Positions 1 through 64,000 of a DNA stretch of 64,000 nucleotides are shown here, piece after piece. The number at the start of each line of letters is the position of its first letter. Positions within the stretch are counted from its first letter, which is position 1. The notes beneath the pieces are model-generated. The model searched no databases. It was not told the origin of the DNA and saw only the letters and a program-made list of their open reading frames with translations. Source of the stretch: Gemmatimonadota bacterium (GTDB lineage: Bacteria; Gemmatimonadota; Gemmatimonadetes; Gemmatimonadales; GWC2-71-9). Made by a program: the position numbers and the translations under genes. The stretch is taken from assembly GCA_003222195.1 (NCBI GenBank), contig QHVB01000028.1:155400-219399 (forward strand), in the 5' to 3' direction.

Positions 1-868
1 GGCCGCTGTGGCAGCTTACGCACCGCGCCCGCGTGAAGAACAGGATCCCGCCACGCTTCTCCTCGACGCTCAGGGCGTTGTCGGCGTGACGCAGGTATCG
101 ATCGAACGGCGAATCGGTCTTCATCAACGCGGCCATCTGAAACGCCGCGATCGCCGTTGCGGCGTGGCTAAACGTCAGACTGGATTGCGGTACGCCCGGA
201 AACGCCGCGTTGAAGAGGGTGACGTATTCCGGGATGGCAAGCAGGCGTTGCATCACCGCGCTCCAGATTTGACTCGGCTGGCTGTCGGGGACTTCCGCCA
301 GCTCGTTGGGGTTTCCGAACACATCGAGGTCGCCAGGATCACCGCGCATTTCGCGCCGGTTCAGGACCGGCATCATGGCCTGTGCGGCGATCACATTCGG
401 CAGGCCGGCCGGCAGGCCGACCTCGGGCGGCGGGGGACCCCCGCGGCTGAGGCGGCCGTCCCAGAAGACGTAGGACAGGCCGATCGTGCTGTTGAGAAGG
501 GAGGGCGCGTTCCGGGGCACGAAGCTGCGTCCCGGACCCAGGGTGCGTCCGGTCCCGCTGCCGCTGCCTCCGGTGCCGATCGCCAGCGGCAAACCGTCGG
601 TCATGTGCAACGCCGGCTCATGGCAGGTGGCGCACGCGATGTCGCGGTTGCCGCTCAGGATCTTGTCGAACATCAGCGCTTGGCCGAGCGCGACGAGCGC
701 CGGATTCTGCTGCGGCGCCGCGGCAATCGGCACCACACCCCACGGACCGATGCTGCGCCGCAGCTGTGCATCCAGCGACTCCGGAAAACTAGTCGTGGGT
801 GGCGCCTCGTCGCACGCCGCCGCCAGCACGAGTGCCGCAACACACAGCGGTCGGACGGAAAGAGTCAT
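1..868 (-). CDS. Di-heme cytochrome c peroxidase / MauG-like lipoprotein, C-terminus beyond window
   Basis: The minus-strand frame is open from an ATG at 868 to the window edge, giving 289 codons. A strong AGGAGGT ribosome site lies just upstream. The N-terminus is a lipoprotein signal with a lipobox ending at Cys19 (LAAAC). Two c-type heme motifs are visible: CATCH at residues 79-83 and CVSCH near the truncated end. The spacing of about 200 residues and the RNAPSLLNS segment match the bacterial di-heme cytochrome c peroxidase/MauG family, which handles hydrogen peroxide or oxidises protein and organic substrates in the periplasm. It follows the outer-membrane protein gene by 18 bases and is probably co-transcribed with it. 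The family is clear; the substrate cannot be told. Confidence 0.85.
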   Translation of the reverse strand, partial: MTLSVRPLCVAALVLAAACDEAPPTTSFPESLDAQLRRSIGPWGVVPIAAAPQQNPALVALGQALMFDKILSGNRDIACATCHEPALHMTDGLPLAIGTGGSGSGTGRTLGPGRSFVPRNAPSLLNSTIGLSYVFWDGRLSRGGPPPPEVGLPAGLPNVIAAQAMMPVLNRREMRGDPGDLDVFGNPNELAEVPDSQPSQIWSAVMQRLLAIPEYVTLFNAAFPGVPQSSLTFSHAATAIAAFQMAALMKTDSPFDRYLRHADNALSVEEKRGGILFFTRARCVSCHSG

Positions 869-886
869 ACGGCACCTCCTCGCGGG

Positions 887-2416
887 TCAGTGCAGCGGCA
901 GCGACAGCGAGATCTGATGAGTGGACGTATTGACGTCGACCAGGCTCAGCGGACCACTGGGGGCGGCGAGGATCGTCCCGCTCGCCAGGGCGACGGCGCG
1001 AACGCCGACCTCGAACTGCGTACCGGGACGGCCTGCGCCTTTCGTCACGCGGCCCCGGTAGCGCAGCTCGAGGTCCGCGAAGCGGAGCGTCAGGCCCCAA
1101 GTCGGCGTCCACTCGAGCCACCCTGTCCGCAGCGCGCGCTGCGTGAGCTCGACATGGTTCGTCTGCTCCAGTCGATAACTGATGGACCGCATCATCAACC
1201 CGAACTGCAGGCCGACCATCTTGGGCGAGCCTTGGAGATCGATGTCGCGTCCCACGCCGATCCGGAACACCGCGTTGGAGAACCGGAAGCGGTTTTCGAC
1301 TGTCTTGCCGCCGGTCGCGATGGTGTCGCCGCCGAGCGTGGCGGTCGGCGCGATGGCGTCCGCCCACGTGTAGCTTCGAATCGGCTCATACAGGGCATCG
1401 ACGCCGAACGTCTCCCGGCCCAGCACCTTGGACAGCCCTACGCCGAGATCGTAGGCATACGAGCGGCCCGGATCCCAGGGGATCACGGCCACGTTCGTGA
1501 TCTCGTAGTTCGGCAGCTTGGGATGCGTCGCGCGATTGACGGTTAGGATCCAGCCGATGCGCCAACCGGGTGTGGCGAGCGGTATCTGGTACTTCAGCTG
1601 TGCGCCCCAGGTGTTCGTGTGATCAAAGTTCTGGTCAGTGCGCAGTTGTGCGACGGTCCGTTGCAATGCGGGATCCCAGACCTGATCCGCATAGAGGACG
1701 TTGTGCGTGGCCGCGAAGCGGTTGTGCAGAACGATCGCCTCGAGCGACCGGGCACCGCGCTCACCCGGCCACTCTTTCCATGCGCCCATCCGCACGTCGA
1801 TCGCATGGCCCGTTTGTTTGACGCGAATGCTTCCACTGTAAAGCAGGTCGACCCCGTCGAGCGCGTGCAGTCCGGTCCAGAGCGCGCTCGCGCCAATGGA
1901 GAGGTTGCCGGGCAACGTCCGTCCGATCATGCCGAACGCGTATTCGTTGCCATGCGCCCGCATATCGGGACCGGGTATTGGCGTTGGGCTATCGGCTGGC
2001 GGCGCCACTGGCACCCACGGGACCGCGAGACCACCCTGATCGGGAGGGCGACTCGGGTCGACCTGTTGCAACACGAGTGCGAGGCCGCCGTACCAGGTCG
2101 CCTGGCGTGCCAGCATCGCCAGCGGCAGGGAACGCCCGCCTCCCGCCCTGCGTGACACACTGTAGACGGTAGGCGCGCTGAAGATCCACGAGCCACGCAG
2201 GCGCGCCGTCGTGGCCGGGTTGGCGAACGGGTCTCCCAGCGAATCCGCCAGCGCGATCGAGACGCCGCCCAGACCCAGATTGTTGGATGGATAGATTTGA
2301 AACTGATCGCCCTGGGCGATGGGGATCGTCTTGATCGGGATGACCTGCGCCCCCGCGGGAACCACAACGACAAGGAAAGCGATACTACAGACAGCCCGAA
2401 GGCCGAACACATTCAT
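887..2416 (-). CDS. Outer-membrane beta-barrel protein (FadL/PorV-like N-terminus)
   Basis: This 509-residue protein has a signal peptide ending near residue 24 (PAGAQ). After it comes a segment [24 protein letters not shown], which resembles the N-terminal plug region of FadL/UPF0164-type barrels. The rest alternates short polar and aromatic strands ending in ISLSLPLH, as expected for a transmembrane beta barrel. No enzyme motif is visible. It is the first gene of a likely two-gene unit with the cytochrome c peroxidase lipoprotein. It is transcribed divergently from the aldo/keto reductase across a 110-base spacer. The transported substrate, if any, is unknown. Confidence 0.75.
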
Positions 2417-2527
2417 AGGCCACCTCGGCGGCAGGAGTTAGTCTCGCCTAGGATACCCACCGAGCCGTCGCGGGCGTCACCGGGTAAAACCGGAGAATTG
2501 TCGCACCGCCGCAACAGGGAGAGATCA

Positions 2528-3494
<967 letters not shown>

Positions 3495-3505
<11 letters not shown>

Positions 3506-3992
3506 CCGGCACCGTGCCTTTGGCGGCCTCCTCGAGGGTGGCGATATCGATCTTTTTCATTTGCAGCAGCGCCTGCACGACGCGGTTAGCCTTCGCCGGA
3601 TCCTTGTCGCTCATCAGCCTGGCGAACGCGGTCGGCACGATCTGCCAGGAGAATCCGAACTTGTCCTTGAGCCAGCCGCACTGGTTTTCCTGGCCGCCGC
3701 CCGAGGTCAGCTTGCTCCAGTACTCGTCGACTTCCCGTTGATTCTCACAGTTCACCACGAATGAGAAGGCCTCGCTGAATTTGAACAGCGGGCCGCCATT
3801 CAGCGCCGTGAATTCTTGACCGGCGAGCTGGAAGTTGACGACCATGACCGAGCCTTTGGGCCCGGGGCCGGCGTCGCCATACCGGCTGACCTGCAGGATC
3901 TTCGAGTTTTGAAAGATCGACACGTAAAACTGCGCGGCCTCCTCGGCCTGTGTGTCGAACCACAGGAACGGAGTAATCTTCTGGCTAGCCAT
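3495..3992 (-). CDS. VOC family protein, PhnB-like
   Basis: The 165-residue protein opens with [22 protein letters not shown], the hallmark of PhnB-like members of the vicinal oxygen chelate (glyoxalase/bleomycin resistance) fold. It ends with the typical [20 protein letters not shown] segment. These proteins are usually cytoplasmic and often of unknown substrate. Its ATG shares one base with the TAA stop of the preceding SRPBCC gene (TAATG). It is therefore the third gene of a translationally coupled ArsR-SRPBCC-VOC operon. Such trios are common in soil bacteria, and the ArsR protein probably controls them. Confidence 0.9.
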
Positions 3993-4480
3993 TAGTGTGT
4001 CTCCTCGTTGAGCAGCTCGTCCAACCGGTTGTAGCTCGCCTCCAGGCCCTTTGTCGCACCCATCTTGAGGGCGGCGTCCCGTGCGTCGCGCGACGCGTAG
4101 TGGACGGTGGTGCTGACCGTGGTCTTGCCGCGCGTCTCCACGAGCTCCGTGGTGACGAGCGTTTCGCCGCCTGTCCAGTAGTCCTCATACACCTCCGTGG
4201 CGACGATGCGCGACGGCTGCACGACCTCCTGGAATGTTCCGCCCATCCCCATTTTCCGGCCGTCGGCGTTTTGCCAGACATAGCGATACTTCCCGCCGCT
4301 GCGGACGTCGATCTCACACACCGGCATCGTCCAGCCGGGAGGACCCAGCAGCCAGCGCTTTACCAGGTCGGCTTTGGTAAGCGCGTCGAACACCATAGCC
4401 CGCGGCGCGTCGAACACCCGCGTCATCACCAGCTCCCGGTCGGTCGGGGTCGTAATCTTCAGGGCGCCCGTCTTGGTCAT
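3992..4480 (-). CDS. SRPBCC (AHSA1-like) domain protein
   Basis: The 162-residue protein reads MTKTGALKITTPTDRELVMTRVFDAPRAMVFDALTKADLVKRWLLGPPGW. This is the classic start of the activator-of-Hsp90-like START/SRPBCC family, which forms a hydrophobic ligand pocket. I chose the ATG at 4480 because upstream codons in this frame lie inside the ArsR gene. A GGAAGG ribosome site precedes the ATG. It overlaps the ArsR gene by four bases (ATGA) and the VOC gene by one base (TAATG), so the three proteins should be made in step. The ligand is unknown. Confidence 0.92.
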   Translation of the reverse strand: MTKTGALKITTPTDRELVMTRVFDAPRAMVFDALTKADLVKRWLLGPPGWTMPVCEIDVRSGGKYRYVWQNADGRKMGMGGTFQEVVQPSRIVATEVYEDYWTGGETLVTTELVETRGKTTVSTTVHYASRDARDAALKMGATKGLEASYNRLDELLNEETH

Positions 4481-4875
4481 TTCGCCTTCCTTTTCCTCGG
4501 CTTGGGTTTTGTCTCCTCGATCAGCGCGTCCACGGTCTTTTTCTGCTTCCCTTTCAGCTCCTCGAGCACGGCGTCGAGGCGCTTGAAGTTCGCCTCCCAG
4601 ATCTTGCGGTACCGCTCGATCCAATCGGTCGCCTCCGTGAGTGGCCGCGGCTCGAGCTTGCGGGGCCGGCGCTGCGCCTCCCGGCCCCGGGTGATCAAGC
4701 CGGCGCGCTCTAGGACCTTGAGGTGCTTGGAAATCGCCGGCTGGCTCATATCGAACGGCGCAGCCAGCTCCGTGACCGTCGCCTCGCCGTCCGCCAGCCG
4801 GACCAGGATCGCCCGGCGCGTCGGGTCGGCGAGCGCGGCGAAGGTCGTGTCTAGAGCATAACCAGATGGTTTCAT
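4477..4875 (-). CDS. ArsR-family winged-helix transcriptional regulator
   Basis: The 132-residue regulator starts MKPSGYALDTTFAALADPTRRAILVRLADGEATVTELAAPFDMSQPAISKHLKVLERAGLI. This is a full winged helix with the SQPAISKHL recognition helix. No metal-binding cysteines are seen, so it belongs to the non-metal subgroup usually found with SRPBCC partners. The C-terminus is rich in lysine and arginine (KPKPRKRKAK). The start at 4875 is preferred; the longer open frame to 5217 only mirrors the exonuclease gene. It is the first gene of the coupled operon and lies 57 bases from the divergent exonuclease gene. Autoregulation there is likely, though I see no clear operator. Confidence 0.93.
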   Translation of the reverse strand: MKPSGYALDTTFAALADPTRRAILVRLADGEATVTELAAPFDMSQPAISKHLKVLERAGLITRGREAQRRPRKLEPRPLTEATDWIERYRKIWEANFKRLDAVLEELKGKQKKTVDALIEETKPKPRKRKAK

Positions 4876-4932
4876 AACTGATCGGTAATGTACAGCCCGT
4901 CCCCGCGGCGTCAAGGGGCTTATCATTCCGAC

Positions 4933-5676
4933 GTGAAAATCGCGACGTGGAACGTGAACGGCATCCGGGCCCGGGCCGCGCAGCTCGGCGAGTGGCTGCG
5001 GCGCGATCGGCCCGACATCGTCTGCTTGCAAGAGCTGAAGGCCACCGCGGCGCAGATCCCGGCCGAGTCTCGGGTCGCGGATTATCACGACTACTGGCAC
5101 ACCCTCAAAGGCTATTCCGGCGTGTCGTTGCACGTCCGCAAGGATCTCTTCGCCGTCGATCCGGTGTTCCGCCACCCGCCTTTCGATATGGAATCGCGGA
5201 TCGTGCAGGTCGAGCATGGCGATCTGGTGATCGCCTCGACCTACGTACCCAACGGTGGCAAGGATTATCCGGCGAAGCTGGCGTTCGTGAAAAGCCTTAT
5301 CGACTGGTCAGCGCGCCTCAGGGCCGAAGGCCGGGAACTGATTCTCTGCGGGGACCTGAACATCGCGCGCGCGGAGATGGACGTGCATCCCAAGGAGCGC
5401 AAGCCAAACGCCGTCGGGCAGCGGCCTGAGGAGCGCGCGCTGTTCGAAGCACTGCTCGAAACGCGGCTGGCGGATCTGGGCCGCCAATTCGATCCCGACA
5501 ACCCGAATCTGTTTACCTGGTGGGCGCCGTGGCGCAATCTGCGCGCGCGGAACATCGGCTGGCGGCTCGATTACGTGCTCGCCTCACCGGGCATCGCCCT
5601 ACAAGCAACCAGCTGTGTCGTGCAGGCCGACGTTGGAACCAGCGATCACGCCCCGGTGGTCCTGACGACACGTTGA
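4933..5676 (+). CDS. xth: Exodeoxyribonuclease III (AP endonuclease)
   Basis: The 247-residue protein begins at a GTG giving VKIATWNVNGIRA and belongs to the exonuclease III/EEP fold, which cuts at abasic sites in base-excision repair. The metal and catalytic residues are all present: Asn7, Glu34 in LQELK, Asp141 and Asn143 in GDLNIA, and the terminal Asp238-His239 pair in SDHAPV. The length matches the family (about 250-270). The upstream ATG at 4888 would add a non-conserved 15-residue stretch, so the GTG is preferred. It is transcribed divergently from the ArsR operon. Confidence 0.95.
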   Translation: MKIATWNVNGIRARAAQLGEWLRRDRPDIVCLQELKATAAQIPAESRVADYHDYWHTLKGYSGVSLHVRKDLFAVDPVFRHPPFDMESRIVQVEHGDLVIASTYVPNGGKDYPAKLAFVKSLIDWSARLRAEGRELILCGDLNIARAEMDVHPKERKPNAVGQRPEERALFEALLETRLADLGRQFDPDNPNLFTWWAPWRNLRARNIGWRLDYVLASPGIALQATSCVVQADVGTSDHAPVVLTTR

Positions 5677-5739
5677 GGAGCGCGCCAGAAGTCATAATCC
5701 GTCGTGCAAACCGGAACATCGCTCACTATCGTATGGCGC

Positions 5740-6408
5740 ATGACTACGGTCCGCGTCTACGGTGGGAAAGCCGGCACGAAGCCTGACGGTGGATCGCCCC
5801 TCCTGGCCGGCCTGCTCGCGGCAATCGGGATCATCGTCGCGTGGGTAGGCCTCGTGTATGTGACCCACCACCCCGTCGGCATCGCCGCGTGGGGTGTCGG
5901 CGGGCTGCTAGGGATCGTGGTGGCCAAGGCGGCCAAGCCGCCGACGAAAGCGACGGGAGCGCTCGCGGCGGGGCTCACGCTCGTCACGGCTCTCCTCGCC
6001 AAAGTCGTCGTCGTCGTGGTCGCCCTGCAGCCGATGCTGCGGCAGGAGCTCGCGAACGATCCGGCAGCGCTGACCATGTTGTTCCTCCTCGAGAAGACCG
6101 AACAGAAGTCGTTTTCGCCCGAGCTGCAGGCCACGATCAACGCCCGTCCCGATTTGGTCACAGACACGACGTTCTTCGGCTTCGGCCCGGGGCACGAGCT
6201 CCGCGAGAAAATGATCGATGAAGCCGTGGCTGCCGCGAAGGCGTCGTCGTTTGACGAGCGTAAGCGCCTCGTGCACAAACACTACGACAGATTCTTAGAC
6301 AAGCTGGGATTCGGGGTTTTGTTGCTGGCGACGTTTGGACTGCTGGACCTGCTGTGGATTGGGCTGGGGATGTCGACTGCCTGGACCCTGGGACAGGGAC
6401 GGATCTGA
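5740..6408 (+). CDS. Multi-pass membrane protein of unknown function
   Basis: This is a 222-residue protein that I do not recognise. It has three closely spaced hydrophobic segments in the first 100 residues (around LLAGLLAAIGIIVAWVGLVYV, AAWGVGGLLGIVVA and LTLVTALLAKVVVVVVAL). A soluble, charged stretch of about 90 residues follows, then a fourth segment near the end (LGFGVLLLATFGLLDLLWIGL). The ATG at 5740 is preferred; a start at 5704 in the same frame would add 12 residues. Its stop is one base from the end of the convergent gene at 6410. No catalytic motif is visible. Confidence 0.7.
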   Translation: MTTVRVYGGKAGTKPDGGSPLLAGLLAAIGIIVAWVGLVYVTHHPVGIAAWGVGGLLGIVVAKAAKPPTKATGALAAGLTLVTALLAKVVVVVVALQPMLRQELANDPAALTMLFLLEKTEQKSFSPELQATINARPDLVTDTTFFGFGPGHELREKMIDEAVAAAKASSFDERKRLVHKHYDRFLDKLGFGVLLLATFGLLDLLWIGLGMSTAWTLGQGRI

Positions 6409-6409
6409 T

Positions 6410-6847
6410 CTAGCTTCCTGATCCTCGCTGCCCCTCTTCGCGTTCTCGCGCTTCACGTGCCAGCCGCACCCGCTCCTGGCGCTCCTTGAGGGCCGCCGCC
6501 GCCGCGGCCTCGCGCTCTCGCTCCTGCGCGTTCCAATCCGTACTCGCTGCGGTTTCCGCCCGGGCGCGGCTGACGCGTTCCTGCCGCTCGCGGCGGGCGG
6601 CAGCCTGATCCTTCTCGCGGTCGCCCTCGCGTTGCACCTTGTTTTTGGTATGCGCCCACCACATCACCAGAAACAGCGCGAACTGGGCGGGCAGCACGAA
6701 AATGAAGGAGGCGGGGAACAGGCGGTTGACCGTGACCGTGACCGCGGCACTCGCCAGGGCCCATTTCCACCCGGAGAGGTGCTCGTAGTCCGCGGCAAAA
6801 TAGAACAGCGCCGCGAACGTGAAGAGACCACCACCGAGCCCAAACAT
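6410..6847 (-). CDS. Small membrane protein with charged coiled-coil tail
   Basis: The 145-residue protein has two or three hydrophobic segments in its first 70 residues (LFTFAALFYFAADY, ALASAAVTVTVNRLF and FIFVLPAQFALFLVMWWAH). The tail of about 75 residues is almost purely Arg, Glu, Ala, Gln and Lys, and is predicted to be a long helical coiled coil facing the cytoplasm. No known family or enzyme motif is seen. It is convergent with the preceding membrane protein gene. Its start lies 72 bases from the divergent 27-residue peptide gene. Confidence 0.7.
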   Translation of the reverse strand: MFGLGGGLFTFAALFYFAADYEHLSGWKWALASAAVTVTVNRLFPASFIFVLPAQFALFLVMWWAHTKNKVQREGDREKDQAAARRERQERVSRARAETAASTDWNAQEREREAAAAAALKERQERVRLAREAREREEGQRGSGS

Positions 6848-6919
6848 GGGTTAATATGTGAAACCAGCTTTTGGCGTGCAATATTTTTTCCCCGGGGACA
6901 ACTTCCGGAGGACGGCGGC

Positions 6920-7003
6920 ATGCCGCGTATTATCTGGATTATCCTGATCATTGTGATCTTTGGCGCGGCGACGTTTTTCCTGCGGCGGTACATGGAGCGG
7001 TAA
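6920..7003 (+). CDS. 27-residue single-pass membrane peptide
   Basis: This is a very short frame, MPRIIWIILIIVIFGAATFF followed by a basic tail with LRRYMER. It is almost entirely one transmembrane helix with Arg at both ends. A strong CCGGAGGAC ribosome site lies 9 bases upstream. Its TAA stop shares a base with the ATG of the next gene (TAATG), which suggests translational coupling. Too short for most gene callers, it is supported by the ribosome site, the hydrophobic pattern and the overlap. Function is unknown; it may be a membrane partner of the downstream protein, or a leader peptide that sets its translation. Confidence 0.6.
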   Translation: MPRIIWIILIIVIFGAATFFLRRYMER

Positions 7004-7587
7004 TGTTGACGGTGTTCCTGTTGTCGCCCGCGAACTGCTCGGGTACGCGGGCCAAGCTCCTGCTCCGAAGCCAGACCAGTCCGCTAAGGGAGCGCTTGGC
7101 GAACGGCGGCGCCCCATTGGGTGAAGTCTTCACGTTCATGAGCAGCCTGTATTTCCGCGGCAAGCTGGCATATGCCAACCGATTCGGGCGAGGGTACGTC
7201 ATTGCGCCGGGGCGCGGGCTCCTTCCCGCTGATATGCTGATTCGCGTTGACGACTTGCGCAGAATGGCCGAGGTGCCGGTCGATGAGGGCGAACCGGCGT
7301 TTCGCGAGCCGCTGGCGCGCGACGCCACCGCGCTGAAGCGCGGGATGGGGCCCGACGACCGCGTCGTACTGCTGGGCAGTGTGGCCACCGACAAATACGT
7401 CGGACCACTGCTCGAGATCTTCGAGGAACGGCTCTACTTCCCCGCTACGTTCGCTGGGCGCGGCGACATGAGCCGCGGTGGGCTGATGCTGCGCTGTGCG
7501 AGCACCGGCACGCCGCTCGAATACGTCCCGCTGCGCGGTGCCGTCCGCCACGGACCCAAGCCTCCGAAGCTGCCGCGACTGAAGTAG
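7003..7587 (+). CDS. Conserved hypothetical protein, coupled to a membrane peptide
   Basis: The 194-residue protein begins MLTVFLLSPANCSGTRAKLLLRSQTSPLRERL. It contains the stretch FMSSLYFRGKLAYANRFGRG and later GSVATDKYVGPLLEIFEERLYFPATFAGRGDMSRGGLMLRC. I cannot name the family with confidence. The dense, non-repetitive globular sequence and good codon bias show it is real. There is no signal peptide or membrane segment. The ATG at 7003 is chosen because it overlaps the stop of the upstream 27-residue peptide (TAATG); the longer frame from 6871 only shadows that peptide. Confidence 0.75.
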   Translation: MLTVFLLSPANCSGTRAKLLLRSQTSPLRERLANGGAPLGEVFTFMSSLYFRGKLAYANRFGRGYVIAPGRGLLPADMLIRVDDLRRMAEVPVDEGEPAFREPLARDATALKRGMGPDDRVVLLGSVATDKYVGPLLEIFEERLYFPATFAGRGDMSRGGLMLRCASTGTPLEYVPLRGAVRHGPKPPKLPRLK

Positions 7588-7668
7588 GGTTTTCAAGTAA
7601 TCTGGAACGCGACGCCCGGATCGGTTCACGCATCACCGGGTAGCATGCCAACTGTGGAGAACGCATCT

Positions 7669-8625
7669 ATGAAATGCTCCGCCGCGCACATGTTCCTCGC
7701 CGCAACGCTGCTACTCGCTCCGCCGGTTGCCACGGCCCAAGGCGGATATGGTCGCGGCGGAATGGGTCCGGTCACCCGCTACGGACCAGGCGCGCCCAAA
7801 CTTCCCGGCGTGGAGCTCGTGGGACCGCTGGACACGGCCTTGGCTCGCGCTCTTCTCACCCTCAGCGGTGATCAAGCGACACGCTACGCGCAGGCGTACG
7901 ACTCATTCATGGTCGCGACACGTCCCGAGCGCGACAGCGCGGGTGCGGCGATCGCCAAGATGAACCAGCGGCTCGACGATGGCGACCGTGCGGCCGCGAT
8001 GTTTTACGCCGAGCGGCTGCAAGAATTGGGAAAGTACCTGCGCGATCGCCAGGACCGTTTCGAAAGCGATCTGCGCCACTTTCTAAATGGCGACCAGATG
8101 AAGGCCTACAAGAAGTGGCGGGAGGGCGAGGATCAGGCCGCCGAACGGAAGCGGCGGGAAGACGAGCTCCGCTGGCAGGAAGCGGCGTTCCGCGGTGAGT
8201 ACGGGGGTCCGCGCGTGGGCGCCAGTCCTCCGGAAATCAAGACCGCGTTACCGGCCGCGGCCGGAGTCGCGGCGCCGCCGCTGGGCGCACAGAGCGTCCG
8301 CGTCGGCCGGACGTTGTACGTCGCGGGCCAACTCGGCGTGGATAGCACGAACACGCTTGCGGGGACGGATCTGCATGCGCAAGCGGCTCGCGCCTTCGCA
8401 AATCTCGCCGCGGTGCTGCAGGCGGCGGGCGCCACGCCCCGTGATGTAACCGCGCTGACGATCTATGTCGTCAATTATCGACCCGCCGACCTCGACACGA
8501 TTCGCGACGCGGCCGGAGCGTATCTCAATCCAAACGGCCCGATCATCACGGTGCTCGGCGTGCAATCGGTCGGCCGCGATGGTGCTTTAGTCTCGATCGC
8601 CGCAACCGCCACGGCTTCACGCTGA
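7669..8625 (+). CDS. Exported Spy/CpxP-like helical domain fused to a RidA-like domain
   Basis: The 318-residue protein has a signal peptide ending near ATAQG, then a glycine-rich spacer. A charged helical region at about residues 55-170 (LSGDQATRYAQAYDSF ... FLNGDQMKAYKKWREG) resembles periplasmic Spy/CpxP/LTxxQ-type proteins. The C-terminal 120 residues (VRVGRTLYVAGQLGVDS ... LVSIAATATA) have the RidA/YjgF trimer fold. Where active RidA proteins carry the imine-binding Arg (PAR motif), this one reads GPIITVLG, so deaminase activity is doubtful. The start at 7669 is taken because GGAGA lies about 8 bases upstream. Its stop overlaps the start of the EamA frame. The domain assignment of the middle part is inference. 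Confidence 0.75.
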   Translation: MKCSAAHMFLAATLLLAPPVATAQGGYGRGGMGPVTRYGPGAPKLPGVELVGPLDTALARALLTLSGDQATRYAQAYDSFMVATRPERDSAGAAIAKMNQRLDDGDRAAAMFYAERLQELGKYLRDRQDRFESDLRHFLNGDQMKAYKKWREGEDQAAERKRREDELRWQEAAFRGEYGGPRVGASPPEIKTALPAAAGVAAPPLGAQSVRVGRTLYVAGQLGVDSTNTLAGTDLHAQAARAFANLAAVLQAAGATPRDVTALTIYVVNYRPADLDTIRDAAGAYLNPNGPIITVLGVQSVGRDGALVSIAATATASR

Positions 8626-9551
8626 ACCGGTCTAAACACCTCCCGCTGCTCGCGGCGCTCGTCTCCGTCGTCCTCTGGGCGGCGGCCTTCGTCGGCATCC
8701 GGGCGGCGGGCCGGTCATTTTCCCCGGGTCCGCTCGCGTTGGGGAGACTCGCGGTGGGCAGCGTCCTTCTGGGTGCGTTCGCTTTCTCTCGTCCGACGAT
8801 CCGTCCAACGCGACGCGAGCTAGCGCTCCTCGTCCTCGCTGGTCTGCTCTGGTTTGGCACCTATCAAGTTGTGTTGAACGAGGCCGAGCGAAGGGTCGAC
8901 GCCGGTACCGCGTCGATGCTCGTGCTGATCGCTCCCATCTTCATCATCGCGCTCGCGGCGGTGTTCCTGAAAGAGCGAACCACGCCGAATCTGCTGTTCG
9001 GCGGCGCGCTCGCGTTTGCGGGTGTCATCGTGATCGGACTCGCGACCTCGTCCGGCAAAGCGTCGATCGTGGGAGTGATTCTCTGCCTGGTCGCCGCGCT
9101 CGCCTCCGCCATCGGCGTTGTCGCGGAGAAGCCGGTACTGAATCGGATCTCGGCGTTGCAGGTCACGTGGACCTGCTGCGCCGTCGGGGCGCTCGTCTGC
9201 CTGCCTTATGCGCCGCGCCTCACGCATGAGCTGCGCGCCGCCCCCGCCGGCGGCGTCGCCTGGCTGCTCTTCCTCGGCGTCTTTCCCACCTCTATCGCCT
9301 TCACGACATGGGCCTACGCGCTGGCGCGCGGATCGGCGGGGCGACTCGCGGCGACCGCCTACCTCATACCGCCGATCACCATCGTGATGAGTTGGCTGAT
9401 CCTGGGCGAAGCGCCGGGCCGCATCGCGGTGCTGGGCGGCGCACTCTGCCTCGCCGGCGTGTACGTCGCACGCCGGCAGCCGCGGGTTACGGCTTCGGAC
9501 TCCTTCGCACGCGCTCCTGGCCCTCCCGCTCCTCCCGCTCATCGTCGCTGA
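8622..9551 (+). CDS. EamA (DMT superfamily) transporter, non-canonical start
   Basis: From 8622 the frame gives 309 residues with about ten hydrophobic helices in two EamA repeats. The first helix is LAALVSVVLWAAAFVGIRAAG and the N-terminal repeat includes the typical PLALGRLAVGS segment. These proteins export metabolites or amino acids across the inner membrane. No ATG or GTG exists in this frame upstream of the first helix. The only plausible start is CTG at 8622, overlapping the RidA stop as CTGA. A TTG start at 8739 would remove the whole first helix. The 3' end overlaps the convergent propeller-phosphoesterase gene by 65 bases. Confidence 0.82.
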   Translation: MNRSKHLPLLAALVSVVLWAAAFVGIRAAGRSFSPGPLALGRLAVGSVLLGAFAFSRPTIRPTRRELALLVLAGLLWFGTYQVVLNEAERRVDAGTASMLVLIAPIFIIALAAVFLKERTTPNLLFGGALAFAGVIVIGLATSSGKASIVGVILCLVAALASAIGVVAEKPVLNRISALQVTWTCCAVGALVCLPYAPRLTHELRAAPAGGVAWLLFLGVFPTSIAFTTWAYALARGSAGRLAATAYLIPPITIVMSWLILGEAPGRIAVLGGALCLAGVYVARRQPRVTASDSFARAPGPPAPPAHRR

Positions 9552-12225
9552 GATCCACCCCCATCGGGAAGAACAGCGACCGCGTCACCGGGGGATACGG
9601 CACATCCCAGCCGCGGGCATCGTGCCACAGGATGCGATTGAGCCGCTCCGACGGCGCCGCATCCGGGTCGCCGAAATTCATCCGCGCGGACTCCAGCGCC
9701 GCGCGCCGCCGTTCCGCCGCATGTGGTCCCGTGATGAGCCCGACTTGCTGATTCACCTCGTAGAGCGACTGCTTCGGCTCGAGGACGGTGTAGGGCGTGA
9801 AGTCGGGCGACTCGTCCGGGCCGATGAAGCTGGCCCGCATATCCGTCGCGACCAGGTCGAAGAGGCTGAGCGCCGGCAGTCCCAGAATCAGCTCGATCGT
9901 CTTGACCATGCTCGGCTGGCTGTAGAAGGTCGGGTCGATCACGCCACGCCGGGCGAACGGACTCGCGACGAGCGCCACCGTGCGATGGCCATCGATATGA
10001 TCTACGCCGTTCTGGGCATCGTCTTCGACGGCCAAAATCGCCATCGACTTCCAGAACGAGCTATGCGACAGGCCCTCCACGATCCGGCCAAGGGCCAGAT
10101 CGTTGTCGGCGACGCAGGCCTTCGGCGTGCACCAACCCGGGCTCGTACCGTCGGTGTGATCGCTCGGCAGAATGATGAGCACGAGATTCGGCATGGAGCG
10201 GCGCGACTCCCACTCCCGCAGGTATTCGAGAAACACATCCGCTTTTGCGACATCCGGAACCGTCAGAGTCCAGCTCGGATAGTCCCGCACGAGCGCGCGG
10301 TCGAGCGAGGGGATTTCGGCGCGCGTGTTGTAGAGCCTCGCGAGCTGTGCGCGGAAGAACGCGGGATTGTGGGGCTGCGAATCGCGGTACTGCGCCAGCA
10401 TCGTAGACCGTACCGCCGCGCTATCCCACCCCGGCGAGGGCGCGTACTCGCCAAAGATTCGGACCGTCTTCCCCTTGGCTTGCGCCGCTTCCCATAAGAA
10501 CCCGCCGGACGAATACGCCAGCGGATCAACCGCCTCCGACGGATAGCTGCGCCCCGTGTAGAGCGGCCACATCGGGTACTCGGTCTCGGTGCCCTGGGTC
10601 AGCCAGTTGTGGCCGTCCGCAGAGTTCCCGCCCGAAGCAAAAAAGTGATCGAGCAGTACATATCGCTCGGCGAGCGCGTGCGTGTTGGGAGTGACATCGC
10701 GCCCATACTGCACCAGCGACGAGTCACTCGCTCCCTTCCCGATGTCGCCGAACACCTGATCGTAGGTGCGGTTCTCGCGGACGATGTAGACGACGTGGTC
10801 GATCGACGAGGGCTCACCAGGGCGCTCGGGAACGGCGCGGGCGGGGACGTTGCGCCGAGCGGTGAGTGCTGGACCCGCGCTGCCGGTCCGCAGCGTGAGG
10901 CGATTGTTCTGAGCCACGGACGTGGTGTAGGCCGCCAGCTCCGCTTTCGAGGGCTCGGCGATGACGTTGACCGATCCGCGATAGGAATGGACGTAGCGAC
11001 CCGTGAGGCCCGAGGTCCGCCCATTCCCCGATCCCACGCCGAACAGCGATCCAACGGCGATCGTGTGGCCGTCTGCACTAACGTCGATCGTCGTCGGGTA
11101 CCATCCCGTGGGCACGAGGCCGCGGAGCTGGCCGCCAGGCAGCCCGTATACGGCAACCGCGTTCGCCCCGCCCAGCGTGACGAAGAGCGTGGTCGCGTCC
11201 GGGGACAGGGCAAGCGCGGTGGGCGCGAGGCCGATGCGGCGTTCGCGGAATGGCGCGATCGCGATGGTGCCGGAGACGGTGTCGCGACGCGTGTCGATGA
11301 TGCTCACCACGTCCGAGTTGCCGTTCGCGACGTACAGCCGCCCGCCCTGCTGGTCCCAGGCGAGGCCCGTCGGATGGCGGCCCACGGGAATGACTTTGGT
11401 CACCTGTCCCTTCACCAAATCGACGCGAGTCACGCTGCCCGGCTGGGCAATCCCACGGCCGTCGACCCGGACCAGCTCAGCAAACGGGTCGCAGCATTGC
11501 TTCGCGGCGCGATCCCGCGGGCCGGGCTTGGCGCCGCCAAGATTGGTGACATATGCGACCGATCCGTCTGTGCTCACCACCGCGGCCACCGGCAGCACAC
11601 CGAGCGGCACCGTTCTCAGCAGCGAGCCGCTGTCGGCGTCGAGGATCGCGAGGGCGTCGTTAGCCGGCAGGGGCACCACCACCACGCGGTGTCCGGATGC
11701 GTTGGCGCGAGTCGCTACAGCGGGAGCACCGGCGATGTAGTCACCGAGCTCCGGCGAAGTCCACCGCGGCACGACACTGTCGCCGTCGTAGGCAGTCAGC
11801 TGCGCGACGGCCTTCGTCTGCGCGAGACGCTCTGATCCCGGGGTTCGGCTTAGGGCAAGTTCTGCCGGCAAGAGGCCCACGCTTGTAACGAGGGTGCGAC
11901 GAGTGACAGGATCGATCGCGATGCTCTGCACGCCCGCGCGCCCGTCGAAGGGGGAGCTCCCCAGCACGGCGTTGTCGCGCCAGCCGAGCCGGTATGCGGC
12001 GCCGTGGATGGAGACCCAGATCTCGCCGGGACGCCCGAATCGGACGCCGAACACGCGGTCGGTAAACACGCTCTGCACGCCGGCGGGGGTCACGCGCTGA
12101 TTGGTCGCGATCGTTCCGGGATCGGTGATCTCACGACGCGGAGCGACTGGCGCGGGCTGCGGGGACCGCGCGGGCTGCGGGGCCTGCGCGGGAACCTGGA
12201 GCAGTAGAATGAGAGAGAGGACCAT
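9487..12225 (-). CDS. Exported beta-propeller plus PF04185-type phosphoesterase
   Basis: The protein of about 912 residues has a signal peptide (MVLSLILLLQVPAQA). Roughly 400 residues of YncE/YVTN-like propeller repeats follow (DPVTRRTLVTSVG, DQQGGRLYVANGNSDVVSIIDT, SPDATTLFVTLGG). The C-terminal half is an alkaline phosphatase-fold phosphoesterase, recognisable from IDHVVYIVRENRTYDQVFGD, LPSDHTDGTSPGW, ILAVEDDAQNGVDHIDGHRT and SPFARRG. These are metal-dependent phosphate-ester hydrolases (phospholipase C or acid phosphatase-like) acting outside the inner membrane. I prefer the ATG at 12225; a GTG at 12240 would overlap the divergent amidase start. It is the longest of three PF04185 proteins in the window. 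Confidence 0.88.
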   Translation of the reverse strand: MVLSLILLLQVPAQAPQPARSPQPAPVAPRREITDPGTIATNQRVTPAGVQSVFTDRVFGVRFGRPGEIWVSIHGAAYRLGWRDNAVLGSSPFDGRAGVQSIAIDPVTRRTLVTSVGLLPAELALSRTPGSERLAQTKAVAQLTAYDGDSVVPRWTSPELGDYIAGAPAVATRANASGHRVVVVPLPANDALAILDADSGSLLRTVPLGVLPVAAVVSTDGSVAYVTNLGGAKPGPRDRAAKQCCDPFAELVRVDGRGIAQPGSVTRVDLVKGQVTKVIPVGRHPTGLAWDQQGGRLYVANGNSDVVSIIDTRRDTVSGTIAIAPFRERRIGLAPTALALSPDATTLFVTLGGANAVAVYGLPGGQLRGLVPTGWYPTTIDVSADGHTIAVGSLFGVGSGNGRTSGLTGRYVHSYRGSVNVIAEPSKAELAAYTTSVAQNNRLTLRTGSAGPALTARRNVPARAVPERPGEPSSIDHVVYIVRENRTYDQVFGDIGKGASDSSLVQYGRDVTPNTHALAERYVLLDHFFASGGNSADGHNWLTQGTETEYPMWPLYTGRSYPSEAVDPLAYSSGGFLWEAAQAKGKTVRIFGEYAPSPGWDSAAVRSTMLAQYRDSQPHNPAFFRAQLARLYNTRAEIPSLDRALVRDYPSWTLTVPDVAKADVFLEYLREWESRRSMPNLVLIILPSDHTDGTSPGWCTPKACVADNDLALGRIVEGLSHSSFWKSMAILAVEDDAQNGVDHIDGHRTVALVASPFARRGVIDPTFYSQPSMVKTIELILGLPALSLFDLVATDMRASFIGPDESPDFTPYTVLEPKQSLYEVNQQVGLITGPHAAERRRAALESARMNFGDPDAAPSERLNRILWHDARGWDVPYPPVTRSLFFPMGVDLSDDEREEREGQERVRRSPKP

Positions 12226-12230
12226 CTCTG

Positions 12231-13412
12231 ATGATATCACCGTCGGCGCACGGAAGCATCCAGGAGATCAGCGATCAGATCCGGGCGCGAACCGTGTCGC
12301 CCGTGACGGTCGTTGCTGCGTGTCTGCAACGCATCGAGCAGCTGAACCCTAAGCTCAACGCCTTCGCGACCGTTTTGGCCGACGAATCGCGGGAAGAAGC
12401 GAGGCGTGCTGAAACAGAGATCAACGCTGGGCGCTGGCTCGGCCCGCTGCACGGCATGCCGATCGGAATCAAGGACTTCTACGACACCGCGGGCGTCCGG
12501 ACCACCGCGGCGGCGCGACAATTCCTGAATCGCATTCCCTCCAGCGACGCCGAGCTGGTGGCGAGGCTCAAGCGTGCAGGCGCGATCATCATCGGCAAGA
12601 CGAACATGCACGAGCTCGGCATGGGGACGACGTCGCTGGTGAGCGTATTTGGACCGGTGCGCAACCCGCTGAACCCCGACTACATCGCCGGCGGATCGTC
12701 GGGCGGCTCGGCCGCGGCCGTCGCCGCGGGGCTGTGCTACGCGACCATCGACACCGACGCGATCGGCTCGTGCCGCTTGCCGGCGGCTTGCTGCGGCGTC
12801 GTCGGATTCAAGGGCACCTATGGACTGCTCAGCGCGCGCGGCATTCTGGAGGGTGAGCAGGCTGATCCCGCGATCCTGCTGCTCGCACATCCGGCGATCA
12901 CGACGCGGAGCGCGGACGATACGACCATTCTCGTAAAGGCACTGGCCGCCCGCGAGACGAGAACGATCCGGGAGCCGCGCGTTGGCGTCGTCACCAACAT
13001 CAAGCCGACGCAATCGGTCCGCGTGGCATTCGAGGCGGCCGTCGAGCGCCTTCGCACGCTGGGCTATCAGCTGAAGAAAGCGCCTGCGCCGTTCGACAAT
13101 CCCGGATTCGACGTGCGGAACATCGTGCCCGACCGTGCAGCGGTCGCCGCGCACAGTTTTCGCGAGGTCGATGCGCTCGTGTTGCCGACCACGAACGGAA
13201 GCATTCCCACCGTCAAGCAGGCTGAGGGCAATCCACTCGCCCTCTCGGCCGAGAACACGATGTTCGCGAACTACTTTGGCCTGCCGGCGATCAGCGTTCC
13301 GTCAGGTTTTGATGCGAAGGGCCTGCCGCTCGCTTTACAGATCGTCGGCCGGCCGTGGGAGGACGGCACGGTGCTCGAGCTGGCTAACACATTCCTAACT
13401 CGCCGCATGTAG
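12231..13412 (+). CDS. Amidase signature enzyme, shortened
   Basis: This is a cytoplasmic amidase-signature hydrolase of 393 residues. The Ser-cisSer-Lys triad is visible: Lys in PIGIKDFYD, cis-Ser in GGSSGGSAAA and the nucleophile in TDAIGSCRLPA. The last motif deviates from the usual DTGGSIRxPA. The family is normally about 460-490 residues, and roughly 80 seem missing between FDVRNIVPD and AAHSFREVDALVLPTT, which suggests an internal deletion. The reading frame is intact and the C-terminal FGLPAISVPSGFD and PLALQIVGRPWED motifs are normal. Its ATG is only five bases from the start of the divergent phosphoesterase gene. Substrate is unknown. Confidence 0.88.
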   Translation: MISPSAHGSIQEISDQIRARTVSPVTVVAACLQRIEQLNPKLNAFATVLADESREEARRAETEINAGRWLGPLHGMPIGIKDFYDTAGVRTTAAARQFLNRIPSSDAELVARLKRAGAIIIGKTNMHELGMGTTSLVSVFGPVRNPLNPDYIAGGSSGGSAAAVAAGLCYATIDTDAIGSCRLPAACCGVVGFKGTYGLLSARGILEGEQADPAILLLAHPAITTRSADDTTILVKALAARETRTIREPRVGVVTNIKPTQSVRVAFEAAVERLRTLGYQLKKAPAPFDNPGFDVRNIVPDRAAVAAHSFREVDALVLPTTNGSIPTVKQAEGNPLALSAENTMFANYFGLPAISVPSGFDAKGLPLALQIVGRPWEDGTVLELANTFLTRRM

Positions 13413-13445
13413 CCCCGCGCCGACCCGGCGCCATTATTATCGGAC

Positions 13446-15788
13446 ATGCTGCTGACATTGTGTATCCTGCTGCATTGTGGCGTGCCCGACTCCATCGTCG
13501 TGTACTCGGGTCGCGAGCGCCAGCTCGACGTGCGGATCCCGCGCTTCGACGCCGAGGTGGTGATCGACGGCGAGCTCGCGGATTCCGCGTGGAGGCACGC
13601 TGCCCTCCTCACCGGTTTCTCGCAGTACGCGCCCAACGACGGCGTCTCGGCGGCGGATTCGACGCAGGTGCTGGTGTGGTATTCCGCCACCGCGATCTAC
13701 TTCGGCATTCGCGCCTTCGAGCTGCACGGCCGGCCGACCGCGACACTCGCCAACCGTGACCAGATCTTCGGCGACGACAACGTGCAGATCCTGCTCGGCA
13801 CATTTCACGACGGCAAGAAGGCGCTGATGTTCGCCGTTAACCCGCTCGGCGTGCAGGGCGACGGCGCGATCATCGAAGGCGCCAACATCACCGCAAGCGG
13901 GTACATCGGTGGCGGGTTGATCGGGCGCGAGCAGCCGGATCTGAGTCCGGACTACGTCTTCCAGTCGCGGGGCCGGGTGACCGATTGGGGCTACGAAGTC
14001 GAGGTCCGAATCCCGTTCAAGAGTCTGGGTTTTCAACCGAAGCAACCGCAGGACTGGAGCCTCAACATCCTGCGTCAGGTGAAGCACTCGGGATTCGAGG
14101 ACACCTGGTTCCCGGCCAGGCGCGCCAACGCAACGTTCATCGGGCAGTCCGGGAATTTGGTCGGCCTCGCCGGAATGCATCGCGGGCTGGTCATGGACAT
14201 CAACCCCGAGGCTACCGGGAGAGCGACCGGCGCACCGGGCGCGAGCCGCTACAGCTACGACACCGGCAACCCGCAGGTGGGCGGCAACGTGCGTTGGGGT
14301 CTCTCCGACAACCTCAATCTCAACGGCACGATCAAACCCGATTTCTCGCAGGTCGAATCGGACGCCGGCCAGCTCGCGTTCGATCCACGCCAGGCGCTCT
14401 TCTTCCCGGAGAAGCGACCCTTCTTCCTCGAGGCCAGCGAGCTGTTCCAGGTGCCGCAGAATCTCATTTACACCCGGCGGATCGTGCAGCCGGTTGCGGC
14501 GGTCAAGCTCACCGGCAATGCGTCAGGCACCGACGTCGGGTTCATGTCCGCGGTCGATGGCAAGTTCGCGTCTGCCAGCGGCGCGGATAATCCCATTTTC
14601 AATATCCTGCGGCTGCAGCACAGCCTGGGTCACGGCTCTCGCCTGGGTCTGGCGTACACCGATCAAATCGAGGGCGGGGATTACAACCGCGTCGCGGAGT
14701 TCGACAGCCGCCTGGTGTTCAAGGACATCTACGGACTCAATCTGCAATTTGCCGGCAGCCGCACCCGGTCAGGCGGCGTCACCACGACGGCTCCGCTCTG
14801 GCTCACGCAGCTCACGATTCAGCACCGCGTGTGGGGGCTGCGAAGCTCGTTCGCGGGCATCTCCGACAACTTCCAAAGTGCAAGCGGCTTCATCGGCCGC
14901 AACGGCATCGTCCACTCGTACCTGGACCCCAGCCACACGACGTACGGCAAGCCAGGCGCGTTCCTGCAGCGGCTGACCGGCGATATCGTCGTGGACGGCA
15001 TCTGGCAGTACCAGAATTTCATTCACGGCCGGCACATGCAGGACAAGAAGCTGCACTTCAACGTCAACAGCACGCTGCGCGGCGGCTGGAACGTTGGCGC
15101 CGGGTATTTCGTCGAATCGTTTGGTTACGATTCGGCGCTGTTCGCAAATTATCGACTCGAGGTGCGTCGCTCGGGGGGCGGGCTCGACACGATTCCGTTC
15201 GTCGGCCAGCCGACGATCCCGAATGGTGAGTGGATCGTCCAAATCGGCACGCCGCAGTGGAAGCACTTCAGCGGCAACGGATTCTATCTGCAAGGGCACG
15301 ACGAGAACTTCTTCGAATGGGCGTCGGCGTGGCTGCAGCTCATGAGCCTCGACCTGTCCTACCGGCCCACCGAGCGGCTGCGCAATTCGTTCAGCTATTT
15401 CTGGCAACAGGTGAACCGGCGCACGGACGGGAGTCTCATGAATGTCGGTCGCGTGGCCCGCGCCAAGCTCGAATACCAGCTCTCGCGGCCCCTCTTCATC
15501 CGGCTCGTCGGACAGTACATCCAGGACCAGACCGATTCGCTGCGCGACGACTCGCGGACCAACGCACCGATTCTGATCGCGGGGCCGAGCGGCGTGACGC
15601 GGACGACGGCCACCGCCACGAATCTCTTCCACGTCGATGCCCTGATCAGCTATCAGCCGGTCCCGGGAACCGTCGTGTTCGCGGGCTATGGCAGCGACAT
15701 GCTGGATGAAGACGCGTTCCGCTTCCGCGGGCTGACACGCACCGGCGATGCCTTCTTCGTGAAGCTGAGCTACTTGTTCCGGCTGTAG
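13446..15788 (+). CDS. DUF5916 outer-membrane protein with CBM9-like N-terminal domain (copy 1)
   Basis: This 780-residue exported protein opens with a CBM9-like beta-sandwich (FDAEVVIDGELADSAWRHA ... YEVEVRIPFKSLGF). After it comes the DUF5916 part, a probable outer-membrane barrel, with the conserved IKPDFSQVESDAGQLAFDPRQALFFPEKRPFFLEASELF signature. These proteins are abundant in Bacteroidota and Gemmatimonadota and are often called membrane-associated hydrolases, though their reaction is not established. The signal peptide (MLLTLCILLHCGVPDS) is short and no clear ribosome site precedes the ATG. A paralogue lies at 47502. It is convergent with the alpha/beta hydrolase gene, one base apart. 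Confidence 0.9.
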   Translation: MLLTLCILLHCGVPDSIVVYSGRERQLDVRIPRFDAEVVIDGELADSAWRHAALLTGFSQYAPNDGVSAADSTQVLVWYSATAIYFGIRAFELHGRPTATLANRDQIFGDDNVQILLGTFHDGKKALMFAVNPLGVQGDGAIIEGANITASGYIGGGLIGREQPDLSPDYVFQSRGRVTDWGYEVEVRIPFKSLGFQPKQPQDWSLNILRQVKHSGFEDTWFPARRANATFIGQSGNLVGLAGMHRGLVMDINPEATGRATGAPGASRYSYDTGNPQVGGNVRWGLSDNLNLNGTIKPDFSQVESDAGQLAFDPRQALFFPEKRPFFLEASELFQVPQNLIYTRRIVQPVAAVKLTGNASGTDVGFMSAVDGKFASASGADNPIFNILRLQHSLGHGSRLGLAYTDQIEGGDYNRVAEFDSRLVFKDIYGLNLQFAGSRTRSGGVTTTAPLWLTQLTIQHRVWGLRSSFAGISDNFQSASGFIGRNGIVHSYLDPSHTTYGKPGAFLQRLTGDIVVDGIWQYQNFIHGRHMQDKKLHFNVNSTLRGGWNVGAGYFVESFGYDSALFANYRLEVRRSGGGLDTIPFVGQPTIPNGEWIVQIGTPQWKHFSGNGFYLQGHDENFFEWASAWLQLMSLDLSYRPTERLRNSFSYFWQQVNRRTDGSLMNVGRVARAKLEYQLSRPLFIRLVGQYIQDQTDSLRDDSRTNAPILIAGPSGVTRTTATATNLFHVDALISYQPVPGTVVFAGYGSDMLDEDAFRFRGLTRTGDAFFVKLSYLFRL

Positions 15789-15789
15789 C

Positions 15790-16677
15790 TCAGCGCAGGC
15801 GCCGCAGGAAGTTCTCCAACACCATGTTGAAGTGTTCGGACTCATCCACGAAGAGGGCGTGGCCGGCATTCTCGAAGATCTCCACCTGCGCGTCCTTGAC
15901 GTGATTGCGCACCGTGTCGGCCGTTTCCTTCATCCACGCACCGCCGACGAACAGCAGCGGGCGATCCACCTTGTCCAACGCGGGGCGCCAGTCGCGCGGC
16001 GCGGTGCCTAACGTGCTGGCGAGCAGGGTGTAGGCCGTGGCCGTGGGTGTCGAGAGCGACGCGCGAGTGATGCCGGCGATGTAGGCCGAGTCCTGCGGGG
16101 TCCGGTACATGCCGCGGACGAAGCTCGCCGTAAACGCTGGCCGATCGCGCAGCACATGGAACAGCAGCGTATCGATGAACGTCGCAACCGGCGAGCTCGG
16201 CGGGATGTATACGAAGTTGTCGACCAGCACGAGCCCCGCGATGTCCTGAGTGCCGAACTGCTTGACCAGCTCGAGCGCTTCGGGGACGCCCATCGACCAG
16301 CCGACGAGGACAACCCGCGGAGCCTTGATGTGCGCGATGAGCTCGTGAATATCCTGGGCGCGGCGATCGGTGTAATTGCCGTCAGGCGTCCGCTGCGAGC
16401 TTCCCTGGGACCGCGGATCGAGCGCGACCACGCGCGCCGAGCGCACGAAATAGCGCAGTTGCGGCTCCCAAATGTCGGCGGGCATCGTCCAGCCGGGCAC
16501 AAACACGATGGTGGGTCCGGTACCGCTCCCGCCGCTCAGGAAATGGAGCCGGACGCTGTCACTGGTGACGAACCAGCGATCGACCCAGGGACGAGCTGGC
16601 GCTCGCTGGGCTGGAAGCGTGGTTGCGAGTGAGACGAACAAGACTGTCCAGACCTGAACGGCAGCAAACCGACGCAT
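15790..16677 (-). CDS. Exported alpha/beta hydrolase
   Basis: The 295-residue protein has a signal peptide (cleavage near LPAQ) and an alpha/beta-hydrolase fold. The oxyanion segment is FVPGWTMPADIWEPQL and the nucleophile elbow is GWSMG with Ser128. The catalytic His273 sits in NAGHALFVDE, and an acidic residue is available in the preceding strand region. It resembles peroxidase/esterase-like hydrolases (RsbQ and arylesterase type), so it probably cleaves an ester or lactone in the periplasm; the substrate is unknown. A GGGAG ribosome site precedes the ATG at 16677. It is transcribed away from the S9 peptidase gene. Confidence 0.9.
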   Translation of the reverse strand: MRRFAAVQVWTVLFVSLATTLPAQRAPARPWVDRWFVTSDSVRLHFLSGGSGTGPTIVFVPGWTMPADIWEPQLRYFVRSARVVALDPRSQGSSQRTPDGNYTDRRAQDIHELIAHIKAPRVVLVGWSMGVPEALELVKQFGTQDIAGLVLVDNFVYIPPSSPVATFIDTLLFHVLRDRPAFTASFVRGMYRTPQDSAYIAGITRASLSTPTATAYTLLASTLGTAPRDWRPALDKVDRPLLFVGGAWMKETADTVRNHVKDAQVEIFENAGHALFVDESEHFNMVLENFLRRLR

Positions 16678-16833
16678 CGAGTAACTCCCGAATATTGATT
16701 GGTGATATTAAACCACCTTGCGATAGCCCGCCGGGGCCGCCATGGTTGAAGGCACCGATCGCAGGAACCTTTGGACGCCGCGAGCGTCACCGCTGGGGGG
16801 TGTGTGCCCGTGGCTTACCCAAAGGACCTTCCA

Positions 16834-16929
16834 ATGCCTGCCAATAAAGACTTCAAACGCCTCGTTCGCCCGCGCCCACCTGCTCCAAACCAAGGTCACC
16901 GATTTTCGCGAAGATATCTGGCCGCCTAA
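16834..16929 (+). pseudogene. 31-codon frame, possible frameshifted gene remnant
   Basis: A small frame starts MPANKDFKRLVR after an AAAGGA ribosome site and stops at 16927-16929. Its first 12 residues look like the start of a conserved basic small protein. The natural-looking continuation (ARAHLLQTKVTDFRED) appears in a different frame of the same DNA at about 16875-16925. This suggests either a decayed gene whose frame was broken by a short deletion, or a short leader peptide of the S9 peptidase gene, which begins 22 bases later. Family memory here is weak, so this is low confidence. Confidence 0.3.
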
Positions 16930-16951
16930 CCACTTCATCCAGAAGGTAGTC

Positions 16952-19078
16952 ATGCGCCGATTCTCTCTCGTTCTCTGGCTTGCACTCTCCGCGCCGCTGG
17001 CGGCGCAGCAGGCAGGACGTCACACCATCACGCACGAAGATGTCTTTCTGATGAAGCGCATTTCGTCTCCCGCCATCAGCCCGGACGGCCGCTGGGTCGT
17101 CTTCAGCGTGACCGAGCCCTCCTATACCGACGGCGAGCAGGTCAGCGATCTGTGGCTGGTGCCGGCGGACGGGAGCGCCGAGCCGCGCCGGCTGACCAAC
17201 ACCAAAGCCGGCGAGAGCGGCGCGGAGTGGAGTCCCGACAGCCGCCGCATCGCTTTCAGCACGAGACGCGAAGGCGACGACATCGCGCAGATCTACGTGC
17301 TCGACCTGAGCGGTGGTGGTGAGGCGCAGCGGGTGACGAACATTTCTACCGGCGCCTCGAGCCCCTTGTGGCGTCCCGATGGTCGCGCGATCCTGTTCAC
17401 GAGCATGATCTATCCCGGCGCGCTGACGGACTCGGCCAACCGCGCCGCGGCCGCCGAGCGCAAAGCTCGCAAGTACAACGCGCGCGTGTACGACGCGTCA
17501 CCGATTCGCCTATGGGATCATTGGCTCGATGACCGGCGGCCGCATCTGTTCGTGCAGTCCCTCGACCCTGGTGCGCAGGCCAAAGATCTGCTCGCGGGCT
17601 CACAGCTCGTGCAGGGCGCCGGGTTCGGCGGACAACTCGGCACCAGCGGCGAGGATCTCGCCGCGGCGTGGACGCCCGACGGCGGCGGTGTGGTGTTCGC
17701 CGCCACGACGAACCGCACCGACTGGACGCACGGCGACGTCGTGCAGGCCTTGTGGCGTGTCACCGCGACGGGCGGAGAGCCACAGCGCCTCACCCAGGGC
17801 CGAGACGATTACGACGCGCCGCAGTTCAGTCCCGACGGGAAGGCGCTGTACGCGATCCTGACGCCGACGAACGAGCACACCTTCAACAATCGGCGGCTGG
17901 TGGCGTGGACCTGGGGAGGGCCGCGCAACGCGGATGCCGCTCCCCGCGTGGTCGCCGGCGGCGCCGAGCATTCGGTCGGCACCTACACTCCGGCTCCGGA
18001 CAACCGCACCGTCTTCTTTCTGGCGGAAGACGCGGGCCATCAGCGGCTGTTCCGCGCAAGCAGCGGGGCGAAGGAGCAGGAGGTCGGCACGATGACGAGC
18101 GGGACGTTCGGCGGCTTGCAGGTTGCGACGTCCACGACTGGGAGTGCGTTCAAGGTGGCGGCCGTGTGGGAGAGCGCGACGAATCCACCGGAGATCGTGA
18201 GAATCGATCCCGCCACGGGCCGCTCGACACCACTCTCCAAGTTCAATACCGACCGCGCCGCCAAGATCGACTGGCAGCCGCTGCGCGAGTTCTGGTTTAC
18301 GTCGAGCCGCGGCAAACGCATCCACAGCTTCTACGCGCTGCCACCCGGATTCGACTCCACTCGCACGTATCCGTTGTTCGTCCTGATACACGGCGGCGCC
18401 GCGAACATGTGGACCGACAACTTTGGCTTACGCTGGAATCCGCACCTCCTCGGCGCCACGGTCCCGGGGTTTGTCGTGCTGATGACCGACTACACCGGCT
18501 CGACCGGGTACGGCGAGAAATTCTCGCAGGATATCCAGTTCGATCCGCTCGAAGGGCCGGCCAACGATTTGAACGAGGCAGCGGATACGGCGCTCAAGCG
18601 ATTCAAGTTCATCGACGCGTCGCGCCAGGTGGCGGCCGGCGCGAGCTACGGCGGGCACCTCACCAACTGGCTCGCCGTGACGACGACGCGGTATCGCGCT
18701 CTCGTGAGCCATGCCGGCGAATGGGACCTCGAGACCCAATGGGCGACGAGCGATTTCAACTACGATCGCGAGCGCAACGTAGGCGGGCCGCCATGGGAAG
18801 ACCACCCGATCTGGCACACGCAGAGCCCGATGCGGCGGGCCGCGAATCTACACACCCCGGTGCTGGTGTCGGTGGGGGAGCGCGATTTCCGCGTCCCGAT
18901 GAACAACGCGCTCGAGTTCTGGACCGCGCTGCAACGCCAGCAGATTCCGTCCCGGCTGATCATCTGGCCGGAGGAGAATCATTGGATTCTGCGCGGGGAG
19001 AACAGTCGATACTTCTATAAGGAAGTGGCGGCGTGGCTCACCCGCTGGCTCGGCGGGCCGGCGGCGACGGGGCAGTAG
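16952..19078 (+). CDS. S9 family (prolyl oligopeptidase/DPP-like) peptidase, exported
   Basis: The 708-residue serine peptidase has a signal peptide (MRRFSLVLWLALSAPLAAQ). An N-terminal beta-propeller contains WD40/TolB-like repeats (ISPDGRWVVFSVTEP, WSPDSRRIAFSTRREGDD, FSPDGKALYAIL). The C-terminal catalytic alpha/beta-hydrolase domain has the triad Ser565 (GASYGG), Asp645 (GERDFRVP) and His677 (ENHWI). Such enzymes cleave short peptides, often after proline or at the acyl-peptide N-terminus, in the periplasm or outside. The ATG at 16952 is preferred over 16742 because it starts a proper signal peptide after AGAAGG. The 274-base region upstream holds only the small remnant frame. Confidence 0.95.
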   Translation: MRRFSLVLWLALSAPLAAQQAGRHTITHEDVFLMKRISSPAISPDGRWVVFSVTEPSYTDGEQVSDLWLVPADGSAEPRRLTNTKAGESGAEWSPDSRRIAFSTRREGDDIAQIYVLDLSGGGEAQRVTNISTGASSPLWRPDGRAILFTSMIYPGALTDSANRAAAAERKARKYNARVYDASPIRLWDHWLDDRRPHLFVQSLDPGAQAKDLLAGSQLVQGAGFGGQLGTSGEDLAAAWTPDGGGVVFAATTNRTDWTHGDVVQALWRVTATGGEPQRLTQGRDDYDAPQFSPDGKALYAILTPTNEHTFNNRRLVAWTWGGPRNADAAPRVVAGGAEHSVGTYTPAPDNRTVFFLAEDAGHQRLFRASSGAKEQEVGTMTSGTFGGLQVATSTTGSAFKVAAVWESATNPPEIVRIDPATGRSTPLSKFNTDRAAKIDWQPLREFWFTSSRGKRIHSFYALPPGFDSTRTYPLFVLIHGGAANMWTDNFGLRWNPHLLGATVPGFVVLMTDYTGSTGYGEKFSQDIQFDPLEGPANDLNEAADTALKRFKFIDASRQVAAGASYGGHLTNWLAVTTTRYRALVSHAGEWDLETQWATSDFNYDRERNVGGPPWEDHPIWHTQSPMRRAANLHTPVLVSVGERDFRVPMNNALEFWTALQRQQIPSRLIIWPEENHWILRGENSRYFYKEVAAWLTRWLGGPAATGQ

Positions 19079-19087
19079 CCAGGCTCG

Positions 19088-19852
19088 TCACTCATACATT
19101 CTTGTGGTATCGGCCTTCGCCAACTCCACGAGGAAGTCCGCGATCTTGCCGCTGACCGCCTCGACGTAGCGTTTCCCCTTTTCCGCCGTCGACGCCGCGG
19201 GATTGCCGGAGCCGGTATCATCCGTCACCTGACGCCAATTCCGCGGCGCCCAGGCCCAGCCCTCACGGAAGGCCGAGATCTTGAACTTCCGGGCCGCCCC
19301 GGGCCCGGCTTCGGACAGCGGCAGCGCGCGCTCCGGCGCTACATGTTGCATCACGCTCGTCTCCATCTCACCCGCGTGATCACCTTGATCCGAGAAGAAG
19401 CCCTTCAGGTCGAGCACCTTGTACCAATTCACGACGCAGAGGAACAAGGAGACCTGCGGCTGGAGCTCGCGGATCATCTGGCGGAAATCGTTTGCGCCGT
19501 GCCCGTTGAAGATTACGAGCTTCCCAATCCCCTGCTCCGCGAGTGACAGCGCGACATCCCGCAGGACCAGCGCTTGCGTGCTCGGGTTCATATTGATGCA
19601 GAGCGGGATATCGAGCTGGCCGGTGTTTACGCCAAACGGCACAACCGGCAGGACCACGACCTTGGCACCGCGCTGCCACGCACGCTCGGCGGCACGCGCA
19701 GCAACCTCCTCGGCCTGGATGTTGTCCGTCGTATATGAGAGGTGGTAGTTGTGGGCCTCGGTGGCGCCCCATGGCAGGATCGCGACCTCGTAGCGCGTGT
19801 CGCGAACGGTCTTCCAGGTCAGCTCGTCGAGGATGTAAGGACGGTTCGGCAT
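19088..19852 (-). CDS. Creatininase-family amidohydrolase, cytoplasmic
   Basis: The 254-residue protein starts MPNRPYILDELTWKTVRDTRYEVAILPWGATEAHNYHLSYTTDNIQAEEVA. This contains the metal-binding Glu-x-His and Asp of the creatininase/mycofactocin MftE fold. The GHGANDF loop and the HAGEMETS motif supply the remaining metal ligands. These Zn or Mn enzymes open cyclic amides or cleave related C-N bonds; the substrate is unknown. There is no signal peptide. It lies 94 bases downstream of the Gfo/Idh oxidoreductase gene on the same strand, so the two may act on one pathway. A paralogue with an export signal is at 57820. Confidence 0.9.
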   Translation of the reverse strand: MPNRPYILDELTWKTVRDTRYEVAILPWGATEAHNYHLSYTTDNIQAEEVAARAAERAWQRGAKVVVLPVVPFGVNTGQLDIPLCINMNPSTQALVLRDVALSLAEQGIGKLVIFNGHGANDFRQMIRELQPQVSLFLCVVNWYKVLDLKGFFSDQGDHAGEMETSVMQHVAPERALPLSEAGPGAARKFKISAFREGWAWAPRNWRQVTDDTGSGNPAASTAEKGKRYVEAVSGKIADFLVELAKADTTRMYE

Positions 19853-19946
19853 GTCACGCACCGACGGGAATGTGCGCCTCCGCCGGGCGTCCCGCGAGCA
19901 CCGCCGGCGACGAGGCCGCCGAGGAGAACGTACCCCCAGGGTTTCT

Positions 19947-20987
19947 TCATCGGCTCCATGGTAAAACGCTTCGGGTGCGACTACTCGCGACGGCCAATTC
20001 CAGTCCGCGCATGACCTCAAGAGACCATTCGGGCGAGACGGCCAGCTCGGCGGTGCCGAGCATCGCATCCCGCACGTTTTCATAATAGTGCGCGAAACTC
20101 GTCCGCAGCGTCGGCACTGTTCGCGTTGCGTCAGCCGTGACGAGCTTGCCGTACAGATCGGGGGGCTCCGAATCCCAATCGGGTTCGTCGGGCGTGCGGC
20201 CCTCTTTGAGCGCCGCCTCCTGCGGATCCATCCCGTATTTGATGAACGATCCTTTCGTACCGTTGACGATCCACGTTGGGCCGTGGGGGGGCCGCAACAT
20301 CGACGCGCGCAGCACCGCTCGGGCATGCCGGTAATACAACGTGACGTCGAACGCGTCGTCGACGACGGCACCGTCGCGCTCGATGCGGATGTCGGCGACG
20401 ATCGCCTCCGGCACACCAAACAAGAGCAGCGCTTGATCGAACAGGTGCGGGCCGATGTCGAACCAGACGCCGGAGCCCGGGTGGGCCTGCTCGCGCCACG
20501 CATTCGGTTTGAGCTCAGGGCGAAACCGATCGAAATGGGATTCGAAGGTGACGACGCGGCCGAGGGCGCCCTCTCCCACCACCTGCTGCACGGTGGCAAA
20601 ATCGCCGGTGTAGCGGCGATCCTGGTATACGGTGACGATGCGACGCTGCTGCTTGGCGACCTGAACCAGCTCCTCGGCTTCGGTGAGGGTCGGCGTGAAG
20701 GGCTTGTCGACCACGACGTGACGGCCAGTGAGCAGGCATTGCTTCGCAATGGGGTAATGCGACGTGTTGGGTGTGGCGACCACGACGAGGTCGATCTTGC
20801 GTGTCAGTAACTCGTCAACGCTCCGGACGAATTCCACATCCGCATAGCGCTGGTCGGGGGGACCGTGGCGCTGCACAATCGTGGTGAGGAGCAGGCCATC
20901 GACCGCGCGAATGACCGGCGCGTGGAAGACTTTGGCGGCGAAACCGAATCCCACCAGACCCACGTTGAGCATGACAGAGTTTGTCAC
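19947..20987 (-). CDS. Gfo/Idh/MocA-family NAD(P)-dependent oxidoreductase
   Basis: The 346-residue protein has a Rossmann fold at its start (LNVGLVGFGFAAKVFHAPVI). It has the VVATPNTSHYPIAKQCLLTGRHVVVDKPFTPT segment, where EKP/DKP supplies the catalytic Lys. The C-terminal domain contains GSGVWFDIGPHLFDQALLLFG with the conserved Asp and His. Family members oxidise or reduce sugars, inositols or related polyols. The ORF can start at GTG 20987 or at ATG 20972 (MLNVGLVG); the second looks more natural. It precedes the creatininase gene and is divergent from the secreted LamG-like gene. Confidence 0.92.
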   Translation of the reverse strand: MTNSVMLNVGLVGFGFAAKVFHAPVIRAVDGLLLTTIVQRHGPPDQRYADVEFVRSVDELLTRKIDLVVVATPNTSHYPIAKQCLLTGRHVVVDKPFTPTLTEAEELVQVAKQQRRIVTVYQDRRYTGDFATVQQVVGEGALGRVVTFESHFDRFRPELKPNAWREQAHPGSGVWFDIGPHLFDQALLLFGVPEAIVADIRIERDGAVVDDAFDVTLYYRHARAVLRASMLRPPHGPTWIVNGTKGSFIKYGMDPQEAALKEGRTPDEPDWDSEPPDLYGKLVTADATRTVPTLRTSFAHYYENVRDAMLGTAELAVSPEWSLEVMRGLELAVASSRTRSVLPWSR

Positions 20988-21014
20988 TTCACAGGCTGAA
21001 ACGGGAGGTTGCCG

Positions 21015-21656
21015 ATGATGCTGCTTGCGGTACTCGCCTGCCTGATGCAGGCCGCCGCCCAGGACACGTTCGACGTCACCACAGTCGGTAAGGATCCGCG
21101 CTGGCAGATCGCCGGCCGCACCGCCTCAGTGGTCGACACCAATGGAAAGCGCGCCCTGAAGCTGGAATTCGCCCCCATCATGGGGCTTGTCTGGCTCAAA
21201 GGCTATGACTTCGGGAACGGTGTCATCGAAGCCGACATTTTGGGACAGAGCCAGCCGCCGCAGAGCAGTTTCGTGGGCGTCGCCTTCCGTGTGGTGGATG
21301 GGCAAAACTACGACGCTGTCTACTTCCGACCCTTCAACTTCCGGGCGTCGGACTCGACTCGTCACAGCCACGCGGTGCAGTACGTCTCCCACCCTCGCTG
21401 GCCGTGGCAACGGCTGCGCTCAGAGCACCCCGGTCAATATGAAGCCCCCATCGTGCCGGAGCCCGACGGCGATCAGTGGTTTCACGTGCGCGTCGTGATC
21501 GAGCGGCCCAAAGTCAGCGTGTTCGTGAACGACGCCAAGACGCCCGTGCTGGTCGTCAATGAGTTGAGCGATCGGACGCGCGGCTCCGTTGGGCTTTGGG
21601 TTGGTGACGGCTCGGGTGGGCATTTCGCCAACCTGCGCGTGACGCGGAGTCGCTAG
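21015..21656 (+). CDS. Secreted concanavalin/LamG-like (DUF1080-type) protein
   Basis: The 213-residue protein has a short signal peptide (MMLLAVLACLMQAAAQ) and then a single beta-sandwich. The pattern GNGVIEADILGQ, SFVGVAFRVVDGQNYDAVYFRPFNF and WFHVRVVIERPKVSVFVNDAKTPVLVVNEL is typical of 3-keto-disaccharide hydrolase/DUF1080 and LamG-like folds. These often bind or modify glycans at the cell surface. The start at ATG 21015 follows GGGAGG by 7 bases. It is divergent from the Gfo/Idh gene, which fits a sugar-related locus, but no catalytic residue can be assigned. Confidence 0.8.
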   Translation: MMLLAVLACLMQAAAQDTFDVTTVGKDPRWQIAGRTASVVDTNGKRALKLEFAPIMGLVWLKGYDFGNGVIEADILGQSQPPQSSFVGVAFRVVDGQNYDAVYFRPFNFRASDSTRHSHAVQYVSHPRWPWQRLRSEHPGQYEAPIVPEPDGDQWFHVRVVIERPKVSVFVNDAKTPVLVVNELSDRTRGSVGLWVGDGSGGHFANLRVTRSR

Positions 21657-21676
21657 CCCCCACTGGGCGCGATTGA

Positions 21677-22882
21677 TCAATCGGGGCGCGGCGTCTTCCA
21701 GTCGCTCGTCATGATGAACAGCGGCGCGCCATCGAACTGATAGATCGGCCGGAGCCGCTCGGTGTTGTAGTACTTCGAAACGTCCACGACCTTCTTCTCG
21801 GACGTCACACTCGCGAGCGGCACGCTGTCGTAGAAGCCGCGGTGGATGCTGACCAGGCGACCGTACTCCCGCTTGCGGATCAGATCGAGCGCGAGGTTGC
21901 CGAACGCCATCGGCACGATCGAATCGAGCGCGTCGGGATCGCCCGAGCGCACCAGGTAGCCGAGCCGCTGGTTCACCACGTCGATGCGCCGGCCGTTGTT
22001 GTACTTCACCGACGATTCCTTCAGCGCCGTTCCGATCTGATCACCGATCCCGCCGAGCTTGCGGTGCCCAAACATATCCGTCTCCTCGCCTTCGAAGCTC
22101 ATCCCCTCGTGCGAAGTCAGGCGCGCGCCCTCGGAGATCAGCACCACAGAATAGCGGCTCGGATTCTTGTTGCGGTCCACCGTCAGCAGCTCGGCCAGAT
22201 GCTCCACCTCGACCGGATATTCCGGGATCACGCACCGGTCCGCCGCGCCCGCCATCGTCGGCAAGAGCGCGGTAAACCCGGCGTAACGACCGAAGACCTC
22301 GATCACGAGAAACCGCTCGTGCGAGCCCGCCGACGTGCGCAGCCGGTGCGTCAACTCGATGGTCCGGGTGACGCAGGTGCTGAACCCGATGCAGTAGTCG
22401 GTGCCGTAGACGTCGTTGTCCATCGTCTTGGGAATCGCGACGACCTTCAGCCCCTCGTCGTGGAGCCGCTTGGCATAGCTCAAGGTGTCATCGCCCCCGA
22501 TGGGAATCAGGACATCGACACCGATATGCTCGAGGTTCTTGATGACATCCTTGGTGATGTCGTTGATCTTCTCGGTGTAGCCGGTGAGGTGCGGCGGCGC
22601 TCGGTCCTTCGGCAGGTGGCTGGGCCGCACGCGCGAGGTATGGAGGAACGTGCCACCTGTTCGTCCTGCGCGGTTCACGATCGCTTCGGTGAGGGGGATG
22701 ATCTGCTCGCTGTTGTCGGCGTTCTTCTCGCGCGAGTAGTCGACCAGACCGCCCCACCCATGCCGAATGCCGATGACGTTGTAGCCGTCGCGCAGCGCGC
22801 GCATCGTGATGGCGCGGATGGCGGGGTTGAGGCCGGGGACGTCGCCACCACCGGTGAGGATGCCGATTGTGCCCTTGGTCAT
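21677..22882 (-). CDS. 6-phosphofructokinase, predicted pyrophosphate-dependent type
   Basis: The 401-residue enzyme begins MTKGTIGILTGGGDVPGLNPAIRA and belongs to the PfkA fold, which phosphorylates fructose 6-phosphate in glycolysis. The phosphoryl-donor loop reads GGDD at 129-132, and the next motif is IPKTMDND at 151-157. ATP-dependent enzymes have GGDG and PGTIDND at these places. The Asp and Lys seen here are the known markers of PPi-dependent phosphofructokinases, so a reversible PPi-linked reaction is predicted. The ATG at 22882 is preferred over a GTG at 22924 because it gives the family start. It is divergent from the candidate selenoprotein gene, with 53 bases between the starts. 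Confidence 0.93.
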   Translation of the reverse strand: MTKGTIGILTGGGDVPGLNPAIRAITMRALRDGYNVIGIRHGWGGLVDYSREKNADNSEQIIPLTEAIVNRAGRTGGTFLHTSRVRPSHLPKDRAPPHLTGYTEKINDITKDVIKNLEHIGVDVLIPIGGDDTLSYAKRLHDEGLKVVAIPKTMDNDVYGTDYCIGFSTCVTRTIELTHRLRTSAGSHERFLVIEVFGRYAGFTALLPTMAGAADRCVIPEYPVEVEHLAELLTVDRNKNPSRYSVVLISEGARLTSHEGMSFEGEETDMFGHRKLGGIGDQIGTALKESSVKYNNGRRIDVVNQRLGYLVRSGDPDALDSIVPMAFGNLALDLIRKREYGRLVSIHRGFYDSVPLASVTSEKKVVDVSKYYNTERLRPIYQFDGAPLFIMTSDWKTPRPD

Positions 22883-22935
22883 AGTGCGAAAAACATAAGC
22901 GAATCGGTGTACTATTGAAGACACGGGGGGGACCC

Positions 22936-23511
22936 ATGAAAATCGACTTTCGGCAAGATGTCGATCGCGTGCTACAAGACGCGAAAGCGCACCAGAAACC
23001 AGTACTGCTGGACTTCAACGCCGCTCCAATGTGAAGTGGCTGTGCTCGGCTGGATGCCGAGGTGTGGCCGGACGAGCGAGTGGCGCGTTTCGTACACGAC
23101 AATTTCCTCGCCGCGCGCGTGCATCCGCGCCAAAATCCTGACGCCTTCAAGCAGTACAGCGAGCGCTACGGGGCCCCCTGGACGCCCACGATTCTGCTGC
23201 TGGACGCCGATGGGGTGGAGCATCATCGCATCGAAGGGTTTCTCCCCACGGACGATTTCCTGGCCCAACTGATGCTGGGCCGGGCCCGCATCGGATTCGA
23301 CCAGGCGCAATGGGCGGAGGCCGAGCGCCGGTTTCGTGAGATCGTGGAGCAATTGCCGAATACCGACGCGGCGGCCGAGGCGCTTTATTGGGCGGGCGTC
23401 TCACCCTACAAGGCGACCGGAAATCCCGCGTCGTTGAAGGCGACGGGTCAGGCCTTCAAAGGGCGCTACCAGGACACGCCGTGGGCAAAGAAGGCGTCCG
23501 TCTGGACGTAG
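22936..23511 (+). CDS. Candidate selenoprotein: thioredoxin-like UxxC protein with in-frame TGA
   Basis: The frame starts MKIDFRQDVDRVLQDAKAHQKPVLLDFNAAPM after a G-rich ribosome site. It meets TGA at codon 33 (23032-23034) and continues in the same frame as SGCARLDAEVWPDERVARFV to a TAG. Reading TGA as selenocysteine gives a 191-residue protein with a thioredoxin fold, an active site U-S-G-C, a cis-proline segment APWTPTILLLD and a helical TPR-like tail. A hairpin suited to be a bacterial SECIS follows. Coding character is continuous on both sides of the TGA. Alternatives are a nonsense mutation of TGC/TGT or a base error. Translating only downstream of the stop would lose the first strand and the redox residue. 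Confidence 0.75.
23045..23061 (+). promoter_or_regulatory. Candidate bacterial SECIS hairpin
   Basis: CTCGGC at 23045-23050 pairs perfectly with GCCGAG at 23056-23061 around the five-base loop TGGAT. The two loop G residues are 18 and 19 bases after the TGA. In the E. coli fdhF element the corresponding loop GG is about 19-20 bases after the UGA, and known bacterial SECIS elements place a loop G in a similar range. The hairpin lies inside the coding sequence, as SelB-dependent elements do. Its role is inferred from position and shape only. Confidence 0.6.
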
Positions 23512-23536
23512 CCTAGGCTTCGGGATACTTTCGGGC

Positions 23537-24730
23537 ATGCGTCGCATTCTCCTGGCTGATGCTGACGCGTTCTACGTCGCCGTCGCTCGCGCGGTCGATC
23601 CCGACGGCGCTGGCAAAGCCACCCTCCTGATCGTCGGCGGCTCGCGCGAAAGCCGCGGCGTCGTCTGCTCGGCGTCCTATGAGACGCGGAAGTTCGGCGT
23701 CCGCTCGGCGATGCCGATCGCCCGCGCGCTGCGGCTCTGCCCGGACGCGACGTGCGTCCCGGTCCCGTTCAAGGAGTGTATCCGCAAGAGCGCAGAGATC
23801 CGCAAAGCCCTGCAGCAGTACACGCCCGCCGTCGAAGGCGCGAGTATCGACGAGTGGTATCTGGATCTCTCGGGCACCGAAGGCATCTATCACCACGAGC
23901 CGCTGTTGGCGACAGCGCGACGCATCCGTGAGGGCATTCGCGCCGCCACGGGACTCACGCTGTCGATCGGCGGCGGGACGAACAAGCTGATCGCCAAGAT
24001 GGCGGTGGATCGCGCGAAGCCGAGCCGGGGTGGCGAGGGGATCCTCATCATCGAGCCCGGGTCCGAGCAGGATTTCCTGCGGTCCAGCTCGCTGGCCGAC
24101 ATCCCGCTCGTCGGCCCCAAGTTCCAGGCGCGCCTGGCGGCCCGTGGCCTGGTCACGGTCGCGGATGCGCTCCGCTACGACCGTGAGTCGCTCGGCCAAT
24201 GGATGAGCAAACGCGAGGAGCAATGGCTGTGGAACCGCATCCACGGCAGCGACGACGCGGACGTCGTGCATCGTACGATGAACCGCGGCATCAGCCGGGA
24301 CGAGACGTTCGGGAAGGATCTCAGCCACGACACCGACATCGAGCGCGAGCTGCTGCGGCTGGTCACGCGGGCCGCGGCCGACATGCGCGGCGACGGACTG
24401 ACCGCGCGAACCGTCGCCGTGCGGCTGCGCGACTGGGATTTCAAGACGCGCTCGGCGCAGCGCACGCTGCCCGAGCCCGTTGTGTCGGACCGCGTGATCC
24501 TGCGGGTGGCCCACGACCTCCTGGCGAGCCTGCGAAAGGCACGGCGCGTCCCGGCGCGGCTCGTCGGCGTACGGCTCTCGGGACTCGCGCCGGCCGAGAG
24601 ATTGTCTCAACTGCCCCTGGAGACATCTGATGTAGAAACGGAACGCGATCGAGGGCTCACGCGAGCCATCGATCGCGTCCGGGAGAAGTTTGGACGCAAG
24701 AGCATTCTCCCGGGAGGCATCACCGAGTGA
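23537..24730 (+). CDS. dinB: DNA polymerase IV (Y-family translesion polymerase)
   Basis: The 397-residue protein has the Y-family palm with catalytic acids in LLADADAFYVAVARA (Asp8) and SIDEWYLDLSG (Asp105, Glu106). The finger segment (SYETRKFGVRSAMPIARALRLCP), the SIGGGTNKLIAKMAVDRAKP motif and the little-finger domain are also present. It copies damaged DNA with low fidelity. Two usual positions differ: DMDAFF is DADAFY and SIDEAYLD is SIDEWYLD; the catalytic acids are kept. No clamp-binding motif is obvious at the C-terminus. It starts 25 bases after the candidate selenoprotein gene and is convergent with the YncE gene. Confidence 0.93.
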   Translation: MRRILLADADAFYVAVARAVDPDGAGKATLLIVGGSRESRGVVCSASYETRKFGVRSAMPIARALRLCPDATCVPVPFKECIRKSAEIRKALQQYTPAVEGASIDEWYLDLSGTEGIYHHEPLLATARRIREGIRAATGLTLSIGGGTNKLIAKMAVDRAKPSRGGEGILIIEPGSEQDFLRSSSLADIPLVGPKFQARLAARGLVTVADALRYDRESLGQWMSKREEQWLWNRIHGSDDADVVHRTMNRGISRDETFGKDLSHDTDIERELLRLVTRAAADMRGDGLTARTVAVRLRDWDFKTRSAQRTLPEPVVSDRVILRVAHDLLASLRKARRVPARLVGVRLSGLAPAERLSQLPLETSDVETERDRGLTRAIDRVREKFGRKSILPGGITE

Positions 24731-25765
24731 TCAGTGCGTGATCGCGAAGAACCACGCTCCGATCACCGGTCCCCGTGGCGGCCGCTGGCCCGGCTGCGGC
24801 GGCGGCGTGCCCGGAGGCACGGGACCGTACTCGGGTTGGAAGAGATACGCGATGTGTCTCTCCGCATCGACCGAGATCGTCTTGGCGCCCCGCATCGTGG
24901 GGACGGTTGCCACGACCGTGTACTTGTCGGGCGAGTCCTCGCGCACGACCGTGACGTTGCTGTCGCGTCCTGCGGGGATGTAGATCAGCTTCTGCGCGGG
25001 ATCCCACCCTAGCGCGTCCACGCCGTCGCCGTTGGCGATCGTGGCGACGACTTTCCCGGTCCGCGCGTCCACCACGACTGACGACTTCCCGCACCCGGAG
25101 AAGATCCGGTCCGTGGCGCGGTCGTAGGCGATTCCGGTCGGGCCGTCACACGGCGCGAGCGGCCACGACGCGACCGCCTTCATCGTCGCCTCGTCAATGA
25201 CCTGCATCGTGCTCGTACCCTCGTTGTTCACGAAGATCTTGCCCTTGCCATCGCTGGCCGCGCCCTCGGGACCCGTATCCTCGAGCTGCACCGTCGCAAC
25301 GATCGCACCGCTCTTGGGATCGATGGCCACGAGGGTACCTGCCGGCCGGCTGTGATTCGTGAGGATGATGCGATCGGAGAAGTCGTCGTACATGATGCCG
25401 TCGAGCCCGCCGGTGGGAACCGGAATCTTCTTGATCACGGCGAGGCTCCTGAGATCGAACATGGTTACGGTCGAGTCGCCGGCGCTGGTGATGAACCCGT
25501 GCCCCGACTTGGGCGCCAGGGCGATGCCGTGATTGCGCGGCGTGTCGGGGATATCGCCGAGCACCTTGCCGGTCGCGCCGTCGATCACCATCACGTGCGT
25601 GCCGCGGGAAACGAACACCCGTCCGGTGCCCAGCTCTGCCGTCAAGTAATCGGTACCGCCGTCGCCGCCGATGCTGTACTTGGCGACCTTGAACGTCTGC
25701 GCCGAGCTCACGCCTGGAAACGTCAGCGCCGCGCTGAGGAGCACAACGATTGTCGGTTTGGTCAT
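24731..25765 (-). CDS. Exported YncE/YVTN-type beta-propeller protein
   Basis: The 344-residue protein has a signal peptide ending near VSSAQ. Seven-bladed propeller repeats follow, each with a pattern such as RVFVSRGTHVMVIDGATGKVLGDI or DGKGKIFVNNEGTSTMQVIDEATMKAVA. The C-terminal tail is proline-rich (PPGTPPPQPGQRPPRGP). Such proteins are periplasmic or cell-surface scaffolds, often next to enzymes; no catalytic site is known. A GAGGAAC ribosome site precedes the ATG. It follows the S10 peptidase gene by 19 bases and is probably co-transcribed with it. Confidence 0.9.
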   Translation of the reverse strand: MTKPTIVVLLSAALTFPGVSSAQTFKVAKYSIGGDGGTDYLTAELGTGRVFVSRGTHVMVIDGATGKVLGDIPDTPRNHGIALAPKSGHGFITSAGDSTVTMFDLRSLAVIKKIPVPTGGLDGIMYDDFSDRIILTNHSRPAGTLVAIDPKSGAIVATVQLEDTGPEGAASDGKGKIFVNNEGTSTMQVIDEATMKAVASWPLAPCDGPTGIAYDRATDRIFSGCGKSSVVVDARTGKVVATIANGDGVDALGWDPAQKLIYIPAGRDSNVTVVREDSPDKYTVVATVPTMRGAKTISVDAERHIAYLFQPEYGPVPPGTPPPQPGQRPPRGPVIGAWFFAITH

Positions 25766-25784
25766 ACGATTCGGTTCCTCGGTG

Positions 25785-27344
25785 TCAGTTGGATCCCGCG
25801 GCCCGGGCGGTCGCGGGCGTCGGGTTCAGAATAAAGCGCGCCACATTCTGCTTCAGCTCCGTGAGCGCCGGCTCGTACAGATACATCATGTGGCCCGCGT
25901 CGTAGTACTTGAGCTTGATGTTGTCGCGCAACGCGGGCGACAACCCATCGAGGTGACTCACGGTGTATTCGGTCGCCAAGAACGGCGTCGCCAGGTCATA
26001 GTAGCCGTTCTCGATCTCGATGCGCAGGTACGGGTTCGTGATGAGCGCCTGCGCCAGATCCGAACCCACATAGGTCGTCGCCGCCCAGCCGCGTGAGCCC
26101 TCGCGCGTCCAATTCCACTGTCCCTGGTTGCCACCACCGAGACTGTACCGGTCCTGCGTGTCGAACTTGAGCTCCCCGCGTAGGTACGCGTTCACGGCGG
26201 CGGTGAATGCGCCCGTCACCGCCGAGGACTGCGGGTCTCCGGGAGCATTCTCGCTCAGGAGATCAGGCAGCGGGCCCGAGAACCGCGAGTCGAGCCGTCC
26301 GGTGACTAGGCCCCGGCTGCGCTGCAGCTCCGCCATGAACTGCCGCAGGGGCACACGGAGATCGGCCTTCAGCAAATAGTCTTCCGACAGCCCGGTGTAC
26401 GCCGCCAGCTGTTTGGCGACCGCAGCCTTGCGGTCCGCGGCGAGCGTCGCGCCGGCCGCGAGCGCCGCCGAGTATTCGCCGAGTGCGTAGCGGCGCACGT
26501 CGGCGAGAAATCCCGGGACATTGCTCGGTGCGGGAATCACCTTGTGAAAGACGGCGGTCGCGGCGTAGCTCGGCAAATACAGGACGTAGGACAGGTCATG
26601 CCCGGGCGAGAACAGCAGCGTCTCGAAGTCGAGCACCGACGAGATCAGCACGATCCCATTCAGCGTCACACCATCGCGCTGCAGCCGATCGCCCAGCACC
26701 GCCGATCGCGTCGTGCCGTAGCTCTCACCGATCAGATACTTGGGTGAGGCCCAGCGGCCGTTGCGGCTTACGTACTGCGAGATGAACTGGGCGAGCGACT
26801 TCGCGTCTTCGTCCACGCCCCAGAAATCCTTGCCGGTCCCCTTCCCCACTGGCTTCGAGAACCCGGTGCCGATGGGATCGATGAACACCATATCGGTGAC
26901 ATCGATGAGGCTGCTCTGATTGTCCACGATCTGGTAAGGCGGCGGTGGGGTGAACGCCGCGTCCGTAGTCACGATGCGCCGCGGCCCAAAGGCACCCATG
27001 TGCAACCACGCGGATGCCGAGCCGGGCCCGCCATTATAGATGAAGGAAATGGGCCGCTGGCTCGGGTCCCTGGCGTCGGTGCGGGTATAGGCCGTGTAGT
27101 AGAGGACGCCAATCGACTCGTCTTTGTCGTTCTTGAGGAGCATCGTGGCGGCGGTGGCGCGATAGGGGACGAGTTGGCCACCGAACCGGATGGTGTGATC
27201 CGTCGCCGAGGATGCCTCGTTCGGGATCGGTGTCGCCTTGGCCGTGGTATCGCGATCGGCCGCCGCGGCGGTGGTATTGGGTCGCTGGGCACCCAGCGGC
27301 GTGGCGAGCATGCTCGCCACCAGGATGATCGTGCAGAAACGCAT
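25785..27344 (-). CDS. S10 family serine carboxypeptidase, exported
   Basis: The 519-residue enzyme has a signal peptide (cut near PLGAQ) and the serine carboxypeptidase fold. The oxyanion segment FIYNGGPGSASAWLHMGAFGP is present. The catalytic triad is Ser208 in GESYGTTRS, Asp450 in NGYYDLATP and His485 in YDAGHMMY. It removes C-terminal amino acids from peptides outside the inner membrane. A GGAGGGGAAG ribosome site precedes the ATG. It is the first gene of a pair with the YncE-like propeller. The 229 bases between it and nadA hold a 10-base palindrome GACACGTGTC at 27470-27479 but no clear promoter. Confidence 0.95.
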   Translation of the reverse strand: MRFCTIILVASMLATPLGAQRPNTTAAAADRDTTAKATPIPNEASSATDHTIRFGGQLVPYRATAATMLLKNDKDESIGVLYYTAYTRTDARDPSQRPISFIYNGGPGSASAWLHMGAFGPRRIVTTDAAFTPPPPYQIVDNQSSLIDVTDMVFIDPIGTGFSKPVGKGTGKDFWGVDEDAKSLAQFISQYVSRNGRWASPKYLIGESYGTTRSAVLGDRLQRDGVTLNGIVLISSVLDFETLLFSPGHDLSYVLYLPSYAATAVFHKVIPAPSNVPGFLADVRRYALGEYSAALAAGATLAADRKAAVAKQLAAYTGLSEDYLLKADLRVPLRQFMAELQRSRGLVTGRLDSRFSGPLPDLLSENAPGDPQSSAVTGAFTAAVNAYLRGELKFDTQDRYSLGGGNQGQWNWTREGSRGWAATTYVGSDLAQALITNPYLRIEIENGYYDLATPFLATEYTVSHLDGLSPALRDNIKLKYYDAGHMMYLYEPALTELKQNVARFILNPTPATARAAGSN

Positions 27345-27573
27345 ACGCTTCCCCTCCCTTCAAGGTCTAGAACGCACTGCAGGCGAAGCTAGCCCGGATC
27401 ACTCGCGTTGACTACTCCGCCCCTTCCTACCATCAGCCGGCTAGTTATTGTTCTGAACTGACACGCGGCGACACGTGTCCCAGGCTGGGAGCGGTCCGTC
27501 ACCTGCGACGGATCGAGGCGTTACCCAATCGGCCCCCCAGCCTTTGGCACCACAACAATGGGAGCAGCATTCG

Positions 27574-28542
27574 ATGGGCGCCTCGACAATCACCTCACCG
27601 ACCCGTGACCTCCTCGCGGAGATCGATGAACTTCGCATCACTCGCCGTGCCGCGATCCTCGCACACAACTATCAGCGTCCGGAAATCCAGGACCTCGCCG
27701 ACGTCGTGGCCGACTCGCTGCAGATGGCCCGTCGCGCCACGGAGCTCGATGCCCCGATCCTGGTGATTTGCGGTGTGCATTTCATGGCGGAAACCGCGGC
27801 GATCGCGAACCCCGACAAGCGCATCCTCATTCCCGACCGCACCGCGGGCTGTTCGCTGGCCGCCACGATTCAAGCGGCCGACGTGCGCGCCTGGCGCACG
27901 GCGCGTCCGGACGGCGTCGTGGTCGCCTACGTGAATACCGCGGCCGACGTGAAGGCCGAGGCGGACTACTGCTGCACTTCGGGGAACGCGGTCGCGGTCA
28001 TCCGCGCGCTCCCGCCCGACGTCCCCGTCCTCTTTCTCCCTGACGTGTTTCTCGGCAATTACTTGCGCAAAGTCACCGGCCGGCAGCTCGACGTCTGGAT
28101 GGGTGAGTGTCACGTGCACGCCGGGCTCACGCGCGAGATGCTGGAGCAACGCCGCGTCGAGTATCCCGACGCAGAGTTTCTGGTGCATCCGGAGTGCGGC
28201 TGCGTGACGAGCGCGATGTACTACGCCGAGACCGAAGGTGACGTCGCCGGAGGCCGCACGCAGATCGTGTCGACCGAGCAGATGATGCGGCGCGCCCGGG
28301 TCTCGCCCGCGCGCCGCTTCGTGGTCGCCACGGAAACGGGCGTGCTGCATCGCCTGCGGCGCGAGAACCCCGGCAAGGAATTCGTCGCGGCTCGCGAGGG
28401 CGCCGAATGCCGGTACATGAAGCAGATCACGCTGGAGAACCTGCGCGACTCGCTCCGCGACCTGCAGTACGAAGTGACGGTCGCCCCCGAGATCGCCGTG
28501 CGCGCGCGCCGCGCCATCGACCGGATGCTCGCAATTGGCTGA
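27574..28542 (+). CDS. nadA: Quinolinate synthase
   Basis: This enzyme condenses iminoaspartate with dihydroxyacetone phosphate to quinolinate in NAD synthesis. The 322-residue protein carries AILAHNYQRPEIQDLADVVADSL. Its three expected [4Fe-4S] cysteines are Cys134 (YCCTSGNAV), Cys208 (HPECGC) and Cys279 (GAECRYMK). The ATG at 27574 follows GGGAGC; an upstream GTG at 27475 would add a non-conserved proline- and glutamine-rich segment. It overlaps nadC by 8 bases, so the next step of the pathway is directly coupled. Confidence 0.96.
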   Translation: MGASTITSPTRDLLAEIDELRITRRAAILAHNYQRPEIQDLADVVADSLQMARRATELDAPILVICGVHFMAETAAIANPDKRILIPDRTAGCSLAATIQAADVRAWRTARPDGVVVAYVNTAADVKAEADYCCTSGNAVAVIRALPPDVPVLFLPDVFLGNYLRKVTGRQLDVWMGECHVHAGLTREMLEQRRVEYPDAEFLVHPECGCVTSAMYYAETEGDVAGGRTQIVSTEQMMRRARVSPARRFVVATETGVLHRLRRENPGKEFVAAREGAECRYMKQITLENLRDSLRDLQYEVTVAPEIAVRARRAIDRMLAIG

Positions 28543-29425
28543 GTCACCGAAGTTCGGGCTGCTCGAGGTCCGCCGCGCGCTCGCGGAAGATCGCGCGCGC
28601 GATGACATCACGACGCGCTTGCTCGGACCAGCCGCCGATCGGTCGGCGGAGGCGCGCTTCGTCGCTCAGGCCCCGCTCGTGATCGCCGGTTTGCCGCTCC
28701 TCACGACGGTGTTTCGCGAGCTCGATTGGCGGGCAGCGATCACGCTGAGCACGACCGAGGGCTCCTGGGTCGAGGCGGGAACGACGGTGGCGACGGTGCG
28801 CGGCGTCGCGAGCGCCTTGCTGGCCGGCGAACGCGTGGCGCTCAACTTCCTGCAGCGGCTCTCGGGCGTGGCGACGCTCACGCGCCGGGCCACCGCTGCG
28901 GTAAAGGACACCCCCGCGAAAATCACTCACACCCGCAAGACCACGCCCGGCTTGCGGAACCTCGAGCTGTATGCCGTGGCCATCGGCGGGGGCGTCGAAA
29001 ACCGTGCCTCACTGGCGGTCGCGATCCTCTGGAAGGACAACCACTGGGCGCTGCTGAATGGCCGCTCGCTGCGGGATGCGTTGCAAACGTCGCCGCCGGG
29101 CGTGCCGATCATCGTCGAAGTAGAATCGGAGTCGCAGCTCGAGGCCGCGCTCGCGGCGGGCGTGACGCATTTGCTCATCGACAATCAGCCGCCAGAAGTG
29201 CTCGCCGCCTGGGTGCGGCGCGCCGGACCCGGCGTGACGATCCAGGCATCAGGCGGGATCACCGCCGAAACAGTGCGCGCCTACGCGGAGGCGGGGGCCT
29301 CCCTGATCGCCATCGGCGCGCTCACCCACTCCGCCCCTGCCGCGCCGATTCGCTGCGACATCAGCGCCGCCGCGACCGCCGGGGGGGGGGCTCCAGCCGT
29401 CTCCACCGCGCCAGCACCGCGTTGA
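28535..29425 (+). CDS. nadC: Nicotinate-nucleotide diphosphorylase (carboxylating)
   Basis: NadC turns quinolinate and PRPP into nicotinate mononucleotide. The 296-residue protein contains LNFLQRLSGVATLTRR, KITHTRKTTPGLRNLELYAVAIGGGVENR (phosphate-binding Arg and Lys) and ASGGITAETVRAYAEAGASLIAIGALTHSAP, all hallmarks of the family. The first codon appears to be TTG at 28535, overlapping nadA. The natural end is near HSAPAAPIRCDIS. The last 20 residues are low complexity and are read through a run of ten G at 29381-29390, where it overlaps the convergent sortilin-like gene. A slip in that run would change the tail without harming the enzyme core. Confidence 0.95.
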   Translation: MAESPKFGLLEVRRALAEDRARDDITTRLLGPAADRSAEARFVAQAPLVIAGLPLLTTVFRELDWRAAITLSTTEGSWVEAGTTVATVRGVASALLAGERVALNFLQRLSGVATLTRRATAAVKDTPAKITHTRKTTPGLRNLELYAVAIGGGVENRASLAVAILWKDNHWALLNGRSLRDALQTSPPGVPIIVEVESESQLEAALAAGVTHLLIDNQPPEVLAAWVRRAGPGVTIQASGGITAETVRAYAEAGASLIAIGALTHSAPAAPIRCDISAAATAGGGAPAVSTAPAPR

Positions 29426-32400
29426 CCTGCGCGCGCGCCCGCGTACAGGCCGCCACCTGCGCCGCGGTCGGCGCCACGTCCGCATCTTGCATCGCCATCG
29501 CCGCCGCGAGCGCGGCTCGACTCGCGCTTTCCAAGGTCGGAGGCGTGGCGGGAGCGGGTTGGCCGGGACGAGCGAGGGCGCGTGGCGCACGCGCCGGCGC
29601 GGCCGGCGCCAGCGATTCGACCTGCGCGCGCGCAGCGCCACTCAGCGAATCGACACGGGCCCGCGCCTGGAGATACGCGGCATGGGACGCCGCGGCCAGG
29701 TCGTACATCTCGCGCGAGAGCGCGGCCAGCTGGCGCAATCCGGCTGGCGGCGTCTTGACGCGCGGATCGAGGCGCAGCGTGAGCGGCTGCGTGTACGACT
29801 TTCCTTCTACTGTAAGGCGAACCGTGTAGCGACCCGGCGCTGCCCACGGGGTGACCGGCGTGCGCTCGCTGCGGTGCGGTACCGCGCCCGTGGCTTCGAC
29901 TTCGCCCGTGCGCGGGTTATCACCGATCGGCTGATAGCGCGTGTCCCACCTGAAGCGGTGTAGTCCGGCGTGAGTCGCCAGACGTTGTTGTGGCGCCGGC
30001 CAATAGAGTGGCAAGCCGCAATCAGCCGCCCCTGGATTCTTCTGGCACACACGATCGTAGGACGCCGGATCGAGGGCCGGATCGGGATCGAGCACGGGAT
30101 CGTCGCTCGAGTAGGAACGGATCAGCCGTCCTGACGCGTCGACGATTTCCAGTTTCACCGATCCAGCGGCATTCGCAGCCAGGGCGTAATCGATAATCGC
30201 GCCCGCGGCCGGATTCTGAGCGGCCGGGAGCTCGGGTGGCCAGGGGGTTGGCTCGTTGGTGCCGAAGCGCACGCGCACCGCGGTCTGCGGCGTGACGACG
30301 TAGGTGCCCGCGCGACCTCGCGATCTGGCGAGCTGCCGGATCGGTGTCAGACCGTCGAGAATCCAGAAGCCACGGCCGTGCGTCCCCGCCACCAGATCGG
30401 CGCAGACGCAGGTGCTGTCGTCTTTCACCTGGATGTCGCGCACGGAAATCGCGGGCATGTTCAGCCGCAGTGACTGCCAATTCGCGCCGTCGTCAAGTGA
30501 GACCCAGACCTGCGCATCCGTTGCGGCATAGAGGAGTCCCGGCACGCGCGGATCCTCACGAATGGAATTGGCGACCGCATTATCCGCGATGCCGTGATTG
30601 ATTTCCGTCCACGTCCTGCCGTCGTCGTGCGTCCGCCAGAAATGCGGATGCATGTCGTCGATGCGGAGGGTGTTCGCCGCCGCGTACGCGGTCCGCGCAT
30701 CGAAATGCCCCGCTTCGATGTTGAAGATGCGCGTCCACGGCTTGATCGCCGCCGGCGTGACATTCTTCCAGGTCGCCCCGCCGTCCGTCGTGACCTGAAT
30801 GTTCCCGTCGTCCGTGCCGGCCCACAGCACCGCCCCGCTTTTCGGTGATGGCGAGAGCGCCGTGATCGCACCGCGCGGCGCCGGCGTGACGCTGCTCGCG
30901 TACCGCCCCGCACTCGCCGGAACGGTCCACGTCTGCCGCGCCAGATCGGGACTGATGCGGGTCCAGGTGTGTGCGCGGTCGACCGACTTCCAGACGACGT
31001 TGGACGTGTAGTACAGCACGTTCGGATTCACCGGCGACCAGATGAGCGGCATAGTGCGCACGTTGCGGCCGAACTTCTCGCCGCGCGCCGCCGAATCGGG
31101 CCCCACCTGCGCGGTTTGCCCGGTGCGGCGGTCGTAGCGCGACACGCCGCGGCGCGCGCTCCCGAACACGACTTCGGGATCGCGCGGATCGGGTGCGGCG
31201 ATGCCGTATTCCTGAATGTTCGCCGGATGCCAGTCGTGGAACGTGATTTCACCGTCATCCGAGCGACTGGCGACGCAGATCGACCCCGAGTCCTGCTGCC
31301 CGCTGCACACGCGATACGGAAACCCGTTGTCCGTCGTGACGTGATACACGGCGGCGGTGGGTTGCGTGTACCAGTTGCTCCACGATTCGCCGCGATTCGA
31401 CGAGACCACGGCGCCCTGATCGGACACCGCCAGGATCAGGTTCGGATCGGTGGGGTGGATCCAGATGCGCTGATAGTCATCACCGCCGGGCGAGCCACGC
31501 ACCGCCGACCAGCTCGTGCCACCGTCTTCCGTGCGCCACATGACGATCGACGCACTGTAGACGACGTTGTCGTTCTTGGGGTCGACGACGATCGGCGGCA
31601 GGTCGCCGCCACCGATGCGGCCGAGGGGGCGTTGATCGGCGGTGGCGGTGGTGGTGTCTCCGACAACCGCCGCGCCAGGGATGCGGGTGCGCAGTGTCCA
31701 GTGCGCGCCGGCGTCGCTCGACTTGTAGAAACTGACCGGTCCCGAGCCGCCCGCGGGATTCACCGAGGCGATAATCGCATAGATCACCTGCGGATTGGAC
31801 GGCGCGATGGCGATGTTCGCTTCGAGCACCGGCGGTAGACCGTTCGTGAGCTGCGTCCACGTCGTACCGCCGTCGATCGACTTGTAGATCCCGCCCGCCC
31901 CCGGCCACGTCGAGTCCGGTCCGAACGCGGCGTACTCGTAAAAGGTCGACTGCTGCTGCCACAGCGCCGCATACACCGTGTTGGGATTACTCGGAACGAT
32001 CCGGACTTCGTTCCCGCTCGTGTACTCGTCCTTGTAGAGCACCTTCTCGAACGTGCGGCCGCCGTCCGTCGAGCGATAAATGCCGCGCTCGGCGTTGGGC
32101 CCGTAGGGGTGGCCGAGTGCCGCGACGAAAAGGCGGTCGGGGTTAGTAGGATCGACGTCCACATACGCGATCATCTGGGTCTCGGCCAGACCGAGCTGCG
32201 TCCACGTGCGGCCGGTGTCGTTGGAGCGATACATCCCGTTGCCGGTGGCGAGATCGGGTCGGATGATGCCCGCCCCGGTGCCGACGTAGATGATGTTGGG
32301 ACTGGACGGCGCGACGGCGATGGCGCCGATCGAGCCGGTCGCTTCACGATCGAACAGCGGCTCCCAGTTGGAGCCGTAGTCGCTTGAGCGCCACAGGCCG

Positions 32401-32585
32401 CCGTTGTCGAATCCGATGTAGAACACCGTCGGTTGGCCCGGCAGACCGGCGAGTGCGCGGGCGCGTCCCGCTCGGAACGGGCCGATCGTGCGCCAGCGCA
32501 ACGCGCCGCTGAGATCGGGGTTTTGTGCGGTGGCACGTGCCGGCAGCAGCGCCACGAGGGTAAGCGCTACGACAGAGATTCGCAT
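29361..32585 (-). CDS. Exported VPS10/sortilin-like BNR beta-propeller protein
   Basis: The 1074-residue protein has a signal peptide (ARATAQ) followed by many BNR/sialidase-type repeats (GLWRSSDYGSNWEPL, GMYRSNDTGRTWTQLG, GIYRSTDGGRTFEKV, GGIYKSIDGGTTWTQL). Together they form two propellers like those of VPS10/sortilin and GH74-type proteins. A C-terminal fibronectin-like section (APGRYTVRLTVEGKSYTQPLTLRLDPR) and a helical alanine-rich tail complete it. It is common in Gemmatimonadota and often annotated as a glycosyl hydrolase, but I see no proven catalytic acids. The ATG at 32585 follows AGGCGG. It is 14 bases behind tatA. The last codons lie in a run of ten C on this strand. Confidence 0.88.
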   Translation of the reverse strand: MRISVVALTLVALLPARATAQNPDLSGALRWRTIGPFRAGRARALAGLPGQPTVFYIGFDNGGLWRSSDYGSNWEPLFDREATGSIGAIAVAPSSPNIIYVGTGAGIIRPDLATGNGMYRSNDTGRTWTQLGLAETQMIAYVDVDPTNPDRLFVAALGHPYGPNAERGIYRSTDGGRTFEKVLYKDEYTSGNEVRIVPSNPNTVYAALWQQQSTFYEYAAFGPDSTWPGAGGIYKSIDGGTTWTQLTNGLPPVLEANIAIAPSNPQVIYAIIASVNPAGGSGPVSFYKSSDAGAHWTLRTRIPGAAVVGDTTTATADQRPLGRIGGGDLPPIVVDPKNDNVVYSASIVMWRTEDGGTSWSAVRGSPGGDDYQRIWIHPTDPNLILAVSDQGAVVSSNRGESWSNWYTQPTAAVYHVTTDNGFPYRVCSGQQDSGSICVASRSDDGEITFHDWHPANIQEYGIAAPDPRDPEVVFGSARRGVSRYDRRTGQTAQVGPDSAARGEKFGRNVRTMPLIWSPVNPNVLYYTSNVVWKSVDRAHTWTRISPDLARQTWTVPASAGRYASSVTPAPRGAITALSPSPKSGAVLWAGTDDGNIQVTTDGGATWKNVTPAAIKPWTRIFNIEAGHFDARTAYAAANTLRIDDMHPHFWRTHDDGRTWTEINHGIADNAVANSIREDPRVPGLLYAATDAQVWVSLDDGANWQSLRLNMPAISVRDIQVKDDSTCVCADLVAGTHGRGFWILDGLTPIRQLARSRGRAGTYVVTPQTAVRVRFGTNEPTPWPPELPAAQNPAAGAIIDYALAANAAGSVKLEIVDASGRLIRSYSSDDPVLDPDPALDPASYDRVCQKNPGAADCGLPLYWPAPQQRLATHAGLHRFRWDTRYQPIGDNPRTGEVEATGAVPHRSERTPVTPWAAPGRYTVRLTVEGKSYTQPLTLRLDPRVKTPPAGLRQLAALSREMYDLAAASHAAYLQARARVDSLSGAARAQVESLAPAAPARAPRALARPGQPAPATPPTLESASRAALAAAMAMQDADVAPTAAQVAACTRARAQVNAVLARWRRLEPPPRRSRRR
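29381..29390. repeat. G10 homopolymer in the nadC / sortilin-like gene overlap
   Basis: Ten consecutive G lie where the two convergent reading frames overlap. On the plus strand they encode glycines in the low-complexity tail of NadC; on the minus strand they encode prolines near the C-terminus of the sortilin-like protein. Such a run is prone to slipped-strand length change and to sequencing error. Confidence 0.8.
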
Positions 32586-32599
32586 GTGCACCGCCTGTG

Positions 32600-32830
32600 T
32601 TATTCGCTGAGTCGCTTCGGTCCGGCGCTTGTGGGTGGAGGTGGGACTTGCTGCGACGGGGGCGTCTGGGACGTCTCGTCGGTGTTGCCGATCTCGCGCA
32701 GCCCGCGCTTGAACTCCTGAATGCCCTTACCGATCGACGCGCCGATCTCCGGGATTCGCTTCGTTCCGAACATCAGCATGACGACCACGACGAGAATCAG
32801 GATGTGCCAGATACTGAGGTCGGCCAGCAT
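32600..32830 (-). CDS. tatA: Sec-independent protein translocase subunit TatA/TatE
   Basis: The 76-residue protein has the short N-terminal membrane helix LSIWHILILVVVVMLMFGTKRIPEIG. The FGTKRIPEIGASIGKGIQEFKRGL amphipathic helix that follows defines TatA, and a proline-rich tail ends it. TatA forms the size-variable channel that exports folded proteins with twin-arginine signals. Several likely Tat substrates lie nearby: the phosphoesterase at 37882, the amidase at 39731 and the M20 hydrolase at 41356. An AAGGAA ribosome site precedes the ATG. No tatB or tatC is in the window. It is followed by the sortilin-like gene after 14 bases. Confidence 0.95.
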   Translation of the reverse strand: MLADLSIWHILILVVVVMLMFGTKRIPEIGASIGKGIQEFKRGLREIGNTDETSQTPPSQQVPPPPTSAGPKRLSE

Positions 32831-32897
32831 CGCAATTCCTTAGAAAGCAGGTTTCTCAAAGGTACAGCGAAGGGTTCCTCTGAGTAAGTTGTTCCCG

Positions 32898-33491
32898 ATG
32901 TGCAACGTATATCCGCTGGTTCTGCTCGCGCTCGTGCAAGCTGCCGGTCCAGACTCCGTCGTCTATGATCTCTCTACCACCAGCCATCTCGAGGTACGCA
33001 CCGGCAAGGCCGGCTTGCTGGGCTTTGCAGGTCACGAGCACCTGATTCGAGCGTCTGGCTTCTCGGGGCTCATCGTCCTCTATCCAGACCAGCCCGCAGC
33101 GTCGCACGTAACTGTCTCGGTCGCCACGGACCGACTGGAGGTCCTGACGCCCCCCGATACCGCGGAAATCCGGAAGGTCACCGCGGCAATGCGCGAGGAA
33201 GTGCTGGACGTACCGCACTATCCGGACATCACACTGACCGCGCGAGCCATGGAGCGCGCGGGAGACACGCTGCGACTTCAGGGGGCACTCACGATCAGGG
33301 GTCAGACTCGTGAGGTGCCGCTGGTGGTGCAGGTTCTCATCGGGCCCGATACCCTGCGCGCGAACACCACGTTTACCGTCAAGCAGACGGATTTCGGGAT
33401 CCGACCGTATCGTGGCGGGCCCGGCGGCACGGTGCGCGTGGCGGATCAGGTGACGTTCGTGATCGAGGCGGTGGCCATCCGCCGCCTATGA
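32898..33491 (+). CDS. YceI-like exported lipid-binding protein
   Basis: The protein of about 197 residues starts MCNVYPLVLLALVQAAGPDSVVYDL, a short signal peptide. An YceI/lipocalin-like barrel follows (LLGFAGHEHLIRASGFSG, VLDVPHYPDITLTARAM, LQGALTIRGQTREVPLVV, FGIRPYRGGPGGTVRVADQVTFVIEA). YceI proteins bind isoprenoid chains in the periplasm. A TTG at 32889 is an alternative start. Its stop overlaps the start of the acyl-CoA synthetase gene as ATGA, so both are coupled. It is transcribed divergently from tatA. Confidence 0.9.
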   Translation: MCNVYPLVLLALVQAAGPDSVVYDLSTTSHLEVRTGKAGLLGFAGHEHLIRASGFSGLIVLYPDQPAASHVTVSVATDRLEVLTPPDTAEIRKVTAAMREEVLDVPHYPDITLTARAMERAGDTLRLQGALTIRGQTREVPLVVQVLIGPDTLRANTTFTVKQTDFGIRPYRGGPGGTVRVADQVTFVIEAVAIRRL

Positions 33492-35410
33492 CGTTCGCCT
33501 GGTCTCCCACCGACCCTTATCTCCAGCGCAGCCGGCTGCGCCGCTTCGCCGAAGCCCACGGCCACCATGACTACGCGTCGCTGCAGCGTTGGTCGATCGA
33601 AGACCAAGAGCCGTTTTGGCGCGCCGTCGACCGCGACATCGGCCTGGTGTGGCGCACGCCCTACGACCGCGTGCTCGACTCCTCGCGCGGCATCCCGTGG
33701 ACCACCTGGTGGCTTGGCGGCCGGATGAACTACGTCGAGTCGGCGCTGCGCCATAGCCCGTCACGCACCGCCATCATCTTCGAAGGTGAGGAAGGCGTGA
33801 CGGCGCGGATCACGTACGGCGAGCTGGCGACCGCCGTGCGCCGCTGCGCTGCCGGTCTACGCGCGCTCGGCATTCGTGCCGGGGATCGCGTCGGCATCTT
33901 CCTGCCGCTCACGCCCGAATGTGCGATCGCCACGCTCGCAGTGTCGGCGATCGGTGCGATCTTCACGCCGATTTTCTCGGGATACGCGAGCGACGCGATC
34001 GCCGGCCGGCTACGTGACTGCGATGCGACCGTCCTGATCACGGCCGACGGCTTCCGCCGCCGTGGGCAGGTGGTCCCGATGAAAGAGACGGCCGACGCGG
34101 CGGTGGATCGGGCACCCGGCGTGCGCACCGTCATCGTCGTCCCGCGGCTTGGCCGTGACATCCGGCTCCGTCATCGGGAAGTATCGTGGGATTACATCAT
34201 GAGCCAGGGGAGCGACGAGACAATCGCCGACACGTCCCCCGAAGATCCCTACATGCTGATCTACACGTCGGGCACGACCGGCCGACCGAAAGGCGCGGTG
34301 CACGTACACGGCGGCTTCCCGGTGAAAGCCGCGCAGGATCAGGCGCACGTGTTCGACTTGCAAGCGGGCGACGTGCTCTGGTGGTTCACCGACATCGGCT
34401 GGATGATGGGTCCGTGGCTCATCGCGGGCGGTTTGATCAACGGCGCGACGATCGTGCTGTACGACGGCGCACCCGATTATCCGGACGCGAGTCGAGTGTG
34501 GTCGATCGTCGAGCGTCATCACGTGACGCACCTCGGCATCTCCCCGACGGCGATCCGTGGTCTGATGCGGGCGGGCGAAGAGCCGGTGCGCCGCCACGAT
34601 CGCTCCTCGCTGTTTGTGCTAGGCTCTACCGGCGAGCCGTGGAATCCAGAGCCGTGGTGGTGGTACTTCGGCGTCGTCGGTGAGAAACGCGCGCCGCTCA
34701 TCAACTACTCCGGCGGCACCGAGTGCTCAGGCGGAATTCTCGGCTGCACGACCTGGACACCGCTCAAACCCACTGCGTTCGCGGGTCCAGTACCGGGAAT
34801 CGCTGCCGATGTGGCCGACTCGCACGGCCGATCGCTGCGCGGCGCCGTGGGCGAGCTGGTCATTCGCAAGCCGTGGCCAGGGATGACGCGCGGGTTCTGG
34901 CGGGATCCCGACAAGTACCTCGCCACCTACTGGAACCGCTACCCCAATGTCTGGGTGCACGGTGACTGGGCACGCATCGATGCAGACGGATTCTGGTACA
35001 TCGAGGGCCGCTCCGACGACACGCTCAAGGTGGCCGGCAAGCGGATTGGGCCCGCGGAGGTCGAGTCTGCCGCGACGGCACATGTGGCGGTACTCGAGGC
35101 CGCGGCGATCGGGGTGCCGCACGAGCTGAAGGGCGAAGCGATCGTGGTGTTCGCGGTGCTGCGGACGGGCTACGAGAGCTCGGCTGCCGTGGCGCACGAG
35201 ATCGGGGAGACGATCGCCGAGCGCCTGGGCCGGCCGCTCCGGCCCGATGTGGTGCGCTTCGTGTCCGATCTGCCGAAGACGCGCAACGCGAAGATTCTGC
35301 GGCGCGTGATCCGCGCCGCCTATCTCGGCAAGGACGATCTCGGCGATCTCTCCTCGCTCGAGAATCCGGTGGCGGTGGAGCAGATCAAGGAGCTACGGGT
35401 TGCCACCTAG
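33488..35410 (+). CDS. Acetyl-CoA synthetase-like AMP-forming acyl-CoA ligase
   Basis: The 640-residue enzyme has the acyl-adenylate fold. The P-loop-like motif YTSGTTGRPKGAVHVHGGFPVK, the INYSGGTECSGG segment, HGDWARIDADGFWYIEGRSDD and the A10-type TRNAKILRR with the catalytic Lys are all visible. The N-terminal ACAS-like part and the length agree with acetyl- or propionyl-CoA synthetases, which make acyl-CoA from the free acid and ATP. The exact acyl group is not certain because the WWW tryptophan pocket motif cannot be judged by eye. It is translationally coupled to the YceI gene by ATGA and overlaps the convergent M61 gene by 18 bases. Confidence 0.93.
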   Translation: MTFAWSPTDPYLQRSRLRRFAEAHGHHDYASLQRWSIEDQEPFWRAVDRDIGLVWRTPYDRVLDSSRGIPWTTWWLGGRMNYVESALRHSPSRTAIIFEGEEGVTARITYGELATAVRRCAAGLRALGIRAGDRVGIFLPLTPECAIATLAVSAIGAIFTPIFSGYASDAIAGRLRDCDATVLITADGFRRRGQVVPMKETADAAVDRAPGVRTVIVVPRLGRDIRLRHREVSWDYIMSQGSDETIADTSPEDPYMLIYTSGTTGRPKGAVHVHGGFPVKAAQDQAHVFDLQAGDVLWWFTDIGWMMGPWLIAGGLINGATIVLYDGAPDYPDASRVWSIVERHHVTHLGISPTAIRGLMRAGEEPVRRHDRSSLFVLGSTGEPWNPEPWWWYFGVVGEKRAPLINYSGGTECSGGILGCTTWTPLKPTAFAGPVPGIAADVADSHGRSLRGAVGELVIRKPWPGMTRGFWRDPDKYLATYWNRYPNVWVHGDWARIDADGFWYIEGRSDDTLKVAGKRIGPAEVESAATAHVAVLEAAAIGVPHELKGEAIVVFAVLRTGYESSAAVAHEIGETIAERLGRPLRPDVVRFVSDLPKTRNAKILRRVIRAAYLGKDDLGDLSSLENPVAVEQIKELRVAT

Positions 35411-37153
35411 CCACGCCTGACCGATGGCGTTCGGCGTGCCTTCGATCCGTACCGTCGCACGCTCGAATCCCGCAACTCTCACACTCGCCGCAAACGGGCC
35501 GTCCGATCGCTGTACTTCCACGCGGACCGTGTCACCCATCCGGAGGCTCAGCAGCTTGGTCCGCAGCTCGCTCCAAGTTCTCACCGGCGCGCCATTCATG
35601 GCGACGAGGCGATCCCGGCTGTGCAGGCCCGCCCTGCCCCAGACGCTCGCGGGACTTGTGACGATCAGCTTCACGCCGCTGTCGCCGTCCGGTTCCCAAC
35701 CATAGATGCGAAGATCACGCTCGGGCTCGCCATTGGAGACCGCCGGCGCGCGCGTGACGCTCGTCTTCAGGCCGATCAAGCCGAGAAAGCGATCGAAATC
35801 GATCGCAGCGGCATTGCGCACGTGAGCCTCGAAGAACGGCGTCACGTCGCACGTGCAGACCGTCTCGACTGCCTGCTCGACCACTCGGCCATCGATGGCT
35901 GAGGTACCATTGAAGAGCAGTCGCATCACGTCGTCCATCGAGCGCCGCCCGTGCGTGGCGTTGCGAATGATCAGATCGAGCATCGTGCCGATCAGCTCGC
36001 CCTGGAGGTGCGTGCTCGGACTGTAGTCGCCGAGGGCGCCAGGTTCGGAGTTGTAGGCAACCCGGCTCACCTGCTCGGCCGAGAACCGCGTGTACGCCGG
36101 GTTGTTTTGGTAGCTCGACATGAGCCGCTCGAGATGGGCGATGCGGGTCGAGTCGTGGAGCTGCATGCCCGCGCGGCGCAGCAGCAGGTCAGCGTAGAAC
36201 ATCGTCAGGCCTTCACTGAACCAGAGGGTCGACACTGGCGACTGGGTACGGTAATCGACGTCGCGATACTCGCTCGGCCGCATCGCCATCAGGTTCCAGG
36301 TATGAAAGAACTCGTGCGCCGTCTCCATCAGAAGCGCATGCGGGTCGCTCCCAAGGTCTTTGCTCGGCGCACCGATCGTGACCGAGTTGCGATGCTCGAG
36401 CGCGCCGTAGGCGCCATCCTGAAAGAGGAATGTGTAGTCGCGATAGGGCGTGTGACCGAACAACGCAATCGTCTGGCGCACCGTCTGTTGCACACTCGAA
36501 ACGAACGCGGCGGTGTCGAACGCCACGGCATCGGGCAACGGCCAGTAGATGACGCGATGCGGGATACCTCCCTCGACAAATCGCCACTCCCGGAAGCGTC
36601 CGACCAGAATCGGATCGTCCACGAGTGTCGCGGCGTTCTCGGCCACAAACCGGTGAGGATCGACCGTTCGTCCGAGGCCGGTGGCGATCGCCCAGCCAGC
36701 CGGCAGATCGAGTGTGACCATGACCGGCATCCGCTCGGCGCCCAGTAAGTACATGAACGCGTGGGGACCGCCGACGAGTCCACCGGTCGGTGCGAGAAAC
36801 GGTCGCCATGCCGCGCGTGGCGACCGCTCAGCCGGCGGCGGCGCGATCCGATAGCGCACCGAGACTACCCCGCGCGGCGCGACGACTTGCCAGACGGCGC
36901 TGTCGACTTTCGTGAACGTTGCCGAGCTGGGTTCGACGGCAAAGTCGCGCACGTAACGCCAGTAGCGGTCGTCGTACTCGGGATGCGCCGCCATGGCGAG
37001 CCGGAACGTGTCCGAGACGGTGCGGAGGCGGATCTCGACAGACCAGCCGGAGAGATCGGCGCTGTCCACGCGGAGCGTGTACTGGACGGCCGGCTTCACC
37101 ACGGGATGCGGGTGTGTGAAGAGCGCCACGAGAAGGGCGAGAGGTGTTGTCAT
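35393..37153 (-). CDS. M61 family metallopeptidase with PDZ domain, exported
   Basis: The 586-residue protein has a signal-like start (MTTPLALLVALFTHPHPVVKP). The M61 (glycyl aminopeptidase-like) catalytic domain includes the family marker YGALEHRNS. The zinc motif HEFFH lies at 280-284 and the WFSEGLTMFY segment supplies the third ligand Glu. A PDZ domain follows near the C-terminus (VTSPASVWGRAGLHSRDRLVAMNGAPVRTWSEL). These enzymes trim peptides with N-terminal Gly or Ala outside the cytoplasm. It is divergent from the DUF6498-like membrane gene. Confidence 0.94.
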   Translation of the reverse strand: MTTPLALLVALFTHPHPVVKPAVQYTLRVDSADLSGWSVEIRLRTVSDTFRLAMAAHPEYDDRYWRYVRDFAVEPSSATFTKVDSAVWQVVAPRGVVSVRYRIAPPPAERSPRAAWRPFLAPTGGLVGGPHAFMYLLGAERMPVMVTLDLPAGWAIATGLGRTVDPHRFVAENAATLVDDPILVGRFREWRFVEGGIPHRVIYWPLPDAVAFDTAAFVSSVQQTVRQTIALFGHTPYRDYTFLFQDGAYGALEHRNSVTIGAPSKDLGSDPHALLMETAHEFFHTWNLMAMRPSEYRDVDYRTQSPVSTLWFSEGLTMFYADLLLRRAGMQLHDSTRIAHLERLMSSYQNNPAYTRFSAEQVSRVAYNSEPGALGDYSPSTHLQGELIGTMLDLIIRNATHGRRSMDDVMRLLFNGTSAIDGRVVEQAVETVCTCDVTPFFEAHVRNAAAIDFDRFLGLIGLKTSVTRAPAVSNGEPERDLRIYGWEPDGDSGVKLIVTSPASVWGRAGLHSRDRLVAMNGAPVRTWSELRTKLLSLRMGDTVRVEVQRSDGPFAASVRVAGFERATVRIEGTPNAIGQAWLGGNP

Positions 37154-37204
37154 ACTCTTTGGACGACAGTCACGCCCGGGGCGTTTGAACCATATTCTCC
37201 GTCG

Positions 37205-37816
37205 GTGAGCCCGTCACTCCTGGCCCTCGTCCTGGCCAACGCGATCCCGATCGTGGGGGTGCTGTTCCTCGGTTGGACCGTCTTCCCGTTACTCCTGCTG
37301 TACTGGCTCGAGAACGTGGTCGTTGGCGGTTTCAACGTCGCCAAAATGCTGCTCGCACAGCCCAGCGAGCCGGTTTCCTGGTTGGGCAAGTTGTTTCTGA
37401 TCCCCTTTTTCATCGTGCATTTCGGCGGCTTCACATACGTACATGGTGTGCTGGTGGTCGCGTTCTTCGGTCCGAAAGGCGCCCAACCCTTCGATCTTTT
37501 GACTGCCGTGCCCGCCGCGATCCGCGCCAATCACCTGGGCTGGGGGCTCCTGAGCCTCACCGCGAGTCACGGACTCTCCTTCTACTGGAATTATCTCCAG
37601 AACGGCGAGTTTCAGCGTGCGTCGCTCAATACGCTCATGGGGCAGCCGTACGGCCGGATCGTTGTGCTGCACCTGACGGTGTTGTTCGGCGGGTGGATCG
37701 TGATACTGCTTGGCTCACCAGTCCCGGCCCTGATCATTCTGATCGCGTTCAAGACCGCAGCCGACTGGCGCGCGCACAAGGCGGAGCGGAGAAAGTTTGC
37801 GACTCAACGTCCTTGA
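37205..37816 (+). CDS. DUF6498-like multi-pass membrane protein
   Basis: The 203-residue protein has about five membrane helices (SLLALVLANAIPIVGVLFLGW, FPLLLLYWLENVVVGGFN, LGKLFLIPFFIVHFGGFTYVHGVLVVAFF, RIVVLHLTVLFGGWIVILLG, VPALIILIAFKTAADW). The LYWLENVVVGGFNVAKML and FFIVHFGGFTYVHG motifs match the DUF6498 family of unknown function. The start is a GTG at 37205; the open frame further upstream only shadows the M61 gene. No enzymatic residues are known. Confidence 0.85.
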   Translation: MSPSLLALVLANAIPIVGVLFLGWTVFPLLLLYWLENVVVGGFNVAKMLLAQPSEPVSWLGKLFLIPFFIVHFGGFTYVHGVLVVAFFGPKGAQPFDLLTAVPAAIRANHLGWGLLSLTASHGLSFYWNYLQNGEFQRASLNTLMGQPYGRIVVLHLTVLFGGWIVILLGSPVPALIILIAFKTAADWRAHKAERRKFATQRP

Positions 37817-37881
37817 CGACTGCGGCGATTCCACCGTGACGGACCCCCGCACGGCGTCGCGGGTATCCGCTAAGTCCTGCC

Positions 37882-39195
37882 ATGAACCGCCGCACGTTCT
37901 TGACGAGCACTGCGAGCGCCGCCGGCGCCATCGCGCTCGGCTGCCGGCACGCCGGCCCCGATTCGCCGTCCATCACATCCTCACTCGTCGCACGGCCCGA
38001 CCCCGCCTCGACCGGGATCGAGCATGTCGTCGTCTTCATGATGGAGAACCGCTCGTTCGACCACCTCCTCGGCTGGCTGCCCAGTGCCGACGGACGGCAG
38101 GCGGGGCAGACCTACCTCGATGCCGCGGGCGTCCCGCACTCGACATTTCCTCTCGCGCCAGACTTCCAGGGCTGTGCTTATAAGGATCCTGATCACTCCT
38201 ATGCCGGCGGACGGGTGGAATACGACGGCGGAGCGTGTGACGGGTGGCTGCGCGTCAATGACGTGTTCTCGATCGGTTACTACCGCCAAGAGGATCTCGG
38301 TTTCCTCGGTCACGCCGTCTTCGACTGGACCTCCTTTGACCGATACTTCTGCGCGATCCTCGGACCGACGTTCCCCAACCGCATTTACCAGCACGCGGGC
38401 CAGACGGATCGGATCGCAAACACCCCGCAATTGTCGCAGCTCCCGACGATCTGGGACCGCCTCGCCGCGCAGGGACTGGACGGTCGCTACTATTTCACTG
38501 ATGTCCCGTTCCTCGGGTTGTGGGGCCATAAGTACCTGCCGATCAGCCGTCCGATCGGCGCTTTCTTCCTTGACTGCGCAGCAGGGACGCTGCCGCACGT
38601 CGCGTTCGTCGACGGAAGTTTCCTCCAGGAGCTGACCGGGACCGGGGCGGACGACCATCCGCATGGTGATGTGCGCAGGGGCGAAGCGATGATGAACCGC
38701 ATCTATGCGGCGGTGACAAGCAGCCCCGCGTGGAGCCGGACGGTGCTCGTCATCAACTTCGATGAGTGGGGCGGATTCTTCGACCACGTCGAACCGCCCG
38801 TGGCGCCCATTCCGCCAGCCGACCTCGCCGCCGGCAACGCGGACGGCCGGCTCGGCTTTCGCACGCCCACCCTGCTGATCTCACCATTCGCGCGGCGCGG
38901 GCAAACGTCGCACGTCGTGTACGACCACACGTCCGTGCTGCGAATGATCGAGTGGCGTTGGGGTTTGGACCCGCTCACCGTCCGCGACGCAACGGCGAAC
39001 AACCTGGCTGATGAATTGGACTTCACCCAGCCCGATCCCACGCCAGGGCCCGTCTACACCGTCCCCGACGTCATCGGCAAGTTTTGCCCAATCGACCCGA
39101 GGGAGATCGTCACGGCCACCGCGCCGAGTCTCGGAGCACGTGCCTACTGGAGGACGCTGCGCGACGTCGCGCGGCGGCATGGGTGGAGGGTCTGA
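37882..39195 (+). CDS. Tat-exported PF04185-type phosphoesterase (phospholipase C/acid phosphatase-like)
   Basis: The 437-residue enzyme opens with MNRRTFLTSTASAAGAIALGC, a twin-arginine signal that also ends in a possible lipobox cysteine. The mature part starts IEHVVVFMMENRSFDHLLGWLPSADG, the signature of the phospholipase C/acid phosphatase (PF04185) family. The metal-site motifs VINFDEWGGFFDHVEPP and LLISPFARRGQTSHVVYDHTSVLRMIEWRWGL are intact. It should release phosphate or a head group from phospholipids or nucleotides at the cell surface. The next gene lies about 210 bases downstream beyond a terminator-like hairpin. Confidence 0.94.
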   Translation: MNRRTFLTSTASAAGAIALGCRHAGPDSPSITSSLVARPDPASTGIEHVVVFMMENRSFDHLLGWLPSADGRQAGQTYLDAAGVPHSTFPLAPDFQGCAYKDPDHSYAGGRVEYDGGACDGWLRVNDVFSIGYYRQEDLGFLGHAVFDWTSFDRYFCAILGPTFPNRIYQHAGQTDRIANTPQLSQLPTIWDRLAAQGLDGRYYFTDVPFLGLWGHKYLPISRPIGAFFLDCAAGTLPHVAFVDGSFLQELTGTGADDHPHGDVRRGEAMMNRIYAAVTSSPAWSRTVLVINFDEWGGFFDHVEPPVAPIPPADLAAGNADGRLGFRTPTLLISPFARRGQTSHVVYDHTSVLRMIEWRWGLDPLTVRDATANNLADELDFTQPDPTPGPVYTVPDVIGKFCPIDPREIVTATAPSLGARAYWRTLRDVARRHGWRV

Positions 39196-39213
39196 GGGAT
39201 CCCAGATCGCCGC

Positions 39214-39242
39214 TTGACTTTTCCGGTCCAACTGGAGATTGT
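39214..39242 (+). promoter_or_regulatory. Possible sigma-70-like promoter upstream of the cold-shock gene
   Basis: TTGACT at 39214-39219 is followed after 17 bases by GATTGT. The -35 match is good and the -10 match is poor. Transcription from here would run through the hairpin at 39273 before reaching the cold-shock gene. Low confidence. Confidence 0.3.
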
Positions 39243-39272
39243 TGTGGCGAGCGAACAAGCCAGACCGAGAGA

Positions 39273-39307
39273 GGACCTGGGACAGCGTCTCAGGTCCGTT
39301 TTCGTTT
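39273..39307 (+). terminator. Hairpin with T-rich tail upstream of the cold-shock gene
   Basis: An 11-bp stem (GGACCTGGGAC / GTCTCAGGTCC, one G-T pair) with the loop AGC is followed by GTTTTCGTTT. It may end the transcript of the upstream phosphoesterase gene, or act as an attenuator in the long leader of the cold-shock gene. Confidence 0.6.
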
Positions 39308-39405
39308 AGGCCCCGCTCACCGGCGCCGGAATCACAGTTCGCGGCGCACCGCATGGTGACGACGCGCGACGCCGGGAACAGTTTTTAGCACAGGAGTTTC
39401 ATCAG

Positions 39406-39615
39406 ATGGCACGTATCACCGGTACCGTGAAGTGGTTCAACGATGCGAAGGGGTTCGGCTTCATCACGCCCGAGAACGGCGAGAAGGACTGCTTCGTGCA
39501 TCACACCGCAATTCAGGAACAGGGCTTCAAGTCCCTGACCGAAGGCCAGCGAGTCGAGTTCGAAGTCGTGCAGGGCCAAAAGGGCCCGGCGGCGCAGAAC
39601 GTCGTCAAGCTCTAA
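39406..39615 (+). CDS. Cold-shock protein (CspA family)
   Basis: The 69-residue single OB-fold protein reads [20 protein letters not shown]. It has the RNA-binding motifs KGFGFI (RNP1) and CFVHHTAI (RNP2) and the family-typical ending [17 protein letters not shown]. It binds single-stranded RNA and DNA and melts RNA structure at low temperature or in fast growth. It has its own AGGAG ribosome site, about 210 bases of untranslated leader, and a strong terminator directly after. It therefore forms a single-gene transcript, probably regulated through its leader. Confidence 0.97.
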
Positions 39616-39637
39616 CCACCGCGGTACGCAGTAGGAC

Positions 39638-39672
39638 ACGGCGCTCTCCAACGAGGGCGCCGTTGTTTTTTT
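39638..39672 (+). terminator. Rho-independent terminator of the cold-shock gene
   Basis: ACGGCGCTCTC pairs with GAGGGCGCCGT (11 bp, one T-G pair) around the loop CAAC, and is followed by TGTTTTTTT. It begins 23 bases after the stop of the cold-shock gene. Confidence 0.9.
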
Positions 39673-39730
39673 ATGCTAATCTAGAGGATGAGTTTCCCGG
39701 CAGTCGACGAGAGAGTCTCCGAGGACCAAG

Positions 39731-41359
39731 ATGACCCCAACTAATCCGTCGAACCCCCTCTCGCGCCGCGAATTCGCGGAGCTCGCCTCCCTGGCCGTCG
39801 CTGGCATCGTGCTGCCCGGCACCGAACGAGCTCAGCCACGTCCGCCTCAGGCGTTCGCGCTCGAGGAAACCACGATCGCCCAACTCCAGGACGGCATGAA
39901 AGCCGGACGCCTCACGGCGCGCGGCGTCACCCAGGCGTACTTGGACCGGATCGCCGCGCTCGACCGCCAGGGGCCCACGCTGCGCGCGGTCCTCGAGACG
40001 AATCCTGACGCGCTCGCGACCGCGGACGCGCTGGACGGCGAGCGGCGCCGCGGCAAGGTGCGTGGTCCGCTCCACGGCATCCCGGTCATCGTCAAGGACA
40101 ACATGGAGACGCACGACAAGATGCAGACGACCGCGGGCTCCCTCGCCCTGGAGGGCAACGTCGCGGCGCGCGATGCGTCCATCGTCGAAAGATTGCGCGC
40201 CGCGGGCGCCGTGATTCTGGCCAAAGCGAATCTCTCGGAGTGGGCCAACTTCCGGTCCAGTCGCTCGTCGAGCGGCTGGAGCGGCCGCGGTCGCCAGTGC
40301 CGGAACCCCTACGTGCTAGATCGCACGCCGTCGGGATCGAGCTCCGGGTCGGCGGTGTCGGTGAGCGCCAATCTGTGCACGGTCGCGGTGGGCACCGAAA
40401 CGGACGGCTCGATCATCAGCCCGGCGAACACCTGCGGCATCGTCGGCATGAAACCGACCGTGGGCCTGGTGAGCCGCGCGGGGATCATCCCGATCGCCCA
40501 CAGCCAGGACACCGCGGGACCGATGGCGCGCACCGTGGCCGACGCCGCCGCGCTGCTTACGGCGCTGGCCGGCGTGGACCCGCGCGATCCAGCGACGGCA
40601 GACGCCCAAGCCCATGTCGCGAAGGACTACACCGCGTTTCTCGACGCGAGCGGATTGAAGGGGGCGCGCATCGGTGTCCAGGCGCGCATCGGCAACAATC
40701 CGATCGTGGACACGGTGCTGGAGCAGGCGATCGCGGTACTCAAGACCCAGGGCGCCGAGGTCGTGGACCCCGCCCCCATCGAAACGGCCGGCCAGCTGGG
40801 CACGAACGAGCGCGACGTCCTGCAATACGAATTCAAGACGGATCTGAACGCTTATCTCGCCACGATGCCCGTCACCGTAAAGCCGCGCACCCTCGCTGAC
40901 CTAATCGCGTTCAACGCGGCAAACGAGGACCGCGAGATGCCCTACTTCGGGCAGGAGACGTTCGTCGCCGCGCAGGCCCGGGGGCCGCTCACCGAGCAGG
41001 CCTACCTCGACGCGCGCGGCAAGTGCATCGAGCTGACCCGCACCAAGGGCATCGACGCGACGATGGACAAGTACAAGCTCGACGCGATGCTCGGGCCCTC
41101 GGGCGGCATCGCGTCACTCGTCGACCTCGCGGGGGGCGGGGGGGGTGGGGGCGGCGCCGGCAGCTCGCAGTTCCCCGCGGTCTCGGGATACCCGCACATC
41201 ACGGTACCGGCGGGTTTCCACTTTGGCCTGCCGCTCGGCGTCTCGTTCTATGGGCGCGCCTGGAGCGAGCCGGTGTTGCTGCGGGTGGCGTACGCGTTCG
41301 AGCAGGCGACCAAGGCACGCCGGGCGCCCGGCTTCACGCCGACGCTGGCCTTGAGCTAG
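39731..41359 (+). CDS. Tat-exported amidase signature enzyme
   Basis: The 542-residue amidase has a twin-arginine signal (SRREFAELASLAVAGIVLPG). The Ser-cisSer-Lys triad is in IPVIVKDNMET (Lys), TPSGSSSGSAVSVSA (cis-Ser) and GTETDGSIISPA (nucleophile). The sequence resembles peptide amidase and aspartyl/glutamyl amidotransferase A-like exported enzymes that hydrolyse amides outside the cytoplasm. A run of glycines (LAGGGGGGGG) near residue 470 comes from a G-rich tract at 41131-41151 and is unusual for the fold. GAGGACC precedes the ATG. Its stop and that of the convergent M20 gene share CTAG. Confidence 0.93.
   Translation: MTPTNPSNPLSRREFAELASLAVAGIVLPGTERAQPRPPQAFALEETTIAQLQDGMKAGRLTARGVTQAYLDRIAALDRQGPTLRAVLETNPDALATADALDGERRRGKVRGPLHGIPVIVKDNMETHDKMQTTAGSLALEGNVAARDASIVERLRAAGAVILAKANLSEWANFRSSRSSSGWSGRGRQCRNPYVLDRTPSGSSSGSAVSVSANLCTVAVGTETDGSIISPANTCGIVGMKPTVGLVSRAGIIPIAHSQDTAGPMARTVADAAALLTALAGVDPRDPATADAQAHVAKDYTAFLDASGLKGARIGVQARIGNNPIVDTVLEQAIAVLKTQGAEVVDPAPIETAGQLGTNERDVLQYEFKTDLNAYLATMPVTVKPRTLADLIAFNAANEDREMPYFGQETFVAAQARGPLTEQAYLDARGKCIELTRTKGIDATMDKYKLDAMLGPSGGIASLVDLAGGGGGGGGAGSSQFPAVSGYPHITVPAGFHFGLPLGVSFYGRAWSEPVLLRVAYAFEQATKARRAPGFTPTLALS
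41131..41151. repeat. G-rich tract inside the exported amidase gene
   Basis: G6-C-G8-T-G5 encodes a run of glycines near the amidase C-terminus. It is a slippage-prone, potential G-quadruplex sequence inside a coding region. Confidence 0.7.
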
Positions 41360-42864
41360 CGCACTCGCGCCACCTCGTACAGGTACTCGACGTACGAGCG
41401 CGTGCCGCCATCGATGCCCTGCACTTTGGGATTCGTGGACTCGATGACGTAGTACTCATCCGGGGCGTGGGCGCCGCTCCCGTGGCCGAGGCCGAAGTGT
41501 CCGGCCGCGAGCTTCAACGGCTCACCGGTGAAGACATAGCCGGGCCAGGAGCCCGCGTTGCGCGGCAGCAGAATCGGCTCGATCCGCGAGCGACGGTACA
41601 CCGCTTCCTGCGCTCGAATCACCATCGCGTCGCGCGCCGTGCTCGTGGGATCGTAGCCGCCCGTCATGTTGACCTCGATATCACCGAAGCCACCTTTGAC
41701 GAGATGCGCCTTGAGCGTGGCGAGCGCGTCGGCGGCCGTCATGTCCGGGACGAGCCGCAAGTCGAGCTTCGCGACGGCGCGATGCGGCAGAATCGTCTTG
41801 CCGCCGGGACCGGTGTAGCCACCGACAAGTCCCTCGATGTTGACGGTGGGGCGCGACATCAGCATTTCGAGCGCCTCCGTCCAGCTCGCATCGTGGACCC
41901 AGTGCTGCACGCCGAGGAGCTGCTTTGCGGCGTTCTCGTCCAGGCGGGCGGCGGCGGCGGCGATCATCGCCTTTTCGTCCGCGGAGAGCGGCCGAGCCTT
42001 GTCGGCGAAGTTGTCGATCGCGGGATCGTTGCCGTCGGGTGACACCAGCGTCGCAAGTGCCTGCACCAGGTGCCACGCGGGGCTGTCGACTCTGGCCTTA
42101 TTGCTCGAGTGAATGTCGGCGCGCGGACCGCGTCCCCAGCGCTCGCCGCTCGACACGAGCTCGCATTCGATCACGCCCTTGGCGCCGAGGGTGATCGTGA
42201 CCTGGCCGTCCAGGCCCTGGGCGGCAGATGGCATGAAGATGCCGACGCCGGGCTTCAGCGCCGCGAGCACTTCTGGCCGCCGCACGATCTGCGGGAAGTG
42301 CGGCGAGCCGATCTCCTCTTCGCCTTCGGCGACGAGCACGAGGTTCACCGGGAACTTGCGGCCGGCGCCGCGAATCGCGTGCAGCGCGGCGAGGAATGTG
42401 GCCTCGGGGCCCTTCTGGTTCACCGCGCCGCGCCCCATCACGACCTTGCCCAACCCTGGTTTGTCCACGAGCGCCGCGTCCCACGGCGGCGATGACCATT
42501 CCGCCGGGTCGACCTGTTTGACGTCGTACATGAAGTAGATACCCAGCGTCTTCGGCGCGCCCGCGTCGAGCGTCGCGAAGATGCCCGGCTGGCCGTCGCT
42601 GGGGATTTTCGTGACCTGCTGGAAGCCTGCGTCGCGCAGCAGCCGCATCGTCAGCTCGCAGCCTTCATTCATACCGCGGTTTTCGGCCGCGATCGACGGC
42701 TGGCGCATCCATTCCTGGAGCCGTTGCACCGATTCGTCGTGGCGGCGTTCGATCTGCGCGAAGATGGGGGCGAGCTCGGACTGTTGGGTTCGCACGAAGG
42801 GCGGCAGGGTGAGGGCGGCGGCGGCGGCCGTTGCATCCTGGAGAAAGGCTCGACGATCGATCAT
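41356..42864 (-). CDS. Tat-exported M20 family hydrolase with altered metal ligands
   Basis: The 502-residue protein has a Tat-type signal (MIDRRAFLQDATAAAAALTLPPFV) and the M20 di-zinc peptidase fold. The usual first motif GHYDVQPVDP reads YFMYDVKQVDP, so the ligand His is Met. The usual GRGASDDKG reads GRGAVNQKGP, so the bridging Asp is Gln. The Glu pair (AEGEEEIGS) and the C-terminal His (GSGAHAPDEYY) are kept. It may be a distinct subgroup with another metal arrangement, or a non-peptidase. It follows the DUF2461 gene by 7 bases and has a GAGGTTG ribosome site. Confidence 0.85.
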   Translation of the reverse strand: MIDRRAFLQDATAAAAALTLPPFVRTQQSELAPIFAQIERRHDESVQRLQEWMRQPSIAAENRGMNEGCELTMRLLRDAGFQQVTKIPSDGQPGIFATLDAGAPKTLGIYFMYDVKQVDPAEWSSPPWDAALVDKPGLGKVVMGRGAVNQKGPEATFLAALHAIRGAGRKFPVNLVLVAEGEEEIGSPHFPQIVRRPEVLAALKPGVGIFMPSAAQGLDGQVTITLGAKGVIECELVSSGERWGRGPRADIHSSNKARVDSPAWHLVQALATLVSPDGNDPAIDNFADKARPLSADEKAMIAAAAARLDENAAKQLLGVQHWVHDASWTEALEMLMSRPTVNIEGLVGGYTGPGGKTILPHRAVAKLDLRLVPDMTAADALATLKAHLVKGGFGDIEVNMTGGYDPTSTARDAMVIRAQEAVYRRSRIEPILLPRNAGSWPGYVFTGEPLKLAAGHFGLGHGSGAHAPDEYYVIESTNPKVQGIDGGTRSYVEYLYEVARVR

Positions 42865-42871
42865 GGCAACC

Positions 42872-43582
42872 TCAGGCGCGAGTCAGGTTGGGGATTAGGC
42901 CGAGTGCCGCGTTCAGGCAGCGAACGAACGGCAACATGAGCCGGAAGTCTTTCTCGAGACCATCGGCCAGACGGGGCGACAGCACTTCCCGGTCGCTCAG
43001 CTGTCGGCCGATCGTAAAGGATTGATAGCGCAGCCACCGCGCGGCCGGATGCGCTTCGCTGAACCCTCGCGGCATCCGTTTCAGCATTGCTTCGTCATCG
43101 AGGGCGCCGAACCGGCGGCGCGCCGCCGGACGTTCGACGATTCGCCCGAACCGTTTGGGATCGTCGGCGATCGCGTCGCGGATCTTGTCCAACGCCGGAC
43201 GCGGCGGCATCCAGATCCCGGCCCCGACGAATGATTTCTTAGGCTCGAGATGGAAGTACAATCCGGCGCTGCCCGCTTCGGCGTCGCCGCCCACCCGATG
43301 ATCGGCCGCGTTGTGTCGGAACCAGCACGCCGCGTGCGTCTTGTACGGCGACTTGTCCTGCGAGAAGCGGATATCGCGATGGATCCGGAACATCGACCGC
43401 TTCGGGTCTCCCGTCAGCTCGGCTGCAAAGCGGGCGAACCGGACGTCCATCTCCTCGATCAGGGCGCGCATCGGCGCGCGGATGTGCGCCTCGTAATCGT
43501 CACGGTGCCCCTCGAACCACGGCTTCTTGTTGTTGTGGGCGAGGTCTCGCAGAAAGTGCAGCGAGCGTGTGGTGAACGGCAT
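42872..43582 (-). CDS. DUF2461-family protein
   Basis: The 236-residue protein begins MPFTTRSLHFLRDLAHNNKKPWFEGHRDDYEAHIRAPM. It contains MFRIHRDIRFSQDKSPYKTHAACWF and GLYFHLEPKKSFVGAGIWMPP, which define the DUF2461 (TIGR02453) family of cytoplasmic proteins with unknown role. The ATG at 43582 gives the family start; the frame open to 43633 adds an unrelated segment. It is probably co-transcribed with the M20 gene 7 bases downstream. It is divergent from the exported DinB-like gene. Confidence 0.9.
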   Translation of the reverse strand: MPFTTRSLHFLRDLAHNNKKPWFEGHRDDYEAHIRAPMRALIEEMDVRFARFAAELTGDPKRSMFRIHRDIRFSQDKSPYKTHAACWFRHNAADHRVGGDAEAGSAGLYFHLEPKKSFVGAGIWMPPRPALDKIRDAIADDPKRFGRIVERPAARRRFGALDDEAMLKRMPRGFSEAHPAARWLRYQSFTIGRQLSDREVLSPRLADGLEKDFRLMLPFVRCLNAALGLIPNLTRA

Positions 43583-43778
43583 GGTAATCGGAAACGTTAG
43601 CGTGCTGGTGCCACGTCGTACAGCCAGGGCCACGATCGCCTCCTTACAAATCTCTTACGTCGACGAACCGCTGCGACGCTGGCCGATATGTACGGGGCGA
43701 CTAGCGCGTCGCGCGCACTTGACACAGAATCCACGCCGTGAATTTGCTCGCTGTGGTTCCTTTCATTGGAGGTGTCCC

Positions 43779-44366
43779 ATGCAGGTTCGACCCTATGTGC
43801 TGTTGATTGCGTGCGCCGTTCTGCCCCGGGCGCTCGCCGCCCAAGCGACGAAGGCGCCTGCTCCCCCCGCCCCTCCGGCCGCGTCTGCTGCGACGTCGAC
43901 GAGTCCCGTTGCGGACGCGCTGCGCCAGGCGCAGCAGCGGTATTCGCGCATTCTGATTGCTGCCGCCGAGGCGATGCCGGCGGACAAGTACACCTATCGG
44001 CCCACACCGGCGCAGATGAGCTTCGCGCAGATCCAGGTCCACCTTGCTAACGAAGGCAACGACCTCCTGTGCAGCAAGACCGCGGGCGTCGCGGCGCCGC
44101 AGCGTACGGCGGCGGATAGCACGCTCAGCAAGGAACAGCTCGTCGCGCGGCTCAAGGAGACGTTTACGTTCTGCGAGACGGCGTTCGCGCATCTCGACGA
44201 TTCAAAGTTGAATGAGCCGATTCAGCTGTTCGGCCCGAATCCCTTCTCCCGTGCGGCCGCGATCTTGATCACCGTGGGCGACTGGGCGGATCACTACAGC
44301 CAGGAAGCCAACTACCTGCGGCTGAACGGCGTCCTACCGCCCACGGCGCAGCGCCGCAGCATGTAG
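43779..44366 (+). CDS. Exported DinB-like four-helix protein
   Basis: The 195-residue protein has a signal peptide (cut near ALAAQ) and a low-complexity Ala/Pro linker. A four-helix DinB/YfiT-like domain follows (LRQAQQRYSRILIAAAEAMPADKYTYRPTPAQMSFAQIQVHLANEGND ... ILITVGDWADHYSQEANYLRLNGVLPP). The His residues in QVHLANE and DHYSQ can form part of the usual metal site. This family is unrelated to the DNA polymerase also called DinB, and its roles include thiol-dependent transferases. An excellent GGAGGTG ribosome site precedes the ATG. Exported DinB proteins are frequent in Gemmatimonadota and Acidobacteriota. Confidence 0.9.
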   Translation: MQVRPYVLLIACAVLPRALAAQATKAPAPPAPPAASAATSTSPVADALRQAQQRYSRILIAAAEAMPADKYTYRPTPAQMSFAQIQVHLANEGNDLLCSKTAGVAAPQRTAADSTLSKEQLVARLKETFTFCETAFAHLDDSKLNEPIQLFGPNPFSRAAAILITVGDWADHYSQEANYLRLNGVLPPTAQRRSM

Positions 44367-44382
44367 CCCTTACCCCCTTTAT

Positions 44383-44407
44383 CCCCCTCTCCATTGTGGA
44401 GAGGGGG
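44383..44407. repeat. Perfect 11-bp inverted repeat upstream of nagB
   Basis: CCCCCTCTCCA and TGGAGAGGGGG flank the loop TTG. No T run follows, so it is unlikely to be a simple terminator. It ends 17 bases before the nagB start and could be a REP-like palindrome or an RNA hairpin that affects nagB translation. Confidence 0.6.
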
Positions 44408-44424
44408 CGAGAGGTCGGCCGTCG

Positions 44425-45207
44425 ATGGAAGTCATTGTTCAGCGAGACTATGCGGCGATGAGCAAGGTCGCCGCACAGATCGTCGCGGAATTGCTCAACA
44501 CCAAGCCGAACGCCGTGCTGGGCATGGCGACGGGCTCCACGCCGTTGGGTCTCTACCAGGAGCTCGTTCGCCTGCACCAGAAGGAGCAGCTCGACTTCTC
44601 CCGCGTGACGACGTTCAATCTCGACGAATACGTCGGCCTCCCCGTGAATCACCCGCAGAGCTATCACTATTTCATGCACGAGCATTTTTTTCGGCATGTG
44701 AACATCCCGCCGCACAACATCAACATTCCGTCCGGAACGACCAGCAACTATCCTGCCTTTTGCGCGTGGTACGAGAAGCGCATCGCGGACTGCGGCGGGA
44801 TCGACCTGCAGATCCTCGGCATCGGTACCGACGGGCACATCGCGTTCAACGAGCCGACCAGCTCACTCAGCTCGCGCACTCGCCTCAAGACGCTCTCCAA
44901 GCAGACGATCGATGACAACGCCCGATTCTTCGACCGCCGCGAGGATGTGCCCGTGTACGCCATCACCATGGGGGTCGGCACGATTCTCGACGCGCGCAAG
45001 CTGGTACTCGTGGCGGGCGGCAAGAGCAAGGCAAAGGCGATCGCGCAGGCGGTCGAAGGACCGGTGACCAGCATGGTGACGGCCAGTGCGCTGCAGCTGC
45101 ACCGCGACGCGATCGTGATCGTGGACGCGGAAGCGGCCGCCGGGCTGACGATGCGCGACTACTACGAATTCATCTACGCCGCTAAGCCGGCGGCCCCGAG
45201 GGCGTAG
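44425..45207 (+). CDS. nagB: Glucosamine-6-phosphate deaminase
   Basis: The 260-residue enzyme converts glucosamine 6-phosphate to fructose 6-phosphate and ammonia. The family motifs are complete: VLGMATGSTPLGLYQEL (phosphate loop), TTFNLDEYVGL with catalytic Asp67, and GIGTDGHIAFNEP with His138 and Glu143. The C-terminal LQLHRDAIVIVDAEAA is typical. It allows use of amino sugars from cell walls or chitin. No nagA or transporter lies next to it. A strong palindrome sits in front of its ribosome site, and its end overlaps a weak antisense frame. Confidence 0.96.
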   Translation: MEVIVQRDYAAMSKVAAQIVAELLNTKPNAVLGMATGSTPLGLYQELVRLHQKEQLDFSRVTTFNLDEYVGLPVNHPQSYHYFMHEHFFRHVNIPPHNINIPSGTTSNYPAFCAWYEKRIADCGGIDLQILGIGTDGHIAFNEPTSSLSSRTRLKTLSKQTIDDNARFFDRREDVPVYAITMGVGTILDARKLVLVAGGKSKAKAIAQAVEGPVTSMVTASALQLHRDAIVIVDAEAAAGLTMRDYYEFIYAAKPAAPRA

Positions 45208-45345
45208 CGACTACTTGGGCGCTGGCGGCGTGACCCCCGCGACGGATGTGCCACCACCAGCGCCCGGGGCCGGCTTTCCCGCGCGACAGCACTTCCTGGC
45301 CTGTGCTCTCGTCTGCCCACACCTGCCAGTCGCCCGATCCTTCCA
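45182..45345 (-). CDS. Possible small gene or gene fragment, antisense side of nagB end
   Basis: A minus-strand frame ends at 45182 and reads GSGDWQVWADESTGQEVLSR followed by GKAGPGRWWWHIRRGG, with GC-rich third positions like real genes here. A GTG at about 45345 preceded by GAGG could start a protein of about 54 residues. Codons of the same frame further upstream look protein-like but have no ATG. It could be the tail of a decayed gene. It does not match any family I recognise. Confidence 0.25.
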
Positions 45346-45421
45346 ACCGCACTTTGGGAGCCTCGCGGGATGGTCGTCCAAGGCTTAGGTTGATCGTCCC
45401 GTCGATCGGAGATCGAACCTC

Positions 45422-47371
45422 GTGGTCACGCAGCGCGTATGGCGAGCTTTGCTCGCAGCAGGAGTCCTCGTCGTTCCAGCGTTGAACGCCCAAAATGCTC
45501 CATCGCCCGATCCTCGCGTCGGCCTGCGCGCCGGCTGGTGGGATGCCGCTCAGGCCGCCTGGAACCTCCGGCTGGTGTCGACGAGCCGGCCGGCACCGGA
45601 ATTCGTTCCCGCGACGGCGGGCGACTTCGATTACATGAACTCGGATCTCGCGTTCAAGGGCCACTACGTGATTCAGGGCAACTTCCGCGGCTTCTCGGTG
45701 TGGGACGTGGCCGACCCCGCGCACCCGACGCTGGTACACGCCGAGACGTGCCCAGAGCAGCAGAACGACGTGTCCGTCTACAAGAACCTGCTGTTCCTGT
45801 CAGGTGAGTCCGGAAACGGCCGCGTGGACTGCGGCACACAGGGGGTCAGCGAGCATGCCAGCCCGCAGCGCTTCCGCGGCGTGCGCGTCATCGACATCAG
45901 CGATTTCAACCATCCGCGCATCCTGACCAACGTCCAGACCTGTCGGGGCTCGCATACCCATACGCTCGTCACCGATCCGAAGGACACGACCGTCGTCTAC
46001 ATCTATGTCTCAGGCCAGGCCCCGGTGCGTCCGGCCGAGGAGCTCGCGGGGTGCTCATCCGCCCTGCCCGCCCAGGACACGTCCTCGGCACGGTTTCGGA
46101 TCGACATCATCCGCGTGCCGCTCGCTCATCCCGAGTCGGCCAGCGTCGTGAGCCGGCCGCGGATCTTCGAGGCATTGGTTGCTCCCCCGAGTCACGGTCC
46201 TTCGGCTGGAGACTCCGCAGCCGCCGCACGCGAAGCGGATTCCGCGCGAGCGAAGGGCGCGTACGTCGTCACGATGGGGGGGGAGCCCATGGCCATCCCC
46301 CCGCGCTACATCGACGCCATGCTCGACAGCATCGTGAAGAGCCGGGGCGGGACCGGTGCACCCACGGCGGCGGATAGCACCGCGCTCCGCGGCGCAATCC
46401 AGGGAATCGTCGATGCGATGTTCAAGCCGGCACTGGGTCCCAATGGCCTGCCCCTTGGGCCCGATCAGTGCCACGACATCACCGTCTATCCCGAGGTCGG
46501 CCTGGCGGGCGGTGCGTGCGCGGGCTACGGCTTGCTGCTCGACCTGAGCGACCCCGCCCACCCCGTTCGTGTCGCGGCCGCCTCCGATTCGAACTTCGCC
46601 TACTGGCACTCGGCAACGTTCAACAATGACGCCGCCACCGTGCTGTTCACCGACGAGTGGGGCGGCGGCGTGGCGCCGCGCTGCCGCGTCACTGACAAGC
46701 CGCAATGGGGCGCCGACGCGATCTTCGCGGTGGCGAACCGGGGGCTCGCGTTCAAGGGCTATTACAAGCTGCCGGCCCCGCAGACCTCCACCGAGAATTG
46801 CGTGGCGCACAACGGCAACCTGATTCCCGTCCCCGGCCGCGACATCATGGTGCAAGGCTGGTATCAGGGCGGCGTCTCCGTGTTCGACTTTACCGATCCC
46901 GCCCATCCGACGGAGATCGCCTTCTTCGATCGCGGTCCCATGGACTCGACCAAGCTCGAGATGGCGGGCAGCTGGGGGGCCTATTGGTACAACGGCTACA
47001 TCTACAGCTCGGAGATCGCGCGCGGGCTCGACGTGCTCGAACTGCAGCCGAACGCGATGCTCACGCAAAACGAGCTCGACGCCGCAAAGCTGGTGAAAGT
47101 CGCGTCTCACAACCCGCAGGATCAGCAGCGGTTGACATGGCCGGCGAGCTTCGTGGTGGCGCGGGCGTATCTCGATCAGCTGGAGCGCTCGCGCGGCCTG
47201 TCGGCCGATCGGATCAGCGCCGCGCGCACCATGCTCGCCAGTGCGGAACGGACGACGAGCCGCGCCGCGCTGGTGTCGCTCGCCGCCGCATTTGACCGGG
47301 ATGCAGCGAGCTCCCGAGACGCGGTGCGGGTGCGTGCCCTGGCAGGGGTCGTGCGAGCGCTCGCCAAGTAG
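45422..47371 (+). CDS. Exported LVIVD-repeat beta-propeller protein
   Basis: The 649-residue protein has a signal peptide (ending near ALNAQ) and LVIVD repeats, in which short strands read FSVWDVADPAHPTLV, VRVIDISDFNHPRIL, LLLDLSDPAHPVRVA and VSVFDFTDPAHPTEIA. Such proteins form cell-surface propellers of unknown role. Several Cys-containing segments (HAETCPEQQNDVSV, QTCRGSHTHT, DQCHDITVYPE) with clustered His could bind metal. The first codon is GTG at 45422 after GGAG. A run of eight G at 46276-46283 lies inside the coding region. Confidence 0.88.
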   Translation: MVTQRVWRALLAAGVLVVPALNAQNAPSPDPRVGLRAGWWDAAQAAWNLRLVSTSRPAPEFVPATAGDFDYMNSDLAFKGHYVIQGNFRGFSVWDVADPAHPTLVHAETCPEQQNDVSVYKNLLFLSGESGNGRVDCGTQGVSEHASPQRFRGVRVIDISDFNHPRILTNVQTCRGSHTHTLVTDPKDTTVVYIYVSGQAPVRPAEELAGCSSALPAQDTSSARFRIDIIRVPLAHPESASVVSRPRIFEALVAPPSHGPSAGDSAAAAREADSARAKGAYVVTMGGEPMAIPPRYIDAMLDSIVKSRGGTGAPTAADSTALRGAIQGIVDAMFKPALGPNGLPLGPDQCHDITVYPEVGLAGGACAGYGLLLDLSDPAHPVRVAAASDSNFAYWHSATFNNDAATVLFTDEWGGGVAPRCRVTDKPQWGADAIFAVANRGLAFKGYYKLPAPQTSTENCVAHNGNLIPVPGRDIMVQGWYQGGVSVFDFTDPAHPTEIAFFDRGPMDSTKLEMAGSWGAYWYNGYIYSSEIARGLDVLELQPNAMLTQNELDAAKLVKVASHNPQDQQRLTWPASFVVARAYLDQLERSRGLSADRISAARTMLASAERTTSRAALVSLAAAFDRDAASSRDAVRVRALAGVVRALAK

Positions 47372-47397
47372 CAGTTCGGAACGCTCGTCGACCGAGT

Positions 47398-47428
47398 ACG
47401 GCGAGCCGTTTTGACCTCGGCTCGCCGT
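47398..47428 (+). terminator. Inverted repeat after the LVIVD gene, possible terminator
   Basis: ACGGCGAGCCG and CGGCTCGCCGT form an 11-bp stem around a 9-base loop (TTTTGACCT), starting 27 bases after the stop. The T run is in the loop rather than after the stem, so it is a weak intrinsic terminator or an RNA-stabilising hairpin. Confidence 0.5.
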
Positions 47429-47501
47429 TCGCGTTTCGCCCACCTGAAACAACCATTTTTCAAGTTCCGTCATCCAACCAGGAAACCACCCCGGAAAACC
47501 T

Positions 47502-50060
47502 ATGCTGTGTGCGTTACCGCTCCTCGCAGCCGTCACGCTTGTCGGGCAGTCAACCGACGGATCTCGCACCGCGGACCCGCCGTCCGCGGCTCCCAGGAGC
47601 GTCACCGCAACCCGCGCCGCGCAACCGCCGACGATCGACGGGCGCGACGACGACGCCGTCTGGCGCCTGGCGAAGCCGATCACCGAATTCCAGGAATGGC
47701 GGCCGAGCGAGGGCCTCGCTCCGAAGCTGCCGACGGAAGCCAAAGTCGCGTATGACGCCGGAAACCTCTATGTCTTCGTTCGCTGCTTTGATCCGCACCC
47801 TGACAGCATCATCACCGTCCTCGCCCGCCGCGATTACTTCACGCCGTCCGACATGGTCTGGCTGTTCCTCGACTCCTATCACGACCGCCGCACCGGCTTC
47901 GAGTTCGGCGTCAACCCGTCCGGCGTGAAGCTCGACGCGCAGATCTACAATGACGGCAACGAGGACTTCGCCTGGGACGCGGTGTGGGATGTCGCGACGC
48001 GCATCGACTCGCTCGGCTGGACGGCGGAGTTCCGGATCCCGCTCTCGCAGCTGCCGTACGGGCGCCAGCGGATCCAGACGTTCGGCTTCACGGTCGACCG
48101 CGATCTCTACCGCTACTCGCAGCGCGTCAGCTGGCCGCTCTTCCGGCAGTCGCAGGCGGGGTTCGTCTCACAGTTCGGCGAGATCGATGGGTTGGAGGGG
48201 CTCGAGGCGCCACGCCGGCTCGAGGCGGCGCCGTATCTCGTGACCAAGAACGTCTCCCAGATCAGCGCCAATACCCTCGGGCGCACCCAGGACGTGACCG
48301 TCGGCGGGGACCTCAAGTATCTCGTCGCCTCGAACCTGAAGCTCGACGCGACGATCAATCCGGACTTCGGCCAGGTCGAGGCCGACCCCGGCGTCCTCAA
48401 CCTCTCGGCGTTCGAGACGTTCTTCCAGGAGAAGCGCCCCTTCTTCGTGCAGGGCGCGGGGACCTTCCAGGTCAACGTCAATTGCACCGCGGTGAACGAC
48501 TGCAGCACCGGTGAAGGACTGGTGTACTCGCGGCGCATCGGACGCGCGCCGGAGCTGGCCGGTGCCTACTCGGACACCACATCGCCGGCGTTCACCACCA
48601 TCCTCGGCGCCGCGAAGCTCACCGGCCGTTTGCCGAGCGGCCTCGCGATCGGCGCGCTCGATGCCGTGACTCAACATGTCACCGGTGCGGGCGGGGCGAC
48701 CATCGAACCCACCACCAACTACGGGGTGTTGCGACTGCGACAGGATCTCCGCAAGGGCGAGTCGACCGTGGGCGCCATCATTACTTCGGTGGATCGGAAC
48801 AACGACTCCTGGAGCGCACCGTACCTGCATTCCAGCGCCTATGTCGGGGCGATGGATTTCCGGCACCGCTTCCCCGGCGGCCGCTACGAGCTCTCCGGGT
48901 CGATCGATTTCAGCAGAGTCGCGGGGAGCGCGCAGGCGATCGCCGCGACGCAGCGGGACGCCACCCACTATTACCAGCGTCCCGACGCGCTGCGGTTCGA
49001 CTCGACGCGCACGTCGCTCACCGGCGATGCGGAGATGCTGCAGTTCGGCAAAGTGGGCGGCGCGCATCTGCTGTTCCAGTCGAATCTCGAGCACCGCTCC
49101 CCGGGGTTCGAGATCAACGATCTCGGCTACCTGCAGCGCGCCGATCAGATCGCGTGGAGCACGTGGGCGGGATACTTCGATCGCCACACCCGCAAGCTGT
49201 ACCAGCGGTTCCAGTGGAATTTCAACTGGTGGCAGTATTGGACAACCGCGGGGCTCCCCGAGGAGCGCGCCTTCAATACCAACACGCATACGACGTTCCT
49301 CAACACCTGGTCGCTCCATTTTGGCGGAACGATCGGACAGCTCGGGACGACCTATTGTTACTCATGCGCACGAGGGGGCCCGGCGGTGCGCCAGGATTCC
49401 TACCTCGCCCCCTGGCTGGGCATCAACGGCGACGACCGCAAGATGATCGTCCCCTACCTCTGGTTTAACTGGTTCCGTGCCGACGGCGGGCGCTCGCGCA
49501 ACTTCAGCTTCGGGCCGGAGATCGACTTCAAGATCGCGTCGCGCGTGACCGCGGCGCTGTCGCCGAGTTACTCGCGCAGAACCAACGACATTCAGTCGCT
49601 GGGCTCCGCGACCGACACGACCAACGTCAGGCATTACCTGTTTGGGCACCTCGAGCAGAAACAGCTCGCCCTGACGATGCGCGTCACGTATCCGTTCACC
49701 GCAAGCATGTCGCTGCAGGTGTACGCGCAGCCGTTCGTTTCGAAGGGCACGTTCAGCAACGTGCGCGAGCTGTCGGCGAACCCGCGCGCGGCCGACTACG
49801 CCAGCCGGTATCAGGCCTACGGCGATACGTCATTCACGAACAACATCGGGGGATTCAACTTCAAGCAGTTCCGCTCCAACGTCGTGTTCCGCTGGGAGTA
49901 TCGGCCCGGATCGACGCTGTTCGTCGTCTGGAGTCAGGGTCGTCAGGGATCGACGGGGAGCGAGGGGGCGCGCAGCTTCAACGGCGACTTGAACGATCTG
50001 TTCAACTTGCCCCCGAACAACAGCTTCCTGGTGAAACTGTCGTATTGGATCAACCGCTAG
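47502..50060 (+). CDS. DUF5916 outer-membrane protein with CBM9-like N-terminal domain (copy 2)
   Basis: The 852-residue protein has a signal peptide (MLCALPLLAAVTLVGQ), a CBM9-like sandwich (PTIDGRDDDAVWRLAKPITEFQEW) and the DUF5916 barrel. It has the signature INPDFGQVEADPGVLNLSAFETFFQEKRPFFVQGAGTF. It is a paralogue of the protein at 13446 but clearly diverged, so the two are not a recent duplication. A Cys pair in NVNCTAVNDCSTGEG may form a disulfide. The reaction is not established. Its stop shares CTAG with the convergent anti-sigma factor gene. Confidence 0.92.
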   Translation: MLCALPLLAAVTLVGQSTDGSRTADPPSAAPRSVTATRAAQPPTIDGRDDDAVWRLAKPITEFQEWRPSEGLAPKLPTEAKVAYDAGNLYVFVRCFDPHPDSIITVLARRDYFTPSDMVWLFLDSYHDRRTGFEFGVNPSGVKLDAQIYNDGNEDFAWDAVWDVATRIDSLGWTAEFRIPLSQLPYGRQRIQTFGFTVDRDLYRYSQRVSWPLFRQSQAGFVSQFGEIDGLEGLEAPRRLEAAPYLVTKNVSQISANTLGRTQDVTVGGDLKYLVASNLKLDATINPDFGQVEADPGVLNLSAFETFFQEKRPFFVQGAGTFQVNVNCTAVNDCSTGEGLVYSRRIGRAPELAGAYSDTTSPAFTTILGAAKLTGRLPSGLAIGALDAVTQHVTGAGGATIEPTTNYGVLRLRQDLRKGESTVGAIITSVDRNNDSWSAPYLHSSAYVGAMDFRHRFPGGRYELSGSIDFSRVAGSAQAIAATQRDATHYYQRPDALRFDSTRTSLTGDAEMLQFGKVGGAHLLFQSNLEHRSPGFEINDLGYLQRADQIAWSTWAGYFDRHTRKLYQRFQWNFNWWQYWTTAGLPEERAFNTNTHTTFLNTWSLHFGGTIGQLGTTYCYSCARGGPAVRQDSYLAPWLGINGDDRKMIVPYLWFNWFRADGGRSRNFSFGPEIDFKIASRVTAALSPSYSRRTNDIQSLGSATDTTNVRHYLFGHLEQKQLALTMRVTYPFTASMSLQVYAQPFVSKGTFSNVRELSANPRAADYASRYQAYGDTSFTNNIGGFNFKQFRSNVVFRWEYRPGSTLFVVWSQGRQGSTGSEGARSFNGDLNDLFNLPPNNSFLVKLSYWINR

Positions 50061-50803
50061 CGCGGAGCCGCGGCCGAATCCGCCTGCTGCAGCAGTTGTT
50101 CGAACTCCCGCAGCTCGGCGAGGCCCAGGTCGGACACCGCCCAATACGTGTAGTCCGGCGTGGCCCAGTGCAACACGTGATATCCTTGTCGCGTCTCCGT
50201 CGCAGCGCCCGCGGCACCGCGATCGCTCGGCCATAACAGCACGTTGATGAGGTGCTGGCGCCGGCCGTAGACGAGCGCGCCGACGGGCCGTCCGCCAACG
50301 TACTCGAGGCGGCCGCCCAACAATGGATAGCCACGGCCGGCGAAATCGTACACCGGCGGCGAATAGTCCAGCTTGCCGTTGAACCAGGGCTTCACAGTGT
50401 GCTGGTCCGACGACTGCACGTCCGTCAGATGCCCGGGCATCAGCGATCGGACGTGGCTCGTGAACACTTCGTCGGCGATTGTCTCTCCCCCACCACGCTG
50501 ACGTCCTAACCGCCAACCGCCGAACGCGACCACGGCGAGTGAGGCGGCGACCGCCAGGGAGCGCCACAACACCGGCATCCTGGCGCGGCGTTGGAGGCTC
50601 CGCACGCGCCGCCGCAGTGTGTCGGGTGCGCGCAACGCCGGAATGCGAGCCTTGATCGCCGAGCGCAGCGCCAGCCGGCTGTCGAGGAAGCGCGTGCATT
50701 CCGGGCAGTGCGCCAGATGCGACTCGAGCTCGCGCCGCTCTGCGTCGGCAAGCTCACCGTCGAGATACGCGTCCAGCTGGGGTTCGAGATTCGGATGCGT
50801 CAT
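50057..50803 (-). CDS. Zinc-finger anti-sigma factor (ZAS type)
   Basis: The 248-residue protein has an N-terminal anti-sigma domain with the His-x3-Cys-x2-Cys motif (SHLAHCPECTRFL). One transmembrane helix (VLWRSLAVAASLAVVAFGGW) is followed by a periplasmic sensor part of about 130 residues. ZAS proteins hold their partner ECF sigma factor at the membrane and release it on redox or envelope stress. Its ATG overlaps the stop of the sigma factor gene (ATGA), the classic coupled pair. The periplasmic part is not a named domain. Confidence 0.93.
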   Translation of the reverse strand: MTHPNLEPQLDAYLDGELADAERRELESHLAHCPECTRFLDSRLALRSAIKARIPALRAPDTLRRRVRSLQRRARMPVLWRSLAVAASLAVVAFGGWRLGRQRGGGETIADEVFTSHVRSLMPGHLTDVQSSDQHTVKPWFNGKLDYSPPVYDFAGRGYPLLGGRLEYVGGRPVGALVYGRRQHLINVLLWPSDRGAAGAATETRQGYHVLHWATPDYTYWAVSDLGLAELREFEQLLQQADSAAAPR

Positions 50804-51273
50804 GTCAACGCCTCTTGCAAGCGTTTGCGGGCTCGGGAGAGCCGCGACATCACCGTGCCGACGGGCACGCCCGTGACGTCGCTGATTTCCTTGTAGGACA
50901 ATCCTTCGAGCTCCCGCAACACGATCACCTCGCGGAATTCGAGCGGCAACGCGTCGATAGCCTGCCGGAGATCCACCGCTGCCGCAGGATCGGCCGCCGT
51001 GCCGGCGTCGCTATGCAGCTCCTCGTTGAACTGGGTGACAAGCCCGTCCCCCTGCTGCCGGTGTCGCCAGGTGTACGCCGTGTTCCGCACGATCGCGAGA
51101 AACCACGCGCGACCATCGGGTCCGGTCGTTCCGCGAAACCCGCCGAAATACTTGAGTGCGCGCAGCGCCGCGTCCTGCACGACGTCCTGCGCGTCCGCGT
51201 CATTGCGCGTCAAGTAGCGCGCCAATGTGTACGCGGCATCGAGGTGCGGTAACACGACCGCTGCGAACTCCAA
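50800..51273 (-). CDS. ECF-type RNA polymerase sigma factor
   Basis: The 157-residue protein has sigma region 2 (LARYLTRNDADAQDVVQDAALRALKYFGGFRG with the DAxDVVQD core) and region 4 (DALPLEFREVIVLRELEGLSYKEISDVTGVPVGTVMSRLSRARKRL). It directs RNA polymerase to stress promoters and is held by the neighbouring anti-sigma factor. The first codon is TTG at 51273 after AAGGAG. Upstream it faces a 16-bp palindrome with GGAAT cores shared with the divergent cupredoxin gene, a probable autoregulated promoter region. Confidence 0.94.
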   Translation of the reverse strand: MEFAAVVLPHLDAAYTLARYLTRNDADAQDVVQDAALRALKYFGGFRGTTGPDGRAWFLAIVRNTAYTWRHRQQGDGLVTQFNEELHSDAGTAADPAAAVDLRQAIDALPLEFREVIVLRELEGLSYKEISDVTGVPVGTVMSRLSRARKRLQEALT

Positions 51274-51311
51274 GTCGACTCCTTCCAGTGATGACTCAAG
51301 ACTCGCTCGAA

Positions 51312-51327
51312 TTATTCCCGGGAATAA
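51312..51327. promoter_or_regulatory. Perfect 16-bp palindrome between ECF sigma and cupredoxin genes, candidate back-to-back -35 elements
   Basis: TTATTCCCGGGAATAA is a perfect palindrome, so GGGAATAA is read outward on both strands. GGAA-type sequences are usual -35 elements of ECF sigma factors. Rightward, GTCT lies 18 bases after GGAAT (51344-51347); leftward, GTCA lies 18 bases after GGAAT (51295-51292). An outer inverted pair AAGACTCG / CGAGTCTT at 51298-51305 and 51341-51348 surrounds it. The element may fire both genes by the same sigma factor. Confidence 0.55.
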
Positions 51328-51396
51328 GAACGCAGCCGGGCGAGTCTTTGCTCCGACGCTTGTCAGTCTCTTTCACGCTCGACGGAGGAACGCAAA

Positions 51397-52437
51397 ATGA
51401 AACGGATCATGCTCCTGCTGGCACTCCTGCCCGGACCACGCGAACCGGCCCAGGTCAACGTCCGCCTTTCCGAATGGAAGGTCGAACTGTCGCAGCAGAA
51501 CATCGCGGAGGGACCGGTGACGTTCGTCGTCACCAACAGCGGGCAGATCCCGCACGCGATCGAAGTCGAGGGGCAAGGGATCGAGAAGGAGATCGAGACG
51601 ATCCAGCCCGGCGCCACCGGCACGCTCACCCTGACACTCAAGCGCGGCCGCTACGAGGTGTACTGTCCGGTCGGTGAAGGCTCGCACAAGAAGCTGGGTA
51701 TGGAAGCGCGCCTGACCGTAGGAAGCGTCAGGACCTCCGAATCCACCGGCTACGACGGCTCCGCGATGGGGGACGCGCCGGCGGTTCAGGCGATCAGCGT
51801 CACGGGCGGCGGGCCCGTGGTGCAGATCCTCCCCGGCCCGTTCCCCTTCCCCGACAGCGCCGCGCCGATCCTGCAGGCGTTCGGGGACGAGCGTGAGGGG
51901 CTCGAGTCGCAGGTCAAGAACGGCCCGTACTCGAACAATGTGGGCAGGATCTCGGGAACGTTTCGCTTCACGGCGTGGGATAAAGGCGCCACGCGCGACT
52001 CAGTCGACGGCATCGCCGAGTTCACGACGCAGGACGGGGCGCGCTGGAGGCTGGTGCTGGATCGCGTGCAGACGAAGGACGTTCCGCATCACCCGCGCTT
52101 CGGTGGTGTGATCCTCGGCCTCTTTTACCATGGTGTGACGCAGGTGCATACGCCGCTCGTGCCGACGATCAACAGTGCAGTCGCGCTCTGGGCGTTCGGG
52201 CATCTCTACCGGAAGGGCACCCTAGTGACGGACAACGCCATGGTCCACGTGATGCTTTTGTCGCGCACGCGGCGGGACGGCGATTTCGCGCTCGCGTGCT
52301 GGGACTGCTCGAGAAATAAGATCGAAGAGCTCCAGCTCCAGATCCTGCCCGGTCCGGGCGAGCCGAAGTTCGACGCCCCGGGCGGGTTTCTCTTCGTCAA
52401 CTGGGAACAGTCCAGCTCTCGCAAGCCGACAAGCTAA
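51397..52437 (+). CDS. Cupredoxin-domain protein with C-terminal extension, likely target of the ECF sigma factor
   Basis: The 346-residue protein has a short N-terminal hydrophobic segment (MKRIMLLLALLPGP). A blue-copper domain follows in which His in IPHAIEVEG, Cys and His in YEVYCPVGEGSHKKLGM, and the final Met match type-1 copper ligands. The remaining 220 residues (ILQAFGDEREGLESQVKNGPYSN ... HHPRFGGVILGLFYHGVTQVHTPLVPTINSAVALWAFGHLYRKGTLVTDNAMVHVMLLS) form a separate beta-rich domain with several His, unlike any family I can name. A GGAGGAACG ribosome site precedes the ATG. It is divergent from the ECF pair, which suggests copper, redox or envelope stress control. Confidence 0.8.
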   Translation: MKRIMLLLALLPGPREPAQVNVRLSEWKVELSQQNIAEGPVTFVVTNSGQIPHAIEVEGQGIEKEIETIQPGATGTLTLTLKRGRYEVYCPVGEGSHKKLGMEARLTVGSVRTSESTGYDGSAMGDAPAVQAISVTGGGPVVQILPGPFPFPDSAAPILQAFGDEREGLESQVKNGPYSNNVGRISGTFRFTAWDKGATRDSVDGIAEFTTQDGARWRLVLDRVQTKDVPHHPRFGGVILGLFYHGVTQVHTPLVPTINSAVALWAFGHLYRKGTLVTDNAMVHVMLLSRTRRDGDFALACWDCSRNKIEELQLQILPGPGEPKFDAPGGFLFVNWEQSSSRKPTS

Positions 52438-52439
52438 AA

Positions 52440-52506
52440 GGGGGGGCGAGGGGCGGGGGGCGGGGGGCGGGGGGCGGGGGGCCGCGCGGGGGGGGGGGCG
52501 GGGGCG
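52440..52506. repeat. Guanine tract with four CGGGGGG heptamers
   Basis: Four exact CGGGGGG units occur at 52454-52481, flanked by G7, a run of eleven G at 52488-52498 and G5. The stretch follows the cupredoxin stop by two bases. It can form G-quadruplexes, may pause or end transcription, and is prone to length change. The rest of the 139-base spacer to the diguanylate cyclase gene shows nothing notable. Confidence 0.85.
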
Positions 52507-52576
52507 CGGCAACCCTGCGCCATGGCCTACAAGTCGTTGTGAGACTTGCTGCAAGGCGGCAACTATTGAGACCGGC

Positions 52577-54295
52577 GTGCGGAAAGTGAATGTTGCTGCC
52601 GTGAATATTTGGGAAAAGACCACTCGATCGCTGCGCACGCTGCGCCTCGACACTATGCGGGGCAAGTTTGTCGCGTTCGCGGTACTGGCGACGCTGTTCA
52701 CCACGCTCGTCATGACGGTGATGTTGTACGGACGGAATCGCCGCTCGCTGAGCGATCGCGTCGGGCAGGAGCTCCGCACGCTGAGCTCGGACATGGCGCG
52801 CGAGGTGGACGTCTGGCTCGACCAGCGGGTCTACGATTTGCGCCTGCGCGCGAGCCCCTACGTCGTCTCGGATAATCTGGCGAGAGCCTCCGGCCGCAAT
52901 GCGGCCCAGTCACTCAACCGACTCCGCGACTACCTCAATTCCGTCCGTCAGAACCTTCCAGCTCACGAAGGACTGGCCATCATCGGTCGCGACGGACAGG
53001 TCCTCACGAGCAGTGGCAGCCGGACGGGCTTCCGCTTGACGCCCGACCGCCTGAACAACCTGCGGACCCGCGATGCCCTGGTGGGCGAGCCCTTCTGGGA
53101 CGCAACCATCGGCAAAGCGGCGATCGTCCTCGCCGTACCGATTCGTCAGGATGACGGCCTCTTCCTGGGCGCGTTGGGCGCCAAAATCAATTTGGACAGC
53201 CTCAGTGACATGTTGGGGCAACTGTCGCCCGACCGCTCGCGCGACCTCTACCTGATTACCGAGCAGGGGCGCGTCATCATCAGCTCCGCGGGCAGCCCCG
53301 CGGATGTGATGAAGACGACCCTGCCTGAGACGACCACCAGAGAGCTTAGCGAGCGAGAGGGCCAGACGATCGTGCAGTCACGACCGAAGGGACGTGAGGT
53401 CGTGGCGGTACTGCGGCGAATTCCCCAACTGCACTGGGCGGCCGTGGCCGAAACGCCGCGTGCCGAAACCGCGCGTGAGGCTGGGGTGCTGCGGTTCCGG
53501 ACGGTGCTCCTGCTCTCGACGCTGATCCTGGGCGTTGGACTCCTCGCGTACATGGTCGGTCTGTTCGTCACCCGCCCGCTCGAGCGGCTCACCGAAGCGG
53601 CGGCGCGCGTAGCGGCCGGTGACCTGTCGGTCGAGCTGCCCGCGGGCGGCGGCGGCGAGGTCGGGTACCTGACGCGGGCGTTCAGTACCCTGGTGTCGCG
53701 TTTGCGAGAAAAAGAGGCGCACGGGGAGTTGGAGAAACTCTCGCTCACCGATTCCCTGACCGGGCTGTACAACCGCCGGCATCTCATGGGCACGCTCGCC
53801 AGCGAGGTGCAGCGGTCGCGCCGCCTGCGGCGCGCGTTCGCGGTCTTGCTGGCGGATGTCGACCGGTTCAAGCAGTACAACGACACGCACGGGCACCTCG
53901 CCGGTGACTCGGCACTCGTGAAGATCGCGGAGGTCTTCCGCAAGACGACCCGGCAGGTGGACTGTGTGGCGCGCTACGGCGGCGAGGAATTCGTGGTGAT
54001 GCTGCTCGAGGCAAACACGGAGACGGCCACCCTCGTCGCCGAGCGCATTCGCGGGCGTGTGGCCGAGCAGGACCTCGGCGAAGGGAAGCTCACGCTCAGC
54101 ATCGGCGTCGCGGAGTACCCGGACGGCGGCGATACGCCGGAGGAGCTGATCGCGACCGCGGACGCGGCGATGTACAAGGCGAAGAATGCGGGTCGTAATC
54201 AGGTGGTGGTTGCCGGGATCGAGCAGCGACCGCAGGAGACGATCGAGCAGCGCCCGCAAGAGAAGAAGCCGCCCCGGCGCAAGCGAGAAGCGTAA
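52577..54295 (+). CDS. Membrane diguanylate cyclase with dCache-like sensor, HAMP and GGDEF domains
   Basis: The 572-residue protein has an N-terminal membrane helix (GKFVAFAVLATLFTTLVMTVMLYG) and a periplasmic dCache-like sensor of about 240 residues. A second helix (VLLLSTLILGVGLLAYMVGLFVTRPL), a HAMP linker and a GGDEF domain follow. The catalytic motif GGEEF is at 468-472. An RxxD inhibitory site (RQVD, 459-462) is placed five residues before it, so the enzyme should make c-di-GMP and be inhibited by it. The tail has a tandem repeat (EQRPQETI, EQRPQEKK). The start codon is GTG at 52577. It probably signals with the response-regulator gene at 54985. Confidence 0.95.
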   Translation: MRKVNVAAVNIWEKTTRSLRTLRLDTMRGKFVAFAVLATLFTTLVMTVMLYGRNRRSLSDRVGQELRTLSSDMAREVDVWLDQRVYDLRLRASPYVVSDNLARASGRNAAQSLNRLRDYLNSVRQNLPAHEGLAIIGRDGQVLTSSGSRTGFRLTPDRLNNLRTRDALVGEPFWDATIGKAAIVLAVPIRQDDGLFLGALGAKINLDSLSDMLGQLSPDRSRDLYLITEQGRVIISSAGSPADVMKTTLPETTTRELSEREGQTIVQSRPKGREVVAVLRRIPQLHWAAVAETPRAETAREAGVLRFRTVLLLSTLILGVGLLAYMVGLFVTRPLERLTEAAARVAAGDLSVELPAGGGGEVGYLTRAFSTLVSRLREKEAHGELEKLSLTDSLTGLYNRRHLMGTLASEVQRSRRLRRAFAVLLADVDRFKQYNDTHGHLAGDSALVKIAEVFRKTTRQVDCVARYGGEEFVVMLLEANTETATLVAERIRGRVAEQDLGEGKLTLSIGVAEYPDGGDTPEELIATADAAMYKAKNAGRNQVVVAGIEQRPQETIEQRPQEKKPPRRKREA

Positions 54296-54302
54296 AGGCA
54301 CT

Positions 54303-54956
54303 TCACGACGCGGGCTTGTCCACCCGATCGATCGGGGAGTTGGGATGCTCGCCCAGGAACTCGACCCAGGCAGTTTTGGCGCAGGGGTAGTTCTTCGCGG
54401 CCTCGGCGAGCTCCATGAACCCGGAGATCGTTTGGTCGAGCCGGTCGGCGAGCTGAGTATTGGCGATCTTGCCCTGCGGGTCGAAGGCCTGATGCGCCTG
54501 CGCGAGCGAAAACATGTCCGGATAGACGCGCGCCCCGAGGTGCTCGAGCGGCACGCGCAACGCCCAAAGTCCACGATTGCCGCCCACCATCGACGGTGAT
54601 GCCGACAGGAGCAGCGCGTGCTTGCCGTTGAAGGGTTGTGGCTTGAAGCGCGACACCCAGTCGATCAGGTTCTTCAACACTCCCGGCATCGAGCCGTTGT
54701 ACTCGGGTGAGGCAATGACGAACCCGTCGTTCGCCTCCAGCCGGCGACTCAGCTCGCTCGCGCCGGGTGGAAAGCCACCCTGCGTTTGCACGTCCTGATT
54801 GTACGAGGGACTGTCAAATGCGCTCATCGCGGCGAGATCTACCGTTCCGCCATGCTGCGCGATGGCGCTCGCCGCCAGCTGCGCAAGCTTCGTGTTGAAG
54901 GAACCGGTCCGCAGCGAGGCAGAGAAGACCAGGTAACGGACCGGCTCCTTGGGCAT
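54303..54956 (-). CDS. NADPH-dependent FMN reductase (flavodoxin-like)
   Basis: The 217-residue protein starts MPKEPVRYLVFSASLRTGSFNTKLAQLAASAIAQHGGTVDL. It contains FVIASPEYNGSMPGVLKNLIDWVSR, the signature of the NAD(P)H:FMN/quinone reductase (ArsH/ChrR-like) family. It reduces FMN, quinones or chromate with NADPH in the cytoplasm. The ATG at 54956 is preferred; a start at 54974 would add six residues (MGNIPA). The upstream spacer with the divergent REC gene holds the 12-bp palindrome GGGAATATTCCC. Confidence 0.93.
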   Translation of the reverse strand: MPKEPVRYLVFSASLRTGSFNTKLAQLAASAIAQHGGTVDLAAMSAFDSPSYNQDVQTQGGFPPGASELSRRLEANDGFVIASPEYNGSMPGVLKNLIDWVSRFKPQPFNGKHALLLSASPSMVGGNRGLWALRVPLEHLGARVYPDMFSLAQAHQAFDPQGKIANTQLADRLDQTISGFMELAEAAKNYPCAKTAWVEFLGEHPNSPIDRVDKPAS

Positions 54957-54959
54957 CGC

Positions 54960-54971
54960 GGGAATATTCCC
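54960..54971. promoter_or_regulatory. 12-bp palindrome GGGAATATTCCC between divergent genes
   Basis: This perfect palindrome lies in the 28-base spacer between the FMN reductase and the REC-PATAN-roadblock genes. It resembles the GGGAATAA palindrome at 51312, so the same ECF sigma factor or a shared regulator may use both, though no second promoter element is clear here. Confidence 0.35.
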
Positions 54972-54984
54972 CATTTTGTAGGAG

Positions 54985-56058
54985 ATGACCACCCTCCTGC
55001 TCGTCGACGACGACGATTTCGTGCGCAGCGCGTTGAGCCGGGCGCTCAATCGGACTGGCGGGTTCACGGTGGTTCCCGCCGAGCATGGGCGGCGTGCCCT
55101 CGACGTACTGGCCGAGCAGCAGGTGGACGCAATCCTGACCGATCTGGAAATGCCCGTGATGGACGGGCTCACGCTCCTCGCTGAGCTCTTCGAGCAGGAA
55201 ATCCGGTTGCCGGTGGCGGTGATGACCGGCCGGGCGATTGACGCGCAGCTGCGGCAGCGACTGCTCGCCTACGGCATCGCGGCGATCTTCTCGAAGCCGG
55301 TGGACGTCGTGGTGTTGGCGGATGAATTACAGCGGGTGCTCGACCCGAAGGCGGTCGGTCGCATCAGCGGGATCACGCTCTTCGGATTCCTGCAGCTGCT
55401 CGAGGTGGAGCGCAAGAGCGGCCTCGTCGTCGTGGCGGCTTCGGAGCATGAGGGCCGCCTCTATTTCGACGACGGGCAGCTCGTCCACGCGCACACCGGT
55501 CATCTCGAGGGGCTCGCCGCGGCATACGAGGTTCTGAGCTGGCCGGAGCCGGCGGTGGAGATCTTCTACAAGCGGCGCGCGCGGCAACGGACGGTCGACG
55601 CGCCGCTGCAGCACGTGCTCATGGAAGCGGCCCGGCTGCTCGATGAACGTGGGCGCGAAACCGGCCAGCCCATGCCGGCACCCGCACCGGAACGCTCACG
55701 CCGCGGCGCGGGGCTGGATGTGCGCGCCGTGCGGATCCTGGACGAGGCCCGGAAGATCGACGGCGCGCTCGGCGCCGCCGTCGTGGACGCCACAACCGGG
55801 GTGGTGCTGGCTCAGGTTGGAGAAGAGTCGCCGGCTATGGCCAAAGAGCTGGCCCTGGCGGCATTGCGGGGCACGAACGCCGGGCAGCTCGATGATGAGA
55901 TCGAGGATATCATGCTGACGTTGGGGAAGCAGTACCACGTGATCCGCTTCCTCGACGGCGGTCACGAGCGCTTCGTGCACCTGGTGCTCGACCGCGAACG
56001 CGGGAGTCTTGGTTTGGCACGGCACCAACTCGCCAAGCTTGCGCGGGAGCGGCGCTAG
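54985..56058 (+). CDS. REC - PATAN (DUF4388) - roadblock/LC7 response regulator
   Basis: The 357-residue protein has a receiver domain (MTTLLLVDDDDFVRSAL, phospho-acceptor Asp53 in LTDLEMPVMDG, Lys104 in FSKPVD). A PATAN/DUF4388 domain of about 100 residues follows (GRISGITLFGFLQLLEVERKSGLVVVAASEHEGRLYFDDGQLVHAHTGHLEG). A C-terminal roadblock/MglB-like domain completes it (ILDEARKIDGALGAAVVDATTGVVLAQVG ... YHVIRFLDGGHERFVHLVLDRERGSLGLARHQL). Roadblock proteins are GAP-like partners of small GTPases in polarity and gliding systems. No GTPase gene is in the window. It sits after the diguanylate cyclase, suggesting a common signalling task. Confidence 0.9.
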   Translation: MTTLLLVDDDDFVRSALSRALNRTGGFTVVPAEHGRRALDVLAEQQVDAILTDLEMPVMDGLTLLAELFEQEIRLPVAVMTGRAIDAQLRQRLLAYGIAAIFSKPVDVVVLADELQRVLDPKAVGRISGITLFGFLQLLEVERKSGLVVVAASEHEGRLYFDDGQLVHAHTGHLEGLAAAYEVLSWPEPAVEIFYKRRARQRTVDAPLQHVLMEAARLLDERGRETGQPMPAPAPERSRRGAGLDVRAVRILDEARKIDGALGAAVVDATTGVVLAQVGEESPAMAKELALAALRGTNAGQLDDEIEDIMLTLGKQYHVIRFLDGGHERFVHLVLDRERGSLGLARHQLAKLARERR

Positions 56059-56062
56059 TGCT

Positions 56063-56251
56063 TTATCTCGACTGGCGCTTCGGGTTGTTCGCGCTTGCTT
56101 CCGGCGGCACAACAGGCGCGCTCGCATGCCAACAATCCTTGTGCTGCCACTCTTTGGTTACGGCGCTCAACATCGCATTCGGTTTGGCAGGATCTACGGG
56201 CTGGTGGCAATTCGGACAGACCAACGCTTCGCCCTTCGACGACCGCGGCAT
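56063..56251 (-). CDS. Small zinc-binding protein
   Basis: The 62-residue protein MPRSSKGEALVCPNCHQPVD... has a CPNC pair and a second HKDCWH cluster, so it likely forms one compact zinc site (Cys2-His-Cys or similar). GGGAG lies six bases before the ATG. It is convergent with the roadblock gene, with four bases between stops. Function is unknown; small proteins of this type often act as nucleic-acid or protein adaptors. Confidence 0.75.
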   Translation of the reverse strand: MPRSSKGEALVCPNCHQPVDPAKPNAMLSAVTKEWQHKDCWHASAPVVPPEASANNPKRQSR

Positions 56252-56342
56252 GGGGAGCTCCCTGTCCTGATCGTATGAAGATGTTCGGACGCGTTTGAGG
56301 TAATGTGAGTCTTACCCTACAACCGAGGCCTGGAGCGAGATC

Positions 56343-57815
56343 ATGAAGGCTAAGTCACTGTGGTTGCTGCTATTCCTTATCGGATACGCATCGCAGGTCA
56401 CCGCACTGACCGCTCAAGCCAGGCCCGCAGGGCGCTCCACGGCGTTGGGGAAGCGCGTTGTCGTCTACACCACGGCCGATAGCACCCCGCTGCGGCTCGC
56501 GCCCACCGATACGCTGCTGTTCAAGGCAGCCGAGCCTATCACCGAAGCGCAGATCTATGTCTTCGTCGATCCGCGGCGGACATTTCAAACGATGATCGGG
56601 ATCGGTGGCGCATTGACCGATGCCGCTGCCGAGACGTTCGCGAAGCTGCCTGCCGCCCGGCAGGAAGACGTGATGACCGCGTATTACAGTCCCGAGCGTG
56701 GGATCGGGTACACGCTGGGGCGGACCAACATCAACAGCTGTGACTTCTCGAGCGACATGTATACCTATGTCACCGAGGGCGACACGACGCTGAGCAGCTT
56801 CGCCATCGCGCACGATCTCCACTACAAGATCCCGCTCATCAAGCGCGCGATGGCGGCGACCGGCACCCGGGGGGGGCTCAAGCTGTTCGCCAGTCCCTGG
56901 AGTCCGCCGGCGTACATGAAGGACAACAACGACATGCTGCACGGCGGGCATTTGCGCGCCGAGTACCGCCAAACCTGGGCCCTCTATTACACGAAGTTCA
57001 TCGAGAGCTATCGGCGCGCGGGCGTGCCCGTCTGGGGGATCACGATTCAGAACGAGCCGATGGCCACGCAGACGTGGGAGTCATGCATCTACCAGCCCGA
57101 GGCCGAACGTGATTTTCTGCGCGACTATCTCGGACCCGTCATGGCGCGGCGCGGGCTCAAGGATGTCAACATCATCGTGTGGGACCACAACCGGGACCTG
57201 ATCGTGCAGCGGGCGCAGGCGATCTTCGACGACCGCAGGGCGGCGCAGTACGCGTGGGGCATCGGCTTTCACTGGTACGAAGACTGGTCGGGCGGGACGC
57301 AGATGTACGACAACGTCGCGCTGGTGAACCGGCTCTACCCTGCCAAGCACATCATCTTCACCGAAGGCACACCGGCGAGTTTTGACTCGACCGCGTACGG
57401 ACGCTGGAGTCTCGGCGAAGCATACGGGCGCTCGATGATTCACGATTTCAATTCGGGTGCCGAGGGGTGGACCGACTGGAACATCCTGCTCGATGAGAAG
57501 GGCGGCCCGAACCATGTCGGCAATTATTGCTTCGCGCCAATCCACGCCGACACGCGGACCGGGACGTTGATCTACACCAACTCGTACTACTACATCGGGC
57601 ATTTCTCGAAATTCATCCGTCCCGGCGCCAGGCGGATCGCGGTGGCGCCGAGTCGCAGCATGTTCCTCACGACCGGGTTCGTGAATCCGAATGGGAGCGT
57701 GGCGATCGTGGTGATGAATCCCACGGGACGCGCGGGCGAGTATCACATTCGCGTCGGGGACGCGGCCGTGACGGTGCGCTCACCCGCGCATTCCATACAG
57801 ACCGTGACGTTCTAG
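56343..57815 (+). CDS. Glycoside hydrolase family 30 enzyme, exported
   Basis: The 490-residue protein has a signal peptide (ending near TAQAR) and a (beta/alpha)8 barrel with a side beta-domain. The family-typical FQTMIGIGGALTDAAAETFAKL segment is present. The acid/base is Glu238 in WGITIQNEPMATQTWESC and the nucleophile is Glu341 in IIFTEGTPASFD. GH30 subfamily 1-like enzymes are beta-glucosylceramidases and beta-glucosidases or xylosidases. The C-terminal SVAIVVMNPTGRAGEYHIRVGD is the normal side domain. It is convergent with a secreted creatininase-like gene, four bases apart. Confidence 0.94.
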   Translation: MKAKSLWLLLFLIGYASQVTALTAQARPAGRSTALGKRVVVYTTADSTPLRLAPTDTLLFKAAEPITEAQIYVFVDPRRTFQTMIGIGGALTDAAAETFAKLPAARQEDVMTAYYSPERGIGYTLGRTNINSCDFSSDMYTYVTEGDTTLSSFAIAHDLHYKIPLIKRAMAATGTRGGLKLFASPWSPPAYMKDNNDMLHGGHLRAEYRQTWALYYTKFIESYRRAGVPVWGITIQNEPMATQTWESCIYQPEAERDFLRDYLGPVMARRGLKDVNIIVWDHNRDLIVQRAQAIFDDRRAAQYAWGIGFHWYEDWSGGTQMYDNVALVNRLYPAKHIIFTEGTPASFDSTAYGRWSLGEAYGRSMIHDFNSGAEGWTDWNILLDEKGGPNHVGNYCFAPIHADTRTGTLIYTNSYYYIGHFSKFIRPGARRIAVAPSRSMFLTTGFVNPNGSVAIVVMNPTGRAGEYHIRVGDAAVTVRSPAHSIQTVTF

Positions 57816-57819
57816 GCCG

Positions 57820-58680
57820 CTACTGCGGCGTCTCCAGCGGATGCTTGCTCCGCTCGTAGAACTCAGTCTGCAATCGCAGGCTCTCCTGGTCCGCTTTGAC
57901 GCCGCGGATCGCCTGCACCACGCCGTTGATCCACGTTTTGGCCTCGAAATCGCCGAGCTCACGGGTCGCGGCGGCACCTTCGCCCGCATAGTGATTCGGG
58001 AAGCGCGCGTACCACCAGATGCCGGTGTAGAGGCCGTCCGGGAGCTTCAGGCGCGCCTGATCGGCACCCGATTCCTGTGGCGCGCGATCGAGATGTACGA
58101 GGTCGGGTCGGGCGATCATGCTCACGGACGTTTCGCTCTCGCCGGCATGCATATCCGTCGCCGGATTCGTTTTATGCTTCGGCTCACCCGGGCCGCTGCG
58201 CGCGATTCCTAGCACGTAGACCACGTAGTCATGCGGGGCCTCGAGCTGCGTCTGCGCGAAAAACGGAAGCAAACTGTTGTTGCCGCCGTGACCGTTCACG
58301 ATGATGATCTTCTTGCAGCCGTTGCGGGCCATCTCGTCGGTCGTTTCCTGGAGCAGTTGGAGCTGCAGTCCCCTGCTATAGGCCACCGTGCCGGGTTCGT
58401 GCTTGGCTTCGAAGATTTGCCCGAAGTAATACTCCGGAAAGACGATGGCGTATTCCTGCTGGGCGGCGTTGAGTGCGACGTAGCGCACGTTGAGCAGATC
58501 GTTGCCCAGGGGGAGGTGCGGCCCATGCTTCTCCATGATGCCGAACGGCAGCAGACAGGTGCCTTGCGCCCGGGCGATGCCATCCTTGAAATCGGCCGCC
58601 GTCAGCTCCTCCCAATGCACCGAGAGCTTATTTTGCGAGGCGCTGAGTACCTGGATGGCAAGCAGCAATGATGTATACAC
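57820..58680 (-). CDS. Creatininase-family amidohydrolase, exported
   Basis: The 286-residue protein has a signal-like start (VYTSLLLAIQVLSASQN) at a GTG preceded by GGAGG, better than the upstream alternative at 58758. The metal motifs are LLPFGIMEKHGPHLPLGNDLLN, NGHGGNNSLLPFF and MHAGESETSVSM. Most creatininase-family proteins are cytoplasmic, so an exported member is notable. It is a second copy of the fold, distantly related to the one at 19088. Its neighbour is a GH30 glycosidase, hinting at a shared amino-sugar or glycan substrate. Confidence 0.9.
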   Translation of the reverse strand: MYTSLLLAIQVLSASQNKLSVHWEELTAADFKDGIARAQGTCLLPFGIMEKHGPHLPLGNDLLNVRYVALNAAQQEYAIVFPEYYFGQIFEAKHEPGTVAYSRGLQLQLLQETTDEMARNGCKKIIIVNGHGGNNSLLPFFAQTQLEAPHDYVVYVLGIARSGPGEPKHKTNPATDMHAGESETSVSMIARPDLVHLDRAPQESGADQARLKLPDGLYTGIWWYARFPNHYAGEGAAATRELGDFEAKTWINGVVQAIRGVKADQESLRLQTEFYERSKHPLETPQ

Positions 58681-58715
58681 GTGTCCTCCAAGAGGGCCGT
58701 CGAAGGGAGTGTCAA

Positions 58716-59084
58716 ATGGAATACGTCGCAAGAAAGGCGTCAACGATGAGAGGCGCACTTCTCGCCCTGGCGCTGCTGAGCGCGGGGTGCGGCCATGCGG
58801 TGAAATCGGGGCCGCCCGAGCCGCAGGCGCCGACCACCCTGAAAGTGCGGAATCAGAACTTCCTCGACACGGACGTATTTGTTCTGCGGGAGGGTCAACG
58901 CATCCGGCTGGGGATGGTCGCGGGGCTATCCTCCCAGGCCTTCACGATCCCCGCCGACATCGTCAGAAGCTCGCCGCAACTCCGCTTCGAGCTCCACCCG
59001 ATCGGCGGACGCGGTAACCCGCGCACGGAGACGATCTCGGTCCAACCCGGTGACGAGGTCGAGCTGACGATCCCACCCTTGTGA
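58716..59084 (+). CDS. Small lipoprotein of unknown function
   Basis: The 122-residue protein reads MEYVARKASTMRGALLALAL followed by the lipobox ending at the Cys of LLSAGCGHAV. A beta-rich domain of about 85 residues follows (LKVRNQNFLDTDVFVLREGQRIRLGMVAGLSSQAFTI ... ETISVQPGDEVELTIPPL), resembling a PASTA- or carboxypeptidase-regulatory-like sandwich. GGGAGTG precedes the ATG at 58716; the internal ATG at 58746 is another choice. It is attached to the outer or inner membrane and its function is unknown. Confidence 0.75.
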   Translation: MEYVARKASTMRGALLALALLSAGCGHAVKSGPPEPQAPTTLKVRNQNFLDTDVFVLREGQRIRLGMVAGLSSQAFTIPADIVRSSPQLRFELHPIGGRGNPRTETISVQPGDEVELTIPPL

Positions 59085-59107
59085 GGGACAGAATCGAGAT
59101 CTCGCCG

Positions 59108-59938
59108 CTAGCGGCAGCCGATCTTCCCCGACCCACCCTGGCGGTTCACGCCGCCCGTGAAGCTCGATTTCAGACGCCGCAGCGGCGCGCTCGGCGCCAC
59201 CGGGGACGTGCTTGCGAATGCCGTCCCGATACCGAGGGAGACAACCCATTTCGGAGATCCGGACGTGAGCCCGACGCTTCCGTCCATGGTGACGGCCAGC
59301 GCGCCAAATCGCCGCGTTGCCCCGCCCGCCAGGACGCGGCTCAGCGCCTGCGTCGAGTCGGATTGCCCTACGTCGATGCCAAGGGAGACGTCTGCCCGCC
59401 AGTTCTGGGAGACGTCATAGCCGCCTCCCAACAGCACCGAGGTCGCGTGCGGCGCGCTCAGGGTTGACTGGCTGGAGAGGCCGCTGAGGCTGCGGCTTGC
59501 ATCGGCGGACAGGTGGAGCTTGGGATCCGGTGAGGCGGCGACCCCGACATCGAGCCCGACCGACGTTTGGCCGGTGCCGAGTCCACAGGACGCGTTTCCA
59601 GTCGGCAGTACCACCGTGAAAGCCGCCGCAATGGCGGGGGTGCCCGCCGCCGGGAATGAATGCAGCGCCGCGGCAGAGAGGGAAAGGTCCCCTAGGCCGT
59701 TGCTCGTGACGGCGCGCCCACTGACCGTATCGCTGACGTGCACAATCGAAGGCAGCGCCGAGAGACTCAGCCACGGCGTCGCCTGCAGCATCAGAACGCC
59801 GGACAGGGCCTGCTCGGAGCGCCGGTCGGTGAGCTTGGCCGATCCGGCCGTTAGGCCGGCGGACAGCGACGTTTGGGCGCCAAGCGCCGGGCTGCACAGC
59901 ATTGGCAGTAGCGCAAGCCAACGAGGGGAAAGCCGCAT
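59108..59938 (-). CDS. Exported beta-barrel-like protein
   Basis: The protein of about 276 residues starts MRLSPRWLALLPMLCSPALGAQ, a signal peptide. Alternating strands with Ser/Thr/Gly-rich turns follow (LSAGLTAGSAKLTD, WLSLSALPSIVHVS, TSVLLGGGYDVSQNWRADVSLGIDVG), which suits a small outer-membrane or porin-like barrel. Cys occurs only near the start and end (NASCGLG and GKIGCR). No family can be named. A longer start at 59971 is possible. Confidence 0.65.
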   Translation of the reverse strand: MRLSPRWLALLPMLCSPALGAQTSLSAGLTAGSAKLTDRRSEQALSGVLMLQATPWLSLSALPSIVHVSDTVSGRAVTSNGLGDLSLSAAALHSFPAAGTPAIAAAFTVVLPTGNASCGLGTGQTSVGLDVGVAASPDPKLHLSADASRSLSGLSSQSTLSAPHATSVLLGGGYDVSQNWRADVSLGIDVGQSDSTQALSRVLAGGATRRFGALAVTMDGSVGLTSGSPKWVVSLGIGTAFASTSPVAPSAPLRRLKSSFTGGVNRQGGSGKIGCR

Positions 59939-60077
59939 CCTTGGGAGACCCGCCGTCTCGAAACGCGTCACACCAGGGGTTCAGATGTGACTCGTTGCCG
60001 CTTGGGCGAGTCCCCTCATCGGACGGCTGCACATCGACCGCCGGCGGTGAACGCGTCGGCTTACTTGGAGGAGTGCT

Positions 60078-60581
60078 ATGAAGCCTATTTCCCATCTCGT
60101 CATTGACATCGCCCTGGTGGCGGGCCTCACGCTCGGCGCGACGGGTGTCGCTGCCGCACAACGGAAGGCGCCGCCGGCGACGCGACACACCGCGGTCGCT
60201 CATCCATCAAATGAGGCACCCAAGGCGACAAGTCCCGGTAGCTTCCGGGGAATCGCCGCAAAACTCGGCACCACCCCGGACGCACTGGAGAGCGCGTATC
60301 AAGCCGCGAAGCAGGCGAACCCCAAGTTGACGCGTGGGAATTTCGTCGCCGCCAACATGCTTGCGCACAACTTGAGCACGAAGAATTCTGCGATCACGAC
60401 CGATGCGCTTCTGAACGGCTTGAAGAGTGGCAAGAGCATCGGCCAGACGCTCCAGGGCCTGGGTCTCTCGACCAAGGAAGCCGCGGACGCGGAGAAGCAG
60501 GCGAAAAAGGATACGAGAGCGGCGGAACGGGCAGGAGAGACGCAGCCGCCAGCGCCGCCGGCGGCCCCCGCAAAACCGTAA
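60078..60581 (+). CDS. Exported hypothetical protein
   Basis: The 167-residue protein starts MKPISHLVIDIALVAGLTLGATGVAAAQ, a signal peptide. A short predicted helical domain (FRGIAAKLGTTPDALESAYQAAKQANPKLTRGNFVAANMLAHNLSTKN) contains LGTTPDAL and ends in an Ala/Pro/Lys-rich tail. The domain resembles small helical modules in exported proteins of this phylum. GGAGGAG precedes the ATG and a strong terminator follows, so it is a single-gene transcript. Confidence 0.75.
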   Translation: MKPISHLVIDIALVAGLTLGATGVAAAQRKAPPATRHTAVAHPSNEAPKATSPGSFRGIAAKLGTTPDALESAYQAAKQANPKLTRGNFVAANMLAHNLSTKNSAITTDALLNGLKSGKSIGQTLQGLGLSTKEAADAEKQAKKDTRAAERAGETQPPAPPAAPAKP

Positions 60582-60596
60582 GGCACTTCATCACGA

Positions 60597-60632
60597 GCGA
60601 CCCCTGAGCGCACTCAGGGGTCGCTTTTTTTC
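60597..60632 (+). terminator. Rho-independent terminator
   Basis: GCGACCCCTGAG pairs perfectly with CTCAGGGGTCGC (12 bp) around the loop CGCA and is followed by eight T. It starts 16 bases after the stop of the exported hypothetical protein gene. Confidence 0.95.
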
Positions 60633-60679
60633 AATCCTGGTGCGTTCAGAGGCGGGACCGATTGCGAGGGGGTTGACCT

Positions 60680-61723
60680 ATGGTCACCGGAAAGAAACCG
60701 GTCCGCGCGAGAGCTGCGCCAATGCCTGTCGACCACGTCGTGCTCATCATCAAGGAAAATCATTCGTTCGACAACTACTTCGGGACTTTCTCCGGAGCTG
60801 ACGGCACTCAGTTACCACACTCCGCCAACCCGCCGCCGCAGGATCCCGACCACCGCCATGGGGCGTGGCTCACGCGCCATACCACCGCGGTGCGTGCGCA
60901 ATTCACCGAGCAGGACATCCCCGCTTACTTCGCTTATGCGCGGCAGTTCACGCTGTGTGATCACTACTTCACCGATGTCGCGGGACCGTCCACCCCGAAT
61001 CATCTGATGCTCATCACGGCCGACTCCCCGATCATCTCGAACCCCCCGCGGTATCGCCTACCGGTGGGCGCACCGCTGTTCAAGCTGCCGTCGTTGCCAA
61101 TGCGTCTGGAGAAGGCCAAGCTCACGTGGGCCAACTATGGCGGTTACGCTTTCGATTTCATCGCCGACCTCCACGGGCGGCGAACCTTCACCTCCGATCA
61201 GTTCGCGAAGGACGCCGCAGCAGGGGACCTGCCCTCCGTTTCGTGGGTGTACGCTCCCCACGATGCGAGCGAACATCCCCCCGATGGCGACCCTCCGCCC
61301 GTGGGTGACGTGACGCACGGCATGCAATGGACCGTGCAGCAGGTCGACGCCGTCGTGCGGGGCGGTCTGTGGTCCAAGACGGCCATCTTCATCACGTGGG
61401 ACGATTGGGGCGGGTGGTTCGACCACGTCGACCCGCCGAATGTCGAGGCTTGGAAGGACGACGGCTCGCACCCAGCGTGGAACGGGACGCAATTCCGGTA
61501 CGGGACCCGGGTGGGCTGCCTGGTGCTCAGTCCTTACGCCAAGGTGGGCCACATCTCGAGCGTCCTGCATTCGCACGTGAGCCTGCTCAAGTTCTGTGAG
61601 ACGACGTTCGGCCTGGCGCCATTGAACGCCCGGGATCGCGCGGCCGACGACATGTCGGACTGTTTCGACTTCTCGCGGCCGCCGGCGCCGCCGCCTGTAT
61701 CACAACTGCGCATCGGCCGCTAG
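60680..61723 (+). CDS. PF04185-type phosphoesterase without export signal
   Basis: The 347-residue protein has the motifs PVDHVVLIIKENHSFDNYFGTFSGADG, ITWDDWGGWFDHVDPPNVE and LVLSPYAKVGHISSVLHSHVSLLKFCETTFGL, which define the phospholipase C/acid phosphatase family. Unlike the other two members in the window it lacks a signal peptide (MVTGKKPVRARAAPMPVDHVV). It may therefore stay in the cytoplasm or leave by another route. A GGGGG ribosome site precedes the ATG. It follows a strong terminator, so it has its own promoter. Confidence 0.92.
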   Translation: MVTGKKPVRARAAPMPVDHVVLIIKENHSFDNYFGTFSGADGTQLPHSANPPPQDPDHRHGAWLTRHTTAVRAQFTEQDIPAYFAYARQFTLCDHYFTDVAGPSTPNHLMLITADSPIISNPPRYRLPVGAPLFKLPSLPMRLEKAKLTWANYGGYAFDFIADLHGRRTFTSDQFAKDAAAGDLPSVSWVYAPHDASEHPPDGDPPPVGDVTHGMQWTVQQVDAVVRGGLWSKTAIFITWDDWGGWFDHVDPPNVEAWKDDGSHPAWNGTQFRYGTRVGCLVLSPYAKVGHISSVLHSHVSLLKFCETTFGLAPLNARDRAADDMSDCFDFSRPPAPPPVSQLRIGR

Positions 61724-61726
61724 GTG

Positions 61727-62134
61727 CTACTTCGCTCGCCTCGCTTTGGTCTTCCCCTTCACGACGTCGCCGTTCGAGTACTTCGCCTCGAACGTTCCCG
61801 TCATGGCGTTGCTGTTGTAGTGCACGACGGTGCGCAGCAAGGTCACGGTTTGCCCCGGCCGCAAGACGCTCGGATACGGGCCCGTCTCGATCACAATGCT
61901 GTCCCCCGCCATCGCCACGATGCGCGTCGGGATCGGATCGCGACGCACGAACCTGATGGTGGCGGTCTTGCCGTCCGGCGCGATCTTCAGCACGTAGGTC
62001 GGCCCGACGCTGTCCTTGGCGCCGATCGTCGTCGTCGCGTTCCACGTGCCTGCCGCGCCGGCTCCCTGCTGTGCGGCGGCAATCGTGACGCAGCCAACCA
62101 GCGCAGTGATGGCGCAGCAAAGTTGACGGAGCAT
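61727..62134 (-). CDS. Small exported beta-sandwich protein
   Basis: The 135-residue protein has a signal peptide (MLRQLCCAITALVGCVTIAAAQ). Beta-rich sequence with the repeats TWNATTTIGAKDSVGPTYVLKIAPDGKTATIRF and MTGTFEAKYSNGDVVKGKTKARRAK follows. No family is recognised. It resembles small exported domains that accompany metallo-enzymes in this phylum. It is convergent with the phosphoesterase gene, three bases apart. Confidence 0.7.
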   Translation of the reverse strand: MLRQLCCAITALVGCVTIAAAQQGAGAAGTWNATTTIGAKDSVGPTYVLKIAPDGKTATIRFVRRDPIPTRIVAMAGDSIVIETGPYPSVLRPGQTVTLLRTVVHYNSNAMTGTFEAKYSNGDVVKGKTKARRAK

Positions 62135-62217
62135 GAGTTCTCCCTTGAAGAAAAGGAAACGGCTGACGATCCGGCGGGTGCTTGACGTTGCGTCCGAAAC
62201 CGTTCTCCGGCAAGGAG

Positions 62218-64000
62218 CTAAGTCGCGAGGCGTGCGACCGGCGGTTCGTCGCCAGTCGCGAGAAGCCCAACCGAGCGCGGGACCACAGCCCGCTCAGGAT
62301 GAGGAAAGACCCGCGCCACAAGCTGGGCGGCCGACTCCTCGTTCAGACGTTGCGGCACGGCGGGATGATGAACGCCAACCGCCACCAGTCGGGCGAGCGG
62401 CCCGAGAAGCCCCGTGGTAACAGCTTCGTCCAGCGCAGGCGCTCGCGCCGCAATGCCGCCCGCCCCCGCTGCAATGTGCGCCACCGCCTCATCGAAGATC
62501 CTGACCTCGAGCGCGTCTACCAGTGAATCGAACAACGCGGTGGGAGCCGGTCGGTCAAGTGATTTCATCGCTTCGTAGCCTCGGGTCGCCCAGTAGAACT
62601 GACGCTGCTGCCTTTCGTACAGTCCGGCTTCCGGCAGGAGATGGGAACGATCTCCAGTGATACCTGCGGCTTCCTCGACGAGCGGCCAGGCCAACTCCGG
62701 CCGGCTGTTGCAGAGGTACACCTCCGCCTTGGTCAAGAGGGCGGTAACCCTGTGCCGCCACAGTCCCGAGCGCTGCGCACCCTCTTCGCAGCGTTGCGCG
62801 GCGGTTTCCGCCTCCGCCCCGCTGCCTAAAACAACAGCCAATCTGGCAATGCTGGAGTACGCCTCGACCGCGGCGCGTGGCGAAGCCAGCGCGGCGAGTG
62901 GGGCCAGCGTCGCACGGAAGCAATTCACCGACAAATCGAAGCTGGCGAGGTCGTGGTACAGGTTCGCGAGAACCATGCGGCTGTGGGCGATTGCCCCTGG
63001 ATGGCCGCACCGTTCGGCAACTGCCACGGCTTCACTCAGGGTCCGTGTCGCATCATCGAATCTTCCCAAACCCTTATGGCATATGCCTAGCGTGTTCAAC
63101 GCCCGGCGCAGCTCCACCAGTAGCGCGAGCGACTCCAGCACGGGAACAGCCTCGGTGAGTCTTGCCACGCTGTGAACGAGCTCGCCGCGCGAGAGTGCCC
63201 CGTACGCAAGCGTGAGGTTGGCCAGGGCAACGCATTCGGGGCTTGCGTGGGACGCGGCTATTTTGTCCGCCAGGGTCTCCGCTGCGGCGCGTGCGTCGAG
63301 GTCCCCTCCATCCAAGCTGGCTTCCGCTCGTATGTGGTTGGCTCGGACCAGGAAGTTGTCCGCGTTGGCCCGCTCGGCCAGTACGATCGCCTCCTGCGCC
63401 GCCGCGATGATGCTTGCGTCGTCGTCCCCCAAACGGGCGCGTTGCAGCGCCTCGGCACGCAGCAACGCCGCCAGCGCAAGATCGGTCGAGGATGCCGCAT
63501 CAGGCAGCCACTCGGCGAGGGCATCGAGCCCACGCTGGTACTGACCCGCCGCGACCAGCGAATGCGCCAGGAGTAAGCGCAGCCTGGAACCGGGCGCCAC
63601 GTCGTACGCGTGCAGCAACCGTGTCAGGACCCGTTCGGCTTCCCGCGGGGCGCCTCGCGCAATGGCGAGCTCGGCAGCTTGCAGCGCTGTCTCCATGGCT
63701 TGCTGCTGCATGCCCGCGGAACTGAAATGATGCACCAGCTCGAGCATTGGCTGGAGGTGGTCTCGGTCCTGGGAAGCCGCCAGCAGCTGGGCCAGCTGCG
63801 CGTGATGGTATTTGCGCCGATCCTCCCCCATCGCGTAGTACACGTACGCCCGGTGTAACTCATTCTTGAACGAGAGCCGCCCTCCTTCCACGCGACCGAC
63901 GCCGCGATCCAGCATCTCGAGCGCCGCCCGCTCGACCGCGCCGCTGTCGAGCCCCACCAGACTCCCCAGCTCGCTCGGTGCCATCGCTTTTCCCGCGACC
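62218..64000 (-). CDS. TPR-rich regulator, N-terminal part beyond window
   Basis: The frame is open to the window edge, so the N-terminal region is missing. The visible part of about 593 residues starts with a winged-helix-like segment (SELGSLVGLDSGAVERAALEMLDRGVGRVEGGRLSFKNELHRAYVYYAM). More than ten helical TPR-type repeats follow (LLLAHSLVAAGQYQRGLDALAEW, RALNTLGICHKGLGRFDDATRTLSEAVAVAE). This is the usual C-terminal half of MalT/AfsR-like ATPase regulators or of BTAD/SARP proteins. The lost part probably holds an AAA or STAND NTPase and maybe a DNA-binding or kinase domain. Confidence 0.75.
   Translation of the reverse strand, partial: VAGKAMAPSELGSLVGLDSGAVERAALEMLDRGVGRVEGGRLSFKNELHRAYVYYAMGEDRRKYHHAQLAQLLAASQDRDHLQPMLELVHHFSSAGMQQQAMETALQAAELAIARGAPREAERVLTRLLHAYDVAPGSRLRLLLAHSLVAAGQYQRGLDALAEWLPDAASSTDLALAALLRAEALQRARLGDDDASIIAAAQEAIVLAERANADNFLVRANHIRAEASLDGGDLDARAAAETLADKIAASHASPECVALANLTLAYGALSRGELVHSVARLTEAVPVLESLALLVELRRALNTLGICHKGLGRFDDATRTLSEAVAVAERCGHPGAIAHSRMVLANLYHDLASFDLSVNCFRATLAPLAALASPRAAVEAYSSIARLAVVLGSGAEAETAAQRCEEGAQRSGLWRHRVTALLTKAEVYLCNSRPELAWPLVEEAAGITGDRSHLLPEAGLYERQQRQFYWATRGYEAMKSLDRPAPTALFDSLVDALEVRIFDEAVAHIAAGAGGIAARAPALDEAVTTGLLGPLARLVAVGVHHPAVPQRLNEESAAQLVARVFPHPERAVVPRSVGLLATGDEPPVARLAT

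Follow-up and report, generated by a model that had tools for sequence, protein, structure and literature searches.

The gene under study occupies positions 22936-23511 on the forward strand of a stretch of 64,000 nucleotides from the MAG of a soil bacterium of the Gemmatimonadota, referred to here as the window. It opens with an ATG at 22936, preceded by a run of G residues (22925-22931, forward strand) that may serve as a ribosome-binding site, and reads 32 residues before it meets a TGA at 23032-23034; the same frame then continues for 158 codons up to a TAG at 23509-23511. With the TGA taken as a residue the product is MKIDFRQDVDRVLQDAKAHQKPVLLDFNAAPM-U-SGCARLDAEVW..., a protein of 191 amino acids in which the TGA is codon 33 in the context APM-U-SGCARLD. 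A first-pass annotation of this DNA had given these coordinates together with the segments SGCARLD behind the TGA and APWTPT further downstream, and all of them proved right on re-reading. Its placement of the TGA at the first position of a CxxC-type motif holds as well, as the motif reads U-S-G-C here and the codon is TGC in one homologue (L185). In place of a conserved G-run the relatives carry differing purine-rich stretches upstream of the ATG. A hairpin, CTCGGC-TGGAT-GCCGAG (23045-23061, forward strand), starts 11 nucleotides past the TGA and has the GG of its loop at +18/+19, again as first described.

As to the neighbouring genes, the first-pass annotation was correct in naming a translesion polymerase gene, which is of the DNA polymerase IV type (dinB), but its PPi-type phosphofructokinase is doubtful: the product of 21677-22924 passes the model of ATP-dependent phosphofructokinases (264 bits, cut-off 253) and scores far below the PPi models. 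Both genes flank the selenoprotein candidate in its closest relatives only. Among the best 80 of 96 loci that a scan of GTDB genomes yielded, there is no consistent neighbour, the largest clusters being sensor kinases at 13 loci, and the function of the gene is therefore not readable from its context.

The product matches the Pfam domain PF13098 (Thioredoxin_2) at 55.5 bits (cut-off 27), as do all 63 aligned members of the family, and this domain combined with a UxxC motif is the mark of the selenoproteins known as thiol:disulfide interchange proteins. An AlphaFold2 model generated with 63 relatives has a mean pLDDT of 97.4 and places a thioredoxin domain at about residues 1-112, followed by a short TPR-like helical tail at about residues 105-190. 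The best Foldseek matches of the model are DsbD-gamma structures (2fwg and 2fwe, E about 1e-7, 24-26% identity), and DsbD-gamma is also matched by the profile of the thioredoxin half; the tail is closest to the TPR proteins BamD, YbgF and CpoB in fold and profile matches, and TPR_6 was detected in 47 of the 63 family members. Invariant across the 63 relatives are U/C33, C36, W82, P84 and G101. The predicted structure and these matches indicate a fusion of a DsbD-gamma-like thioredoxin domain with a short TPR-like tail. Since the domain starts right at the N-terminus, with no hydrophobic segment and no evident signal peptide, the protein is probably cytoplasmic.

The model also bears on whether the TGA might end a genuine peptide of 32 residues, the thioredoxin and TPR region being translated apart from it, for example from the GTG at 23062. 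An open reading frame of 149 amino acids does begin at this GTG. However, the predicted thioredoxin fold spans both sides of the TGA, in every relative the upstream and downstream residues belong to a single aligned protein, and the invariant pair is formed by U33 together with C36. We therefore give separate translation practically no chance of being correct.

But why would a TGA stand within a conserved active site? In draft MAGs a lone in-frame stop often reflects an error or decay, and the gene might be a pseudogene, or might owe its stop to a Cys codon that was mutated or misread to TGA. Comparison with relatives speaks strongly against this. Among 121 genomes around the host that were searched for full-length relatives, every such relative contains exactly one internal TGA (carriers are G000, G002, G004, G006 and G007, and G049, with two copies each in G006 and G049, and, at about 30% identity, G056, G031 and G046). 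The same TGA is found in seven further genes from five genomes of the same family, at 74-88% identity. The GTDB scan made use of two search patterns, one of which leaves out the site and so gives no preference to TGA, and in all of the best 80 of its 96 matches a TGA stands at the same codon, down to about 30% identity; in 79 of these loci it aligns directly and in the remaining one (L134) the aligner sets it one column off, still within U-I-G-C. The matches listed carry the labels Gemmatimonadota, Acidobacteriota, Verrucomicrobiota, Eisenbacteria, Deltaproteobacteria/Thermodesulfobacteriota, Nitrospirota, Planctomycetota, Armatimonadota, Poribacteria and Chloroflexota. Judged from these alignments, the TGA and a hairpin just after it are retained by nearly all of the relatives, which span at least eight bacterial phyla.

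When 395 genomes of the phylum were considered, all full-length matches that span the site were found to have the TGA except for L185 in genome G311, which has TGC, and hence Cys, in the context WSPGCKGC. In G311, which has a completeness of 98%, tRNA-Sec scores reach no more than 47 bits, as ordinary long-arm tRNAs do, compared to 70-82 bits in seven TGA-carrying genomes searched alongside it. The TGC thus coincides with the lack of a tRNA-Sec score above tRNA background in G311, and Cys seems to have taken the place of Sec in a genome that has apparently lost the Sec system, albeit in this one case only. A conserved in-frame UGA and a Cys homologue, by which bacterial selenoproteins are recognized, are both present, and a random residue was never encountered at the site. 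Moreover, when the window is compared with six relatives, the differences cluster at the third positions of codons before the TGA as well as after it, and downstream of it the comparison with G002 gives 16, 11 and 63 differences at codon positions 1, 2 and 3, respectively. The gene is therefore not a pseudogene: purifying selection continues behind the TGA and, as described below, synonymous codons are frozen there. The comparison refutes decay or a sequencing error as the source of the TGA, and we attach only negligible probability to it.

Several genomes of the same genus lack the gene even though they have the Sec trait, and the gene is therefore dispensable. Two copies each occur in G006 (contigs C212 and C246) and G049 (C38 and C129), all with the TGA; three of these four copies lie near a contig end and some may be assembly duplicates. 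A homologue from Thermoanaerobaculia (L114, 5001-5561) has a second in-frame stop beside the Sec TGA, which may be an error, a sign of decay or a second Sec codon.

The published model of bacterial SECIS elements (bSECIS) calls for an upper stem of 4-16 bp, a loop of 3-9 nucleotides with a G in loop positions 1-2, a spacing of 16-37 nucleotides from the UGA and a minimum free energy of at most -7.5 (PMC13188914). The window hairpin fits it, with 6 bp, the loop TGGAT, a spacing of 16 nucleotides and -10 kcal/mol. The fold predicted around it reaches -18.1 kcal/mol over 45 nucleotides and includes a possible lower stem in which 23037-23041 would pair with 23066-23070; this lower stem is not conserved in the clade of the window gene (type A, see below) and the extended hairpin (23037-23070, forward strand) is therefore weak. 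How much weight can the hairpin carry by itself? The window has 65% GC, 72% of its TGAs precede some bSECIS-like geometry, 2.5% precede a bSECIS-like hairpin with at least six Watson-Crick pairs, and 11% of its 45-nucleotide stretches fold at least as stably. We have consequently rejected the strength of the hairpin as proof, and since such hairpins are common by chance in a GC-rich window the case rests on comparison. What lies above the chance level in the sequence data is the TGA in the relatives, the third-position substitutions, the frozen codons and the covariation of wobble bases.

The last two of these emerge from two registers of the hairpin within the family. In the clade of the window gene, which is a single clade on the tree (support 100/97), the element has the form CTCGGC-TGGA[T/C/A]-GCCGAG with the loop 16 nucleotides past the TGA (type A). 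Among 26 unique genes of this type, with 41-89% protein identity to the window, codons +4 to +9 are frozen: CGG, CTG, GCC and GAG are invariant (26/26), and Ala is encoded by GCT in 25 of 25 Ala codons as compared to a GCT usage of 7% elsewhere in these genes. Further along the genes, conserved residues show normal synonymous variety. All other members have an element of the form GGRTGC-NGTNAC-GTAYCC with the loop 23 nucleotides past the TGA (type B). In this type the wobble base of an Ala codon pairs with that of the adjacent Val codon in all 57 sequences (A-U 37, C-G 13, G-C 4, G-U 2, U-A 1), which none of 100,000 shuffles equalled, and covariation also links an Asp/Gly codon to the wobble base of a Tyr codon (A-U 40, G-C 15, G-U 2; Fisher p = 6e-12), where both tests count the sequences as independent though they are related. 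A formal count of pairs in 29 type-B sequences gave 100% paired cells and a covariation of 0.334 versus 0.112 after shuffling (0/500), and the signal was lost when the pairing was slid, a control that keeps the relatedness of the sequences. Both types have the bSECIS geometry (PMC13188914), while in a few type-B members the core hairpin by itself is less stable than the limit of -7.5 kcal/mol. From these comparisons the SECIS RNA structure is under selection, as seen in synonymous freezing in type A and in covariation in type B.

Five type-A loci (L108, L112, L113, L179 and L180, some of which duplicate one another) retain the capacity for all six stem pairs of type B, and the two hairpins therefore overlap. 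From a midpoint-rooted tree we infer that the SECIS would have moved from the type B to the type A position.

The host genome encodes most of what would be needed to decode the UGA. It contains a tRNA-Sec with anticodon TCA (77.8 bits), selA (534.9 bits) and selD (392.9 bits), so that selC, selA and selD, the genes expected of a bacterium with selenoproteins, are all present. The selD gene (G000 C17:261399-262331; L200 about 1535) is itself interrupted in frame by a TGA, in the context SHGAGUACK known from Sec-SelD, and SelD is a second selenoprotein of the host. In contrast, selB was not found in the host assembly by HMM, by the protein of a sister genome or by its flanking genes, which turned up only EF-Tu and other GTPases; of the four genes that the first-pass annotation suggested looking for, three are thus present in the assembly. 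The sister genomes G002, G006, G007 and G008 carry selB. In sister genomes it is bordered by a BtuF-like gene on one side and by a small ORF and then clpB on the other, and the host assembly gives no close match to any of these three neighbours. Even though the MAG is rated 99.8% complete, the concurrent absence of selB and its usual neighbours makes it probable that selB lies in an assembly gap; the missing neighbours suggest such a gap and do not prove that the gene exists. Across the 121 relative genomes tRNA-Sec, selA and selB are common in this Gemmatimonadota order, and the absence of the Sec trait from several near-complete genomes of the order suggests repeated loss.

With selB missing from the assembly, canonical decoding is only partly shown for this genome, and this would be in favour of a TGA that is read with a standard amino acid, either through a reassigned code or by near-cognate read-through. 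Yet TGA terminates 15 of the 37 long open reading frames in the window, those of both neighbouring genes included, the genome has tRNA-Sec, selA and a TGA-containing selD, the hairpins are SECIS-like and covarying, and the Cys homologue fits the exchange between Sec and Cys that is expected of Sec. We regard such a reading as highly improbable, if marginally less so than decay or separate translation. Taken together, the TGA in the relatives, the Sec genes and a hairpin that fits the published constraints and is under selection bear out what the first-pass annotation had proposed, and we are nearly certain that 22936-23511 is a bona fide selenoprotein gene whose UGA33 would be read as selenocysteine.

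How would such a protein be made and act? At UGA33 the downstream hairpin, with GG in its loop, would recruit SelB-GTP with Sec-tRNA-Sec to the ribosome, and selenocysteine would be inserted in place of termination. U33-S-G-C36 would then form a selenol-thiol pair, presumably working in the reductase direction, in which Sec33 may attack a disulfide or an oxidised thiol and Cys36 resolve the intermediate, with Pro84 as the cis-proline. The tail would probably dock substrate or partner proteins; substrate and reductant can only be inferred.

Alternatively, the protein may mainly be a TPR chaperone or scaffold in the manner of CnoX, whose selenol protects clients by forming mixed bonds with them instead of serving as a general reductase of disulfides. 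The CnoX/YbbN chaperedoxin likewise combines a thioredoxin domain with a TPR domain behind it (PMC8129009), and Foldseek lists a thioredoxin-TPR protein of Salmonella (3qdn). The 3qdn match is poor as a whole, however (rmsd 10.8), the TPR part comprises about 80 residues as opposed to two five-helix subdomains in E. coli CnoX, and the thioredoxin domain is DsbD-gamma-like. In addition, the active site is of the UxxC type, whereas E. coli CnoX has SXXC and Caulobacter CnoX has CXXC. Because the tail is shorter and the domain belongs to another subfamily, we treat the likeness to CnoX as an analogy, and a chiefly chaperone-like role seems possible though unlikely. The selenol-thiol reductase is our preferred view of the function. 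Different from DsbD-gamma, the window protein stands alone without membrane domain or evident signal peptide, has Sec in place of the first Cys and carries a TPR tail. A full-length DsbD protein-disulfide reductase was ruled out, as model NF001419 gives 37.7 bits against a cut-off of 330, matches only at its positions 460-569 of 574 and leaves the membrane domain unmatched. The best NCBIfam match is the C-terminal domain of TsoB, a rhodanese/DsbD fusion-like selenoprotein (NF045694); with 47.9 bits against a cut-off of 805 this identity was dismissed as well, and the window protein has neither a rhodanese nor a membrane part.

Selenoproteins with PF13098 and UxxC are a known category. They were reported from Geobacter metallireducens, G. 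uraniireducens and Syntrophus aciditrophicus (PMC1794560), are listed as 'thiol:disulfide interchange protein' (PF13098 / cd02953, representative WP_011366075.1; PMC13188914), and are credited in reviews to an early survey. The window family shares domain and motif with them and, because it too has members in Geobacteraceae (L159) and Syntrophaceae (L140, L156), it is likely the same broad family, as compared by domain, motif and taxa. In the descriptions of the category examined, however, a TPR tail, members from Gemmatimonadota and a pair of SECIS registers are not mentioned. We found no thioredoxin-TPR selenoprotein described in the literature searched, the published selenoproteome surveys examined make no mention of Gemmatimonadota, no NCBIfam model covers the family in profile comparison, and a plasmid search returned weak thioredoxin-like matches only. 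The TPR fusion, the near-exclusive use of Sec and the two overlapping SECIS registers thus seem undescribed. We hold it an even question whether all of this amounts to a broad, uncatalogued and nearly always Sec-containing thioredoxin-TPR family whose SECIS has moved by 7 nucleotides, with one clade at +17, the rest at +24 and some members able to form both. If so, overlapping hairpins would offer a possible path by which a SECIS can relocate without loss of Sec decoding.

Standard annotation is expected to split or drop the gene, and with this and the lack of an NCBIfam model the family is easily missed in the genomes of soil and sediment bacteria. As comparative evidence for a bacterial SECIS loop, the covariation of wobble positions is unusually clean, and the two registers, with some members able to form both, are a testable case of SECIS evolution. 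The finding adds to Gemmatimonadota and many other phyla a selenoprotein whose tail may bind partners, and the near absence of Cys versions among the relatives found suggests that selenium matters for the chemistry of this protein.
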